From the NCBI GenBank assembly GCA_016933055.1, contig JAFGBS010000009.1, forward strand, positions 1 through 64,000: a DNA stretch of 64,000 bases, written 5' to 3'. This DNA comes from Promethearchaeota archaeon. Its GTDB lineage: Archaea; Asgardarchaeota; Lokiarchaeia; Sigyniarchaeales; Promethearchaeaceae. Positions 1-64,000 of this stretch are shown here, in pieces (within the stretch, counting starts at the first letter, position 1; the number at the start of each line of letters is the position of its first letter). The notes under the pieces were generated by a model that did no database searches, was not told where the DNA came from, and saw nothing but the letters and a program-made list of their open reading frames with translations. The position numbers were made by a program, and so were the translations under genes.

Positions 1-1330
1 GGAGGTCCCCAAGTTGTTCATCGATGGCAAGGGCTTCCTTGTAATAGCGCATTGCTTCATCCCACTCGCCTTTGTCATGGTATAATATACCGATGTTGGT
101 GAGTTCCTTTGATTTGCCCCGAAGATCTCCTAGCTGCTCATCGATGGCAAGAGCTTCCTTGTAATAGCGCCTTGCTTCATCCCATTCGCCTTTGTCGTGG
201 AGTAATCGACCGATGTTTGTGAGGGTGATAGATTGCCATCTTTGATTTTTTGTTTCTTGAGCATGTTTCAATAGAATTCTTGCGCAGCGTTCTGCATTGT
301 TTAGAAAACTTAAGTTATCATATATTTCATATGGAATCTGGTAGACTTGATATTCATCGGGAGATTTAATTTGGGAGTTTATGTAGCTTAAGAGATCCGT
401 TTCACTATATGATTGGGAAATTTCTGATTTTCGTTTTATAAACAGTGTTCCGAGGTCAGATGTATGCATTTTTACACGGACCAATTGAGTTCTATACCCC
501 ATTCGATGAACTTCTTGGAAAATGTTGCCTACTTTATCCTTAGGAGAGATCTCGATATCTGAAGAAAATTCCTGAATAATTGGCTTAGTTCCTTTCGGTG
601 CATGTTCAATCCAGATTAGCTGATCAAGAGTGTCTAATAATCTCAAAGTTGGCGTAATATCGAAATCATCGCTTCCCGAATATCCCATTATCACCAATGT
701 GCGTCCATTAGTAATGCTCTCAAATACCGGACGTTTATGGGGTTCCAATTGGAATACGGATTCCCCTTCCTTCCCTGATCCGAATGCTTGAATGGTTACA
801 ACCAGACTATCCTTGGTAGAGGTGTTCGTAATAATATTATGAGGCGAACCGTGGATTTTATATACGGGAAAATAGCCCTTACGGACCACTTTTGGCACAT
901 CGGAATATTTTTTAAAATCTTCTTCGGTAATCACGGGAAGATTACGGTTTTTCTTGACTTTGGATTGCATTAGTGCATGTTCGATAAGGCAATCGAAATT
1001 GGTAGTGAGAACGTAATGCCCCCGCTTCATCATTTCTACCAGAAAAAAGTGGTTTGTATTCGGTTTATCGCACAATCCATAGTAATCAATGAGTTTCAAT
1101 TCCGGATCCAAATAGTCCCGCACAATTTCCACCAATTGCTCGAAACGTAAATTCTCCAACCCGAGAATTTTTTCTACTTCGGATTCTGCACATGTATAGC
1201 GGATAATCACTTCCATCATTTCCCGACCTAAAGGTAAATTCGATGGGGGATCACGGGAAATCCCTGCACCTACTAAAAACGTATATTTTCCCTTTTTTGC
1301 GAATAGATCTTTCAGTGTCAATTCTCCCAT
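1..1330 (-). CDS. SIR2-like domain + TPR repeat protein (3' end beyond window)
   Basis: Manual minus-strand translation from ATG at 1330 is open to position 1 (no in-frame stop). MGELTLKDLFAKKGKYTFLVGAGISRDPPSNLP.. (GAGIS), ..HYVLTTNFDCLIEHAL.. (TTNxD), ..YKIHGSPHN.. (KIHG), ..VIMGYSGSDDFDI.., then tandem TPRs (NIGxLxHDKGEWDEAxRYYKEALAIDEQLGDL). Absent from the ORF track because it runs off the edge. Confidence 0.9.
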   Translation of the reverse strand, partial: MGELTLKDLFAKKGKYTFLVGAGISRDPPSNLPLGREMMEVIIRYTCAESEVEKILGLENLRFEQLVEIVRDYLDPELKLIDYYGLCDKPNTNHFFLVEMMKRGHYVLTTNFDCLIEHALMQSKVKKNRNLPVITEEDFKKYSDVPKVVRKGYFPVYKIHGSPHNIITNTSTKDSLVVTIQAFGSGKEGESVFQLEPHKRPVFESITNGRTLVIMGYSGSDDFDITPTLRLLDTLDQLIWIEHAPKGTKPIIQEFSSDIEISPKDKVGNIFQEVHRMGYRTQLVRVKMHTSDLGTLFIKRKSEISQSYSETDLLSYINSQIKSPDEYQVYQIPYEIYDNLSFLNNAERCARILLKHAQETKNQRWQSITLTNIGRLLHDKGEWDEARRYYKEALAIDEQLGDLRGKSKELTNIGILYHDKGEWDEAMRYYKEALAIDEQLGDL

Positions 1331-1380
1331 GAATCAATTACGGTGTTGGGAAATAAAAAAGTGATGATGGAGGTTTTTTG

Positions 1381-2130
1381 TCATAAATTTTTCAATTTCG
1401 CAATCACACGATGTTCTAATTCGGGATCTTGACGTATTTTTTTTCCGATGCACTCGGGGCAAATTCGCATTCCAAGAACATGCATATATCCTCCTAATCC
1501 TTGTAGCATCTTTTCCCAAGATCCTTGTTTATATCTTTGGTAACCCACATTTACAATATCACTTATAATTCGACCGCATTCCTCACATCGAGAATCTAAA
1601 GAATTTCTTGCCCGATCTATGAGAAATCGTCTGGTTTCTTCATAATGCTCAATCTCTGATGTTTTTGGGAAGGAAGTACTTTTAGGAGTGTATTCTTGAT
1701 AAGATGAATCTGGTTCAACAAATGAACTAGATAAGGCGGTTTGTGGACGTTTAATAATCTCCACGATTTCTTCGGCAACACTTTCAAGGTCATGACTCGA
1801 AAATTTGACGCCCAATTTTGATGACAACAGTGCGGGAATATAATTCTTTTCGATAAATACAGGAATGATGTGTTTTTGTTTCATAAGAGCTGCTTTCCAT
1901 TCCATTTTCACTGAATCTGAGCTTTTCGTGAGGGAGGAACAAAATAATAAGAAAACATCACAATTTTCAATCCCGTAATCCATATATTCTACGATATCAT
2001 ATTTTGTATCTTGTTGCCAAAATAGAACTTTCTCAATTATTGAATAGCGTTCTAATTCTCGTGCTAACTGAGGTATACGAAACTGGTTAGCATCTTCGGT
2101 CACATAACTCATAAATATTATATGTCCCAT
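1381..2130 (-). CDS. TIR domain protein with C-terminal zinc-binding region
   Basis: IIFMSYVTEDANQF..IPQLARELE..VLFWQQD..DIVEYMDYGIENCDVFLLFCSSLTKSSDSVKMEWKAALMKQKHIIPVFI; C-terminal CEECGR...CPEC. Confidence 0.8.
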   Translation of the reverse strand: MGHIIFMSYVTEDANQFRIPQLARELERYSIIEKVLFWQQDTKYDIVEYMDYGIENCDVFLLFCSSLTKSSDSVKMEWKAALMKQKHIIPVFIEKNYIPALLSSKLGVKFSSHDLESVAEEIVEIIKRPQTALSSSFVEPDSSYQEYTPKSTSFPKTSEIEHYEETRRFLIDRARNSLDSRCEECGRIISDIVNVGYQRYKQGSWEKMLQGLGGYMHVLGMRICPECIGKKIRQDPELEHRVIAKLKNL

Positions 2131-2155
2131 AATTAATCCCGTTTTTCGTTAGCTT

Positions 2156-2314
2156 TCAACGCACACGCATAACATTTTCACACCCACAGTTCGGACAATT
2201 ATGTGGATCACAGCGTGAGCATACATTAATCATAGCATGACATTTTATACATCGATATTTGTGCATTCCGTAAAATGATGGTTCAGGATTTCCGCATAAA
2301 CTACACCTTTCCAT
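2156..2314 (-). CDS. 52-aa double zinc-ribbon microprotein
   Basis: Manual translation: MERCSLCGNPEPSFYGMHKYRCIKCHAMINVCSRCDPHNCPNCGCENVMRVR*. Four CxxC pairs; below the ORF-track size cutoff; fits tightly between neighbouring minus-strand genes. Confidence 0.7.
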   Translation of the reverse strand: MERCSLCGNPEPSFYGMHKYRCIKCHAMINVCSRCDPHNCPNCGCENVMRVR

Positions 2315-2361
2315 AAGTTTATCTCACTAATTTTACCTTTTTTTTTTAAATTGTAGTACTG

Positions 2362-4221
2362 TTACTTCTTAGTTTTCTCTTTCTTGATTTTTTCGTACAT
2401 TTTTTTTGCGCACCGGATAATATTGTTGTGATCAAAAGCTAGATCTATCTGCTCTATTTCAGTCAACGATTTTTTTACAACTGATACTACGTCTGTAGAG
2501 GGACGTAATCCATCGAGACTCTTCACTTCGCATAGATACGCATGAGAAACGATTTTGCCTCGAGGATCGCGATTTGGATCATCGAATAATTTAATAAAAC
2601 GAGCCTTTTTTACTTCCAATCCGGTTTCTTCCCACATTTCCCGTTCTAAAGCTTCTAATTTAGCTTCTCCTAACTCAATAAATCCCCCTGGGAGAGCCAG
2701 TTGACCTTGGAATGGAGGGAATTTTCGTTCTACTAGCACAACAAAATCGTCATAGGTCTCTCTCCCATCTTTTCCTACTATTTCGGAATGTATGATAACA
2801 CCATCCACGGTTTCGCGAAGTATGGATTTTCCTGACTTTTTCGCATAATTAGTCAAGATATAAATTACAATGATAGACGCAAAAATGAGAATAATAAATC
2901 CAACTATAGCACTAAGATAGCTTTCCGTAATCCAATTATTCCGACGTGCTTCAAAATAAGAAAATGCCAGTAACACAAGATCCACGAATAAAGACAGGCC
3001 AAATAAAATTTCTAACAAGAAAGTACTTTTTTGTATAGATTTTTGGTCCTGTTCTTGGATTTGATGATAACGATTTTCTAAAGATTTAGATAATTTGTCT
3101 AATTTCGTATGTAACCATTCAGAAATTCCCTCAATATTAAAAATCTGCATCAGATGATGCAAGATTTTTTTGTAATATCCGGATCGATTTACCTCCAACT
3201 CGTTATATAATTCACTGATTTTTGCGTCAATTTTTCCTACTAAGAATTCATGTTCTGCAATTTGATTTTGGATGGATTGTACCTGCATCTGTGCCGACGT
3301 ATTCATACTAGTTACTAGATCGTCCAAGGAAATACTCAATTCCATCATAGCAAATTTAAGGCTGCGAATTGCACCAACAGTATCCACTAAGGTCTTTTTA
3401 TAATAGAGGTCAAAGAATTTATCAAAATCCTTCTGTTGAATATAAAGAAATGCCGAACCCGATTGAATATAACTCAATTCCGTAGTTTTGTAGCTTAAAT
3501 TTTTCTGTAATTGTTGATTTACCGCTTCTTCTTGAACATCGAATGATTCCCAGCGTCCAGAATAAGGCACAATCCAATGATAAATAGACTTCTTATGTTG
3601 CATAATCGAGATAGGCTCCCAACGAAATTCTGGTTTAACACCTAGTCCCTCTATTTTATCACAAATTGTAGTCACATATAGAGAATCCTCATCTAAGTAG
3701 ATGAATTCGAAATTTTTGGGAGGTGCTTTTATTTCTGTTACCTCACCCTCGTAAAGATCTATGTTTTTCAATATCTTTTTTAAACAATGGATAACATATA
3801 CGGGAAATTCGTGTAAAATCCAAGGACGAAGGGTGCGTTTTTCTTCTGTATTATCTTTAAAATATTCTACTTCAAATTCAATCCATCCCGCTTGATTGAA
3901 TAGGGCTTTTCCGTTCTTAAATGGGAACCCACGTAAAGATGGAAGCCATTTCATCTGCAAGGTAATATGTTTCGAAATATATATTAGTTCATTTAGGAAT
4001 GTATCGTCCCAACTGGCGTTTTCTACTTCTTGCTGAAAAATAGACTGTCGCCATGGACTTTCCACTGTGTCTTGATACAGTTTAATTAATTCTTTTCTCA
4101 ATTTTATGATAATCTCTTCAGGATTCATGATAACTGTATTGAAAAAGGCATTTGCAAACCAGTATTCTTTTCGGTAGATGAACTTCAACGGTTCTTGATC
4201 ATAGTTCACCAATATTTTCAC
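2362..4221 (-). CDS. Membrane protein with coiled-coil, two TM helices and C-terminal NUDIX hydrolase domain
   Basis: Nudix box GGFIELGEAKLEALEREMWEETGL; TM segments LEILFGLSLFVDLVLLAFSYF and YLSAIVGFIILIFASIIVIYIL. Confidence 0.85.
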   Translation of the reverse strand: MKILVNYDQEPLKFIYRKEYWFANAFFNTVIMNPEEIIIKLRKELIKLYQDTVESPWRQSIFQQEVENASWDDTFLNELIYISKHITLQMKWLPSLRGFPFKNGKALFNQAGWIEFEVEYFKDNTEEKRTLRPWILHEFPVYVIHCLKKILKNIDLYEGEVTEIKAPPKNFEFIYLDEDSLYVTTICDKIEGLGVKPEFRWEPISIMQHKKSIYHWIVPYSGRWESFDVQEEAVNQQLQKNLSYKTTELSYIQSGSAFLYIQQKDFDKFFDLYYKKTLVDTVGAIRSLKFAMMELSISLDDLVTSMNTSAQMQVQSIQNQIAEHEFLVGKIDAKISELYNELEVNRSGYYKKILHHLMQIFNIEGISEWLHTKLDKLSKSLENRYHQIQEQDQKSIQKSTFLLEILFGLSLFVDLVLLAFSYFEARRNNWITESYLSAIVGFIILIFASIIVIYILTNYAKKSGKSILRETVDGVIIHSEIVGKDGRETYDDFVVLVERKFPPFQGQLALPGGFIELGEAKLEALEREMWEETGLEVKKARFIKLFDDPNRDPRGKIVSHAYLCEVKSLDGLRPSTDVVSVVKKSLTEIEQIDLAFDHNNIIRCAKKMYEKIKKEKTKK

Positions 4222-4497
4222 CCGTTTCCATATTAGTGAAAAAAATATAAAAACGTATGGTGAAAATTAAAGTAAATTGAGTTTGCAGTATGAGGAAGGA
4301 CGGAATGCGTTTTACAGAATTTCTTCAACTATCTGCACATATTGCATGAAACTACTAAAAAAATTAATAGGTTTAATAGGAGTTTCAATTCATTTGAGTG
4401 ATAAACGAATTTATACCCATGTACATTAAATACTAAACAAATCACAAAAGTGAGAAAAAAATAAATACTCGATCGATGAATTAATATTGAGAAAATC

Positions 4498-5460
4498 ATG
4501 GGACGAGAAATATCGGGTACTTGGCATTGTATAAACTGTGGTTATACCGCTAAGGGTACAGAATGGAACACGCACATTATTAAGACATTTCAGAAATTTA
4601 TGAGGGAGGGAGCATTTTATCTCTGCCCACAATGTAAAACCGAAACTGAATTATATCGAGGCAATGGTAAAGGTCCCAAGAAAATTTTAGGAACTTGGCA
4701 TTGTGCAAACTGTGGATTTACAACCTCAGGTGAAGTTTGGAATACAAAAATGATTCGATCGTTTCAGAAATTTGGGGACGTGGGAACTATATATCGATGT
4801 CCACAGTGCAATGAAGATACCGAACTATATCGAGGTAAAGGTAGAGGAGGGGGAAAAAAAATTTACGGATATTGGCATTGCGTGAATTGTGGGTATACTG
4901 CAGATGGAAAAACATGGAATGGTTTAATTGTCAAAACATTTCGTAAATTTGGTCATAAAGGAGCAATTTACTCTTGTCCCGAATGTAATAAACATGTTGA
5001 GTTAGATAGGGGTTCAGGAACAGTATTAATGACAAAAAATCTTGCTGAAAAAGCTCCAGTGAAAATTAAAACCGTTTTCTTTAGTCATTCAACCCGAGAC
5101 TTCAAAACATATAACATTCCTGAAATCGCTGAAAGGTTGACAAAATATTTTGATATAAAAGATGCAATATTTTGGGAAGAAGATGCGGGTCATAATATCA
5201 TAGATTTTATGGATAAGACCTTAGGTGTGTGTAATGTGGCAGTTCTATTCTGTTCCGCTAATGCATTAGCATCGGAGAGTGTAAAAAAGGAATGGACTGC
5301 CATTGAGAGTTTAAATAAACCGATAATTCCGGTTTATACAGATCCCGAACATATCCCACCACTTCTTGCTCCACGGCAACGGATTTTATTTGATAGGACT
5401 AAATTTGATAAATTCATTGACGAACTACATGAATTGATTCAAAAAATAGTTGAAGAATAA
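4498..5460 (+). CDS. Three tandem zinc-ribbon modules + TIR domain
   Basis: Three ~60-aa repeats (G.WHCxNCGYT...W...I.KTF.KF...G..Y.CP.C....EL.RG), then TVFFSHSTRDF..IFWEEDAGHNIIDFMD..CNVAVLFCSANALASESVKKEWTAIESLNKPIIPVY. Confidence 0.85.
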   Translation: MGREISGTWHCINCGYTAKGTEWNTHIIKTFQKFMREGAFYLCPQCKTETELYRGNGKGPKKILGTWHCANCGFTTSGEVWNTKMIRSFQKFGDVGTIYRCPQCNEDTELYRGKGRGGGKKIYGYWHCVNCGYTADGKTWNGLIVKTFRKFGHKGAIYSCPECNKHVELDRGSGTVLMTKNLAEKAPVKIKTVFFSHSTRDFKTYNIPEIAERLTKYFDIKDAIFWEEDAGHNIIDFMDKTLGVCNVAVLFCSANALASESVKKEWTAIESLNKPIIPVYTDPEHIPPLLAPRQRILFDRTKFDKFIDELHELIQKIVEE

Positions 5461-6188
5461 TACTCATTCTTTAATTTTTTATATTAGTTACTTGCTGCAA
5501 ATAACCAGACTGCTTCTATCTAATAAATTGAATTCGTCGAATTTATAAAATACTTCTGTCTGGAACCACATATTCAATATACTTCATTACCCCGGATGAT
5601 AATATGGGTAACGTGGTGGTGTATATAATGAAAATTACGTTTAGTTTTCCTTGTGAGTAGTTCCATAGGTGCAGATTCATTAAAATTACTTGTTCACTTA
5701 AACTGAGCGTGCAATTTTCTATGGTCACAGGCATGTTTGAAGAAAATTCCCCTTAAGTAGCATCCTTCATCTTGATAATATTTCGCGATCCGTCTACTAT
5801 AAAACTTTTTCCTTAAAAGAAAAAGGGCTAGTGAAATTTGATAGATCTAAGTCAACAGGTTGGAAATTGGCATGATCTATAAAATTTGAGGATAAAATTA
5901 TTCAATTCCTTAGAAACGGGAATCTTTTGAAGAAAAAATATTCGAAATCAACATTATTCTGAATTTTCAAACCACTACCATTATCATAAATCGGAATAAG
6001 AATGGGAACGTGTGGATTCGTGCAGGTACCTATCATAAACAAATTTAAACTCCCGAAACGGGTATTTTGCGAATGATGATGGAGCACGTGATCCACGAAA
6101 AAATCATTCATACTACAGAAAGACACAAAAAAATAAATCCTTCAATTGAATCTACAAAACCTCTACAAGCAGTAACGTTCGAGTAATT

Positions 6189-6674
6189 TTAAGAATCTTG
6201 AGTTATTATTCCAATAAAAGTTGCTATACGCTGAAACCGTCGTGAAAGACCAAACCAAGCAAAACTCACAATAAATGAGATAATCCCAGACACCACTGAT
6301 GGTATGCTCAGTAAAAAAATACCTAATATCATCGTGGTTATCCCCCCAAGTAATACTATTGCTCCTACTACTTGATAAATATTAGATTTGTTTAGGTCAA
6401 AAGTTATATCTTCTATGTACTGTTTTCTTAGCTTCTCTTTATATTCAAGAGCAACTTGATTTTGCGAATCTTTTTCCAATACCTTATTAAAGCAAAGAGA
6501 AGCATTATATGGATGGTTTAAGAAAAAATGAAGTTTTCCTTTGTTTAACCAAGCATCAATATTATCTGGATTAATCTCAACAATTTGTTCATAACATTTA
6601 ATTGCTTTATACAATTTTCTATTTTCTTCAAATTCTTTTGCTTCATTCATCAGAGAAGATACATTTTCTGCCAT
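6189..6674 (-). CDS. TPR protein with two C-terminal TM helices
   Basis: KAIKCYEQIVEINPDNIDAWLNKGKLHFFLNHPYNASLCFNKVLEKD; hydrophobic VVGAIVLLGGITTMILGIFLL and VSGIISFIVSFAWFGL. Confidence 0.7.
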   Translation of the reverse strand: MAENVSSLMNEAKEFEENRKLYKAIKCYEQIVEINPDNIDAWLNKGKLHFFLNHPYNASLCFNKVLEKDSQNQVALEYKEKLRKQYIEDITFDLNKSNIYQVVGAIVLLGGITTMILGIFLLSIPSVVSGIISFIVSFAWFGLSRRFQRIATFIGIITQDS

Positions 6675-6796
6675 TATATACCACCTTTAAATCAGAGATC
6701 GACAATTGTAATATATATCTTTATTCCCTTTCTCCTTATTTTCTCAGATCAACATCTATTCCACCATTTCGGTTAACTAGGTAATCCCTTTAACGT

Positions 6797-7060
6797 AAAA
6801 CTATCATAAAACAACGTCAACCTTATAAAATTGAAAATTTACAATTTTCCCTATCTACCGATCATTCTGACGAGGAACTAATTCTCAGTGAAGCAGAACT
6901 GCACGCAGACGAAATTCTGTCTTTCCCTTCATCCACCTCCAACGAAATTTCAGAATTATTATCGAAATATACAAATTTTGTAACAAACACTCAACCCAGT
7001 TCCTTATCTTCCCTAAAAAATTTCGCCCAAGGAAGAAAAAGAGTTAAATTAACCAAGTAG
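6797..7060 (+). pseudogene. Start-less ORF remnant of unknown family
   Basis: Open frame TIIKQRQPYKIENLQFSLSTDHSDEELILSEAELHADEILSF...FAQGRKRVKLTK* with no good start codon. Confidence 0.3.
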
Positions 7061-7241
7061 TGGGTTGATAAGAATAAAATAAACCACCTTAGAATTCAAT
7101 TGAAGATAGGAAATTGGTGGAGTTGTCCTAATTGTTTGACTGAATATTTACTGTAGATAATCATAAAGAAACTCGAAATACCAGAAACCACATGTTTAAA
7201 TCAAAAACAATTATAAATTTGTACTTCCATCTTTTATCCGT

Positions 7242-7688
7242 TCATTGCATGGAATTTTTGAATGCTTTTGCACAATGTTTGCAACAAAAATTCATCTTCT
7301 TATCGTTGATCGTTTCAATATAAAAATTATCGAATAGCTTTACACCACAACTAGCACATACTTGAAGTTTTGATACAATTGCAGCTTCAATCAGATTTCC
7401 AAATCGTTGCAAAATCCTATCTACAAAATCCTCACCTAGTTGTGTTAATTGGAACCCTTTCGATCTTTTAGATTTAGAAGTTGGAATTGGAAGAATATAT
7501 CCTTCTGCTTGAAGATTAGCTAGAAAATCGTAGATATACGTAGGACTGGCTGTTTTCCCTAAATCCGACTTTAGGCGTTTAATAATATAATATCCTGTTA
7601 CTGTTTTTTTCGTTTTTAATAGGGTTAAAGTATAGAACTTAGTCAAATTTTGCACTTTTATATTTTCATCCATTGAAATTAACTCCAT
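7242..7688 (-). CDS. PadR-like winged-helix regulator with C-terminal TRASH-like metal-binding motif
   Basis: wHTH-like TLLKTKKTVTGYYIIKRLKSDLGKTASPTYIYDFLANLQAEGYI; C-terminal CASCGVKL...NFCCKHCAKAF. Confidence 0.65.
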   Translation of the reverse strand: MELISMDENIKVQNLTKFYTLTLLKTKKTVTGYYIIKRLKSDLGKTASPTYIYDFLANLQAEGYILPIPTSKSKRSKGFQLTQLGEDFVDRILQRFGNLIEAAIVSKLQVCASCGVKLFDNFYIETINDKKMNFCCKHCAKAFKNSMQ

Positions 7689-7836
7689 GATTAGGTTCTA
7701 GAGAACCCCCCCGAGGAAATTTATATGGAACTTAATTTATAAATATATATTTTATGATAGTAATTTTTAAATATATACTCTTATGTATATATCATAGTAA
7801 TCCACTCCAACTGGATTACAAAAAATTGATGAAAAA

Positions 7837-8127
7837 ATGGTACTTGATGAACACCCTCATATGATGGACTGGTGGTTTAATTTATTCGGTCCATATTCAT
7901 GGATTATAATGACATTTGGTTTTGTCGTTTTGCTCTCAATCAGCATCTTAATAGCATATTACGTTCATAAAGATGCAGTTAGAAGGGGAATTGCAAATTC
8001 TGAAGTCTGGTTATTGATTGTTCTAATCTTTAATGTAATTGGATTACTTATTTATTTGCTAGTTAGAGGAAATTACGCTCCAAATTATGAAGAGCAAAAT
8101 ATGACTCGAAATACTCCTTCAAGGTGA
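7837..8127 (+). CDS. Small two-TM membrane protein (HPHMMDWWF N-terminus)
   Basis: MVLDEHPHMMDWWFNLFGPYSWIIMTFGFVVLLSISILIAYYVHKDAVRRGIANSEVWLLIVLIFNVIGLLIYLLVRG. Confidence 0.65.
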   Translation: MVLDEHPHMMDWWFNLFGPYSWIIMTFGFVVLLSISILIAYYVHKDAVRRGIANSEVWLLIVLIFNVIGLLIYLLVRGNYAPNYEEQNMTRNTPSR

Positions 8128-8129
8128 TT

Positions 8130-8258
8130 ATGATGTTAGATGGCGGTATGGGACACATGATGGATTGGTTTTTTAATGATTCATTACCTTGGCTCTATAT
8201 TATTAGCGGATGTATGATTTTTATCATAATAATTGCTTTGATAATTTATGTTATATGA
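8130..8258 (+). CDS. 42-aa Met-rich membrane microprotein
   Basis: Manual translation MMLDGGMGHMMDWFFNDSLPWLYIISGCMIFIIIIALIIYVI*; N-terminus parallels the preceding ORF. Confidence 0.5.
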   Translation: MMLDGGMGHMMDWFFNDSLPWLYIISGCMIFIIIIALIIYVI

Positions 8259-8664
8259 TCCCCAAGAAATTTACGATACATACAGAATCAATCGGTTTCA
8301 ATTAGTGGATCTTTCTATACTCATCGGGAATGATTATACTCCCGGAATCAAAGGGATTGGTCCGAAGAAAGGTATCGAACTGCTTCACAAACATCGGAAT
8401 CTAGAACAGTTGCCTAATAAGATCCGAGAAAAAATTCCCCTTAATGTATCAGATATTGGGATAATTCGTTCTCTATTTTTAATACCGAATGTTCTAACCA
8501 CAATTCCAGAATTATCATTTACATATCCCAATCGGGGAGGCATTTTGGAACTAATGACAGTAGATCATTCTCTACACCGAGATCGAGTGAGTAAAGGAAT
8601 CAAGCGATTATTAAAAGCCCATTTTTTAATGAAAATTACTCATATTCAAGATAAGAGAAAATAA
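8248..8664 (+). pseudogene. FEN1/XPG-like C-terminal fragment (H3TH region; N-terminal nuclease half missing)
   Basis: QLVDLSILIGNDYTPGIKGIGPKKGIELLHKHRNLEQL..IIRSLFLIPNVLTTIPELSFTYP; in-frame stop just upstream of the ATG. Confidence 0.65.
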
Positions 8665-8753
8665 AAACCATAGAATGTAGAATTATGCTGAAAGATAATT
8701 AGGAACTTAATGAGTGGAAGTTCAGATGTACCTATTCGTTCCGAGATGTGGAC

Positions 8754-9854
8754 CTATCTCCAATGTTTCCCTTTTTTTAGTTTTTGCCCCATTAGAAATT
8801 TCTGGAGAGGTCCTTTCTTGTGGTTATAGATGTGCTCATATAATTGATCATAATCTTTCGGAACTGTAGATGGTTTTTCAACGGGTTTTAACGATAATGC
8901 ACCCTGATTACATACGGTAACACAAATGCCACAACCAATACACCGATTTAGATCAATTTTTGCTTTCTTACTTTCTCCATTGATAGTGATTGCATTAACT
9001 TGACAGCTCTTCTCACATAATCCGCATCCAACGCATTTCTCAGTGATTAATTCAGCATAAAAATCATGAGTCCAAAATTCCGCAGGATAAGGTAATTGTT
9101 TTTGTAAGCGTAAAATGCCACAACAACAACCACAACAACTACAAATGAATTCAGGTATTTGTCCACCTGATGGTTGTAGTACTAAACCTTCTTTCTGGTT
9201 AAGTGTTAACGTTTCTATTGCTTCTTGTTGAGTTAATTCTTTTCCAATCCCAGAAAATAATAACTGGCTTGCCATCATTCCCATTGCAAGACATACATAC
9301 TCTCGTGTAGTTTTTTTACAATTTTCTCCTAGTATTTTTTGTCTTTCCCGGCAAACGCATTTTAACAAAGCAAACGGTCCGTTATTTTCATTCACTAATT
9401 TCATTACTTGATTATATGTCGCAATTTTATGCTCTGGAGTGATAGATTCCTCAATAGGGATAGTTCGCATTTGTGATACTTTGGAAGATAGAAATTCTAA
9501 ACCATATGCGGATGTATTGTCATAATCATCATACACTTTTACATATTCAGGAGTAAGTTCGCCACCTTTAAGTTCATATAATCCGATCACAAGTGGAATT
9601 AAAGCATATTGCAGTTCTTCTTGGTCTTTTCTTTGATAGATACAACGTATTCTAGCCATTTCAACTAAAAAGTTTTCCAGTTCCTCTTTAGTATAGAGTT
9701 TTTTCGTTTTCTCATGGATTTGATTAATTGATTGAAATCGAAAACTCAAATGAAGAGCAATTTTCACATGATTCTCTTTGGGGAAATGTAATTGCAATAA
9801 TCGAACATCGGAATCATCCTTTGACTTTGGATATCCTACAGCTTGCTTATTCAA
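8754..9854 (-). CDS. 4Fe-4S ferredoxin-domain protein
   Basis: CVGCGLCEKSCQVNAI and CIGCGICVTVCNQGAL motifs; additional Cys clusters CVCRERQKILGENC and CSCCGCCCGIL. Confidence 0.85.
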   Translation of the reverse strand: MNKQAVGYPKSKDDSDVRLLQLHFPKENHVKIALHLSFRFQSINQIHEKTKKLYTKEELENFLVEMARIRCIYQRKDQEELQYALIPLVIGLYELKGGELTPEYVKVYDDYDNTSAYGLEFLSSKVSQMRTIPIEESITPEHKIATYNQVMKLVNENNGPFALLKCVCRERQKILGENCKKTTREYVCLAMGMMASQLLFSGIGKELTQQEAIETLTLNQKEGLVLQPSGGQIPEFICSCCGCCCGILRLQKQLPYPAEFWTHDFYAELITEKCVGCGLCEKSCQVNAITINGESKKAKIDLNRCIGCGICVTVCNQGALSLKPVEKPSTVPKDYDQLYEHIYNHKKGPLQKFLMGQKLKKGKHWR

Positions 9855-10173
9855 ATGTTTTTGTAATTTTCGGTAAATACGTGGAACCTTTTCAATGGTT
9901 GAAATAAGACATCCCTTTTTTTCTTGATTTTTAATAAAGTTACTTAATTATGTCAAAGCAAAGGAACTTTATGAGGTTTCTTACTACTGATAAATTTTTA
10001 TATACGGTAAAAATGATTTTACGGAACAAAATCGGTTTTAACGTAATTTAATAGCGCCGTGGGTTAGTTTGAGAATTTATATAACTAAAATTGGAAACTG
10101 TACCATGAGGAAATTTTCATTATTGTTATTTTCAGGTTTAAATACTTCTCTCACTTTCCAACTTTGATAACAA

Positions 10174-10455
10174 ATGACCGAAGTATCTATTGAAGAGAAT
10201 CGACCCAAAATCATAGAATTCATCGAAGCCACGTTTTTCCAATCGTTGAACGTGCTCCCTAATGAATTAGTGAAACTAGAACGAGAAGAGATCACCATGA
10301 AGCAATTCCGTGCATTCATTCTGGAACAGCGAGTATGGTTTGCAGAACGGGTACTTGACTATTGGAATACTACCCATAACAGAGAGACTCAATTGGAAAA
10401 TACATTATTGCATATTGGAAAAGAACTACAGGAAGAAATGAAAGCGAATGACTGA
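10174..10455 (+). CDS. Hypothetical 93-aa protein
   Basis: Open ORF with coding-like composition; no family recognised. Confidence 0.45.
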   Translation: MTEVSIEENRPKIIEFIEATFFQSLNVLPNELVKLEREEITMKQFRAFILEQRVWFAERVLDYWNTTHNRETQLENTLLHIGKELQEEMKAND

Positions 10456-10749
10456 ATCCCCCAAGAGGATCGATACTTAAAATGCTTATGTGCGGATCTA
10501 CTTTATAGATATATATGCTGAATTCTAAGAATGAGATTGTCTATGTGGCCAATACTCACAAAGAATCCCGATCATCCATAGGTGCATGGGTAGGGTATAT
10601 TTTAATATTCTATCTATACGAAATGAAAAAGACCAGACTGTGTGAAAATAGTTTGGAAACATTCTTTGACTAATCAAGTAGAGGGATCTTGGAAAATTTA
10701 GCAATTTCATTTTCGGTTTTATAAATAATCATATACTTTCATCCGTAGC

Positions 10750-12969
10750 ATGCACTCTCTAACCTCTCTCCCTATTAATCCATTAGAATCCCCCTATCTC
10801 AAGAAAGAGAAGTTGGAGGTGCGTACATACCAAGTTAAGATTGCCAAAAAATGCATAGGGCAGAACTATTTAGTGTCGATTCTGACGGGTTTGGGGAAAA
10901 CTATCATTGCGATTCTAACTACTGCGGGAATCTTAACCAGATCTTTTCCCAACTCAAAAATCGTGATGGTTGCTCCCACTAGACCCCTAATTCTGCAACA
11001 TGCGAAAATTTTTCAGCAATTCCTCAGCGTAAAAATTAACGAGGAATCGGTCCTCACGGGATCTGTCAAACCCACGAAACGTATTCAAACTTTTCAACAA
11101 CGGCGAATCCTTTTCTATACACCTCAAACTTTACGCAACGATTTGAAAGAACAACGATACAATCTCAAGGATGTGAGTTTATTGATTATCGATGAAGCTC
11201 ATAAAGCGTCGGGAGACTATGCGTATACCGAGATCGCATCCATCTATCACGAAAGCAATCCCGATGGATCGATTTTAGCTTTGACGGCCAGTCCTGGTGC
11301 AGCCAAAGAACAAATCCATACATTGTGCAAAAATCTCTTCATACCCAATAATCACATCGAGTTACGGGATCGAGAAGATGAAGACGTGAAATCCTATGTA
11401 AAACAAATGGCGATAACGAAAATTGGTGTAGATATATCGGATTTTATGAAAGAAATCTTAACGGAATTGAATGAAATTCTCCGAGAACGCATGATCTTCT
11501 TAATGAACTGCGGCTATCTCATCGATTATAATGGGGATCCAATTGAGGACGTCGACCAATTAACTCGTTTTTCCCATCATCTCTCTCTTCAACTTAATAC
11601 TACCTTACTTTCTCGAAGTCAAGAACTCAAGGGTTCCGTTGTTTTACCCGATTCTCAAGATGAGTACCTCTATCAAGCCATATCTGTGAACGCAGAAGTC
11701 TTACGCATCTACCACATGATAAAAACCACCGAATCCCAAGGACTCAATGTACTGTTTGAATATCTCGAACAAATACAGAACAATATTCGAAAATCCACTG
11801 CATCGAAAGCGCTTAAGAATTTAGCATCCGATTCTCGCTTGTACTTACTCTATAAAACCATAAGAGATAAGGCAAACTCTGATTCCAGTGAAGAATTAAT
11901 CCATCCGAAACTGATTCAACTTAAAGATATTCTTACTGAAGAATTGAAGGAGAATCCCCAAGCTCGAATTTTACAGTTCGCGGAATTTCGGGACACCATT
12001 CAAGTAATCTATAATATCTTAAAGAAACTACCGAATCTTTATCCCGTTCGATTCGTGGGGCAAAATACCAAGTCTAAAAAAGATCGGGGTCTATCTCAAA
12101 AAGACCAAGTAGCAATATTGGACCATTTCCGACAAGGTAAATATAACGTATGAGTATCTACCAGTGTTGCCGAAGAAGGATTAGATATTGCGGAATGCGA
12201 TATGGTAATTTTTTATGATGCAGTGCCAACGGAAATACGATTAATTCAACGAAAAGGGAGGACTGCCCGACAGCGAGAGGGTAAGGTCGTTATTTTATAT
12301 AGTAAAGGCACTTCCGATGAGAAAAATTTGAAAAAATCACTCTCCCGACTACAACAGATGCACAATCATCTTAGACCGAAAACTAACGAAAAGAAAAAGG
12401 ATGCAATACAGATCGCTGAAGAGGAATCCCAACAACAAACCATTGAACGCTTTATGGATGCGGTTACACAACCCAAGCAAGATTTTCAAGAATTTCAAGC
12501 ATTTCCACAATTACGACTTGCTTCAACCCCCCATTCTTCAATTATTACTATTTACTCAGACGCAGGAAAAAAATACAAATTAACAGAACTATTCATTCAA
12601 AATTCTATCCCATTCTCTAAGGAAACCCCCACGATTCCATATAATTTTTTAACCCCAATCTTAGCGAATTCAGTAACACTTTTTCTTACCATCCTCTTAC
12701 CTTCGAAACTTCAGCAAGCTCGATTGCGCCAAGATGAATTATACAATGAACTCAACCTTCTTTCATCTAATTTTGAAGTGGTTATTTTAGGAATTGATTT
12801 TCTGAATTATACGGAATTAGTGGCAGGAGGTAAAGAAAACTTAATCCAACCGATTCGGACAATTTCACACGAATTCTCTAACATTGTGCTAATCCCAATA
12901 GATAAGATAAGCGATCTCCACATGGTATTACTTCCCATTCTAATCAATCAACGAAAAGAAGAATCATGA
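10750..12969 (+). pseudogene. Hef/FANCM-like DEAH helicase interrupted by one in-frame TGA (12151-12153)
   Basis: ILTGLGKTIIAIL, LLIIDEAHKASGDYAY, ALTASPGA in the first part. After TGA, same frame: VSTSVAEEGLDIAECDMVIFYDAVPTEIRLIQRKGRTAR. ORF-track pieces 10750-12153 and 12202-12969 share a frame. Confidence 0.8.
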
Positions 12970-13460
12970 CAGACTATATCGTATTCCAATGCACGAAATG
13001 TAACCAATATACCTATGCAAAAACCACGCAAAAAGGAAAAAAATGTCCGCGTTGTGGTAGGAATCATATTATTAATAAAGTGAACGGTGAATTAGTAAAT
13101 GCTCCAACGAAAGCAATGGAGTTAGTGAAATATAACCAGAATCAAATTAATTCCTCGAAATCATTCAATAGTACAAAGAAGCCGATTCCTATTCGTACTC
13201 CATCCTCTTCTGAACCATTGATTATCCCTATTATTGCACAAGATGCTCAACTCACTAAATTATTACAAAAAGTTATCGAATGGCAACGAAATGAGAACAT
13301 CTCTTTTAAAGAAGGGTTTCCCGAATACATCATTGAGTATATTGTCCAAGAGATCGAACTGGAATCCCGTAGTCGAACGATCTTGATCCGAAAGCTCCAT
13401 CAATTAAAGCAATTTACACGCTTAGAGGGAGGTAATATCTATATTGAAGAAACATATTAA
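12966..13460 (+). CDS. Zinc-ribbon protein in helicase/RadB cluster
   Basis: FQCTKCNQYTYAKTTQKGKKCPRCGR; 4-nt overlap with the helicase and overlap with the next ORF. Confidence 0.65.
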   Translation: MTDYIVFQCTKCNQYTYAKTTQKGKKCPRCGRNHIINKVNGELVNAPTKAMELVKYNQNQINSSKSFNSTKKPIPIRTPSSSEPLIIPIIAQDAQLTKLLQKVIEWQRNENISFKEGFPEYIIEYIVQEIELESRSRTILIRKLHQLKQFTRLEGGNIYIEETY

Positions 13461-14010
13461 TCCGGAAGGATTATGGGAACAGCATTATCACTCCAAAATT
13501 ATTCAAATCTATGGGAAAGCGGGATCAGGAAAATCGACCCTAGCGATGCATTTTGTAGGATATATTTTACAACAAGACATAAAAAATAAGGCATTCTGGG
13601 TGGATGCAGAGCGAAAAACCACTTCTAAACGATTGAATGATATCATAGGTAATAATGCACGTTCGATTTTGATTGCTCAACCACGAACCTATGATGAACA
13701 AGAAAAAGTATTCAAAAGCTTATCCACCATGGAATTTCCTATTACTGTGATTGTGATTGACACGATATCTCACCATTTTCGGGAGCTGGAAAAACGAGAT
13801 TCATGGACTTCGTATTCTGACTATCTCCAATTCTTTTATGAAATCCATATCCTCCCTCTACTTATTACTCAAAGATGGATGAATTGTCATCTCATTCTGG
13901 TGCATCAAATAACCTCCCTACCGGAGGAAGAGGATAAACCATATCTCTATAAGGTATTTGAAGAGATCCACTCAGATTGGATTCATCTCGAGAAGGGATT
14001 TGAATCTTAA
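13444..14010 (+). CDS. RecA/RadB-like ATPase
   Basis: Walker A IYGKAGSGKSTLA; Walker B-like ITVIVIDTISHHF; LILVHQ motif. Confidence 0.7.
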   Translation: MKKHINPEGLWEQHYHSKIIQIYGKAGSGKSTLAMHFVGYILQQDIKNKAFWVDAERKTTSKRLNDIIGNNARSILIAQPRTYDEQEKVFKSLSTMEFPITVIVIDTISHHFRELEKRDSWTSYSDYLQFFYEIHILPLLITQRWMNCHLILVHQITSLPEEEDKPYLYKVFEEIHSDWIHLEKGFES

Positions 14011-14040
14011 AATTGACTCACTAATTTTGTATCCTATACC

Positions 14041-14940
14041 TTAGCTCGTACCCAATGAATCTCTGATTAATGAATCCAATTTTTTTTCTATCGATCTAAT
14101 ATTCTCCTGTATTATCTTATAGAAATTAATAATTTTTTCTGTGTCATTCAATTCTTTTATCCACAACCAATAATCCTTTAATTCGGTATTATCTTCATGG
14201 AAATTGATCCATTTATTAATAAAAGCAATAATTTTATCAATTTCTTTTTTTCTAATTTCACCTTCACAATAATTTTCAATTTGCAGTCTTAAGTTTTGTA
14301 TGGCAAATTTCCGATATTGAGAAGGATCCAACTTCCTATAGATGGGATTTTTTTCAAACTTATCTTTTGGAACTATGGTTTCATAGTTTTGAGTAATTGT
14401 AATTCCTCTTTCAATGTATGCTATACCATATATATATTGCCAGATATAAGCAGTAAAACTATCGGGATCGATATTACAAATGATTCCATTTTCATATGCT
14501 TTCTGAATCAACTCTCGAATGATTTTCAAGGGTTTTCCCGGTTCATATGTATCTTCAATGGGACCAATTAGATTTGAGTTCGGTGGTTCAGAAAGAAACA
14601 AGATGTTAAAACCTTCTTCATTTTCACTAGCCCAATTGATGAATTCTTCAGCAATTTCTATGATAAAATCTATAATATTTTTCGTGTTATTTGAAATAAT
14701 TTTTAAGATTAAATTCTCAATAGATTTAAGGTATTTTACACGCATCCCAATAAAGATCTCGCGTTTACTTTGAAAATAATTATAAATATTCTTTGCACTC
14801 ATTCCTGTCTTTCGTGCGATTTCTCGCATAGAAAGCCCATCCATTCCTGACTCTGCATACAATTCAATTGCAGCATCAATGATATCTGATATTTGCTGTT
14901 CTCGCTTATCTATTTTAGAATTTGTAAATGAATCTGGCAT
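14041..14940 (-). CDS. TetR/AcrR family transcriptional regulator
   Basis: DIIDAAIELYAESGMDGLSMREIARKTGMSAKNIYNYFQSKREIF. Confidence 0.85.
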   Translation of the reverse strand: MPDSFTNSKIDKREQQISDIIDAAIELYAESGMDGLSMREIARKTGMSAKNIYNYFQSKREIFIGMRVKYLKSIENLILKIISNNTKNIIDFIIEIAEEFINWASENEEGFNILFLSEPPNSNLIGPIEDTYEPGKPLKIIRELIQKAYENGIICNIDPDSFTAYIWQYIYGIAYIERGITITQNYETIVPKDKFEKNPIYRKLDPSQYRKFAIQNLRLQIENYCEGEIRKKEIDKIIAFINKWINFHEDNTELKDYWLWIKELNDTEKIINFYKIIQENIRSIEKKLDSLIRDSLGTS

Positions 14941-15004
14941 TATTGAACTCTTAAAGAAATAACGTATTCTAGATTTTAATTTTTATTCTATTTATAATAG
15001 ATAA

Positions 15005-15137
15005 ATCAACAATGTTGATATTTATATTACACGTCGTTATCATAGATTTTCAAATTCTAATCCACAAGGTTTATATATTAAATGATGTGAATTCAATATT
15101 GTTGAATAGAACTTAGGTATTTATTCAACAATGTTTA
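15005..15137. promoter_or_regulatory. Three candidate TetR operators (TCAACAATGTTGA-type)
   Basis: ATCAACAATGTTGAT (15005-15019), ATTCAATATTGTTGAAT (15091-15107), ATTCAACAATGTTTA (15123-15137) in the TetR/C45 intergenic region. Confidence 0.6.
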
Positions 15138-15157
15138 CCAATGGCTGATGAAAAGCA

Positions 15158-16354
15158 ATGCAAAACACTCACAATATGATTTCTCTTGAAGGTACATATT
15201 ATGATGCTGGATTTCAACAAGGAAGGGTAAACAAGGAAAATCTGTGGAAAATGTATAATTTACTTCCACAATTTGGAGATTTTATCTGCCAAAAACCTAA
15301 AGATATACCATTAACCGAATTTATTGAGTCAGTTAAAACAAAAACAACCAAGAAATTAAAAAGTCTTTATCAAAAATTTGCTCCAGATTGCTGGGAATAC
15401 AATTTGGGCATTGTTAATGGAGCAAGTTTACCGATGGATAATCTTCTCTTACTCCAAAATATCGAAATTAGTATACCACAAGTTGATTATATAATTCACG
15501 AAAATGAGGAATTTCCCATATTACGTACTACTGGTTTAGAAGGAGCGTGTACAACTTCATTAACCACTCCAGAATGGTCTGAAACGGGAGGAATTTTAAT
15601 GACTAAAAACTTTGGTTATCCTTTCATCACACTCTTCATTCATTATGGAAAGCGATTACGTCTTAAGGGAAGAAATCAAGTATTAAGTTTTTCATTATCC
15701 CCTCTTGTGGGAGCACCTCATGGAATGAATGAAGCAGGTTTGACAATTTCTTACAATTATGCTTATCCACAAGATGGACCAATTGAAGGATTGCCCATTT
15801 CCACCCTTGTTCAAGAAGCATTATTAAATTTCACTACCGTCAAAGAGACAGTGGATTATTTTAAAAAAATGCCACGAGGGAATGGTGCTATGGTGACCAT
15901 AGGGGATGCTGATGGAAACAGTATATGTTTAGAACTCTGCTTCAAAACAGTTGGAATTAGAACTGCTGAAAAAGGACGTCTCATCGTGACAAATGATCTA
16001 TTAAGTCCTGAAGGGCAATCAGTTGATAAACCTCCTAATGCTCGTTTTTCTGATTCCGCTCATCCTGGTTTGCGTGGAAAACTCATGAATGAATCCTCCA
16101 AATTCCGATATGATAGAATGGATTATCTCTTTTATCGGATAATGAGTAAAGGGAAAATTACAATTAAAGACCTACATCAGATTATGACAGATCACGGTCC
16201 TACGGGATACGGATCAGATAATACTATTTGCCGTCATGGACCTGCTGCGAACACAACAACAGCCATCATATTCGATATTAAAAATCTATGTTTGTATGGG
16301 ACAATCGGTAGTCCATGCAAACACAATCTTAAGCAATACACTTTTCTAAAATAA
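15158..16354 (+). CDS. C45-like acyltransferase/peptidase (Ntn hydrolase)
   Basis: EGACTTSLTTPEWSETGGILMTKNFGYP (Cys nucleophile context), GAPHGMNEAGLTISYN. Confidence 0.75.
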   Translation: MQNTHNMISLEGTYYDAGFQQGRVNKENLWKMYNLLPQFGDFICQKPKDIPLTEFIESVKTKTTKKLKSLYQKFAPDCWEYNLGIVNGASLPMDNLLLLQNIEISIPQVDYIIHENEEFPILRTTGLEGACTTSLTTPEWSETGGILMTKNFGYPFITLFIHYGKRLRLKGRNQVLSFSLSPLVGAPHGMNEAGLTISYNYAYPQDGPIEGLPISTLVQEALLNFTTVKETVDYFKKMPRGNGAMVTIGDADGNSICLELCFKTVGIRTAEKGRLIVTNDLLSPEGQSVDKPPNARFSDSAHPGLRGKLMNESSKFRYDRMDYLFYRIMSKGKITIKDLHQIMTDHGPTGYGSDNTICRHGPAANTTTAIIFDIKNLCLYGTIGSPCKHNLKQYTFLK

Positions 16355-16383
16355 ATTACAATTAAACATAAAAAGGGATTAAT

Positions 16384-17646
16384 ATGGAAGAAAATATTGA
16401 AGAAACACCACAAATATTTCGGAAAAGAAACTGGAAAAAATCCTATCTCGTATCTGTGGGAAGTTTTTACCTATTCCAAGGTTTATATGCGACGGCGATT
16501 AACCTTTATAAGGACAATTTTTTAGTCAATATTGCAAATGTAGATGTAAGTTTTTTTGGAATATTTACCTTCTTATATGCAATTCCCCTGTATTTAAAAA
16601 TGTTTCCTGGATTATTGAGTGATCGGGTTCCTATCGGAAGATTTGGTAGAAGAAAGCCCTATATTCTCATAGGAACTCTTCTATACATTCCTTGTTTTTT
16701 AATTTTAATGTTTTCGAAACAAACAGATGTCACGTGGCCTTGGTTTTTTTCCCTTTTAGGTGTTCAATGGGTTTGGGTCTTGGTTGACGGGACTCTTGAT
16801 GCTCTAACAGTAGATATTACACCGGAAAACAAGAAAGGAATTATGCAGGGAGTTGCTTGGGGGTCACGGGGAATTGGAGGAGTAATTGCGAGTATAATAC
16901 TCATGATACTGGCTAGTGTTTTAGGGTGGCAAGTTACGATAGCCTTGATCGGATTATTTGCAGTAATTCAAGCATTTTCTGGTTTATTTTTGAAAGAACC
17001 CCCAATTAGGCGCGAAAATCTACCCCCTCTCAAAAAAGTATTTAAACAAACTTTTTTCAATCGACAAGTATTGTTCGGATTTATCTTTTCACTGATTGCG
17101 AGTGTCACCACTGCATCATTTTTGTTTTTCGTACCCGTGTTTTCGGGCATTGGAGGTGTAGTGGGATTGAATTTGGGACTAATTTATGCTGTCGGTATGG
17201 CGGGTTCTTTTTTGGGAGCAGTTGTATTTGGGAAAATTAGCGACAATATCGGAGCAAAAAAAACATTCATCATCACTGCTATATCCTTTTGGATAGGTGT
17301 TGCATTATGGATACCCATTCGACCAGGTATTTCGCTTATATATCTATTTATTATCGCTCTTATTTATGGGATTAACATTGGAGGATTCATGGCTTCCAGT
17401 AATCGTATAGCAATGGAACTTTCAGATGTGGTATTCATGAAAAATGGTGAACCTGGGATCGAAGGTTTCATGTTCTCTACATTTTCTGCCGTTCAAAATT
17501 TTGGAACGCAAGGACTCGGACCACTAATAGTTAGTGCGGTTTCAATATATCTAAATTTGCCTTATGCATTTTTTGTATTGATTCCGTTTACTCTGGTAGC
17601 TATTTTATTATTGAAGTTCGTAAAGCCTTGGATTCCTAAACAATGA
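16384..17646 (+). CDS. MFS transporter
   Basis: About 12 hydrophobic segments; GLLSDRVPIGRFGRRKPYILIG motif. Confidence 0.85.
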   Translation: MEENIEETPQIFRKRNWKKSYLVSVGSFYLFQGLYATAINLYKDNFLVNIANVDVSFFGIFTFLYAIPLYLKMFPGLLSDRVPIGRFGRRKPYILIGTLLYIPCFLILMFSKQTDVTWPWFFSLLGVQWVWVLVDGTLDALTVDITPENKKGIMQGVAWGSRGIGGVIASIILMILASVLGWQVTIALIGLFAVIQAFSGLFLKEPPIRRENLPPLKKVFKQTFFNRQVLFGFIFSLIASVTTASFLFFVPVFSGIGGVVGLNLGLIYAVGMAGSFLGAVVFGKISDNIGAKKTFIITAISFWIGVALWIPIRPGISLIYLFIIALIYGINIGGFMASSNRIAMELSDVVFMKNGEPGIEGFMFSTFSAVQNFGTQGLGPLIVSAVSIYLNLPYAFFVLIPFTLVAILLLKFVKPWIPKQ

Positions 17647-17695
17647 TTTTTTTTTCTTTACTTTAAAAAACATAAGATTTGATTTCCAAAGGATG

Positions 17696-18358
17696 TTAGC
17701 TGTCTTTTTTTAAAAAAGCACTAAAGGAATCATACCTAAAAAAATTATTTTCCTCCCTATATTCCACACAAAATTGTTGAGATATGGGATTTTCGGTACC
17801 AAATTTTTCACAAATCCAGTTTTCCTCATACCAAACGTAATCTTTATTTTCTAGTGCATAAGGGAGTTGTTTTTCCACTTCATTAAGAAATTTCTTAAAT
17901 TCCATTGGATTCATGTCAAGAATCTGTTGAGGTTCCTCTGAGTCCAAATTTATTTAGGGTTTTGCTTCTAAATAAGTATAATCTTGGAAAATTTTATCGG
18001 GAATCGGAATTCCTATAATAATGCAAGATGGGACTGCAAAAAGATCACCCAATCCTGCACCACTTAATGCAGATCCCGCAATGTATATTATATCTGATTT
18101 CCGTGCAAATTGTTCTGCTTCAATTTGAGAGACATAAATCGCATTCGTTAAATCTACTTTATTTCCAATCATCAATACCGGAATATTCCCTGCGTTACTT
18201 TTAATCTCCTTAAGCCACCTATGCCCATGATTGAAACTTTCCCGATTAGTCAAATCGAACATCAAAATTTCACCCACTACTCCCCGAAAGTATAGAGGAC
18301 GGACATTTTGGAATCACTCTAGAGCTCCTATTTCCCAAATTTGGACTTTTACTTTAAC
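17696..18358 (-). pseudogene. Truncated Ras/Rab-like small GTPase pseudogene
   Basis: Continuous frame KVQIWEIGALE*FQNVRPLYFRGVVGEILMFDLTNRESF..IPVLMIGNKVDL...EAKP*INLDSEEPQQ. G3-like and G4 motifs present, P-loop half missing, stops at 18314-18316 and at the end of the 107-aa ORF. Confidence 0.75.
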
Positions 18359-18378
18359 TTACTTTTCTGTTTTCTTGG

Positions 18379-19296
18379 TTACCATTTATTAAAATTATGG
18401 TCTAATTTTCCAACTCCATTAACTGGTATAGCTTGCCCATCTTTTGAAATAGTTCCCTTTACTTCTACCAAGATTTCTTGATAATCGATGTTTACTATTG
18501 GCCAGATTTTCTTGCGTGTGAAATGTACATAATGAGGTACACATATAAGATCGATTCCCGGACCTTTTACAGTAAATGGTTCATTCGATGTATCAGGATG
18601 GTAACTATAATGAACTTGCCCGGGTAAATAAAATCCGGCGTCATTGTGCCAAAAATAATTGTATGCATGTGGGATTCCTGCATCGTAACGACAATCCATA
18701 ACAATTCCGGTAACGTTTTCAGACCAGAAATGCAACCAATTTGTTGTTGAATGACCCGGTTGAACGCCCCAATTATGTTCGCAATATCCATATCCATCTA
18801 TAATAAATTCGGATTTAGAATCGGTTTTAATTTTGATTTTTCCTTGCATTTCATTGCGTATGAACTGAGTTACCCAATAATTGATATGTTTTGTATATAA
18901 TCGGTTTATGTGTTGAGGAATTTTAGGGTTTTGAGAAATTTCTGCATATATATCTTTGGTGTTTATTTTAACTGTCCAACCCTCATTTCCTGATCCTTTG
19001 AAATGAAAGGATCCCCATTCACCTTTTGCAGAAATGTCCATTAAATTTCCTCGTTTTGCCTTAACTGGTGTCATTTTATCCACAGCCCAACGTTCTCCTG
19101 AGCTGTAATTGACAGCAGTCAAAGAAATATAATCTGTAGGTCGCATCTTCATTGCATTAAATATATAATAGATCTTCTTATTTGGGTCCAATCCTTCAAA
19201 GTACCACCATTGTTTTTGACGTCTTCTTGCTCCTAGACCGTGTTTTTTCCATGGAACGGTTCGAAATCCTTCAGATTGTTCAACAAAATTTTCCAT
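18379..19296 (-). CDS. CrtC/AttH-like (hydroxyneurosporene synthase/lipocalin-like) protein
   Basis: GYGYCEHNWG motif, WWYFEGLDP N-terminus, C-terminal GVGKLDHNF. Confidence 0.5.
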   Translation of the reverse strand: MENFVEQSEGFRTVPWKKHGLGARRRQKQWWYFEGLDPNKKIYYIFNAMKMRPTDYISLTAVNYSSGERWAVDKMTPVKAKRGNLMDISAKGEWGSFHFKGSGNEGWTVKINTKDIYAEISQNPKIPQHINRLYTKHINYWVTQFIRNEMQGKIKIKTDSKSEFIIDGYGYCEHNWGVQPGHSTTNWLHFWSENVTGIVMDCRYDAGIPHAYNYFWHNDAGFYLPGQVHYSYHPDTSNEPFTVKGPGIDLICVPHYVHFTRKKIWPIVNIDYQEILVEVKGTISKDGQAIPVNGVGKLDHNFNKW

Positions 19297-19439
19297 GCTT
19301 AGATATTAGATCCATGGTGTCTTAAATTATACTGAGAATCAACTCTGAACCATGGAGAATCGATCTTAAGGGAAAATCGATCGTCGACTTGCGATGTATC
19401 CTATCCCCGCAGCAGATATTAAAGAAAAAAAGATCGAGG

Positions 19440-20906
19440 TTACATACCCATTTCTTTGAGTATGCGTTTATTTTCTGCTACTTTTTCTGGTTTAAGTCTA
19501 TAGAGAATCCAAAACAAGATTATTGTGATCAATATAAAACCTGCTGGAATCAGAGAAGAGTGCAAGCGGATTCCGAGAAGAGCAATATCAAAATCCATAA
19601 TATTTCCAGTAACCCCAGTAGTCTGCCAAAATAGTTCAGATCTGCTCTCCGATGCAACATATCCAGTTAGGATATGCACTACTGTAAAAATTAACGCCTG
19701 AAAAGTGCCTCCAAATCGAATTATGAATGTTTGAAAACCATAATAATTGGAATAATCTCGTCTTTTTGTTTTCACGGTTACTTCATCCAATACATCTGCC
19801 AGAGTCGGTGGATCAATAAACCACTGACCTCCAAGAGCGACCCCAAATATACAGACGGATGCAATCCAATGCCACAATTCTGTTGAGAAAAACATCGGAA
19901 AATATGACACAAACATGATAATTCCTGCTGCAAGACTCATATTCTTATTATTATTCACTTTATTCGAAATAATTGTCCAGATAGGGATGGATACTATTGC
20001 TGCAACTAACATGCCAGCTAACATTAATGTCGAAAAATTCAGGGGTAAATCCAATAGAAACGTGATAATATAAAACGTACTGGCCTGTAATGTTAAAGCT
20101 GAGACTTGATATCCAAAATGAAAAATAATTTTCCCTACAAAATTCCTATTTGAGAAAACTTCACCAACCATTTTAAAAAATGATCGTTGTTGCCGGGTAT
20201 AATTTTCCTCTATATGTTTGTATCGAGATCGGAGGTGCTTATCTTCAAAAATTCCAGGGATAATAAAGAGAAACAGAATGAATCCAATTCCGACGCTGAT
20301 AAATGCCGCAGATCGAAAGGAACCTGCATTATCATTTGACACAAACATCGGTGGTACGATTCCTGCAGCGACAATTCCAATGATTCCGAGAATAGTACCC
20401 CACATTTGAGCAATCCTTCGTTCATTTGAACCACGGAACTTATCTGGGTAAAGTGCCATAACATTCACTTCATAAAGTGTTAGAGTGGTGTCATAGATAA
20501 ACAAGCTCAAAACATACCACGTAAAAATGTACCATTGCTCCACATTATCTGCCGGATTCCAATCTAACGGTACTAAGAAAATTAATAGGTATGACGCAAG
20601 CCAGAGAGGACCCCCAATTATCATAGGAATAAATCTTCGAAAGCCCCATTTCTTCTGTCCTGGAAGAACTTTCGCATTTTCCATCACATACCCCATTAAA
20701 GGGTCATTCACAGCATTCCAAATGGTATACGCTATAAATGCCGTCCCTGCTAAAAATGGGTCCAATCCAATCACATTTTCATAAAAAAAATACACCATAA
20801 ATCCGAATGCTCCACTAATCCATTGACCAAAAAGCTCTCGGGAGCCATAGGATGCCATAATTCCCCATGAGTATTTATGAGAGTCTTTTGTTTTTGTCGT
20901 TTCCAT
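19440..20906 (-). CDS. GPH-type MFS transporter
   Basis: GFMVYFFYENVIGLDPFLAGTAFIAYTIWNAVNDPLMGYVME; multiple TM helices. Confidence 0.8.
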   Translation of the reverse strand: METTKTKDSHKYSWGIMASYGSRELFGQWISGAFGFMVYFFYENVIGLDPFLAGTAFIAYTIWNAVNDPLMGYVMENAKVLPGQKKWGFRRFIPMIIGGPLWLASYLLIFLVPLDWNPADNVEQWYIFTWYVLSLFIYDTTLTLYEVNVMALYPDKFRGSNERRIAQMWGTILGIIGIVAAGIVPPMFVSNDNAGSFRSAAFISVGIGFILFLFIIPGIFEDKHLRSRYKHIEENYTRQQRSFFKMVGEVFSNRNFVGKIIFHFGYQVSALTLQASTFYIITFLLDLPLNFSTLMLAGMLVAAIVSIPIWTIISNKVNNNKNMSLAAGIIMFVSYFPMFFSTELWHWIASVCIFGVALGGQWFIDPPTLADVLDEVTVKTKRRDYSNYYGFQTFIIRFGGTFQALIFTVVHILTGYVASESRSELFWQTTGVTGNIMDFDIALLGIRLHSSLIPAGFILITIILFWILYRLKPEKVAENKRILKEMGM

Positions 20907-21101
20907 GTCATCAGCTCGAATCTTGTGTAAAATTAATTCAAATTCACCTTAGGAATTTATAAAATTATAGAAGATTGTAATTTCAGAAAAAGGGTGTTTT
21001 GGTATATCGCATTTGCGAACGAATAGGATGAGCTTGAATCTGGTTTAGGAAGTTTTAAACTTTCGAATTTATCCCATAGACTTATTATCTTATATCTCAT
21101 A

Positions 21102-21150
21102 TACCCCGGTTGTCTAATGGTTATATCCGTAGCTGCTCTCCCTTACTCAA
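21102..21150 (+). other. tRNA-Glu-like 5' half fragment
   Basis: TACCCCGGTTGTCTAATGGTTATATCCGTAGCTGCTCTCCC resembles the acceptor/D-arm/anticodon part of tRNA-Glu; no matching 3' half nearby. Confidence 0.3.
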
Positions 21151-21452
21151 ATTTCATAACTCCCATTAAAAATGCATCTACCAACATTTAAATGGAAAAA
21201 TCATCGAGAAATCGAATTTAGTTTACATGCAGCAGCAATCAGAAAAGAATCTCCAAAAATGTTATTAGTTTATTATATCTTATACGATAAATCTTCAAGT
21301 ACTCGTTTTCATCGCTTTTTGTCGAATAATTTATAGCTGGATCTCTAACAGTGAAGCAAATTTCCCTCGAATTCCCCTTTTGCTTGCGGAGAAAGATTTT
21401 AAATGGGAATCTTGCTTTTGATCTACCTTACCATAAAAAGTGGTAAATTCAC

Positions 21453-23390
21453 ATGGAAGACATAGAGATTCAGAGAGTATATGAACTCAAAACAGGTAAA
21501 TCAGCGGTAACTTCCGAGTATTTCGAATGGAAGAAAAGGTTTCAGGAAGAGGTTTGCCAGATCTGGGAGGAGAGATACTCTTTCCTTTCACATTGGAATC
21601 TCCATCTCATTGCTAGGTATGATCTTCAAGCAAGGAGACAAAAATTAATCCTAAAGGCATTCGATCCGAATAATGGGAAACTATTATCTGAAAGTGTAAT
21701 ACATTGCATTCATACAGCTATAGTGGACATACCCGCAGAGAGTATAGAAGGTCGGAAATCAGATCCGGAATTTCTAGACGAAATCTTACAACTTCGATCC
21801 TCTGAAAAAGCCCGTCCCCTTGAACTGGCTCCTAAGGATGAATTTTTCGCGTTAAAATCATGGGTTCAAGGAATTGCCGAAGCGGGATTCAATGCGATTG
21901 CGATTCAGCGAAATATTGAATCCTATGCACACCTTATGTATCCCATTTCCCAATTTTTATTTAAAGCAATGCTCGAAATTAATATCTACATAGTAATTGA
22001 TTTTATTCATTGGATTAAGAAAAAATGCATCTTTGAAGAGGGACCGCACATACCCAGTATTGCTGCGAACCTCTTGCACATAACCGAAATGCTATTCATA
22101 AACATAACCCCACGATCTTTTAAATGGGAAGAATATTCCCCTATTATTACTGAATTGATGGAATTGATATCCTATTCTCTCCAGAATCGTCTTGAGAACC
22201 AGAAATTCTTTATGAAACCCATTGCAAGAATCTTAAAATTCATTCTAAAACAAGAACAATACCAATTTGCAAATCAATTCATGCAGTGGATTTGTGAGAT
22301 CTTTGAAGTAAAAAACTTGACTGAAGTAGAGCCGTTGATGGAGTTTATCGCTCCCTTGTTAGATACTTTCTCAGCCCATTATTGGGTATTACAGAAATTA
22401 TATCAGTACCTTAAAGAATTCGAAGAAAATCCATCGGACGGTACGATCAATGTAATTAATGTTCCTTCCCTTGTCAATGAATTGGGAGATTTGGGGATTT
22501 CCCCAGAGGAAATATATGCTCTTTTACTAAAATACAAAAAAGAAGGTCTTCTCATCAAGTTGAGTGATATAATAAAGTCAGAAAAAGGAAAAATTGTGAT
22601 TTCCCCATCTTATCTTGCTGATTTGAAAAACAGGATTAGGATAACTAAAAGTCTGGCAGTTAGTTCGGTAAATTGCATTCCCTCCCCATCATTTTTCCTC
22701 AGACACCGTAAATTTAGTTTTCTGCTTGAAGATATTGTTAAAGACGATGAGGAGATAAAATTTTATCTGAGCCATTGTGTAACCATTCGAGGAGGCCGCT
22801 ATTTTTGCATCCTAAATTTCAACGATAATCCGGATGATATTGCATTAGATTTGTCTCATTTGCATTTAACCAGCTTAACGGAAGTTGATTGGTTCGAAGA
22901 CATTGCAGACAAGATCACCCATATAGATCTCTCGAAAAATCCTATTGATCATCTGGAAGAACTGTCCAAATGCACGAAATTAAAAGTACTGAACCTAAAA
23001 GATACATATATTCGGGATTTGGAACAAATTAGATGCATTATAGAAAATTTACACTGTTTACATACGATTATTTGTGATTATCATATACTCAAACCCATTA
23101 TTACTTTTCTTTTTGACTCTGATGAGCAAAATGTAACCGCACTCTTATCAAAGTTTCAAAATTATGGTGAGATTGAGCATCAAGAGAATACTGATAAGGA
23201 AAGCATATATAAAGAACCTAGAGAGCAATGTGAGCGCCTTTTACGTGCATTCAGTTCCAATAGCGTAAATATCCAAGATTGCGTAGAAATTCCCGCAGAA
23301 TTTACCATTGTGACGCTTATTCGAAAATATTATAGGTATCGGGATAATTATAGAGAATTTTGGACGAAAACGGGGGTTATGAGCCAGTAA
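21453..23390 (+). CDS. Helical protein with C-terminal leucine-rich repeats
   Basis: ALDLSHLHLTSL..ITHIDLSKNPIDHLEELSKCTKLKVLNLKDTYIRDLEQ. Confidence 0.65.
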   Translation: MEDIEIQRVYELKTGKSAVTSEYFEWKKRFQEEVCQIWEERYSFLSHWNLHLIARYDLQARRQKLILKAFDPNNGKLLSESVIHCIHTAIVDIPAESIEGRKSDPEFLDEILQLRSSEKARPLELAPKDEFFALKSWVQGIAEAGFNAIAIQRNIESYAHLMYPISQFLFKAMLEINIYIVIDFIHWIKKKCIFEEGPHIPSIAANLLHITEMLFINITPRSFKWEEYSPIITELMELISYSLQNRLENQKFFMKPIARILKFILKQEQYQFANQFMQWICEIFEVKNLTEVEPLMEFIAPLLDTFSAHYWVLQKLYQYLKEFEENPSDGTINVINVPSLVNELGDLGISPEEIYALLLKYKKEGLLIKLSDIIKSEKGKIVISPSYLADLKNRIRITKSLAVSSVNCIPSPSFFLRHRKFSFLLEDIVKDDEEIKFYLSHCVTIRGGRYFCILNFNDNPDDIALDLSHLHLTSLTEVDWFEDIADKITHIDLSKNPIDHLEELSKCTKLKVLNLKDTYIRDLEQIRCIIENLHCLHTIICDYHILKPIITFLFDSDEQNVTALLSKFQNYGEIEHQENTDKESIYKEPREQCERLLRAFSSNSVNIQDCVEIPAEFTIVTLIRKYYRYRDNYREFWTKTGVMSQ

Positions 23391-23836
23391 ATCGACAGTT
23401 TTTCATGCGTAACCCTCATTTTTTTATCCTACATTACATTTTCTTTTACTTTTAATACCAGTAATTAGTTTTATGCTAAATTTTGACATTTATCCCTGCA
23501 GTAGTATAGTAAGGTATAGATAATTTTGATTATTTCGTAGGAAAGCGACATTCAGCTTACTGAATACTTGTTAGACTAGATAACAATGCCTTTCCGAAAG
23601 GAGAACTCAGAACAACAATTAGTTTTGGTTTTGATAAAACCCCTAAGGTAATTTGTCCTTTATTATAAGTTCTACTTATGAGAATATTATATGCAGAAAA
23701 GAGTGGTTCTATGAAACGGCAAAAAATAACCGTCAAAACCCCTTTTATTTCTTTCTTTAGCGAGTTTTCCCGATATCAACATAACTTTCAACTCCAAATA
23801 CCTTTCAAAACCTTTATATAAATCTAGGATCTAATT

Positions 23837-26800
23837 GTGGATACCTTTTTGAAGGAAATTACAGTTAGAAAAAAAGGGGTACTAAAAATGAGAAAATTAC
23901 AGAAAACCAAACTAATTTTACTTCTAATTTTTGTGCTTTTAATTCCCAATTTTTTGATAATACCGTCAAAAAATAACTCCCTTCTTTCTGATGAAAACAA
24001 TTTCATAATTTCTAATGATGGATTTGGTACATCTGACATGCTACCGGATTTTAACACAGCCGTAAAAGTGATCGGATCGGGTACTCAACATGATCCTACT
24101 GAATTTGACTATACCTATATACAATCTGACGATGGATTGGTGGATGATACAATGTTTTCTCCCGGATGGGGAGATACTCTTTTACGTGATGTAGCAGATT
24201 ATGGTGTAGTGGATTACACTGGGGCATTTGGAAGTACGGATGCAGGATTATGGCATTTTACGGATGCGTATCGAAATAATGATGGAAAATATCTCTATCT
24301 AGATAGTACATGGGGTAATGATTATCCCGGATGGATTTTCATGAAATGGGGGGCTTATGGAAACATTCCTACAGATGCCCACCCACACGTGAATCAAATT
24401 CGAATATCCTATGAAGTATGGGGAGACTCTGCCCTTGGTGTATTAGATCAATCAACTAATCTACGAATATACGCATTTGATGATTTAGGTAATTCTCAGT
24501 GGTATACAATCGCTTCCAATCCCCAACATCGAGTACATTATGAGGGTACATTCACTCTTACTTCTGGAACTGTATTTAATCGTGTACGAGCCGGAGGGTA
24601 TGTCAAACATCTTGCAGTATATATGTACAGTAATGAAGAACTCTGGACTCACACCTGGATAAATGTAGATTACGTTAAGATTTATTATGACTTTGACAAG
24701 CCAGATGTGAATTTTGCCTATTATTTTGATTTCAGCGGTTACGGTCTCACTACGGTTACACAATTTCAGTTAGAATTCGAAGTGACCGAATTAGTCCCAG
24801 GTACAAATGTGTATTTGTATGATTATACCACTTCTAGTTGGGACTTGGTAATGACTATCAATTCAGCGGGTACATATGCAAAGAATATAACCATTGACGC
24901 AGATCACTATTTTAGCGGAACAAAAGTATTTGTAATTGATTTCTCCCGATTTAATTATTATGATGGAAGACCCTACACTCAATATCATATTAAAATCGAT
25001 TATGTGACCGTAAAACTTCCCCCTCCTGATCCTCCTGCAAACTTACATTTAACTCAAGATATCCTCCAAATCCGACTTGATTGGGATCCTCCCAATTCCT
25101 ATGGAGCGTTAATCACCCATTACAATATATATCGTGGAACCATAGCGGGGGGGTCAAAAACTCTTATTGATACAACACCATTAACTGCTTACAATGATAC
25201 TACGGGTACTGTAGGAGTTGAATATTACTATATGGTAACAGCAGAAAGTGTAGAGGGGGAAAGTGAGAATTCAACTGAAGTGTCGGGAAAATCCTTTGAT
25301 CAACCCTTCGTTAGATGGACCAGTCCCGAAGACTATGCTTCGGTGGTTTTTGCCAAAGGGGAACCCGTCACCTTCTCTTTTGACTATGATTGGGGTAATC
25401 TTCAAGATGTTGAATTGATCATAGAAAAAGGTGTTTTTAGCGTCAATCATGGAAGCGTATGGAATAAAACTTCCATTGATATCTATGAAATCAACTATCT
25501 TGATGGAAGTGTAACGTGCACGTTAAATGGATATAACAACAGTATTTTGGTTTCCTCTGATGTTAGGGAATTCACTTTTGTCAAAATTGTGATTGAAGTA
25601 GGGGAACTCATAAATTCTAGCACAGAAATTCTGGGAAAACAGTTGTACATGATTCTTCATGATCCCCACGGGGATAATAGTTATTCGTTTTTTGAACAAT
25701 CAACTCAATTATCTTTAGGAGTTGGAATGGAACTTATTACTGCCGTAGGAGTAAACATCGAGGTGGGTGAGACTTTTGAACTTTTTGGAGTTGAAACAGG
25801 AGCATCCTTGGCATTAAGCTTTAAGACCACAATGGAGACGGGGTATGACTTCCGGTATGAAATTACCGATACCACGTCTTTGACATCAAGCCAGGTGACA
25901 GATAATCCCGATTATATAGGACCCGGATACGGAGATCGATATTGGGGTGAGAGTTGGATACTTAAATGGGTTTTAAATGCAACATATAGAGTATATTCGA
26001 ATGGAACTGATCGATATGAGGATCCGAAGTACTACTGGGGGATTATTCGGGACGTTGATACATTTTGTAGTCATGAACATGCACCTGAAGCATGGCGGGA
26101 GCAAAATCCTGTATATAATCACACACTCCCGGTACATTGGTTGGGGACCGAGCAAAGAAGTGGTGGAGCACCTTTCAACTTTGAGCATGAGGTGACATCT
26201 ACCGTTGCAAGGAAACAATCTTTAAGTATTGATGTCGGGACTGATTTCCAGACAAAATTCCCCGGAGTAGAAACATCCTTTACATTTGAATTCAGTATGA
26301 AAAGTTATGTAGAAGCAGGGGCATCTAGCACGTTTACAGTGGGATATTCACTTTATGATGATGATCCAACTGATTTCATTGTTCATGGAGTAGGAATTGA
26401 TAAAAGATTCGGGACGTATATTTTTAATTCCTCCGAATTCATGTGTGAGACCTCAGGTCCCTATGAATATCACACGTTCGATTACCTCCCTCCCGAAATT
26501 ATGCTTCCCGAAATTGAATTAGATCCAGATGGAGATGGTATTAGTCCGAGTCCTGACGATTCACCTATAGTAAATGTAAGAATCTTTGAAGAGGATGAAT
26601 TACAAGAGGTTATTATCAAATATTCTATTAACAATGGCACCGATTGGAGTATAGCGTACATGTCGGAACTCCCCGGAGACCCTGGTACATGGGAAGGGAT
26701 GATTCCCTCTCAAGCTGCGAACACCACCGTTCTTTGGTTTATACAAGCATGGGATATGCAAGGTCATAATGCTACACGATATAACTCATATCTTGAACCG

Positions 26801-26932
26801 TTTAGTTACGTAGTAATTGCTAAACCTGAACCAGATCGAAAGATCCCCGGATATCCACTGCAATTTCTTACTCTAGCAGCGGTTGCAGGTTCCATATGGC
26901 TGATTCATTCTTACCGAAAGCTCAGAAAATAA
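23837..26932 (+). CDS. Large secreted surface protein (fibronectin-III-like region) with IPGY C-terminal anchor
   Basis: Signal-like KTKLILLLIFVLLIPNFLI (probable start ATG near 23888); FN3-like PPDPPANLHLTQDILQIRLDWDPP..YYYMVTAESVEGES; C-term KIPGYPLQFLTLAAVAGSIWLIHSYRKLRK. Confidence 0.8.
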   Translation: MDTFLKEITVRKKGVLKMRKLQKTKLILLLIFVLLIPNFLIIPSKNNSLLSDENNFIISNDGFGTSDMLPDFNTAVKVIGSGTQHDPTEFDYTYIQSDDGLVDDTMFSPGWGDTLLRDVADYGVVDYTGAFGSTDAGLWHFTDAYRNNDGKYLYLDSTWGNDYPGWIFMKWGAYGNIPTDAHPHVNQIRISYEVWGDSALGVLDQSTNLRIYAFDDLGNSQWYTIASNPQHRVHYEGTFTLTSGTVFNRVRAGGYVKHLAVYMYSNEELWTHTWINVDYVKIYYDFDKPDVNFAYYFDFSGYGLTTVTQFQLEFEVTELVPGTNVYLYDYTTSSWDLVMTINSAGTYAKNITIDADHYFSGTKVFVIDFSRFNYYDGRPYTQYHIKIDYVTVKLPPPDPPANLHLTQDILQIRLDWDPPNSYGALITHYNIYRGTIAGGSKTLIDTTPLTAYNDTTGTVGVEYYYMVTAESVEGESENSTEVSGKSFDQPFVRWTSPEDYASVVFAKGEPVTFSFDYDWGNLQDVELIIEKGVFSVNHGSVWNKTSIDIYEINYLDGSVTCTLNGYNNSILVSSDVREFTFVKIVIEVGELINSSTEILGKQLYMILHDPHGDNSYSFFEQSTQLSLGVGMELITAVGVNIEVGETFELFGVETGASLALSFKTTMETGYDFRYEITDTTSLTSSQVTDNPDYIGPGYGDRYWGESWILKWVLNATYRVYSNGTDRYEDPKYYWGIIRDVDTFCSHEHAPEAWREQNPVYNHTLPVHWLGTEQRSGGAPFNFEHEVTSTVARKQSLSIDVGTDFQTKFPGVETSFTFEFSMKSYVEAGASSTFTVGYSLYDDDPTDFIVHGVGIDKRFGTYIFNSSEFMCETSGPYEYHTFDYLPPEIMLPEIELDPDGDGISPSPDDSPIVNVRIFEEDELQEVIIKYSINNGTDWSIAYMSELPGDPGTWEGMIPSQAANTTVLWFIQAWDMQGHNATRYNSYLEPFSYVVIAKPEPDRKIPGYPLQFLTLAAVAGSIWLIHSYRKLRK

Positions 26933-27111
26933 TCTAATTTCTTCTTTTTTTTATTCTATCAACATCAATTCCGTGATTCCCAAAAATGTTACGTTAGGTG
27001 AATAGGGGGCATATCGTAAGAAGTTCTGTCAATTTGCCTATCTATGATAGGTGATTGTAGATTCATGCTAACATGAATAAGCCTCATGATTCTACTACAT
27101 ATTCGGCTTTT

Positions 27112-27152
27112 GACATCCTCCCACGTTCCCGCACCAAGGAACGACCTATTCT
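27112..27152 (-). mobile_element. Possible IS200/IS605 (TnpB-type) end remnant
   Basis: Minus strand CGTTCCTTGGTGCGGGAACGTGGGAGGATGTCAAAA: CGTTCC/GGAACG hairpin followed by the GTGGGAGGATGTCAAA end signature. Confidence 0.4.
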
Positions 27153-28036
27153 ACATTTGTAAGGGCACTAAATTGGTGTAAATTCGTAAATTGATTCTGA
27201 TTTATGGGTTTGACGTTGTTTTACGATAGTATCATGTTAAAGAACTTCAATCTTAGATGGATAGAGCCGTATATCTGTTGATTAGCTAGTTTAAACGAAT
27301 TTCTTTGGGGGTTCATATCCTTAGAATACGTAAAGCACCCAAAACTCCAGTCTATTTTACTAATCAATCTTTGCACTGTATTTATTCTTCACTACAAGAG
27401 ATTGTCGAAAAATCTATCCTAATTTTTCTTTTTTCTTTATTCTCCTACACAAATTTTCCGCAGTTCTGCGAAATCTCGCAACCGAAGCAGTCTTCTTACA
27501 TAACTTCAAAAAGGTGCGCACAATCCAGTTGTGTGGTCTAATTCGGATTCCAGAGGTTCAAATGTAAGAGAACATAAACAGCTTAAATGAAATTTAGCCA
27601 TAGTTTCCTCCCGTACTTCGTCAATCGTTGCGACATAGTTCGCATCATTCACATTTTCACTCATCGTCAACACCTCCCTCCTTTCGTCCAAGAGTAATAT
27701 AAAGTGTTATAGTTTCCTCATCTTATTCCCCTCAATTCAAGATTTCCCTCCCAACCGGTATTTCAGCGACTTTTTGTTGTTGCACTTAAGTCATGATTGC
27801 GCGCTACAAGAAAACCATCCCCATCCCCACACTCTTCTACTTCATGCAGTTAATAAGCATTTGATAAACCTTAACCGCTAATTCTTCTCTTTTGAACGGG
27901 TTTTCTAAGTCATTATCTTGCTTTTTTCTAAACGCAAATATAGGAAAAAAGGATATGAATTGCGAATAAAATTTAACTAAGTTTTATTAAATTCAATATC
28001 GAACATTTAATAGACAAATTTGTTTTAAAGAAGAAG

Positions 28037-30043
28037 GTGGATATGGTGAAGACACTATGGAGAAAGATCACGTTCGGAGTAGTCTGTTTGTTCATGATTT
28101 TACCGCTTTATCTTGCATTACCAGATAAAGATGGCGTATTAATTACAACAACAAATAAACTACAAAGACCTATTGCAGCAGGTTCCGATGATTTTATTTC
28201 GGTGTGGGATACCTCATTGACAAGCTCGGGATCAAGCAACTCAAACCAAGTGAAATTACCGCTACAATCAAGCGGAAAGTATAACTTTTTGGTGGAATGG
28301 GGGGATGGGAAAAGTGATACCATTACCTCATGGAATCAAGCAGAAGTAAATCATACGTATACATTTGAGGGAGTTTACACGATTAATATTACAGGCAGCA
28401 TTGAAGGTTGGCGTTTCAATTACGGAGGAGATAGACTAAAACTTCTTGAAATCCAACAGTGGGGTTGTTTACAATTAGGGAATGATGGATCGTTTTTTTA
28501 CGGATGCTCAAATTTGAATCTAACGGCTAAAGATAATTTGGATTTGACTGGAACGACCTCTTTGTATAAGGCCTTTCGGGATTGTAATAACTTGGGCAGT
28601 AATGGCAATTTAAAAGGGTGGGATGTATCCCACATAACGAATATGGAATCTATGTTCCATGGTGCTTCTTCATTCAATCAAGATATCGGAGCGTGGAACG
28701 TATCCAGTGTAACGAATATGGAATTTATGTTCCATGGTGCTTCTTTATTCAATCAGGATATTGGAGCATGGGATGTATCCAGTGTAACGAATATGGTCGC
28801 TATGTTCTATGGTGCTTCTTCATTCAATCAGGATATCGGAGGTTGGGATGTATCCAGTGTAACGGATATGGATTATATATTCTGCGGGGCATCATCGTTC
28901 AATCAGGATATCGGAGGTTGGGATGTGTCCAGTGTAACGGAAATGGAATCGATGTTCGAACGTGCATCTTCATTCAATCAGGATATCGGAGGATGGGATG
29001 TATCCGCTGTGACGGTTATGTATTCTATGTTCGAAGGCGCATCTTCATTTAATCAGGATATCGGAAGTTGGGATGTATCCAGTGTGTATTTTATGCGAGA
29101 AATGTTTTTTGGGGCATCATCGTTCAATCAAGATCTCGGAAGTTGGGATGTATCCAGTGTAACGGATATGGTCGCTATGTTCGAAGGGGTGGAACTTTCT
29201 ACGGAAAATTATGATAGTTTGTTACTGGGTTGGTCCCAACTCTCTTTGCAATCCAATGTAGATTTTCATGGAGGTGCCTCCTACTATAGCATTGCTGCTG
29301 CCACAGCTCGTAAATCCATTATAGATACGTATAGTTGGACAATAACTGATGGGGGACCCGAACCTGAAACCTTGACTATCAGCACTCCTCTTGCAACTAG
29401 TTCGTGGGAAACTTCTTCTACGCAAACCATCACATGGGATTCTACGGGGGTTGTTGCTTCAGTTAACTTGGAATTACATCGTAATGAGATTTATGTACTA
29501 TCCATAGTTCAAGGAACCGTAAATGATGGGAATTTTGCATGGGAACTTCCCTCGGAATTAGAAGATTCAATACTCTATCAAATCAAAATCGTAGATGCGT
29601 CGAATGAGACGGTGTATGATCTTAGCGAATATTTCGAGATTTTTAATCCCACTATAACCGTTACCGCTCCTACCGAACTCTCTTCTTGGGAAACCGGTAC
29701 CTCCCAAACGATTACATGGACATCCACCGGGACAATTACCTCAATGAACATCGAATTATACAAAAATGGAGTGCTCGTACAGACGATTATTACAGAAACT
29801 GATAATGATGGAAGTTACTCATGGACTTTACCCGCGAATTTAGAAGATTCCCAGTATCAAATCAAAATCGTGGATGCATCGGATGAAACGGTGTATGATT
29901 TCAGTGATGGATTCGAAATACTTACGGACCAAAAAAGAATTCCAGGATATAATATATTCATAGTTCTGGCGACACTTGCTAGTGCCATCATTATGCTATT
30001 TCGAAAATCATATAATAGCAGGCACAAGTCGTTAGTCGTCTAA
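28037..30043 (+). CDS. BspA/DUF285-repeat surface protein with IPGY C-terminal anchor
   Basis: Repeats ([25 protein letters not shown]) then two SSWETxxxQTITWxSTG domains; C-term [25 protein letters not shown]. Confidence 0.85.
28616..29215 (+). repeat. Eight 75-bp tandem coding repeats (DUF285)
   Basis: The TGGGATGTATCCAGTGTAACG motif recurs at 28616, 28691, 28766, 28841, 28916, 28991, 29066 and 29141, exactly 75 bp apart. Confidence 0.9.
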
Positions 30044-30669
30044 AACTCATTCTTTCCCTTTTTTTCAGTCCAAAACCATCCATTATAAGGGTTGAACCAC
30101 AGTCACGTTAAGGAAATGCCGAATTTGAAAATAAATACAATTAATCTCTCAAATATTGATATTTTCTTTCCTCATAACATCACGACAGTAAAACCTATTT
30201 TTTCTGATTAAGGTTGTTGTACGTAGTAATTGAAAATGTTTTTTTCTCCTTATAATACAGGTACTGATATTCTTATCCTTCGCATAGATATATGTTGATT
30301 AAAAATTATCCTCTCATTTGTTTACTGATTATTCGGTTAACGAGCTAAAATGTTTTGATGAGGAGAATATATTAACTATCTCACCATCGTTCTATCGTGC
30401 ATTTCTAGGTTCAAAAAAAGAAGAAAATTGTTGATAGAAGAGAATCATTATTTTGATTAGTCAACATGTGTCGTTCGATTTAAATCATTTTTCCTCATTC
30501 AACACATGTTAAAGGGGTAACAGTATAGTTCGAATAGGCAACTATATAATATTAAACGGTTCGTGCGGGTAGGTAGTACGGATAAAGCCTCATATCCATA
30601 GAATTAAAAACGTAATCAAAAATGCACAATCACTTCACAGATATTGATTTATAAAAAGAAAGAAACCAT

Positions 30670-31602
30670 TTATTTCCTCTTTTTAATTCTCAGAGTGACA
30701 GCAACGATTGAAATGGTACCCACAACAATAACTAATATAGAATTATAACCAGGTATAAAGTTACCAATCTCAAATTCTTCACTAAACGCATAGATGCTGG
30801 AGTTCGAAAAATCCACAATTTTTATTCTATAGGTTCCTTTATAATAATCAGGGATGTTCCAAGTATAAGTTCCCTCGTTATTTATTCCAGATGTAATGTA
30901 ATCAACTTGATCTTCTCCACTATAAACGTAAAGTGAAATTTTACTAATTGTGCCAGTTGTTTCCCACGTAATTTTCAATTTATCCCTGCAAATCTTACCA
31001 CTTGTCGGGGAGGTTATTGTAAAATCGACCTCTTCGAGGTAATACCAAAATAATCGGGGTTTTGAATAGGACGACTCCTTGCTCCAAAATCTAACATATC
31101 TATTTACATGATTATAAATACAAATGTTTAAGTAATCCCCGGTTGCAACAGCGGATGTAACATTTATTTCAACCATTATATCCGATGCCGAAACAGTCAC
31201 ATTAGTGATGAAATCTCCTTTGGCGGGTTCATTGGTCCCACTTATGGTTGATTCTTCCCAGTCTTCCGTAACATAACATACTGTCAAATTCATTTCCCCC
31301 TCAATAATACCATTATAATCCACGTATAATGTGATAATTACGTTTTCATATTCTTCTGGTCTATCAAGCAGACTAAATCTCATAAAGATTTCCCTTTGTG
31401 CGGAAAGTGCGAGTCCTGCCTGAATAGTATCAGCAGATCCATAGTTTTCTGCGCTACCATCAATCGTTGTTGCATCAGCATCGGCATACACAACGATACT
31501 TTGGACTTTCACGAAAGCACTTCCGTTTGATGTGAAAAGTAATTGTGCAAGTGCGAGAAAAAGTAAACTTGTCACTATTAATGATCTATATTTTAACTTC
31601 AT
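30670..31602 (-). CDS. Secreted DNRLRE-like protein with IPGY C-terminal anchor
   Basis: Signal peptide; SIVVYADADATTIDGSAENYGSADTIQAG (DNRLRE-like); ITSPTSG..ITWETTGTISKISLYVY; C-term FIPGYNSILVIVVGTISIVAVTLRIKKRK. Confidence 0.75.
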   Translation of the reverse strand: MKLKYRSLIVTSLLFLALAQLLFTSNGSAFVKVQSIVVYADADATTIDGSAENYGSADTIQAGLALSAQREIFMRFSLLDRPEEYENVIITLYVDYNGIIEGEMNLTVCYVTEDWEESTISGTNEPAKGDFITNVTVSASDIMVEINVTSAVATGDYLNICIYNHVNRYVRFWSKESSYSKPRLFWYYLEEVDFTITSPTSGKICRDKLKITWETTGTISKISLYVYSGEDQVDYITSGINNEGTYTWNIPDYYKGTYRIKIVDFSNSSIYAFSEEFEIGNFIPGYNSILVIVVGTISIVAVTLRIKKRK

Positions 31603-31807
31603 TTCATTTTCCCTTGTATCAATTTTGGATATTTACTTAAAACGTTGTTATGTTAAATAAATATGATTATTGGACGCAATTAACGAAAGGTAGTAATTTA
31701 TCGTGAGAACTCTCCATCCATAAAAGCAGCCTGTGGTTCCCATAAAAGAGATGTGTTAAATAAGTACATCGGATTTATTTATTAAATCAATTTACTAACA
31801 ATTCTAT

Positions 31808-32452
31808 ATGAGGAAACCTTTCATATTTCTTATTTTTATTCTCTCAGGATTATTTTGGCATCCTATTCCTTATTATGAAGAAGTTTATTTGTACGATCAG
31901 GCGTACATTTATATACTGAGTGCTGGATTAGGGAAGTCAACCTCTATAGAATTATCCGGAGTCACAAATATATCACTGGAGCTAGAAATTTCCTCTGAAA
32001 CTAATTTCACTGTAATTATTGATTATTGTATGTTAGAAGAGAATGATTCCTTTGTAGATTACATTGCAGAACGAGGGTTAACTGACTTAATTCATGGAGA
32101 AAAAGGAGATTTCAACTTTTTTGTATTATTTATAAGAGATCCTTCCATTCTCACAAAAATTAATTCTAGTGTAGCATATAACCGCATTGAACCTAACCTT
32201 ACTACTCATTTCCAGTTTAATTGTTCATTAACTGATGGATCTACTAAAGTGTGGATGTATACCTATGCAGGTTACTACAGTGGAATTACCTACAATTGTG
32301 GTCTTCTCGTTTCCTACACATACTATCTATTAAAATTAAACAATTGGATGTGGATTAGCCCTTTAGTTGCTATAGTGGCATTCTTCGGATTTATTATACC
32401 TTACGCCTTAATTAAAAAGAGGAGGAGAGAAGTGAACCTTCGTGGTTATTAA
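31808..32452 (+). CDS. Secreted/membrane protein with C-terminal TM
   Basis: N-terminal hydrophobic segment; C-terminal WISPLVAIVAFFGFIIPYALIKKRRR. Confidence 0.6.
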   Translation: MRKPFIFLIFILSGLFWHPIPYYEEVYLYDQAYIYILSAGLGKSTSIELSGVTNISLELEISSETNFTVIIDYCMLEENDSFVDYIAERGLTDLIHGEKGDFNFFVLFIRDPSILTKINSSVAYNRIEPNLTTHFQFNCSLTDGSTKVWMYTYAGYYSGITYNCGLLVSYTYYLLKLNNWMWISPLVAIVAFFGFIIPYALIKKRRREVNLRGY

Positions 32453-32734
32453 TAATTGTCTCAGAATCTAACGAAACCGATCTTGCAATTCTAAAATTTA
32501 TTCAATCCCAGATTTACTGGAACCAGAAGAACATACAAAATAACGGGAGTACTTTATTTCTGGATACTATTATATAGTCCTTTAAAATTCTCCCTCGTCT
32601 ATTTTTGTTACCAATATTTCGAAGAGAGTCGAAAGATGTGAAACACAACCTATTTTTCTCTAGAGTCAAATTATTTTTTCTATTTTTTTTTGGAAACTTC
32701 TAGATTTATTATTCTATGAAGCTCAATAAGAATC

Positions 32735-33256
32735 ATGAAGCCTTTAGTGTTCACCGTTATCCTCTCACCTACAAAAGGAATTAACACTGAAGAACTATTC
32801 CGACCATTATCATCAGCTATTCATCACAATATAACATTTAACTATTTATTTGATATATACCGCATACCGGTTGATCGCCCCAATAAAAAAAAAATCTTGT
32901 TGAATATTTGGAAGATTAATATTTGCTCTCATGATAGACCACTAAATAAAAAAATTTCACTAGAAATTTTTCTCCGCACTAACCATATCTCTTGGGCAAT
33001 ACTTATATTTGATATGGCAGATCCAGATTCATATAAAGAATTAATTGCAGAACGAGAGCATTTAGAAGTAACTGGAGGAATCACCAACTTTTCTATTATT
33101 GGAATTCATTCGGATAATGCTGTAGAATCTACCAGACATAATCTCGAAAACCATCTGATGATCTTCGATGATGTTTGTTATGAAATAGATGGGAATTACG
33201 AAAATGTAATAAAACAGTGTATTCAAGAGCTGGCAATCACTATGAATAAGGATTAA
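32735..33256 (+). CDS. Degenerate small GTPase-like protein (pseudo-GTPase candidate)
   Basis: WAILIFDMADPDSYKELIAEREHL...FSIIGIHSD resembles the Ras core after G3; no GxxxxGK[ST] P-loop. Confidence 0.45.
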   Translation: MKPLVFTVILSPTKGINTEELFRPLSSAIHHNITFNYLFDIYRIPVDRPNKKKILLNIWKINICSHDRPLNKKISLEIFLRTNHISWAILIFDMADPDSYKELIAEREHLEVTGGITNFSIIGIHSDNAVESTRHNLENHLMIFDDVCYEIDGNYENVIKQCIQELAITMNKD

Positions 33257-33719
33257 CAAAAAGTATCCCTAAATTTTCGTGTTTTTTTTTCGAACTATAC
33301 AACCAAGAAAACTCTGAAGTGTAAAACCACAATACTCTGAATAAGTTAATAATCAAATTATCTCGGTTGTAGAAAAGAATGGATCATCTTTACAGAAAAT
33401 GGATTTAATTGTGAGAGTGATATACTATTAATCAATTCGATTGCCCCACATTTTTCCGTAATATCATCTGATGCATAAGTGAGATTGATTCCATTCCATA
33501 CTAAATAATTTAGCACTATCTTTGTAATTTCTTATCATAGTTCTGGGGAACTGCGATCATATCCTTGTAAATAATTTTGTCCGAGAGAAAATAAAATCAA
33601 TAAAATCAGTGAAAGTTGGTTCGCATAGGGACAACAGTATCTTTTAAATAGTTGATAAACGATAAAGTATTCCATGCTTTTTTCACGAAAGCATACCCTT
33701 AGTTGTGTAATTAAAAATC

Positions 33720-34958
33720 GTGAGTATTATGAAAAAAAACGGAATAAAAATCTCTATATTATTAGGGGTATTGATTGCGATTCTTGTATCGGTAAATTTT
33801 GCGATCCAATTTGATACAACCGAAGTAAGATTGACCTTTCAAGAAGCGCAAGAAAAAATAGGGTTCGAGGGTATTCCACAAACATCCGTATCTGGGGATG
33901 GAGTAAATACCTTATCTTACAATGGTCTAGTTCCGGGAGATATCATCCTCCTCGGAACCCCGGGAACAATTTTCGATTATTTGATTCCGGGAGAATTTTC
34001 TCATACCGAGATCTTTTGCGGTCTTGTTCAACCAGGAGAATATATTTGGGATCGAGATTTTCATCAATGGATGGCTGTAGGAACCCCCTATGTGATTCAT
34101 TCTACGAAGAGTGATACTGCTGGAAATGGTCTTGGATATTCAACATGGGGTTATGCAGTTAATGACCACGCAGAAAATGCGGTTGCAGTTCGAGTTGCTG
34201 GATTGACCAATGCTCAACGACAGCAAGCAGTAGATTGGATGAAAAGTCGTCTAAACGGAGGGATCGATGGATACCCGATCGGGCCTGCTTATGATTGGGG
34301 TTGGACATCTAAACAAATTACCGGAACAAACGGATTATCGGGTGTAAACGGATATTATTGCTCTGAAATTGCTTGGGCTGCATACAAATATCTGTTCAAC
34401 ATTGATTTGGATCCGGATGGTGACTCTTGGTCCTGGTCGACAGCATATGGAGTATCTCCCAGCGATTTATACTATGATTCAAATACCTTTGTTGTGGAAA
34501 CCTCAGATTGGGATCCCGCTGATTGCTATTACGTAAAGATAAACATCGTGGGTGTTTATTATGAAGATGATTATGATCCTTGGCCCAAGGGTGCTGGTGA
34601 GGAGTACTTAAAATGGTTTGTTGGTGATGGCTGGGGAGGCGCAGGGTACGTAACAAACAATTTCTACGGCACGATAAGTCGTAATGGTGCCGGATACGTA
34701 TATTGGAAGCGCTCCATGGCAAATGTTCTAATCCCGAAAACTCATCCACTTAAAATTCGGGTTGAGGCGTGGGAGGATGATAGTTGGCCGGATTCAGATG
34801 ATCAATATCCAGTTCATAATTGGTGGGAAAACAACATGCTTAACTATGTGAACCAAGGATGGTTCTGGTGGAATTATTGGGATGCAGGGGATTGTCGCTA
34901 TTGCATCGAATTTTGTGTATCAACAACACCGATAGGTACTTCCCCTAATGGAATCTAA
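33720..34958 (+). CDS. Secreted YiiX/NlpC-P60-like permuted papain-fold protein
   Basis: Signal peptide; LVPGDIILLGTP...EFSHTEIFCG (His) followed later by GYYCSEIAWAAYKY (Cys). Confidence 0.65.
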   Translation: MSIMKKNGIKISILLGVLIAILVSVNFAIQFDTTEVRLTFQEAQEKIGFEGIPQTSVSGDGVNTLSYNGLVPGDIILLGTPGTIFDYLIPGEFSHTEIFCGLVQPGEYIWDRDFHQWMAVGTPYVIHSTKSDTAGNGLGYSTWGYAVNDHAENAVAVRVAGLTNAQRQQAVDWMKSRLNGGIDGYPIGPAYDWGWTSKQITGTNGLSGVNGYYCSEIAWAAYKYLFNIDLDPDGDSWSWSTAYGVSPSDLYYDSNTFVVETSDWDPADCYYVKINIVGVYYEDDYDPWPKGAGEEYLKWFVGDGWGGAGYVTNNFYGTISRNGAGYVYWKRSMANVLIPKTHPLKIRVEAWEDDSWPDSDDQYPVHNWWENNMLNYVNQGWFWWNYWDAGDCRYCIEFCVSTTPIGTSPNGI

Positions 34959-35066
34959 TATTACTCAAGACCCTTCTTTATTCTTTTTATTTTTTTTCGA
35001 CTAAAAATGAACCGATCCATACTTGTGATCGAGAAATTTTTATAGACCTTATACCCATAGTAAAAT

Positions 35067-35130
35067 GGTGATACTATGTATCAACTTATAATAGGTACTT
35101 CCTAGTATTAGTACTCCGCATAGTATCACC
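35067..35130. other. 12-bp perfect inverted repeat (40-nt loop)
   Basis: GGTGATACTATG at 35067-35078 and CATAGTATCACC at 35119-35130. Confidence 0.7.
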
Positions 35131-35478
35131 CCCCATGATGGAAAATCAACTTCTGAAAAATTTTATGTGCTGGAGTATAGGGATCAATCTCCGTACTTTC
35201 TCTCATTTGGTCAAACTAAGAGAATTACGATTGCAGGCGTTTTAGCGATATGTTGATCCCCCATCGTATTAGATGAACCATATTCGAATCTAGATTTTCC
35301 TTCAAGTACCTCATTAATGCAATTCCTTGATCATGAAGTTAAAAATAAGAAGAAAACCATAATTTTTGGAACCCATTTTCGTAATAACATTAACGAGTGG
35401 TCTGATTTTACGGGCTTTCTCGACCAAGGATATGTCTGGTTTAAAGGAGAAAATTCGAATCTATACTATTTTCGGTAA
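35131..35478 (+). pseudogene. ABC transporter ATPase (CbiO/EcfA-like) remnant
   Basis: YRDQSPYFLSFGQTKRITIAGVLAIC*SPIVLDEPYSNLDF..KKTIIFGTHF: signature loop, TGA at 35254-35256, Walker B. Confidence 0.75.
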
Positions 35479-35536
35479 GTGAATCTGCTACGGGGTCCAT
35501 ATAAGAGTAAATTAAAAAGGGAGATAAATTTAGAAT

Positions 35537-36334
35537 TTAAATTTTTTTGAATTTTCGAATTAAGATCACAGTACCGATTATCATTGATGCGAATAGGATA
35601 GAAAAACCATACCCTGGAATCGTCCCTGGAGGAGGTGTATCGCCATTTGGAGCTTCTTCCCCAGTTCCATGGGTGTAACTGGTTCGACGCCATATAAAAT
35701 CTTCAAAAGCTTCTTCTCCCAATCCAGGCTCTTCAGTATCTATCTCATAATAATTCTCATCAACAGAGTAAAGAACATGATCTGAGGTATAGTTTACTAC
35801 GCAGGAATAGGTCCAATCATAACTACTTTCTGAACCACTTCCGGTGAATTTGAAACTTATTTTTGGAGTGGTTTCAGTAAAGCTGAAGGCTGGATAGTTT
35901 GTCTCTAGCCATTGAAAACCCGCTTTCAAATCTGCTAATTCTGTCGAATCAGAAATCAAATTCGTTCCTAAATGTATATCATCTAAAACATCTCCGATAA
36001 AATTACCAGGAGAAGATCCTAAAGATCTCAATGTAATCGGGCTTAGCGAGGCGGGATCATCAATAATTGTACCATTTTGGTTTACACTACCATTGATATA
36101 TGGCATACCATTAAATTCGGGAAAACCATACACGGTAAAAATGATATACCATTCTAAGGTGATTGGATAGGTGAGATATGGAGCATCAATATAATGAGTT
36201 GCATCCCATCGAATGATATCTCCTCCCCTAACACCCCAGTCGGGAGTTGCTGCCTTAGCGGTGGTCATACTTAATAAAAATAAGAACAGAAATAATCCTA
36301 TCGCTGTTTTTTTCGTAGTTTTCATATGAATCAT
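35537..36334 (-). CDS. Secreted protein with IPGY C-terminal anchor
   Basis: Signal peptide; C-term TPPPGTIPGYGFSILFASMIIGTVILIRKFKKI. Confidence 0.75.
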   Translation of the reverse strand: MIHMKTTKKTAIGLFLFLFLLSMTTAKAATPDWGVRGGDIIRWDATHYIDAPYLTYPITLEWYIIFTVYGFPEFNGMPYINGSVNQNGTIIDDPASLSPITLRSLGSSPGNFIGDVLDDIHLGTNLISDSTELADLKAGFQWLETNYPAFSFTETTPKISFKFTGSGSESSYDWTYSCVVNYTSDHVLYSVDENYYEIDTEEPGLGEEAFEDFIWRRTSYTHGTGEEAPNGDTPPPGTIPGYGFSILFASMIIGTVILIRKFKKI

Positions 36335-36664
36335 TTGTTTGTTTGTTATTACTCATGATATAATAACTCGTAACTGCTAAGTGATTATCTGCATGAAAGC
36401 TTTCTGTAGGATATATGCAGAAAATTCTTGTCCAAGAGAAGTAATTTTGCTCGCTCTTTGTGTATGACTAGTTCTTTGAAGATAACAGACAAAAGTCCTA
36501 TTAATTATTGGTATCACTTTCCCATCATCGTCACATAACCATAAAAGTGTTACCACAGTATTTCATTAAAATCATTAATACATTTGCGGAGAACAGATGA
36601 AAAATTGTTGCTCAATTACAAATTGGATAGATCCGAATATCCTTCGTGATTTTCTCCATTTCAT

Positions 36665-37459
36665 ATGATTTATTACCCATGTCTTAGAATACAACATATG
36701 GAACGTCTAAATAAGGTCTTCATCTCTTATTCCTACAAGGATGAGATTGCGAGGAGTGAACTTATTTCGAAACTGAATGGTAGGGGCATTAATCCCTATG
36801 TTTTTCCTCCCATTACAGTATCTCCCAATAGATTGAATAGTAATGATCTGATTGAATCCATCCTTCACCATGACAGTATGATTTATATTAAAGGAGAATA
36901 TTCCGATAAATCGTTTTGGGTAGTATTTGAACGAGATTATGCTATGAGAGCACATAAAGAAGTATATTCCTTTGATCCGAGTACTATGAAAATCGAAAAA
37001 TCTCGGCTACCACTACTCGACCTTCCAATTTTTCCCTGTTACATCCATGAAGATTACAAGAAAATTGAGGCAGTATTTGAATTTATGAGAAGGAGGTACA
37101 TCGACTTGGAGACTTTGCACGAGAAATTTTCACCTAAATTGCAGATCGGAGATAGTTTAGCGAATTTTGTTTACAATATACTTCGTAGTGGAAATTACAT
37201 CATATTTTTCTTAACTTCTCATATTCGATCTGAAATGGTAAGTGAAATGAGTAATGTAATGGAATCTCGTCCCGAAAGGATTCTGTTTGCCTTGTTAGAT
37301 AAAGATGCCATTAAAACAATACCAAGCAATCTTCCACCACAAAAAATACTAACGATACCATTATATGGAGACAATATCAGGTCCGAAAAAACACGCTGGC
37401 ATGACCTTATTGTGATGATATATTGGTTGATTCTCCGAAATGCTTACGAATTAGTGTAA
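36665..37459 (+). CDS. TIR-like protein, possibly two TIR-like units
   Basis: KVFISYSYKDEIARSELISKLNGRGINPYVFP..IESILHHDSMIYI..SFWVVFERDYAMRA; second unit IIFFLTSHIRSEMVSEMSNVMESRPERILFALLD. Confidence 0.6.
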   Translation: MIYYPCLRIQHMERLNKVFISYSYKDEIARSELISKLNGRGINPYVFPPITVSPNRLNSNDLIESILHHDSMIYIKGEYSDKSFWVVFERDYAMRAHKEVYSFDPSTMKIEKSRLPLLDLPIFPCYIHEDYKKIEAVFEFMRRRYIDLETLHEKFSPKLQIGDSLANFVYNILRSGNYIIFFLTSHIRSEMVSEMSNVMESRPERILFALLDKDAIKTIPSNLPPQKILTIPLYGDNIRSEKTRWHDLIVMIYWLILRNAYELV

Positions 37460-37511
37460 ATTTCTCCCTTCGGATTTAAATAAAAACGAGTAAAAAAAAA
37501 TAATTTATTTT

Positions 37512-38192
37512 TTAGGCACTAACTTTCTTCTTTCGATTTAGAATTACTGGTAGAACTGCAACGGATGCAATACCGAATCCAATGAGTACCCATAATCCCG
37601 CACTGAGTGTATTACTCTCGGTTATTGTCCAGACTGAAAAGTGTTCAGTTTCTGTAACTAACATTCCATCCTCATAGGAAGATTCCACTTCAACCCATTC
37701 CTCAGTATCTTCATTGAAATAAGCCCAGCTAAGTCTATCGGCATCCCCTTGAGTCATTTCCATACCCAATCGGGCTTTTACCGACATATTCGAATCAATT
37801 TGTATCGCGAAGCCCACTCGAATTTGATGACGGTGTTGGTTTCGGATAGTGGATCCGTTTTGAACTCCTAATTGTTCTTGATCTCGTCTCAGCGTCATAT
37901 TTAATTCAAATTCGCGTGTGGCATTAAGGATATCAATGGAAAAGGTTTTATCCCCAATATTATTTGCATCACAATCTATATTGATATTTACATCTGCTGA
38001 ACTATTCACTCTGACTCGAGTTCGAGCACGAAACCGGTAGGTTGCTTGCGTTTGTGCCTGCAATTTTGTTTGATATTTATCTTGTCCTACCTCTATATCC
38101 CCTTGAGCAGCGACTATGGAAGTCGAAAGGGTCGCAATGGTTCCTAATAAGACCATTCCTAATACGATGTAGGATATGTATTTTTTGTTCAT
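37512..38192 (-). CDS. Secreted protein with C-terminal TM and basic tail
   Basis: Signal peptide MNKKYISYIVLGMVLLGTIATLSTSIVAAQ; C-term LWVLIGFGIASVAVLPVILNRKKK. Confidence 0.7.
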   Translation of the reverse strand: MNKKYISYIVLGMVLLGTIATLSTSIVAAQGDIEVGQDKYQTKLQAQTQATYRFRARTRVRVNSSADVNINIDCDANNIGDKTFSIDILNATREFELNMTLRRDQEQLGVQNGSTIRNQHRHQIRVGFAIQIDSNMSVKARLGMEMTQGDADRLSWAYFNEDTEEWVEVESSYEDGMLVTETEHFSVWTITESNTLSAGLWVLIGFGIASVAVLPVILNRKKKVSA

Positions 38193-38536
38193 TTAATTTT
38201 CACTTTAATGGAAAATATTCCAAGTATAACAAATGGACCTTTGATATATAAGGATTGAAGTGCGCTTCTCCCCATATCATCGTTCTGGTATACTTTACCC
38301 CTTTTCGGACAACATATTTTGAGCGTAAAATATTTTCACTTTATTTTAACCATTCTATTATCGGAAAATATCTTTCACCCTATATCTTCCAGCCAAAAAT
38401 TAAGTAGATTTTGACGGATGCCTTCATTCAGAATGAAAATGACAGAAAGCTATAAAAATCCTAACATTGATTTGATATTTATCTGAGATATATTTAATTG
38501 ACTATACCTAAAAGCCTATAAACGGAGTAGGATCAC

Positions 38537-39145
38537 TTGGAAAATTATCTGTTTAAAATCCTTTTAGGGGGGTGCGTTGGTCGCCAACGAACGGAGATTA
38601 TGAAACAATTTACTACCGGACGGTTTCATCCGGATACTAGTTTTATAATTGGGGTCGATTTTGCGGTGCACTTTTTAGACCTACCGGAGAAAGAGGGGGC
38701 AGTTACGCTTCAGATCTGGGATTTCGGTGAAGAAAAGCGGTTTCGCACTTTAGTTTCCTGTTTTTGCCAGGGTGCCGCAGGAGCAATGCTATTTTTTGAT
38801 CTACATGACCAAGATACACTTTATGATTTGGAAGAATGGATTCACCTTATTAGGAAATATACACACAACATCCCAATTATTTTGTGTGGTGTAAACTGTA
38901 AAGAAACAACAAAATCAGAACAACAATCAAATTTAGATGAACTTGACAGAATAAATGAGGAAGATATCCACGATTTCTTGAATAAACATCATTTTCGCGG
39001 ATATTATGATATCCATATGGAATCCGGTCGGAATATTACGGAATCTTTTGAGTATTTATCCGCGCTGATGGTGCAACAGTGGCCATCCTCGGTGCTGAAT
39101 CAAAGCACTCGAATCGAAACATTGTTACCGAATCAAATTCGGTAA
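38537..39145 (+). CDS. Ras/Rab-like GTPase homologue with degenerate P-loop
   Basis: FKILLGGCVGRQRTEIMKQFTTGRF (P-loop lacks GK[ST]); VTLQIWDFGEEKRFRTLVSCFCQGAAGAMLFFDLHDQDTL; G4-like CGVNCKE. Confidence 0.75.
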   Translation: MENYLFKILLGGCVGRQRTEIMKQFTTGRFHPDTSFIIGVDFAVHFLDLPEKEGAVTLQIWDFGEEKRFRTLVSCFCQGAAGAMLFFDLHDQDTLYDLEEWIHLIRKYTHNIPIILCGVNCKETTKSEQQSNLDELDRINEEDIHDFLNKHHFRGYYDIHMESGRNITESFEYLSALMVQQWPSSVLNQSTRIETLLPNQIR

Positions 39146-39309
39146 TTCTGTTTATTTGGTACATTATTTTCATTTAAACCTACCAGTTTTCATTTTTTTT
39201 ATCATGAATTCTTGAATTAGTTGTCTGGTAGACAAGAATTATAATTAATCTACTATTTTCACTACTATTGTTACATTATTTCATATCTCTATAAATCAAT
39301 GAGGATACC

Positions 39310-39909
39310 ATGACAGAATTTTATTTGCGGACTCCTATTCCTCCAGAAGACCTTAAAAAAATCAAAATTGGGGATATTGTGTACATCACAGGAATTGTCG
39401 TAACTGTACGAGATGAAGCACATCTAAAAGCTTTAGAATTGCATAAAGAAGGCAAAAAGCTTCCCCTTAATTTTACTGGTGTAGGGCTGTTTCATTGCGG
39501 ACCTGTGATGATGAAAGATAAACATGGGAATTGGCAAGTTGTTGCCGCCGGACCGACCACTTCAGCTCGTATGGAGATATTCCAAGATGAGTTTATAAGA
39601 ATCTTCCACCCCGGGATCATCATCGGGAAAGGGGGGATGGGGGAGAGAACTACTCGAGCTTGCCAAGAGGAGACATGCATTTATGGATATTTCACGGGTG
39701 GAGCAGCTTTACTTGCAGCGGATAGAATTAAACGGGTACCAGATGTGTTTTGGTTAGAAGAGTTAGGGATGCCGGAATGCTTATGGGTGTATGAAGTGGA
39801 CAAATTCGGCCCTCTGACGATAACAATTGATGCTCATGGAGGAAACCTCACTATGCAAAGTAAAGCGAATATTGAAGCGAATAAAAAGAAAATTCTGGAG
39901 GAATTGTAG
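39310..39909 (+). CDS. Fumarate hydratase / tartrate dehydratase beta subunit
   Basis: LKKIKIGDIVYITGIVVTVRDEAHLKA..GVGLFHCGPVM..AAGPTTSARME..IIGKGGMG. Confidence 0.9.
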   Translation: MTEFYLRTPIPPEDLKKIKIGDIVYITGIVVTVRDEAHLKALELHKEGKKLPLNFTGVGLFHCGPVMMKDKHGNWQVVAAGPTTSARMEIFQDEFIRIFHPGIIIGKGGMGERTTRACQEETCIYGYFTGGAALLAADRIKRVPDVFWLEELGMPECLWVYEVDKFGPLTITIDAHGGNLTMQSKANIEANKKKILEEL

Positions 39910-39912
39910 AAT

Positions 39913-40791
39913 ATGAAAGATATTGCACAAATTGTAGAAGATACCGCTATTGAATTATTGAAAATTGCTGCCACCCAGCTTCCTTCCGAAGTGAAAGAAA
40001 CTTTATTAAAAGCAGAAAGTGAGACTGAAGGTGCATTGGGAAAATCCCAATTGCATGCGATTAATGAAAACATAAGATTAGCGGAAACCCAAAGTAAACC
40101 TATGTGTCAAGATACAGGAGTTGTTGCATTTTTTATAACGATCGGAGATAAGTTTCCGATGCGTTCTGTAATAAAAACGGCCTTAGTCAATGCAACAAAA
40201 AAAGCAACTGAAAAAATACCGCTTCGACCCAATGCGGTTGACATTTTTGAGGGAAACACAAAGACGAACGTGGGTTTTAGAGGATACATTCCATGGTTTT
40301 ATTTCGATTTGGTAGAGGGGGATTCCTGTGAGATTATTGCTATGCCGAAAGGAGGGGGGAGTTCTAATGTCGGTATGATGAAAATGATTCCTCCTGGAAA
40401 AGGTATAAAAGGCATTAAAGAATTCGTTGTGGAAGCAGTTGCGGCTGCAGGACCTTTAGCATGTCCTCCCTATACAGTAGGAGTAGGTATTGGTGGAGGA
40501 GAAGATATTTGCATGAATCTAGCGAAACAAGCGTTACTTCGTCCTCTTTATCATTATCATGACGATGAGAAAATCGCATCCTTAGAGAAGGAGCTTTTGG
40601 AGGTACTGAATAAGCTCGAAATTGGAGTGATGGGATTAGGAGAAGGTCCCTCGATCCTCGATGTGCATCTAGAAGTAGCGGCACGGCATCCTGCAAGTCT
40701 CCCTGTTGGGGTGGTTATCTCGTGCTGGGCATTACGTCATGCGGGAGCAACTGTTGATAAAGATGGAAACATAAAGTGGCATCCTCACTAA
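39913..40791 (+). CDS. Fumarate hydratase / tartrate dehydratase alpha subunit
   Basis: PMCQDTGVVAFFITIGD..KGGGSSNVGMMKMIPPG..CPPYTVGVGIGGGEDICMNLAKQALLRPL. Confidence 0.9.
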   Translation: MKDIAQIVEDTAIELLKIAATQLPSEVKETLLKAESETEGALGKSQLHAINENIRLAETQSKPMCQDTGVVAFFITIGDKFPMRSVIKTALVNATKKATEKIPLRPNAVDIFEGNTKTNVGFRGYIPWFYFDLVEGDSCEIIAMPKGGGSSNVGMMKMIPPGKGIKGIKEFVVEAVAAAGPLACPPYTVGVGIGGGEDICMNLAKQALLRPLYHYHDDEKIASLEKELLEVLNKLEIGVMGLGEGPSILDVHLEVAARHPASLPVGVVISCWALRHAGATVDKDGNIKWHPH

Positions 40792-40818
40792 TTTCATCAA
40801 AAAAAAAAATAAAATGAA

Positions 40819-42027
40819 TTAAAATAATCCTAATGGAATCCCAATTGCTGCGATTGCGATTGCCACTGCGAGAAAAATTAACGCTGCTTTTATAGTAGAA
40901 AACGATTTCTTCTTCTTATACAACCACAATACGAGAAGTGAAGTGTAGGTCAGTAGTAGTACGAGCATAATGAAATTGCCCCAAATTTCTATACCTAAAT
41001 CTACTCCGATTGTCATATCCAATAAAAAGATCGGCAACTCTGAAATGAAATATACAAAAAATGGATACATTCCGAAGGCTCTTAAATATTTTAACTCCCA
41101 GTTTAGTTTGCGATCCATTAATGAGAAAATGAACAGACCAAAACACGTCACTCCAATTGATATCAAATTATGGGCAAAGGACACTTGACGTTTCGATGCC
41201 TCCCATCCTGGGATAAAATTAATTCCAATCCCGATCCCATAGTTAATGAGGGCAAAAATAAGCAAATTCCAATATTTCATTGATTCTTTTTTTGTTGGAT
41301 CTACCAAATAATCCCCAACTGCACTGGCGATAATGCTAATGGAAGCATACCCAAAAATGGATCCAAAAATCCCTCCATGACTGGATAATATTGCATAGTC
41401 CTTAAAAAAGGTCGTTACCATTAAAATCTGATAAATTAACCCCCATCCATAACCTACTATTAGTCGATATAATGGATTTCTGATTGAGATAAATAAAAAC
41501 GCTATAAGACCAGCAACTGCTATAGAAGGCAGTACATCCCATCCGATAATGATATATTCATACCCCAAGACGTAATCATACCTTACTTTATAAAGTCCTT
41601 GGTCGACTACTACAATCAGCGCCCCTAACACAAATAATACTCCATACCGGATGAGTACATGCATAATCGCCTTATTTTTTCCCTTCTCTTCTACCCGTCT
41701 ACGATAGGCAACATTCAAGAGGATTCCCAAAATAAAAATAAAAGCTGCGGCACCCACGTCATATAGTGTCATATACGTCGCACCTCTAGGTGCGTGGTCA
41801 AATATATAATGGAGAATTATACTGAAATCTGCTTCTTTCCAGACTTCTGGGGGAAAAACTAGCGTTATAACCAAGTATAGAACAATGAATCCACGACCTT
41901 GATCGATAAATCTCAATCTTTTATGTTCGCGTTCGGTATCTAACTGGTCTGGCACGTTTACTTCAGCATTTGAATTTTTTTTTTCTAGTGTCATTATTTT
42001 CACATTCTTTGAGTAATGGAAAATCAT
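40819..42027 (-). CDS. Multi-TM acyltransferase-like membrane protein (DUF1624/DUF5009-like)
   Basis: RFIDQGRGFIVLYLVITLVFP plus about 10 TM helices. Confidence 0.55.
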   Translation of the reverse strand: MIFHYSKNVKIMTLEKKNSNAEVNVPDQLDTEREHKRLRFIDQGRGFIVLYLVITLVFPPEVWKEADFSIILHYIFDHAPRGATYMTLYDVGAAAFIFILGILLNVAYRRRVEEKGKNKAIMHVLIRYGVLFVLGALIVVVDQGLYKVRYDYVLGYEYIIIGWDVLPSIAVAGLIAFLFISIRNPLYRLIVGYGWGLIYQILMVTTFFKDYAILSSHGGIFGSIFGYASISIIASAVGDYLVDPTKKESMKYWNLLIFALINYGIGIGINFIPGWEASKRQVSFAHNLISIGVTCFGLFIFSLMDRKLNWELKYLRAFGMYPFFVYFISELPIFLLDMTIGVDLGIEIWGNFIMLVLLLTYTSLLVLWLYKKKKSFSTIKAALIFLAVAIAIAAIGIPLGLF

Positions 42028-42109
42028 ACGATCTTTTGTGAATCGAATATATAATGATTTAGTTCAGAACCAGAAAAAATTGTATTGGAGTGATTTTATT
42101 AATTAACTG

Positions 42110-43123
42110 TTGGTTTTTGGAATACCTAATATAGACCCCGTAATTAATTTGAATCAACCTTTAATTTGGGGTGTCGGAATGAATACTGTATTCGAAATTC
42201 AGCAAGTTTCCAAACAATATCGAGACCTTATAGCATTAGATAATATTTCTCTTGATATTAACCAAGGAGAAATTCTTGGATATATAGGTCCGAATGGTGC
42301 TGGTAAAACAACTACAATTAAAATTTTAGTCGGATTGATTAAACAGTATCAAGGATCGGTATTATACCAAGGTAAAAATATCAAAACTTCTGAAATTTCT
42401 AGTTTGTTGCATAAAGAACTTGGATATTTACCGCAAGAAGTAGATTTTCAACAATGGAGGACCGTAAAACATGCCCTTACAACATTTGGATTACTTTCTG
42501 GAATACCCAGAGAGATTTTAAATGACTCCATCGTATCTACACTAAAGCTTGTGGGATTATCTGACGTAGAAAATAAAAAAATTGTTCATTTGTCTGGTGG
42601 GATGAAGCAGAAACTGAAATTGGCACAAGCGTTAATGCATAATCCGAAATTTTTGATCTTAGATGAACCGATGTCGGGATTAGACCCAAGTTTCCGCTAT
42701 CAAGTAAAAAATATAATTAAAATCCTTCATCAACAAGGAATCACGATCTTTTTATCATCGCACATTTTAAGTGATATCGAAAATTTAGCAACCCGAATTG
42801 CAATCATCCATCAAGGGAAAATAAAGAAAATTGGAACTCCTTCGGAGCTAAGTGAAGAATTTCGCATTGGGAATGACATTGAAATAATGTATATAAAAGG
42901 AAGTCCCCAGATACGGAAAGATGATTTAAACTGTATTCAATCGATAACCCAAGAATCTGGGATCAATCATATAATCCATAGTAGCCCTGAGGTAGAGACC
43001 GATGAATGCATAAAGATATTACTTCGCTACATTTTGGACAATGGAATCAAAATAAGAACGCTCTCTCTCAGAGAACCCGATTTAGAAGATGTATATTTAC
43101 ATTACGTAAGGGAGGCGTACTAA
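42110..43123 (+). CDS. ABC transporter ATP-binding protein
   Basis: GYIGPNGAGKTTTIKIL, LSGGMKQKLKLAQALMHNP, LILDEPMSGLDP; likely start ATG near 42180. Confidence 0.9.
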   Translation: MVFGIPNIDPVINLNQPLIWGVGMNTVFEIQQVSKQYRDLIALDNISLDINQGEILGYIGPNGAGKTTTIKILVGLIKQYQGSVLYQGKNIKTSEISSLLHKELGYLPQEVDFQQWRTVKHALTTFGLLSGIPREILNDSIVSTLKLVGLSDVENKKIVHLSGGMKQKLKLAQALMHNPKFLILDEPMSGLDPSFRYQVKNIIKILHQQGITIFLSSHILSDIENLATRIAIIHQGKIKKIGTPSELSEEFRIGNDIEIMYIKGSPQIRKDDLNCIQSITQESGINHIIHSSPEVETDECIKILLRYILDNGIKIRTLSLREPDLEDVYLHYVREAY

Positions 43124-43800
43124 TGATGGGTAAATCAAAACTGGGATTATTATATTTAGATGAGTTGAAAGGGTACTATAAGTCGAAATTAATGCTTGTA
43201 TTATGGATCGGGCTGCCCCTTCTTTCATTTCTTATGCAATATTTGCAACCAAATGCCGAGGAGATCCCCTTATCGATATTCGTTGCCATTTTAGTAGGTT
43301 CTATCGGAGGAACACTCTCTTCAGTATTAATCAGCACGACGATTACTAGTGAACGCAATCGCAATGTATATGACTTATTTCTGATTCGACCCGTTAAACG
43401 CTGGGAAATTATAATTGCAAAGTATTTTGCAGTTCTCACGTGTTTATTATTCGCCGTGGTGATAAGCGTAGTAATGGGAATTATCGTGGATATAATAAAA
43501 ATTGGAACACCTATATCAGAATTACTTAAAATTAATGCACAGAGTTTAATTGTGGCGTTTATGTCAATCTGTATAGCATGCTCAATCGGAATTTTCTTCG
43601 GTATAATAATCAATTCTGTTGCAGTTTCTGCAGTATTATCGGTATATCTCGGAAATCAAATATCTGCAATCGTTATATTACCAACGGTCTTGATTCCCGA
43701 AATTAACGTCATATTTTATGCAATTCTAGTGGGAGTAGGAGTGAGCATATTGATTCTAGCAATATCCATTATTATATTCTCGAAAAAGTCTCAATACTAA
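43123..43800 (+). CDS. ABC transporter permease
   Basis: TAATG overlap with the ATPase gene; multiple TM helices. ORF-track start 43006 overlaps the ATPase and is likely too early. Confidence 0.75.
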   Translation: MMGKSKLGLLYLDELKGYYKSKLMLVLWIGLPLLSFLMQYLQPNAEEIPLSIFVAILVGSIGGTLSSVLISTTITSERNRNVYDLFLIRPVKRWEIIIAKYFAVLTCLLFAVVISVVMGIIVDIIKIGTPISELLKINAQSLIVAFMSICIACSIGIFFGIIINSVAVSAVLSVYLGNQISAIVILPTVLIPEINVIFYAILVGVGVSILILAISIIIFSKKSQY

Positions 43801-43995
43801 TTTATTTTCTTTACCTAAATTTAGTTTCTCCGTATGTCATTAACAAGAAAGTTCCAGAATAGCTAGATTTTCTTGAAACATAGTGTACTTATAGTCGATC
43901 CTATCGTGAATATTTGATGGAATTGTTGGGAACTGTTCAAAACTTAATATAAAACGGTAGATCAACTTTGTTGTAAGAATGAAAAAAAGAGAAAC

Positions 43996-45690
43996 TTAAA
44001 AATCAAATCTGTCGACGGGCTGGATATTCATATCAGAGCCTATTTCTTCGTATGCGATTACAGGAAGTTTAGGTAACAAAGATGCAATTAATGTTCGAAC
44101 TTTGTGACGGATATCTCCATTCGTTATTATCGTTGCTTTTACTGCATTTATTGGATCGCCGATTTTATTGATAAAGGCTTTTAGTAATTTTAAACGCATA
44201 TTCTCGTCAATGACTGCAGTTTCATTAATCGCTTTTTCCAGTTTATCATTTAATAAGTAACAGACAAGGCTTTTTCGATCCATTCCCCTTCCATAGGTCC
44301 AAGATATGAATAGTTGTTGAGATATTCGTAACTCCTTGACGATTTCTGAGATGTAGATATTAGGATTACTCGAGTAGAATTCCTTTATGTTTCGTAATTC
44401 AATGATCTTTTCCAACAGTGCGGGTAAATTCCGAATAGAAAGCTCCTCTTCCAGAAAAGATCTTAATATACACGTTAGTTCGGCCATGGAGTACTGTTGT
44501 TCCACTGCTTTAATTAGAAAGGGATATTGTTGTTTCAACTTATTAAGGAGAATATTAGTAGTCTCTATAGAGAGAAACATACAGGCATTCCCTCGAATCA
44601 AGGCAGATAATGCCAAAAATAGATATTGAGTTGTATTCCAAGTAACTAATCCTGCCCTCTCGCAAAATCCCACGGATTCGGACTCCGTAATAATTGCTTG
44701 TTCGGAATAATTCGCCGGATTAAATGCTTTTCTCCCTTGAACTCCAATTAGCTTAAGACGATCTACTGTATCATTCACAAGGTATTCATTTTCTCCCATC
44801 ATTTTGAGGGGAAGGAAACGTAAATCATTTATTTTAAACCTACACTCCCATTCTCGCAATCGATAATCCAAAGAAATCTCGGGTTTGGGAAGAAATAATC
44901 CCAATTCATAAAATAAACCTTCTAATGTCATGGCAATTCCATCATTGAATGTATCGATTTTAGTTACAGGATGCTTGTTTGAGGTTGCTTGTTCTCTTTT
45001 CTCTTCTTCCTCCTCATATTTTCGGTACATTTCGTCATTCAGAAGAATCTCAATATTGATATTATCCATTGAAAACGCATTTTCATGGTAGAATAAAGGT
45101 ATTGGGTTTTCTACATCGTCATATTTTGAAATTTCTTCAATATATCTGTTAATTGATATACCATGGCGAATACAAGATTCTAAAGCTTCATGAAACTGCG
45201 ACTTCGAATATTGTTTTAGAATATCTCCATGAAGGCTTGACCAAGATTCCAAGATTAAAGCGGAAAGAGATTCAGTCAATAAAATTTGACGATTTTCAAG
45301 GATTCCCTTAGATATTTTGATAGCGAGTTCATTTCCCTCGGTAATTTTCTCGTGTGGTTCGTCTAATCGATAAATAACGCGCTTATGGTTTACATAGGTA
45401 ATATAGGGAACTCCCAACATCTCGATTTTTTCATCTGCAACTGTAACATCCAAGGAAATTTCGAATGGTAATGCCAAATCTCTGACAATTCCTTCGATGA
45501 ATAAATGTAATTTCTGGTGAAATTCTTGATGTTCTTCCTTCCCGAGGGTAGCAAAATTCTTCAATGAGGAATCTAATTTCACTTCTATCAGAATACTATC
45601 CGATTTTTGCTGTTCCGTTGGGGGAGATGATTTGATCTCTCTCTCGGAGGGGATTTTATCCAAATTCGTTTTCTCCTCAGACAATTTCAA
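43996..45690 (-). CDS. FlhA/SctV (FHIPEP) cytoplasmic-domain-like soluble protein
   Basis: LIRGNACMFLSIETTNILLNKLKQQYPFLIKAVEQQYSMAELTCILRSFLEEELSIRNLPALLEKIIEL and IITNGDIRHKVRTLIASLLPKLPVIAYEEIGSDMNIQPV follow the FlhA C-domain pattern; no TM segments. Confidence 0.65.
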   Translation of the reverse strand: MKLSEEKTNLDKIPSEREIKSSPPTEQQKSDSILIEVKLDSSLKNFATLGKEEHQEFHQKLHLFIEGIVRDLALPFEISLDVTVADEKIEMLGVPYITYVNHKRVIYRLDEPHEKITEGNELAIKISKGILENRQILLTESLSALILESWSSLHGDILKQYSKSQFHEALESCIRHGISINRYIEEISKYDDVENPIPLFYHENAFSMDNINIEILLNDEMYRKYEEEEEKREQATSNKHPVTKIDTFNDGIAMTLEGLFYELGLFLPKPEISLDYRLREWECRFKINDLRFLPLKMMGENEYLVNDTVDRLKLIGVQGRKAFNPANYSEQAIITESESVGFCERAGLVTWNTTQYLFLALSALIRGNACMFLSIETTNILLNKLKQQYPFLIKAVEQQYSMAELTCILRSFLEEELSIRNLPALLEKIIELRNIKEFYSSNPNIYISEIVKELRISQQLFISWTYGRGMDRKSLVCYLLNDKLEKAINETAVIDENMRLKLLKAFINKIGDPINAVKATIITNGDIRHKVRTLIASLLPKLPVIAYEEIGSDMNIQPVDRFDF

Positions 45691-47683
45691 TCTCTCCTTT
45701 TATTCGATTTAGTAAAAATCGCTGCAATTCATTGCGAGACAAGCAAGGGATTTTAAATTCTATATTAATTAATTCTTGTGTAAATTCGCGGATTGAGGGA
45801 TTTTTCACCGCAATAGCCATATCCTTATATTGAGTAGAATATTCACGTATTTTGGACAGAATATTCACCACAGCGCTTGGATCCATATCCAAAATTTTTT
45901 GATATCCCGCATCCTTTATCGAATTCTTGATCTTCTCTTCGATTTTATCACCCAATTGGAATATTTGAAAATTTTCGTCATTGCCTGGTAGAACATTGCG
46001 AATACTCGGTAATAAGCGCATGTTCTGGTAAGTTTCTGTAAGATCTTTATTCTCAGATAAGCAAGTATTAAATTCTTGAACTATTGCCTCAAGTGAAGTG
46101 ATCGGAATTTTGTCTTTCACCAATTTTCGTAGTATTTGCGTAAATGCACTCAGATTCTTTTCTTCTATCTCAAATGTTGCTACTCCATAAAGGATATTCT
46201 TAACGAAATCATGCCCAACAAAATCTCCCAGATGTTCTTCAATAATGGGTCGAATTGCATTCATTAAAGATTTGATGATCATTGTTTCGTTCTTATTCAC
46301 TGAACCTTTTCCTACTTGAACTTCATCTACTAAGACCGTAAAGTCCTGCGGTCCTAGATTGTTGTTATCTCGGAATCGGATTCCCGGTATTTTCACTCCA
46401 TAAGTATTAAGTATTCTTTTCCGGATTTCTTCGACTTCTTCTAATGTTTCTTTACGGAGGTCATTAGAAGAAGGGACGATTATCGCATTCATTATATCAC
46501 TACCAATTTCTACTGCAAGGGGATTGACTCTTGGAATTTTATCCGCAATCTCTTCCCCATATTTTGAAAGACTCTTCATCCGATCATAATTCTCCTTATA
46601 GATTTTTTTATCGGGATTCAGTTTGTAGGCTTCTTTGAAGTACTGTAAAGCTTGATCAAAGGATATTCTCTGTGTCTGCTTTTTGGTTACCTCTTTTGCC
46701 GAATCCGTTACTTTTAAGTCTTCTTTCTTTTCCCATCCTTGGGCTGATTTGAAGTAAAATTCTGCCACTTCTTCACTATAATTGTCTTTTTCCTCAGGAG
46801 TCATTTTATTCAGTTCTTGGATAGCACGAGAATGTTTTTTCTGTTCAACAAACACCTTTGCAACTTCTAGTTTATGGTTGATATCGTCGTAAGCGGGTAC
46901 CAGATCATATATATCTTCAGTATAAGCATAATGTCCCGTTATGAGTACAAGTTCCTTTGGATCAATACTGGGGTCTTCTTTTAATACATCTTTCCACCCC
47001 TCTAATTTTCCCACTTCTTGAAAATCTTCGGTAGAAAGATCTAACATCATTTGTCCCTTGACCTCCTTTTGGCGTAAAAAACCGATTTGTACCCTGAAAC
47101 AATACGTACCATGCCCGTGAATCGTTATTGGGAAAATATATTTTCTTCCTTCACCTTGTTTGTAGCGATATTCTAAAATATCCCTACTTCGATATTGCCA
47201 GTGGCTTTGATTACAATTCCCATCATATCTTACTATCTTCTCTCCCTCTTTTTCACTGGAAAACGGAGTTAATAGAGCCTTTCCTTCTAAGGATGGATTA
47301 TAGGTGACATTGGGTAGAGTTTTTTTATTATATTCTAATTTTTGGCGGAAAAAGATGGTGTAACTTTCCTCTTTCTCGAACAACAAGGTGGGTCTTTCAG
47401 TTTCGCTTTTGGGACGGTATTGCCATAAATTGATAATAAACCATGACGGTATTGTCATAATTTTACCGGCATTTTGTAAGTCAATTGTTAAAAATAAAAT
47501 TCGATCATAGCCTGTTTTTTTTATTTCTGTTGAGAGTTTAATCTCCATGGTAGGAATCCATTTTCCAAATAATTCCTCTTCCTCTTTTTGTGCTAATTTT
47601 GCAAGGCGTAGGGATGCTAGAGCAATGGCAAGACTGGCAGTTGCTACTAGAATTTCGGAAATTGTTGCAATATCCACTGCCAT
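45677..47683 (-). CDS. Membrane-anchored TPR-like protein with FlhA cytoplasmic-domain-like C-terminus
   Basis: N-terminal TM EILVATASLAIALASLRLA; TPR-like middle; NPLAVEIGSDIMNAII...EEVEEIRKRILNTYGVKIPGIRFRDNNNLGPQDFTVLVDEVQVGKGSV parallels FlhA 'RIRxIRxxxAxExGxxxPxxxIRDNxxLxPxxYxIxxxGxxxxxG'. Confidence 0.65.
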   Translation of the reverse strand: MAVDIATISEILVATASLAIALASLRLAKLAQKEEEELFGKWIPTMEIKLSTEIKKTGYDRILFLTIDLQNAGKIMTIPSWFIINLWQYRPKSETERPTLLFEKEESYTIFFRQKLEYNKKTLPNVTYNPSLEGKALLTPFSSEKEGEKIVRYDGNCNQSHWQYRSRDILEYRYKQGEGRKYIFPITIHGHGTYCFRVQIGFLRQKEVKGQMMLDLSTEDFQEVGKLEGWKDVLKEDPSIDPKELVLITGHYAYTEDIYDLVPAYDDINHKLEVAKVFVEQKKHSRAIQELNKMTPEEKDNYSEEVAEFYFKSAQGWEKKEDLKVTDSAKEVTKKQTQRISFDQALQYFKEAYKLNPDKKIYKENYDRMKSLSKYGEEIADKIPRVNPLAVEIGSDIMNAIIVPSSNDLRKETLEEVEEIRKRILNTYGVKIPGIRFRDNNNLGPQDFTVLVDEVQVGKGSVNKNETMIIKSLMNAIRPIIEEHLGDFVGHDFVKNILYGVATFEIEEKNLSAFTQILRKLVKDKIPITSLEAIVQEFNTCLSENKDLTETYQNMRLLPSIRNVLPGNDENFQIFQLGDKIEEKIKNSIKDAGYQKILDMDPSAVVNILSKIREYSTQYKDMAIAVKNPSIREFTQELINIEFKIPCLSRNELQRFLLNRIKGEIEIV

Positions 47684-48162
47684 TATTTTTTAACCTCCTT
47701 TTTTTGTTGTGCTGCAAGCAGTAACTTCGCACGGTCTAACCACGGACTCGGAGTATTTAAATTTGGATTGGTGAGTATTTCTTCTAAATTCTTTATGGCA
47801 TCTTTTTCTTTTTCGCTCATAATCAGGCATTCAGAACGGTACACATGACTTACGATGTCTCTCGAATCATTCGCCAACGCCATATCATACCCGGCAATTG
47901 CTTCCTCGTAATTCTCCATTTGTTGATTAACTGCACCGTAAGCCCTCCAATAATGATTAGTATATGGAGCAATAGTAGTGAGAAGAATGAAGATATCTTT
48001 GGCTGCCTTGTAGTTACCGATAGTGAATTGGTTGTATCCTAGTGCATAGAGGTCCTCGCACTCTGCATCACTGGGGTTGTTTTTTTGTTTTAGACGGATT
48101 AAACCATCATAATATCCATGAATTAGATATTCAAGATATTTACCCGTCGTTTTTTCTATCAT
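47683..48162 (-). CDS. TPR protein (first gene of FlhA-like operon)
   Basis: DLYALGYNQFTIGNYKAAKDIFILLTTIAPYTNHYWRAYGAVNQQMENYEEAIAGYDMALANDSRD. Confidence 0.75.
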   Translation of the reverse strand: MIEKTTGKYLEYLIHGYYDGLIRLKQKNNPSDAECEDLYALGYNQFTIGNYKAAKDIFILLTTIAPYTNHYWRAYGAVNQQMENYEEAIAGYDMALANDSRDIVSHVYRSECLIMSEKEKDAIKNLEEILTNPNLNTPSPWLDRAKLLLAAQQKKEVKK

Positions 48163-48277
48163 GAAAACCGCATTGGTTTTTGGATTTATAAAAGTTCTCC
48201 TAGTTCTATATTGGGTAGAAAATAAGCACTGAACCGAAGTAAGATCTAAGAATCCCTTTATCTGATACTAAATTTGT

Positions 48278-49108
48278 TTAGATAGTTACACTGACCATTA
48301 AACCCCGATGATCGGATGAAGAACGGTTCCATACTAAATCTGCGGTGTGTTTTACCACGGTACATAAATGGTTAATCCATATGTAGTCAATTCGTAAGAA
48401 AGGGAAACATACATGCCAGGTTTTTCCCAGAAACGGGGTTTTACCGGATGCAATCCAAGCATCTTGCAAGTGGGAAAACAAGCTCCAATAGCTAATATCT
48501 ATTAAATAATTAGGAGTATTGAAGTCTCCCAGAAGTATTAGCGGTTTTGAATAATCAATAATATCCAATATTGATTGAACATGCTGGAATCTCCGGACAT
48601 ACCTTAATGGAATGTCTAAATGTGAGTTTATCACATTAATTAGTGTTCCATTGATATCTAGTTCTGCGATAAGGATTCCACGTGACAATACCTCATCCTC
48701 CCTAATCGTAATGAAATTTGTGCTCGTGATGTTATATCGAGATAATATAATTAATCCATAATCCCAGACGTTAAGTTCTGAGGGGATCGCAACATACTCA
48801 TAGGAGAGTGCTGAAGCATATTCAGCTATGCTGAGAGCGCGCTCATTCGCGATAATATTCGTTACCTCTTGTAAGGCTACAATGTCTGCATCTACTTGGG
48901 TAATAAGGTCCATAGTTGCATCATTCGACCCAAACTGCACATTATATGTAAAAATTTTCACTGAATTAGTCATATCTCTCGTTGTGGAAACGGACAGATT
49001 AAAAAAGACAGGGATCAAAATGTGGATTATATAGATTGATAAAAGAATGGTCAATGTATATGCCGCTTTTTTCCATTTTTCAGCTATAAATTTCATGAGA
49101 CAACTCAA
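48278..49108 (-). CDS. Membrane-anchored endonuclease/exonuclease/phosphatase (EEP) family protein
   Basis: FTYNVQFGSNDATMDLITQVDADIVALQEV..INSHLDIP..ILLGDFNTP..RIDYIWIN..SSDHRGLMVSV; N-terminal TM. Confidence 0.85.
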   Translation of the reverse strand: MSCLMKFIAEKWKKAAYTLTILLSIYIIHILIPVFFNLSVSTTRDMTNSVKIFTYNVQFGSNDATMDLITQVDADIVALQEVTNIIANERALSIAEYASALSYEYVAIPSELNVWDYGLIILSRYNITSTNFITIREDEVLSRGILIAELDINGTLINVINSHLDIPLRYVRRFQHVQSILDIIDYSKPLILLGDFNTPNYLIDISYWSLFSHLQDAWIASGKTPFLGKTWHVCFPFLRIDYIWINHLCTVVKHTADLVWNRSSSDHRGLMVSVTI

Positions 49109-49336
49109 AGACAGTAAAATGTGCCCTAATATGTTTGGGTTAGATGTGAAAAAAGTGGGATGTGAAAAATGGGGGGTTTTTTATTAATGGTGTGCTAAAC
49201 AAAAAAAGAGGAATCTCACATCCCAGAGAACGATATCATTTAAAGTATAAAAAGACTAAGTGTGGAGCTAAAAAGCAATACTTAAGACTGTGAGACGCCA
49301 TTTTTATTTCAACAAATATATAAAAAGAATTGGAAC

Positions 49337-49471
49337 ATGTCCCAATTTAAAAAGAAACCTGAGAGAAAACCGGATAAAAAAAATCTCGGATTTTTCATGG
49401 TGAATGATGTAGATAAAGCGCTTCGAGACGTCAAACGTAAAGAAGCTGAATACGAAGATGATGAAGATTAA
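49337..49471 (+). CDS. 44-aa highly charged microprotein
   Basis: Manual translation MSQFKKKPERKPDKKNLGFFMVNDVDKALRDVKRKEAEYEDDED*. Confidence 0.4.
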   Translation: MSQFKKKPERKPDKKNLGFFMVNDVDKALRDVKRKEAEYEDDED

Positions 49472-49501
49472 GATCCAAGCTTATATCAAAATCAAGTATT
49501 T

Positions 49502-50038
49502 TTGTTCTTTTTTTTAGAAACATTTCCAAAGGATTCATTCATAGGAGTAATGCGGTTTTTTATTCCTATGGAATTACTTGGTTTCTTGGTCTTTACAGAA
49601 AGTTATCATAATTCGAAACGCATGTTTAAGTTAGTATCCCGATTCCCCCCGTTTAATCCCGATAATCGAGATACCTTACATTATTTAGAACTTACCGTTA
49701 GAGAATTTTTACTACAATCCCACCCAATAACTCAGTATTGGACATGGCATCGTGGAGGGAGAGATGTCTATGGAGCCGTATCATTCTGCTCGGGAATTAA
49801 TCAATATTTGGTTATGTGTTTCGGTTCAACTTCTGAATATTATTTAGAGAACTCTCTTTTAACCCTACAGAAATATTTAGAGGATAATAAAATGCAGGAA
49901 AGATTATTGAATAGCCTATTTTCATTAGATGCTGAACTACCACTTAGGATTTTAAGGGAGTTTTCAACCCAGATTTCTCAATTACTGAAATTACGTAATG
50001 CTAAATATTATTCCAATGATACTGTTTTTATCCCGTAG
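49502..50038 (+). CDS. Hypothetical protein
   Basis: Open ORF, coding-like; no family recognised. Confidence 0.5.
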   Translation: MFFFLETFPKDSFIGVMRFFIPMELLGFLVFTESYHNSKRMFKLVSRFPPFNPDNRDTLHYLELTVREFLLQSHPITQYWTWHRGGRDVYGAVSFCSGINQYLVMCFGSTSEYYLENSLLTLQKYLEDNKMQERLLNSLFSLDAELPLRILREFSTQISQLLKLRNAKYYSNDTVFIP

Positions 50039-50053
50039 AAATAAATAAAATCT

Positions 50054-50440
50054 TCACCCATGTTTTGACTCAGGGATATGTTTTCTTTCGACTATTCTGT
50101 CTCTATTCTTCGTTGCCGCAATATAGATCGCTCTAATACTTGCCCACAATGACGGTGAAGCAACAGCCATTATCGGAGTAACGAAAAACATCATCATCAA
50201 TGGAAAAGCAATAGCTCCTCCAATTCCTCCAGTATCCACATCTCGTACTAGTATGAAATTCAACAAAAAATTGATTGCAAGCATAATACCGATATTACAT
50301 AACCACGAGAATGTATTAGCTCTTAATCGTGTTTGCTTTCGAAACACGAATCGAAAAAATAAGATATTGATTACTAATCCCATTACAGAGGAAATCAAGA
50401 TAAACAATAATAGTACTTCTTCGGAATTCATAAGGAACAC
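50054..50440 (-). CDS. Hypothetical membrane protein
   Basis: Several hydrophobic segments. Confidence 0.55.
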   Translation of the reverse strand: MFLMNSEEVLLLFILISSVMGLVINILFFRFVFRKQTRLRANTFSWLCNIGIMLAINFLLNFILVRDVDTGGIGGAIAFPLMMMFFVTPIMAVASPSLWASIRAIYIAATKNRDRIVERKHIPESKHG

Positions 50441-50510
50441 TTAAAGGATTGTTTAGGTATGGATGCTCAAACCTCCCTATAAATGTAAGTGAGGGAAAAA
50501 TTATTGATCG

Positions 50511-51779
50511 TTAACTAGCGGACTTAATCATAATGGAGAATAACCACCACCATCGGTTTATCGCTTTGCCTGTAGCTAGTAACCGGAATAAAAATGCTTC
50601 TGAAATCCCGATTAATGAATAAGATTTCTTTATGTGCTTGAAAATTTTAGTGTTTCGGAATTGATTTTCGAGATTTCTTGAAGCGACAACATTCCATACT
50701 CCATTTTTTTTCAAAAAAATATCGAGAATGTTTACCCATTCTTCCGCCATTTTCATACCGTAGTATAGACCGGAGGATCCATTAGCATCAACAAAACCTG
50801 CAGCATCCCCGATAATTACCACTCCTCCATTTCCGAGTACAAACGATTCCACCAAAGATGCATTCGGCATGCCAGTTAAGGCTTCATATTCCACTTCGAT
50901 TTCCTTAAATACCTCAGAAAAACCGGGATACTCTTCTTTCAATCGCCTCCATACTTGCATAATTACTTCGTCTGATGGCAATTCTGCGGATTTTATTTTT
51001 GGAACTTGTCCCATGCGTAACATAACTCCTGCTTCAATATTGTTCCCCCCGATAGGGAATACATACGCTGCACATGGAGGAAATAAGGGTGCATACTCTA
51101 AATCACCATTCGGAATTAACCAGAACTGGGGATTCGGGGTTTTTTGTATATCAATATTTGCGTTTTTGCCCCGAAATTTTACAATTGGGCAATTTATTTT
51201 TGAATAATCCACACCTAATGAACTTCCGATAGTACTATAGTATCCATCGCATGCAAGTACAACTCGAGCTTGAATTTTTTGGTCCTTCCCAGATTCATCC
51301 GTATAGGATACTCCCGTGCATATTTCCATTTCATTCATTAATGCAGACTGAACTTCACAATTATATCGAATTTCAACCCCGGCCTCAGAGGCGGATTGAA
51401 CAAACCGATCGATAAACTCTCGCCATTCAAAGAAATAATATGGGACGTGGACATTGACTAAAGTGGTTTTCTTATCTCCTGGACTGTGATATCTTCGATA
51501 GGAAGGTTTCACGGTAGCTATGTCTTGAAGGAATCCCTCCCCCAGGATTTCATCTACTAAGGGATAATATGCCATAGATTCCCCTCGGGGTAAAGGTCCC
51601 GCGATGTTCCCTTTTTCCAATATTGTAACTTTATATCCTTTTCGTGCTGCGAGCGTGGCCGCGGTCAATCCTGCCGTTCCCGCGCCTATGATGCAAAAAT
51701 CACAATCATGGTTCATAAGTAAGTAATTGTGGATTTCACTCTTTAAAAATGTAAAACTATAGAAAACGCAAACAGTCAA
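50511..51779 (-). CDS. Geranylgeranyl reductase-family FAD-dependent oxidoreductase
   Basis: CDFCIIGAGTAGLTAATLAARKGYKVTILEKG and GGVVIIGDAAGFVDANGSSGLYYGMKMAEEW; probable start at MNHDCDF. Confidence 0.85.
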   Translation of the reverse strand: MTVCVFYSFTFLKSEIHNYLLMNHDCDFCIIGAGTAGLTAATLAARKGYKVTILEKGNIAGPLPRGESMAYYPLVDEILGEGFLQDIATVKPSYRRYHSPGDKKTTLVNVHVPYYFFEWREFIDRFVQSASEAGVEIRYNCEVQSALMNEMEICTGVSYTDESGKDQKIQARVVLACDGYYSTIGSSLGVDYSKINCPIVKFRGKNANIDIQKTPNPQFWLIPNGDLEYAPLFPPCAAYVFPIGGNNIEAGVMLRMGQVPKIKSAELPSDEVIMQVWRRLKEEYPGFSEVFKEIEVEYEALTGMPNASLVESFVLGNGGVVIIGDAAGFVDANGSSGLYYGMKMAEEWVNILDIFLKKNGVWNVVASRNLENQFRNTKIFKHIKKSYSLIGISEAFLFRLLATGKAINRWWWLFSIMIKSAS

Positions 51780-51851
51780 TAAATTACATTAAAAACACAA
51801 AATTTCGATCCCACCAGCCCTTTTTATATTCTATTTAAGAACTGGATCCAT

Positions 51852-52190
51852 ATGGCAAAAATGTATAACCTAACAGGAGGAACTGCATTTGATCTGTTAC
51901 GCATGGGCGATTTTATAACTATCATAGCTCGTGCTCAAGATTATGCTTTATACTCCTCGTTGATGTCGGGATTAGATGCAGATGTAAGGGAAAAATATTA
52001 CAAACAAGCTTTGGAATGGTTTGATTTTGTAATTGAGCGGAATCCCCTATTCTCACATGATGCGTATTTAGGTAAAATATACGCATTATATTTGAAAGGA
52101 GATGTGAACCAAGCCAGGTACGTATATGATGAAATGAAGAAGAATGAAAATACAGATGAATTCAATCCATTAACCAGATTATTTTCGTGA
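51852..52190 (+). CDS. Small TPR-like protein
   Basis: YYKQALEWFDFVIERNPLFSHDAYLGKIYALYLKGDVNQARYVYDEMKKNE. Confidence 0.55.
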   Translation: MAKMYNLTGGTAFDLLRMGDFITIIARAQDYALYSSLMSGLDADVREKYYKQALEWFDFVIERNPLFSHDAYLGKIYALYLKGDVNQARYVYDEMKKNENTDEFNPLTRLFS

Positions 52191-52241
52191 TGATAGTCGA
52201 GTTAAAAAAAATAAAAAGAGAGTAGTAATAAATTTAATGCT

Positions 52242-53663
52242 TTATTTTACATAGGATACCATTTCAACGTCCCATAGGGAACCCCTTAATCCAATTGGGT
52301 CCTTCCAATCCCGTTTTCGACCTGCTTTCGGAATCTTCAATAGACTGAGGAAGAATTCGAAAGATCCGTATCCTCGTGCAATGCGATCCCATGCAAATAG
52401 TCCGAAAGTCCAAATCAGCATCAAAATTGCAACAGTAATCCATGTCCACATTGCATTAAGACCATATCTCGAGATAAAATCTGCACCAGCTCCGCTGGGT
52501 ACGATCACACTCATAAGGAATCGCAAAATGAAATCTAAGATACCTAAGAAATACACAGTAAGTGCAAAAACTCCAAATCTCCGAATCCATCGGGTTCCTT
52601 TCAACCATCTTTGTTCATTAATACGAGGATTAAATTCCACCCAGCTTAATAAAGCTAAAATTAATGGAGCTTGCAACCCAAAAGAGACAAAAGCAAACCA
52701 TCGTGGATGAATGTGAAAACCCAAATCTAATGCGGCTCCATTCAAGAATCCTCCATCATGGATGAACAAAAATTCTGCAGCCCCCCAAATCACTGCTAGT
52801 AAACTCGGAAGGCACATCCAACGTAGATGTTTTCTTTTGGGTTCATCTTGAAGAATGACATATGCAATCCCTGCACCAAAGAAATAGGATGCCATCATTG
52901 GAAAAAGAGGCGCTTCTCTACCGGAAATCCAGTTCATTGCGACACGATACATAACTAAACCGAAATTATTGAAGAAATCCCCTAGTGTGGTAAATACATC
53001 GTGGAAATATACACCTGGTGAAACAGCTCGGAAACCCTCGAGCATGGTAATATCAATTCCCACAACATTTGTGGCCCAATCTCCGACGATCGGACTGATT
53101 GCAATAATTACTATTCCAATTACATAACAAACCGCCATCTTGATCATCCAACTGTATTTTCCTTTGAATAATTGGAATAATAGGAAGAAAAAGGATGTAA
53201 CAATCATCATTAATCCAATAGATTCAATTGCCTCAATTAAAAAGAACATATCCCAATGACTTGCCCAGATGTCAGAAATCGGAACCGAACCGATAGGAAT
53301 TTGTCGAGACCAAATCTCAACAAAACCCCAGTACGGGAACACAGTTACCCAGAGTTTGCCTACTAATATCAAAATTAATCCAGCAAATAATTGTTTTCCC
53401 CAAACTCCCCAAAGATTTTTCCCATTTTTAACGGCATTTTCCAACTGATAAAAATTAACAACAGCACTTATCATTAAAAAGAAACCTCTCCAGTGGATAA
53501 AGATGAATATAAACGCAGCTAATAAAATCAGTCCTATATTACCAGAACCTAGAATAGAATTAGGGTCGGAAAATTTATCCCAAGATGTAAAGAGAAAGTG
53601 AAACATTGCTGTAAAAAAGATGGCAATACCTCTCCAAAAATCCAAACTTGTTAATCGTTTCAT
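52242..53663 (-). CDS. DUF1624/HGSNAT-like membrane protein
   Basis: MKRLTSLDFWRGIAIFFTAMFHFLFT; about 10 TM helices. Confidence 0.65.
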   Translation of the reverse strand: MKRLTSLDFWRGIAIFFTAMFHFLFTSWDKFSDPNSILGSGNIGLILLAAFIFIFIHWRGFFLMISAVVNFYQLENAVKNGKNLWGVWGKQLFAGLILILVGKLWVTVFPYWGFVEIWSRQIPIGSVPISDIWASHWDMFFLIEAIESIGLMMIVTSFFFLLFQLFKGKYSWMIKMAVCYVIGIVIIAISPIVGDWATNVVGIDITMLEGFRAVSPGVYFHDVFTTLGDFFNNFGLVMYRVAMNWISGREAPLFPMMASYFFGAGIAYVILQDEPKRKHLRWMCLPSLLAVIWGAAEFLFIHDGGFLNGAALDLGFHIHPRWFAFVSFGLQAPLILALLSWVEFNPRINEQRWLKGTRWIRRFGVFALTVYFLGILDFILRFLMSVIVPSGAGADFISRYGLNAMWTWITVAILMLIWTFGLFAWDRIARGYGSFEFFLSLLKIPKAGRKRDWKDPIGLRGSLWDVEMVSYVK

Positions 53664-53831
53664 GAAAAATCACTAAATTAATTTTCTCATATATCTCTAC
53701 TTGTTCTTAACGGTAGTTATTCCTATCTTATCCAATTAGTATTAAAAGATTGTGTTTGGTTACATTGGAATGAGGGGATTTTCTATGGAATACTATTTTT
53801 ATGCATCCATGGGAGGAAAACGGAATGCATA

Positions 53832-55502
53832 TTAAGCAACCGCTTCGATTAATTCTCTTCCTATTTTGGGATGAGTCTTATGCTCAATAAAAAAATACGG
53901 TGTGACATCATATAATGATTTAAGAACATTAATACGAGAAAAAGTAACATTTTTCCACGCGGTTTTTATTCGAGACGTGAAAACAGTTAATCCTTCCAAA
54001 GTGATTTTTTTGTTAGATTTCCTGCTTTTAATTATCCAAACGAATACATCAACTATCGCAATAGTTATACTGAAAATAGTAGACAGTACCTTTGTGATGA
54101 AGATTATCAACCATTCAAAACTCAAGAAATAGTTGTTCTGCCGTGCTATTTCCTGCGCTTTTTTGAATGTTATTTGCTTTCGGAATTTAGGGAATAACGC
54201 AAGAATGGGAACAATGGGTAGTAAGATAATTACGATCAGAAATCCGCTATTTTCCCAAATCCTTAATATTATATCAAAATAAAATGCTGCAACTACCATT
54301 AAAATGCATGACCATAACATGGTCTGCCTTCCGTGATTGATGAAATCTAAGCCGGTAAATATTGTAAATAATTTACGAGGGTAGATATCTAACAATTGCA
54401 ACATGTATACAGTTAATGCAAGCAATCCCCAGCGACGTAAAAAAGTGGTTGCTTCTGCATAGCGATATAAATTTGCTGATTTTCGGAATTCAAATAACCG
54501 CATAAGTAAAAATACATATAACAAGTACAAACCTTGATTGATTAGGAGAAACCAGACGGGAGATACGCGGAACCACATATTAAAAGAGAGGTGTTCCACA
54601 AACACCCAGTAGTGTACTCCTGTTAAAATAAATCCTAATGCAACTAAACATCCCCTTCTGGCTATGCGTTTATCGGTATTTGGTTGGGTTAACCGATGTC
54701 CAATAATGCAACCGATACACACACAAAAGAAATTTGGAAAGATGGGTTCTTCAAGACCTGCGATAGCATACCATAACAGACGCATGAATTTCTCTTTTTC
54801 ATTAGAGAAACCATTAAAATATCCTCCTAGAGTAATATCCCATCCCACGATTTCACTTAATTTTACTTGCACGAACGGTGTTGCAAATAAGAAGAAAAAA
54901 CCTAACAAGGTGAGTGTTGTATAAAACAGGAAATTTTTATTGTATGGTTTCATGTTACGGATTTTTATGAACAAATAATTTATTATAGTCAAGAAAATTA
55001 CGGCTAATCCGATTACCTGCAAAGTTTCGAATAAATACAATCCTTTCCATTGAGATTGGATCAAAGCAGATAACAGTCCATCGGGATCATACCCTGCCCA
55101 TATCCGAATCGGATATTGATAAAATACACCATGCCAAGGATTAAAAAAACTCTCCCGTAGTAATCCTAACCCGTACATCAGGATTCCTTTTACGAAATTT
55201 TTCACTAACAGATTTTCTGGATTCCTTCCTCTTTCAACAGATTTAATGAAATTAAACTGGTGAATTATTGCAGATAAAAACAAAAATAGTGAGCGGGAAT
55301 GCCCTAACGTGAACAGCAGAACTCCGATTATTATTACAAAGATGCTTATTTCAGACAACTCGAGATTATGAAAAGTGGTTAAATCCATCACATTTGTCCA
55401 TGTGTGAATAATTGTCATAAAAAATATCGAAATACCTCGTAGCACATCGATCGTGAGAAATCGAGTACCCCTTCCCACTTTTGTCTGAAGATTGCTCTCC
55501 AT
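53832..55502 (-). CDS. DUF1624/HGSNAT-like membrane protein (paralogue of neighbour)
   Basis: RFLTIDVLRGISIFFMTIIHTWTNVMD; shared architecture with 52242-53663. Confidence 0.65.
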   Translation of the reverse strand: MESNLQTKVGRGTRFLTIDVLRGISIFFMTIIHTWTNVMDLTTFHNLELSEISIFVIIIGVLLFTLGHSRSLFLFLSAIIHQFNFIKSVERGRNPENLLVKNFVKGILMYGLGLLRESFFNPWHGVFYQYPIRIWAGYDPDGLLSALIQSQWKGLYLFETLQVIGLAVIFLTIINYLFIKIRNMKPYNKNFLFYTTLTLLGFFFLFATPFVQVKLSEIVGWDITLGGYFNGFSNEKEKFMRLLWYAIAGLEEPIFPNFFCVCIGCIIGHRLTQPNTDKRIARRGCLVALGFILTGVHYWVFVEHLSFNMWFRVSPVWFLLINQGLYLLYVFLLMRLFEFRKSANLYRYAEATTFLRRWGLLALTVYMLQLLDIYPRKLFTIFTGLDFINHGRQTMLWSCILMVVAAFYFDIILRIWENSGFLIVIILLPIVPILALFPKFRKQITFKKAQEIARQNNYFLSFEWLIIFITKVLSTIFSITIAIVDVFVWIIKSRKSNKKITLEGLTVFTSRIKTAWKNVTFSRINVLKSLYDVTPYFFIEHKTHPKIGRELIEAVA

Positions 55503-55637
55503 ACTGTTTGTGTAGTGGTCAATGGTTATAAATATTCCATACTTTCAGCTGCTCGAAGTAGAAATAAATACGCAATATTAAGAAAAGAGTAAATAAATTT
55601 AGATAATTGAAATTGAGAAAAGAAAAAAAAAAAGTAA

Positions 55638-56552
55638 TTATTTCTTCTTCCGTTTGATGATTAAATATAACGGAATAATGCCTAGAACCATCGCACCTAC
55701 TAAAATCCACAACGGATAGCCAGGTATTACAGCCGGATAATCATTCACAAGCTCATCTGGGTATACAACTTCATGTGTATATCGAGCTCGAACCGTTTCC
55801 GTAACAACTCCACTTGAATTTCCTTCAGAAGCATCTATTCTTGAAGTACACACGCTTTTTAGAAGCATATTTGAAGTCTTCCCGTAGGTTAATTCACTAG
55901 TAGAATGGAGAGTTATGTTTTCCCAAACCCCATCCGTCTCATTTCCGTATTGGATATCTAAGTCATAATTGATCTTTCTCGCCGATATACTGTTAATTGT
56001 AGTGCTATTTGTATCGAGAACAAAATATCCGCCGAAAGCTTTTATCAAAATATACACGAATACTATAGCTAACACACTTGGATCCAATAAAATATTCATT
56101 ATCATTAGTACCATCGTTTGATTTTCTGCAGATAAAGTCTGAATCTCTGTGAGATCTGTATTGAGTTCATTGAAAAATGATTTGAATTTTGTCATTAAAT
56201 CATTATCTTCTATATCTCCATCAATACTCATCGATTCTAAGGTCCAAATAGTTGGATCATTATATCCATAAGATGAAACATCAGCGGTACTTGCGGTATA
56301 CAATTTTCCTGTAATATTTATATGATCTGTTCCTGGTACAACTTCAGTAAAGTTCAATTTTCGATAGGAACTATTTAGATCAGCGACTTGCATGCTTTCG
56401 TCAAGCAGCTCTTCTGTATATCTATAAATGATCTCAGTTGTATCGTTGAACCATACTTGAGAAGAAGCGGCTTGTACAAACGGAACTAATAGAAAAAGCC
56501 CAATAATTCCCATACTTGCTAATAACAATTTTCCTTTTTTCATAATAACCAC
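55638..56552 (-). CDS. Secreted/membrane protein with IPGY C-terminal anchor
   Basis: Signal peptide; C-term AVIPGYPLWILVGAMVLGIIPLYLIIKRKKK. Confidence 0.75.
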   Translation of the reverse strand: MVIMKKGKLLLASMGIIGLFLLVPFVQAASSQVWFNDTTEIIYRYTEELLDESMQVADLNSSYRKLNFTEVVPGTDHINITGKLYTASTADVSSYGYNDPTIWTLESMSIDGDIEDNDLMTKFKSFFNELNTDLTEIQTLSAENQTMVLMIMNILLDPSVLAIVFVYILIKAFGGYFVLDTNSTTINSISARKINYDLDIQYGNETDGVWENITLHSTSELTYGKTSNMLLKSVCTSRIDASEGNSSGVVTETVRARYTHEVVYPDELVNDYPAVIPGYPLWILVGAMVLGIIPLYLIIKRKKK

Positions 56553-56955
56553 TCACTTAAAATTATCTTTAAGTTTGTCATAACCTTAGAATCAGTACCA
56601 GTATTTAATTATATGGGAACGATCATAATGGGATAATTATTCACGTAAGAAAACCCTTTATTGGTTTTTTTGCAGATGATGAAGCCTTGCGCGTCCCAAT
56701 GAAGTATAAGAGTATTACGTAGGGTCTTTTAGCAAAGGTCTACCTATAACTCATGAAAGTACCCTAAAGATAATTTAGCGTGTTCAAGTAAAACCACATA
56801 AGTTTTTGAGTGCAGATTATTTTCCCAATTTTACCTGATAATCGATATTATAAAGGAGAGTTACTACTCGAGTGCGGATATGAGGAAATAGGTAATAAAA
56901 AATCAATAATGAGAGAAGAAAAACAAGAATGACCACAAATTAAAAACATACACAC

Positions 56956-57231
56956 CTACTTTCTCCTTCGTACAAAAAATATTGCACATGCACTAATTAA
57001 CAGGAATATACCAAAAATGAAGAATGGAAGGTAAAGATAGCTACGATATTCACATACGAGGATGCATACTCGACTTGTAGGAATTCCAGGCCAAATAGTG
57101 CACGGGCTTGAGCAAAATGACCAAAAATCAGAAAATAATTTCAATTCATAGATTAAAATGGAAAATATCTCGAAACAAATTCCCATAGTTACTCCTGAGA
57201 ATCCTATTATACCCAGTATTCGTTTATACAT
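56956..57231 (-). CDS. Two-TM small protein, WxFC..P..IWPGI family
   Basis: FWSFCSSPCTIWPGIPTSRVCILVCEYRSYLYLPFFIFG; paralogue at 59263-59544. Confidence 0.65.
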   Translation of the reverse strand: MYKRILGIIGFSGVTMGICFEIFSILIYELKLFSDFWSFCSSPCTIWPGIPTSRVCILVCEYRSYLYLPFFIFGIFLLISACAIFFVRRRK

Positions 57232-57327
57232 GTTCAGAACTTGTTATTTGGATGAATTTAGTCCTATTAAAACTTCACCTTGATCACTTTCATTCCCAAC
57301 AATTAGCGTTGATAGAAGAGGAAAGAA

Positions 57328-58026
57328 TTAGGGTTTTTGGGTAAAATCAACATGTACGAAATATTTTCCGCATCCTAAACATCTGAATAAATATCCAACA
57401 GCATTATCTTCTTGTTTTTTTAATCTTTCTGCAAGAGCGGTTCCATTTTTGATTTCAACTCCGATATCACGCAGTCTCTGAGCTTCCACTGCGAAAGTAT
57501 TTTCTAATTCTAAGAATAATTCAGCTACACTTTTCCCTTCCAAAGTAGCAGTTATTTTAGACAAATCTTTTCCCTTCACTAAGTTAAGATTTTGGGAAAC
57601 TTTTTCTCCCCCCCCTAGATATCCAATAAAGGCTGTAAAATCGTGGCAACATATAGGCCACAATTCCGTCTCGAAGCCTTGAAAATTTGGCGTCTGATCT
57701 AACCAAGTACGTATATCACACTCTTGTTCAATGTATTCCTCTTTATAGCATGTTTGTTCCAATATATCAATATCTTTGAAATCTGCATCGAGAATTTCAG
57801 CAGCCTTCCCATTTTGGATACACCAGGGACAAATTTTATGCATAGAATTTGTTACTTTGATTGTTCCATTTGATTTTTCTTTTTCCATGTAGAAGGGACC
57901 TACATAACGATATTCTTGCTCAGTATTGCATATATCACAAACGAACTTTTCATTATTAAAAATTCCAAGATCATATGCATTTGGGAGATATTTGAACTGT
58001 GGTAATTCTAATTGCTTGCTCATCAT
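57328..58026 (-). CDS. CbrC (UPF0167) family protein
   Basis: LPQFKYLPNAYDLGIF..VCDICNTEQEYRYVGPFY..ICPWCIQNGKAAE..WPICCHDFTAFIGYLG. Confidence 0.75.
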   Translation of the reverse strand: MMSKQLELPQFKYLPNAYDLGIFNNEKFVCDICNTEQEYRYVGPFYMEKEKSNGTIKVTNSMHKICPWCIQNGKAAEILDADFKDIDILEQTCYKEEYIEQECDIRTWLDQTPNFQGFETELWPICCHDFTAFIGYLGGGEKVSQNLNLVKGKDLSKITATLEGKSVAELFLELENTFAVEAQRLRDIGVEIKNGTALAERLKKQEDNAVGYLFRCLGCGKYFVHVDFTQKP

Positions 58027-58181
58027 TGGTCAATAAATTAAATGGCAAACTGCAATAAAACTCAAATCATAAAGAAATATTTGCTAGAACTAGGAAAAGG
58101 GTTTTAGTACAGAAACTTTCAGAACATAAAGGCTATATCTCTAAAATTCATCAAAAAAAAAAAGAATATTAAAATAATAAA

Positions 58182-58631
58182 TTACTCCAATCCTATTTTT
58201 TGAGTCAATTTCACAATTATGAAGATAACTAAGGCGACTATAATGAACGTGACTAAACTACTCAGTAGAGCTCCCAGTCTTATCGGAGATTGGAACGGCC
58301 AATCCATCCATGTAATTGTTTCATCAGTAAGAGATGCAAATCCAGGTAGATATTCTAATAACGGGAATATCAGATCATTTACTACACTGTTGACCACTGC
58401 ACCAACATAAACTGCCATTATGAATGCTACCGCAAGTCCAACAACTTTATATTTTTTCAGAAAATCCACAAACTGATTTCCAAATTTTTTCGCTCGTTTT
58501 GCTACCCCTTTAACTCCTTTAACTTTTTCTTCAGGGGGTTCTTCTGGAGGGGGTGGGGGTGGGGTTAAAAGTTCACGAATTTTCTTTACTTCTTCAAGTA
58601 ATTCTTCATAACTTGGTTCACTTTTTGACAT
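58182..58631 (-). CDS. mscL: Large-conductance mechanosensitive channel (MscL-like)
   Basis: FVDFLKKYKVVGLAVAFIMAVYVGAVVNSVVNDLIFPLLEYL plus second TM; Pro/Glu-rich N-terminal extension. Confidence 0.7.
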   Translation of the reverse strand: MSKSEPSYEELLEEVKKIRELLTPPPPPPEEPPEEKVKGVKGVAKRAKKFGNQFVDFLKKYKVVGLAVAFIMAVYVGAVVNSVVNDLIFPLLEYLPGFASLTDETITWMDWPFQSPIRLGALLSSLVTFIIVALVIFIIVKLTQKIGLE

Positions 58632-59039
58632 GGTTTTTCATCTTTATTGTAGGATCATCTAACTTTCGCATTTTGTATTTATATCATTTTTGGTGATTAA
58701 CCACAATAATGAGGGAATTAATTAATCAATACCTATCCCGACATCTCTTAAGTCATTAGGCTATGTTCTTTAATAATGTTCCTTATATAACCGTATACTG
58801 CACAAAATCTATATGAAAATGGGATTTCCATTAGCACATCCGTGTGTAACCTATCAAATCCGATTAAGGGGTTTAGGAACACTTACGCGAAAAAAACCAA
58901 TCAGTACGCTCTTTTTGATGGGATTTTGACGTCATTTGAACGATATGGATGAGTAGGTTAAAATTGGATAGAAAACTGAGTGGTATTGATAGATAATCTC
59001 TATGATTGGATACTCAAAATCAATCATTTTTTAGTAATT

Positions 59040-59119
59040 TTTCCAACTGTGCTATATCTTTAGAATTTTAACTACACTACAAGCTTATTACATTATTCTG
59101 GTCGAAGTATTACGTAGGT
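59040..59119. repeat. ~80-bp direct repeat, copy 1
   Basis: TTTCCAACTGTGCTATATCTTTAGAATTTTAACTACACTACAAGCTTATTACATTATTCTGGTCGAAGTATTACGTAGGTT. Confidence 0.8.
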
Positions 59120-59262
59120 TTGGAAATGAAATAGAATACGTTTTATACACTTAAAAGGTCAAAAAGTAGAAATTCTTTATCAAATCTATCATTACTTAAA
59201 CTACTTTAAACTATATTAAACATGTATTCCTATATTTATAGGAGATTTGTATTGTAAAGGAA

Positions 59263-59544
59263 GTGATAAGAATTAGATCGAAATATTTTATTCTAATATT
59301 TTTAGAAATTTTGGGAATTGGATCGATAATTCTATCCTATTTCATTTTTGGAGGATTATTCTCAAGCACATGGACATTTTGTGGGGATCCTGGACGAATT
59401 TGGCCTGGAATACAAAAACCTGGTATTTATCCGCCAGTATGTGTGGATCGCAGTTATTTATATATTGTGTTTTTTATTTTGGGATTACTCGTAATTATTT
59501 TAACCCCTTTATTCGTAACATTCTGTAAAAAACGCCCACAGTGA
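59263..59544 (+). CDS. Two-TM small protein, WxFC..P..IWPGI family
   Basis: TWTFCGDPGRIWPGIQKPGIYPPVCVDRSYLYIVFFILG. Confidence 0.65.
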   Translation: MIRIRSKYFILIFLEILGIGSIILSYFIFGGLFSSTWTFCGDPGRIWPGIQKPGIYPPVCVDRSYLYIVFFILGLLVIILTPLFVTFCKKRPQ

Positions 59545-59550
59545 GAGATT

Positions 59551-60327
59551 TCATTTCAAAGAAGGATAGGGATATAATCTAGTCCAAAATTTCCATTTAT
59601 GCTGAATTGTGAAATATGAAAACAAGCTGGGAATTAACATGATAAGAAAACCGCCAACGAACAATGGAATTTGTATGATAATGTCTGGATTTAGATAAAA
59701 TAATATGTAGAGTATGGGGATTACCCACCAGAACAAAAAAATTAACCATTTAGGTTGAAGTGACACAAATGGATAAAATAAATGAAAACAATTTATTGAA
59801 ATAATATAATAAAATAGACTAAAGAAGATAAAACCAGGTATGGTAAATATCCACACAGATATACCTGAATAGTACGAAATATCGGCGATATCCCCATAAC
59901 TTAAAATTGAACCAACTAAAAGGTATCCTACTGAGTTAGTAAAAGCCCAAAATCCGTACCAAAATAGAGTATGAAATAGAATCTCCCCAAACCAATTGTT
60001 CCTTAATGATGTTTTTTCGAGATAATAAACACTCAATTGCGAAATGGAAGCCATAAAAAGACACATTATAATTCCACCACCTTTTGTTACAGCACGTGCT
60101 GCATTCGTAGCAGACGATTCGAAATGCACAATTGCATATCCAAATTTCAATGGCCAAAGCCATGCAACTTTGAATTCCACCGGATTCCCTCCCACTAAGT
60201 AACCGAATCCAATATGACCGAGGAATTCATGAGTCCATTCAGACAGAAATTTGGTTAGGAATGAGATCATCGTGATACTAAAAAAAAAAATTAAGATCGT
60301 AACTGATTGATTTCTTTTTCGCATCAT
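59551..60327 (-). CDS. Multi-TM membrane protein with HExxxH-like motif
   Basis: FLSEWTHEFLGHIGFGYLVGGNPVEF plus about 6 TM helices. Confidence 0.55.
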   Translation of the reverse strand: MMRKRNQSVTILIFFFSITMISFLTKFLSEWTHEFLGHIGFGYLVGGNPVEFKVAWLWPLKFGYAIVHFESSATNAARAVTKGGGIIMCLFMASISQLSVYYLEKTSLRNNWFGEILFHTLFWYGFWAFTNSVGYLLVGSILSYGDIADISYYSGISVWIFTIPGFIFFSLFYYIISINCFHLFYPFVSLQPKWLIFLFWWVIPILYILFYLNPDIIIQIPLFVGGFLIMLIPSLFSYFTIQHKWKFWTRLYPYPSLK

Positions 60328-60434
60328 CTCGCAGAAAGAAAAGAGGGTGCGGTTTTAAACCCATGTTTTAGAACAGTTTTTTGATTAAAAACCAATCTTA
60401 CAAAAACTTTTGCTATTATTCTTATGTATTAAAT

Positions 60435-60514
60435 TTTCCAAGCGTGCTATCCCTTTAGAATTTTAACTACGCTACAAGCCTATTACATTAATCTGGTCGA
60501 TCAATTACGTGGGT
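60435..60514. repeat. ~80-bp direct repeat, copy 2
   Basis: TTTCCAAGCGTGCTATCCCTTTAGAATTTTAACTACGCTACAAGCCTATTACATTAATCTGGTCGATCAATTACGTGGGTT; about 10 mismatches to copy 1. Confidence 0.8.
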
Positions 60515-60779
60515 TGTTGCGTTGGCGTGCATCAAACCCATGTGTTCAATAGAACACATTCAATAGAACACGTAAAATTTGGGATAAATGCCATTCTTGA
60601 CGATTAGCTAAAGTTTTAAAATGGTTTCACTTGAAAGCGTTTCACTACTATTTACCTTCACTCTATACAGAACGGAATAGATGTTGAGTAGACAAAATTT
60701 TCTCCAGTTTAATATTTTGAATAAAAAATAGATATAGAGATTTTAACTACTTGATGATTATACTACATGATGAAAAAAC

Positions 60780-61418
60780 ATGAGATTTGAGAACCGTAGG
60801 GAAGCGGGAAAGCGACTGGCAGAAAAATTAGACAAATATAGGGGGAAAAAAGATACTATAGTACTAGGATTACCAAAAGGGGGTGTTCCCGTTGCATACG
60901 AGATTGCGCAAAGGTTGAGTTTACCTATGGATATCGTGTTAATCAAAAAGATTTCCCATCCCCAAAGTCCAGAATTTGCTATTGGAGCTGTTGGAGAAAC
61001 AAACAAAGTTCATTTAAATGAATATGCTGAACAGTATAATATTTCATCTCAATATATCAAAGCGCAGATTGAATTAAAAAAAGAAGTTATAAAAAAACTA
61101 AAACAACTATTTCGAAATGGAAGAGATCTGCCCTGTTTAACGGGAAAAACCATAATATTAACGGATGATGGTGTTGCAACGGGGGCAACTGTTCAAACAG
61201 CGATCAATATTCTCAAAGAGGAACACTTAAGGAAATTCGTCTTGGCATTACCGGTATCTCCTCCAGATACAGCGCGAAAATTAAGAAAACAAGTAGATGA
61301 ACTTATTTGTCTATATACACCTCATAATTTTTCAGCAGTTGGACAATTTTACAAACAGTTTACCCAAGAAACGAACGAAAATGTGAAAGATATGTTGACT
61401 AAAGCTTCGAACAGGTAA
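60780..61418 (+). CDS. Phosphoribosyltransferase-family protein
   Basis: GLPKGGVPVAYEIAQRL and IILTDDGVATGATVQTAI motifs. Confidence 0.85.
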   Translation: MRFENRREAGKRLAEKLDKYRGKKDTIVLGLPKGGVPVAYEIAQRLSLPMDIVLIKKISHPQSPEFAIGAVGETNKVHLNEYAEQYNISSQYIKAQIELKKEVIKKLKQLFRNGRDLPCLTGKTIILTDDGVATGATVQTAINILKEEHLRKFVLALPVSPPDTARKLRKQVDELICLYTPHNFSAVGQFYKQFTQETNENVKDMLTKASNR

Positions 61419-61520
61419 TCTCCGTCTATTGAAAAATAAATGAATAGAATATGATGCTAGAAAAGCATTTAAATTGAAGAATTAAACAGATGGAAAAAAA
61501 ATGTGTTGGTTTTACTTGAA

Positions 61521-61823
61521 TTACATTAAGAAAAATCGTTTGTTGCTACTCATAGAGTCAACTAAGGGTTTTTTATGAATTTTTATTATGGATTTTTGTC
61601 TCATCTTTCTATCCTCACGTAATTGTTTTCGTGAAATTTTTGATCCTAATTCATATTTTTCATTGGATCCTAGTAATTCTTGTTCCTGCACTTTCGGTGA
61701 TTCGAATTTAGATTTGTCTACCGGTTTTTCTTCGAAATCTATTTCAATTTCTATTAAGCTCATTTTTTGGTTCTGTTTTTGAAATTTATTTGATTTTTTT
61801 AATTCCTGACTTTGCATTGACAT
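61521..61823 (-). CDS. Hypothetical charged protein
   Basis: 100-aa ORF upstream of the operator array; no family recognised. Confidence 0.4.
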   Translation of the reverse strand: MSMQSQELKKSNKFQKQNQKMSLIEIEIDFEEKPVDKSKFESPKVQEQELLGSNEKYELGSKISRKQLREDRKMRQKSIIKIHKKPLVDSMSSNKRFFLM

Positions 61824-61844
61824 ATTTTTATCACCATCAAGGAG

Positions 61845-61981
61845 TGAAACGTATAAATCAATATACTATTGCGAAGCATGTTTGGTGTAAAACACCTGAG
61901 ATCCATAACGTTTCACTTAAGATATATTATGAAACGACACATATAAATATTACGTTTCGAAAAACTATAGCGATGAAACGT
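61845..61981. promoter_or_regulatory. Array of TGAAACGT/ACGTTTCA boxes
   Basis: Boxes at 61845, 61908, 61930, 61952, 61974; the last four are spaced exactly 22 bp in alternating orientation. Confidence 0.65.
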
Positions 61982-62197
61982 TATATATTATAAGACATCC
62001 AAAGAATGCTAAAGGTCATTAAAATATAGGGAATCCCACAATCGTCCCGCAGATTATACTGTTAATTACTTTCTTTCCTAATAACTATAAAACGTCTAAA
62101 ATTACTAATAATATTAAACGTAACTTATATAAGGGATAATGAAACAAGTACATCATAGGAACAAAATCCCACATAATAAAAACAATCTGGGGATAAT

Positions 62198-63004
62198 ATG
62201 ACAGAAGATAATATAAGAGAATCTCCTCAGGAGAAACTTTCTAAAAATGAAGATGAGGATCAAATAACTGAAAGTTGGGGAATGCTTGTAACAAAGAGCA
62301 CCGTTCGATTGAAGATATGGCAAATTTTACAGTTATTTGGAGAACTAAATGTCACACAAATTTCAAACCTACTGAAAGAAAGTAAATCCACTGCTTCAAG
62401 GCATTTGAATGGGATGGAAGAAGATGGTCTAGTGAAAAGTAGAGAAGATAGTGCTTGTTGTCCTGGAAGAATTGCTCCAAAAATATACACGATAAATAAT
62501 GATATCTATAAAGTTAAAAGTGGGATTGAAATGGAGCAAGGGTATCCAAAAGACTTTAACAAGAGAATTGAATACATCCAATCCGAGATTCAAACAAATA
62601 GGGCAAGTATTGAAATGATCACTGGTATTATGCGATTACTTGAGCCGATTTATAATGAAGTAGAAGCTCTCATTAAGGAAGGTAGTCCCGAAAGTCTAGT
62701 AAAAGCGGATGAACTATTCAAAGAATATATGTGGGGTCCAAATGGTGAGAATATTACGTGGTTTCAATTTCGTTACCAAACCCCGAAGATGTACTTCCTT
62801 GAAAGAAAGATTCATGAAGCTTCTTATAAAATATTATCTGATGATTTCGATTCTGAATCCTTTGAAGGGGAACGATTAAAACTCAAAGCAGAATTGGAAG
62901 AGGCAAAGAAAGAACAACAAGATGCCGCAATTCCAAAGAAATATGGTCGATTCAGTATCTTTATGCCTTTAAAGAAAATTTTTGAGAAAAACCAAGGAAA
63001 ATAG
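62198..63004 (+). CDS. ArsR-like winged-helix transcriptional regulator
   Basis: TKSTVRLKIWQILQLFGELNVTQISNLLKESKSTASRHLNGMEEDGLVKSRED. Confidence 0.8.
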   Translation: MTEDNIRESPQEKLSKNEDEDQITESWGMLVTKSTVRLKIWQILQLFGELNVTQISNLLKESKSTASRHLNGMEEDGLVKSREDSACCPGRIAPKIYTINNDIYKVKSGIEMEQGYPKDFNKRIEYIQSEIQTNRASIEMITGIMRLLEPIYNEVEALIKEGSPESLVKADELFKEYMWGPNGENITWFQFRYQTPKMYFLERKIHEASYKILSDDFDSESFEGERLKLKAELEEAKKEQQDAAIPKKYGRFSIFMPLKKIFEKNQGK

Positions 63005-63008
63005 AGAT

Positions 63009-64000
63009 CTACCTTTTTTTTTCGTTTTGGATTTTACTAAAAGGATCATCTAATTCAAATACTAACTCCCAAATCGCTCGAATTCGCATATTTTGTTGGG
63101 AACGAAATTTACTATAGGGTTCAGGCCACCATATCGCAGGGGTGTTGAACCAGAACGCCATTTCCTCATCTAAAAACGTTGTATTATATATACAATGTGC
63201 AATTTCTAGCGCATTTTCCATTATATCTGGGCGTTTTGCCTTTTTTCCGGTTCGATACATTGTCGCTACAGTAAAATATACACCTCCGGGCCAAATTCCT
63301 CGAGCCATATTAATAGGGATCGTGTCTCCATTCGGTCTAACAATATTTACAGTTCCGAATTTTCCATCTGCTTGCATTTTCCAATTGTATTTACAAACTC
63401 GTTCATAATGACTCACACGGTGATTTAATGGAAATACATCAGGAAGATGACAAACATCCACGTACCGTTGTCCATTTAATGCGTCTGTCATCAAAGCATC
63501 TGAAAATTGTCGTTTCTCTGCTGCACGATAATACCCTCCCCCTTCACCCGTTTCTACCCATAATAGTTCTTGCACCCGTGAACGGGCTTTTTGATTTAAT
63601 TCTTTAAAGAATTTTTTCTCCTTATTTTTTCCTAAAACATGTGACATAGCAATTACGGCTTCTAATGCTCCAATATATAAGCCGGAAATATACGTGCTGG
63701 TTCCTCGAAATCCCAGTGAATCATAACTTGTATCAATTCCCCTATGTTCCGGAAGTCCATCCCCCGAGCGATCGCAAGATGCAAGTTGCAATAACGTCTT
63801 TTTCGCTGCGGGATACACTTCTTCGAGAAATTTTACGTCTTGAGTATAATGATAATAAGCATATACTTGTTGGACAAACATGGAGGGTAGGTCTTTCCAA
63901 TTTACAGCAGGGGGATTCAAATCATGACTAGAAGTCATATAATATTGTCCATAAATAAAGAAAGGGTCATTAATGGGAGAACCCGCATCGTGAGTAGTTC
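63009..64000 (-). CDS. GH116-like glycoside hydrolase (5' end beyond window)
   Basis: SSHDLNPPAVNWKDLPSMFVQQVYAYYHYTQDVKFLEEVYP..DGLPEHRGIDTSYDSLGFRGTSTYISGLYIGALEA..SDALMTDALNGQ..NMARGIWPGGVYF; the frame continues upstream to the edge (..TTHDAGSPINDPFFIYGQYYMTSS). Confidence 0.75.
   Translation of the reverse strand, partial: TTHDAGSPINDPFFIYGQYYMTSSHDLNPPAVNWKDLPSMFVQQVYAYYHYTQDVKFLEEVYPAAKKTLLQLASCDRSGDGLPEHRGIDTSYDSLGFRGTSTYISGLYIGALEAVIAMSHVLGKNKEKKFFKELNQKARSRVQELLWVETGEGGGYYRAAEKRQFSDALMTDALNGQRYVDVCHLPDVFPLNHRVSHYERVCKYNWKMQADGKFGTVNIVRPNGDTIPINMARGIWPGGVYFTVATMYRTGKKAKRPDIMENALEIAHCIYNTTFLDEEMAFWFNTPAIWWPEPYSKFRSQQNMRIRAIWELVFELDDPFSKIQNEKKR

Follow-up and report, generated by a model that had tools for sequence, protein, structure and literature searches.

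SctV and FlhA, the FHIPEP-family proteins (PF00771) of type III secretion and flagella, carry an N-terminal multi-transmembrane (TM) gate domain of about eight helices. To our knowledge, their cytoplasmic ring and the SycD-type chaperones are regarded as exclusive to bacterial type III secretion and flagella. YscX:YscY docks on the SctV protein YscV, with the TPR chaperone contacting subdomains SD2 and SD4 (PMC9163089). A second set of described systems, the CHAT/caspase conflict systems, includes MoxR-vWA and STAND-linked islands; neither FHIPEP, FlhA, nor type III secretion appears in the account of these by Kaur et al. 2020 (PMC7159879). In Craspase (Cas7-11 with the TPR-CHAT protein Csx29), TPR and CHAT parts lie within one regulatory assembly.

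We analyzed a 64,000-nucleotide stretch of a Promethearchaeota archaeon genome (the window), in which three genes, T, A, and B, form an operon. The encoded proteins resemble SctV/FlhA in that SD1 to SD4 occur in order, one paralogue is predicted to be membrane anchored, and a chaperone gene lies alongside. They differ in lacking the multi-TM gate half, in comprising two paralogues, in being fused to TPRs or to what is probably a second, degenerate FlhA_C-like unit, and in having archaeal hosts. We found no paper describing such a module among the open-access papers searched.

Architecture of the operon and its proteins

The initial annotation had called three overlapping minus-strand genes and quoted FHIPEP-like motifs from two of them, and all were present where it had placed them (Table 1). 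The genes overlap by 1 nt (TAATG) and 14 nt, with purine-rich ribosome-binding-like sequences at both overlaps (AAGGAGGT and AAGGAGAG). At the start of B, the second in-frame TTG (45684) lies at a better distance from GGAGAG than does the first (45690), and thus the true overlap there may be 8 nt. Contamination or mis-assembly was ruled out by the size of the host contig (819 kb, in a 36-contig assembly) and by the GC content of the module (36.2%, versus 35.7% for the window).

TABLE 1 Coordinates of the operon, its predicted domains, and the adjacent upstream gene
Feature	Residues	Position	Strand	Basis or description
T (TPR)	159 aa	47683..48162	-	SycD/LcrH-like, type III secretion class II chaperone family
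A	668 aa	45677..47683	-	N-terminal TM, then an unknown middle and a single TPR; FHIPEP cytoplasmic domain lacking SD2
Predicted single TM helix of A	5-23	47615..47671	-	19-residue hydropathy peak of 1.99
Remaining TPR-like repeat of A	342-358	46610..46660	-	Weak TPR matches, E 0.004-0.05
FlhA_C/SctV_C-like domain of A (SD1, SD3, SD4)	~385-667	45683..46531	-	Sequence and Foldseek
SD2 deletion point in A		46276..46282	-	Alignment gap, ~46-54 residues versus relatives and SctV
B	564 aa	43996..45690	-	Soluble FHIPEP paralogue
N-half of B, probable SD1-SD3 without SD2	~30-205	45076..45603	-	hhalign
Full FlhA_C/SctV_C-like domain of B (four subdomains)	248-562	44005..44949	-	Pfam, PDB-sequence matches
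EEP-family nuclease (endonuclease/exonuclease/phosphatase), membrane anchored, adjacent upstream gene		48278..49108	-	PF03372, E=3.3e-20

A and B are almost certainly homologous to the SctV/FlhA cytoplasmic domain. Both matched FHIPEP in Pfam over the cytoplasmic domain only (A, E=2.6e-25; B, E=5.7e-27, residues 248-554), spanning profile positions of about 309-656, and the NCBIfam SctV/FlhA models TIGR01399/TIGR01398 matched with E values down to 1.5e-31. Sequence searches of the PDB returned LcrD/YscV, CdsV, FlhA, InvA, and EscV (B against YscV_C, E=1.7e-19), and SctV/FlhA cytoplasmic domains were the only solved structures significantly related to either protein. Confidence in the single-chain models was low overall (mean pLDDT, 54 and 63); the model of A had a pLDDT of about 80-90 across residues 470-668, residues 591-595 excepted, and its best Foldseek matches were all SctV/FlhA (E=4.7e-9), led by PDB 7qij. 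The initial annotation had stated in advance that its FHIPEP/FlhA_C assignment would fall if neither profiles nor structures matched FlhA_C, or if an unrelated fold matched confidently. Run on Pfam, NCBIfam, PDB sequences, and Foldseek, which agreed on the SctV/FlhA cytoplasmic domain, that test did not refute it, and the quoted motifs matched far beyond chance.

The multi-TM gate domain of FlhA was absent from A and B; FlhA/SctV controls gave five to eight hydropathy peaks. A has the single predicted N-terminal TM helix that had been proposed. For B, described earlier as lacking a TM segment, a TM helix is unlikely because its sole hydrophobic stretch (residues 357-375) is marginal and lies inside the SD1-SD3 region. 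Consistent with the earlier claim of no export apparatus, FliP (PF00813) was not found in the window genome or in five other module genomes, with positive controls in E. coli, B. subtilis, Caulobacter, and Thermotoga; FliQ, FliR, and FlhB were not searched separately.

Window A is reduced relative to its relatives. Using the YscV subdomain limits (PMC9163089), we placed a gap over SD2, which is present in A of relatives and missing here, and most TPRs have been lost; the repeat that remains aligns with the last TPR of the relatives. For the N-terminal 265 aa, a search of 60 related genomes gave no relative, and the segment matched no domain. A in other lineages lacks a TM helix, the single peak in the methanogen A falling within the FHIPEP domain. 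The N-half of B is, on sequence evidence, probably a degenerate second FlhA_C-like unit, since hhalign aligned it in colinear register with such a unit (score 37.1, P=1.7e-4), with 150 shuffled profiles scoring no more than 24.2 and the reversed profile 19.1.

T fits the LcrH_SycD model TIGR02552 far better than other TPR families do. It scored 86.8 bits (E=1e-24), and its relatives scored 102.5-102.7 bits. These values all fall under the curated cutoff of 104.8 bits, but unrelated TPR proteins reached only 33-45 bits, roughly half as much or less. The T family profile recovered AcrH, PcrH, SycD, and IpgC end to end, with positions 14-156 of 158 aligning to AcrH and similar alignments to PcrH and SycD, so that T matches the three-TPR chaperone fold over its whole length at the sequence level. 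The suggestion of a TPR "chaperone-like partner" was thereby narrowed to a SycD/LcrH-like protein. Unlike SycD/LcrH/PcrH/IpgC and SctY/YscY, T falls below the curated cutoff, and genes for translocator or needle substrates were not seen in its vicinity; no translocator-like gene adjoined the module in the loci read (window, Heimdallarchaeota, and methanogen). T overlaps A much as, in Nitratidesulfovibrio, a TPR gene resembling sctY overlaps sctV.

The upstream EEP-family gene is separated from the operon by 115 nt and is probably not part of the module; we left it out, as window-genome relatives carry only longer forms (~700 aa) of other architecture. The Heimdallarchaeota locus likewise has an EEP nuclease upstream.

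Related modules and their CHAT protease neighbors

The three-gene set recurs in other archaea, as a five-gene operon of X, a CHAT protease, TPR-FHIPEP A, FHIPEP-B, and SycD-like T in a Heimdallarchaeota genome (L010) and a Methanomicrobiales archaeon (L016). Two Chloroflexota loci (L017 and L051) carry A and B, and L051 also carries X-CHAT, although this locus is partly broken (frameshifted CHAT, truncated A). T was not found at the two Chloroflexota loci, nor with a Wukongarchaeum fragment whose contig begins inside B. The fuller forms of the module are associated with CHAT and X. With matches sorted by hand, the module occurred in 4 of 232 Asgard, 1 of 397 Halobacteriota, and 2 of 399 Chloroflexota genomes, and it was absent from G001, the only other searched genome of the window genus (76% complete). 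The module is not specific to Asgard archaea, given the methanogen and Chloroflexota copies.

Several matches were not counted. Weak Asgard FHIPEP matches (G174 and G066) were, by sequence reading, an FtsY-like SRP GTPase and an MMPL-like permease. Most Chloroflexota matches were multi-TM FlhA of about 700 aa (G474 being a flagellar locus), and two "phage" records from the human gut that matched A and B were ordinary flagellar operons (FlhB-FlhA). A search of viral contigs with B gave no matches.

The distribution is patchy, and the module has moved horizontally; in the methanogen, the island has 43% GC within a contig of 62-64% GC. In our tree, which is in fact unrooted, A branches outside FlhA+SctV+B under midpoint rooting, and B clusters with SctV (82/76) and not with A. 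Since A and B are old, separate clades, loss of the gate would predate spread of the module.

X had no significant match in Pfam, NCBIfam, PADLOC, or the PDB and no known fold. It matched over its full length in 1 of 232 Asgard genomes (G075). Elsewhere it is accompanied by caspase/MoxR/SAV_2336 genes in Pseudanabaena and by CHAT in Rhizobium, and in Chloroflexota, by sequence reading, it adjoins a STAND-like ATPase and a CHAT-like ORF. The Heimdallarchaeota and methanogen genomes each have a single CHAT gene, located in the module operon. The window genome has neither X nor a CHAT protein anywhere. None of A, B, T, or X strongly matched a PADLOC defense model; A had a marginal generic TPR match (E=0.004), and weak SAVED_CHAT and MBL matches were confined to neighbors in relatives. 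The full operons share CHAT and X with CHAT/caspase conflict systems, and X keeps MoxR/SAV_2336/caspase and STAND-like company elsewhere. They differ from those systems in lacking a MoxR-vWA pair or STAND ATPase and in having a FHIPEP and SycD-like scaffold. Like Craspase, the full operons combine TPR and CHAT parts in what would be one regulatory assembly; here, however, TPR and CHAT are on separate proteins, and no Cas7-11 gene was seen adjoining.

Proposed function and alternatives

We lean modestly toward reading the operon as an export-gate docking platform that works with its chaperone but has no channel and acts as a scaffold, likely in a conflict or protease system; this function is inferred, without oligomer or binding data. 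The homology, the missing FliP, and the recurrence of the gene set support the initial annotation, which had inferred reuse of the FHIPEP cytoplasmic fold as a possible scaffold. A and B would assemble through SD1/SD3, like SctV/FlhA, into a homo- or hetero-oligomeric ring or arc. By analogy with YscY on YscV, T may dock in the SD2-SD4 cleft of B, and it could hold a client peptide in its TPR groove. Occupancy of the platform would then position or release an effector rather than feed a channel. In the full operon the effector is presumed to be the CHAT protease with X; in the window organism it may be some unidentified membrane-proximal partner, the platform being held at the membrane by the predicted TM helix of A. 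A conflict purpose (defense or cell fate) is likely, given that CHAT, caspase, MoxR, and STAND genes are repeatedly found next to X and that the island is patchy and horizontally moved. The protease-control part rests on relatives, since the window genome lacks both X and CHAT.

That absence, together with the lack of any other obvious effector and the presence of a membrane anchor, would also suit a scaffold for an ordinary cell task (membrane organization, trafficking, or protein quality control), with CHAT as a signaling protease and no conflict role. Housekeeping predicts broad conservation, however, yet so few Asgard genomes carry the module, a genome of the same genus lacks it, and X accompanies CHAT/caspase and STAND/MoxR-type genes. 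We consider this explanation unlikely.

We give still less credence to a decaying type III secretion remnant, stranded by horizontal transfer and functionless today. T, A, and B each have type III counterparts, the distribution is patchy, and both the losses from window A and the damage at L051 could be read as decay. Against this, the window ORFs are intact and overlapping, with ribosome-binding-like sites; Heimdallarchaeota, the methanogen, and Chloroflexota have all kept one gene set that is not that of type III secretion and has a TPR-A fusion and a B N-half of its own; and the separate A and B clades place gate loss before the spread.

Together, a chaperone and a docking domain make up precisely the part of type III secretion that delivers clients, and window A has a TM helix, so a working export device that hands clients to an unrecognized membrane translocon can be imagined. 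It is very doubtful given the absence of FliP, of a TM helix in A of other lineages, and of a conserved membrane partner next to the module. Injectisome chaperones are derived relative to flagella, and it is highly improbable that A/B/T are an ancestral scaffold whose cytoplasmic domain the type III gate later recruited, as the midpoint-rooted position of A and the occurrence in two archaeal phyla might suggest, because the tree is unrooted, B groups with SctV rather than A, T resembles injectisome chaperones, and the module is rare and horizontally moving.

Taking a channel-free docking platform as the preferred reading, we suggest more tentatively, at somewhat less than an even chance, that these modules are a new prokaryotic conflict system. 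A type III docking ring with its chaperone would provide client-sensing control of a caspase-like protease, shared between archaea and bacteria by horizontal transfer, and the Asgard form would be membrane tethered with a new output. That ring domain and chaperone occur together in archaea with no channel suggests that the part of type III secretion responsible for recognizing clients can stand alone. The module offers a testable minimal system for how such a ring reads chaperone-client complexes, and the linkage to CHAT and X in relatives suggests a new protease-based immunity architecture.

Homology and domain anatomy of A and B

The two larger proteins of the operon, A and B, had been likened to the FHIPEP cytoplasmic domain, and Pfam FHIPEP bore this out, matching A at 2.6e-25 and B at 5.7e-27, with both matches confined to the cytoplasmic part of the profile. 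The best NCBIfam fit was FlhA for A (1.3e-20) and SctV for B (1.5e-31), and every significant PDB sequence match of either protein was to an SctV or FlhA cytoplasmic domain. Predicted structures agreed: queried with A's AlphaFold model, Foldseek placed SctV/FlhA cytoplasmic structures first (E=4.7e-9; target-length TM-score, 0.6), and with the B model it matched them as well (E=1.2e-14). The TM-score of the B model was low, as expected because its alignment held five sequences. We regard homology of A and B to the SctV/FlhA cytoplasmic domain as virtually certain.

A has a single predicted transmembrane (TM) helix, as originally described, and TM prediction found the multi-TM gate half in neither protein. 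Aligned with FlhA and SctV, using the subdomain limits of YscV (PMC9163089), B contains all four cytoplasmic subdomains (SD1-SD4); window A contains SD1, SD3, and SD4 and lacks SD2 (46-54 residues), which its relatives retain. For the N-terminal half of B, no family gave a significant match, but its profile could be aligned with the FHIPEP domain in colinear order from the start of both, skipping SD2, with a score of 37.1 (P=1.7e-4; best of 150 column-shuffled profiles, 24.2; reversed profile, 19.1). The register did not change when FlhA/SctV alone served as the target, but the score was just 18.7. Judged from these alignments, B is probably a degenerate FlhA_C unit followed in tandem by a complete one.

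FliP is the most conserved gate protein. It was absent from all six tested genomes carrying the module (this operon or a relative of it) and was detected in four bacterial controls, so the initial annotation's claim of no export apparatus holds as far as FliP is concerned.

Operon layout and the TPR protein T

Features of the window and of related loci
Feature	Sequence	Position	Strand	Length
T	window	47683-48162	minus	159 aa
A	window	45677-47683	minus	668 aa
B	window	43996-45690	minus	564 aa
TIR-domain protein	window	1381-2130	minus	
TIR-domain protein	window	4498-5460	plus	
TIR-domain protein	window	36665-37459	plus	
ORF with weak phage tail-fibre profile match	window	23837-26932	plus	1031 aa
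DUF285-rich surface-like protein	window	28037-30043	plus	
Partly broken operon, Chloroflexota	L051	6170-11851		
HExxH-motif and MBL-fold proteins, Anaerolineae	L017	6092-9579		
Calpain-like (Peptidase_C2) protein after the module, Methanomicrobiales	L016	12795-13952		
Conflict island, Pseudanabaena plasmid	L081	2763-17439		

T and A overlap at a TAATG, with AAGGAGGT upstream, and AAGGAGAG precedes B. Spacing from AAGGAGAG favours the second in-frame TTG (45684) as the putative B start. The three genes do overlap as first read, but the A/B overlap would be 8 nt rather than 14 nt if this TTG is used. Translational coupling is plausible, not shown. The contig comprises 818,988 bases of an assembly of 36 contigs and 3.76 Mb, and the module does not differ from the window in GC. 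One of the three window TIR proteins has zinc-ribbon-like parts, and the nearest TIR gene lies ~6.5 kb from the operon.

Against TIGR02552 (SycD/LcrH), T reached 86.8 bits and its relatives 102.5 and 102.7, all short of the curated 104.8 cut-off; other TPR proteins of the same genomes scored 33-45 bits and preferred other TPR models. The T-family profile matches AcrH, PcrH, SycD, and IpgC across most of their length, and an engineered TPR scores high too. Across 13 genomes searched, T-like genes with family-level scores occurred only at module loci. A layout resembling T-A exists in Nitratidesulfovibrio, where sctV and an SctY-type TPR gene share 4 nt.

Relatives, X, and CHAT

Among 232 Asgard genomes, 4 contain FHIPEP once two false hits are removed. 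A one-genome-per-species search matched a Methanomicrobiales archaeon and an Anaerolineae bacterium, and B-type genes proved rare, with 1/397 Halobacteriota and 2/399 Chloroflexota genomes carrying one. Two public "Bacteriophage sp." records (MT835847.1 and MT835480.1) were rejected: they are flagellar operons of bacteria, and the label is probably wrong. One five-gene operon is common to the Heimdall and methanogen loci: X (351-355 aa), the caspase-like protease CHAT, a TPR-rich A (898-931 aa), B (543-544 aa), and T (155-161 aa). A Chloroflexota locus keeps X, CHAT, A, and B in this order, partly broken; CHAT is split over frames and A truncated, and the copy appears to be decaying. In Anaerolineae, A and B are followed by a 663-aa HExxH-motif protein and an MBL-fold protein resembling those of Lamassu/AVAST defence systems. 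The methanogen island has 43% GC against 62-64% in the surrounding DNA, a sign of recent transfer. The tree recovers A, B, and FlhA as a clade each, fully or almost fully supported. B leans towards SctV (82/76), and its bacterial and archaeal sequences are interspersed.

No known fold was found for X. In Rhizobium its neighbour is a CHAT gene, and in Chloroflexota it sits next to a STAND-like ATPase and a CHAT-like ORF; on a Pseudanabaena plasmid, where it is 46% identical to methanogen X, it adjoins a caspase gene in a MoxR/SAV_2336 island. That island encodes MoxR, a SAV_2336/caspase protein, X, a caspase, a STAND-like ATPase, and WD40. Systems centred on MoxR-vWA have been described as conflict systems (PMC7159879). 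The module CHAT is the sole CHAT gene of both the Heimdall and methanogen genomes; neither X nor CHAT was found in the window genome.

Proposed mechanism

The homologies, gene sets, and absence of FliP are observed directly. No description of such a combination was found in the open-access literature, a search that did not extend to subscription papers or most preprints. The constituent parts are known families, and the channel-less, archaeal combination appears new. SctV/FlhA cytoplasmic domains form nonameric rings on which TPR chaperones dock. YscY contacts SD2 and SD4 of YscV (PMC9163089). With its SD2-SD4 cleft retained, B may be the T-docking paralogue, and window A, without SD2 and with a membrane anchor, may be the structural and anchoring one. 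The assembly would report on a client bound by T. The output in full operons would be CHAT with X; that of the window is unidentified. A scaffold without export is likely, and the conflict/protease reading as a whole is only slightly favoured.
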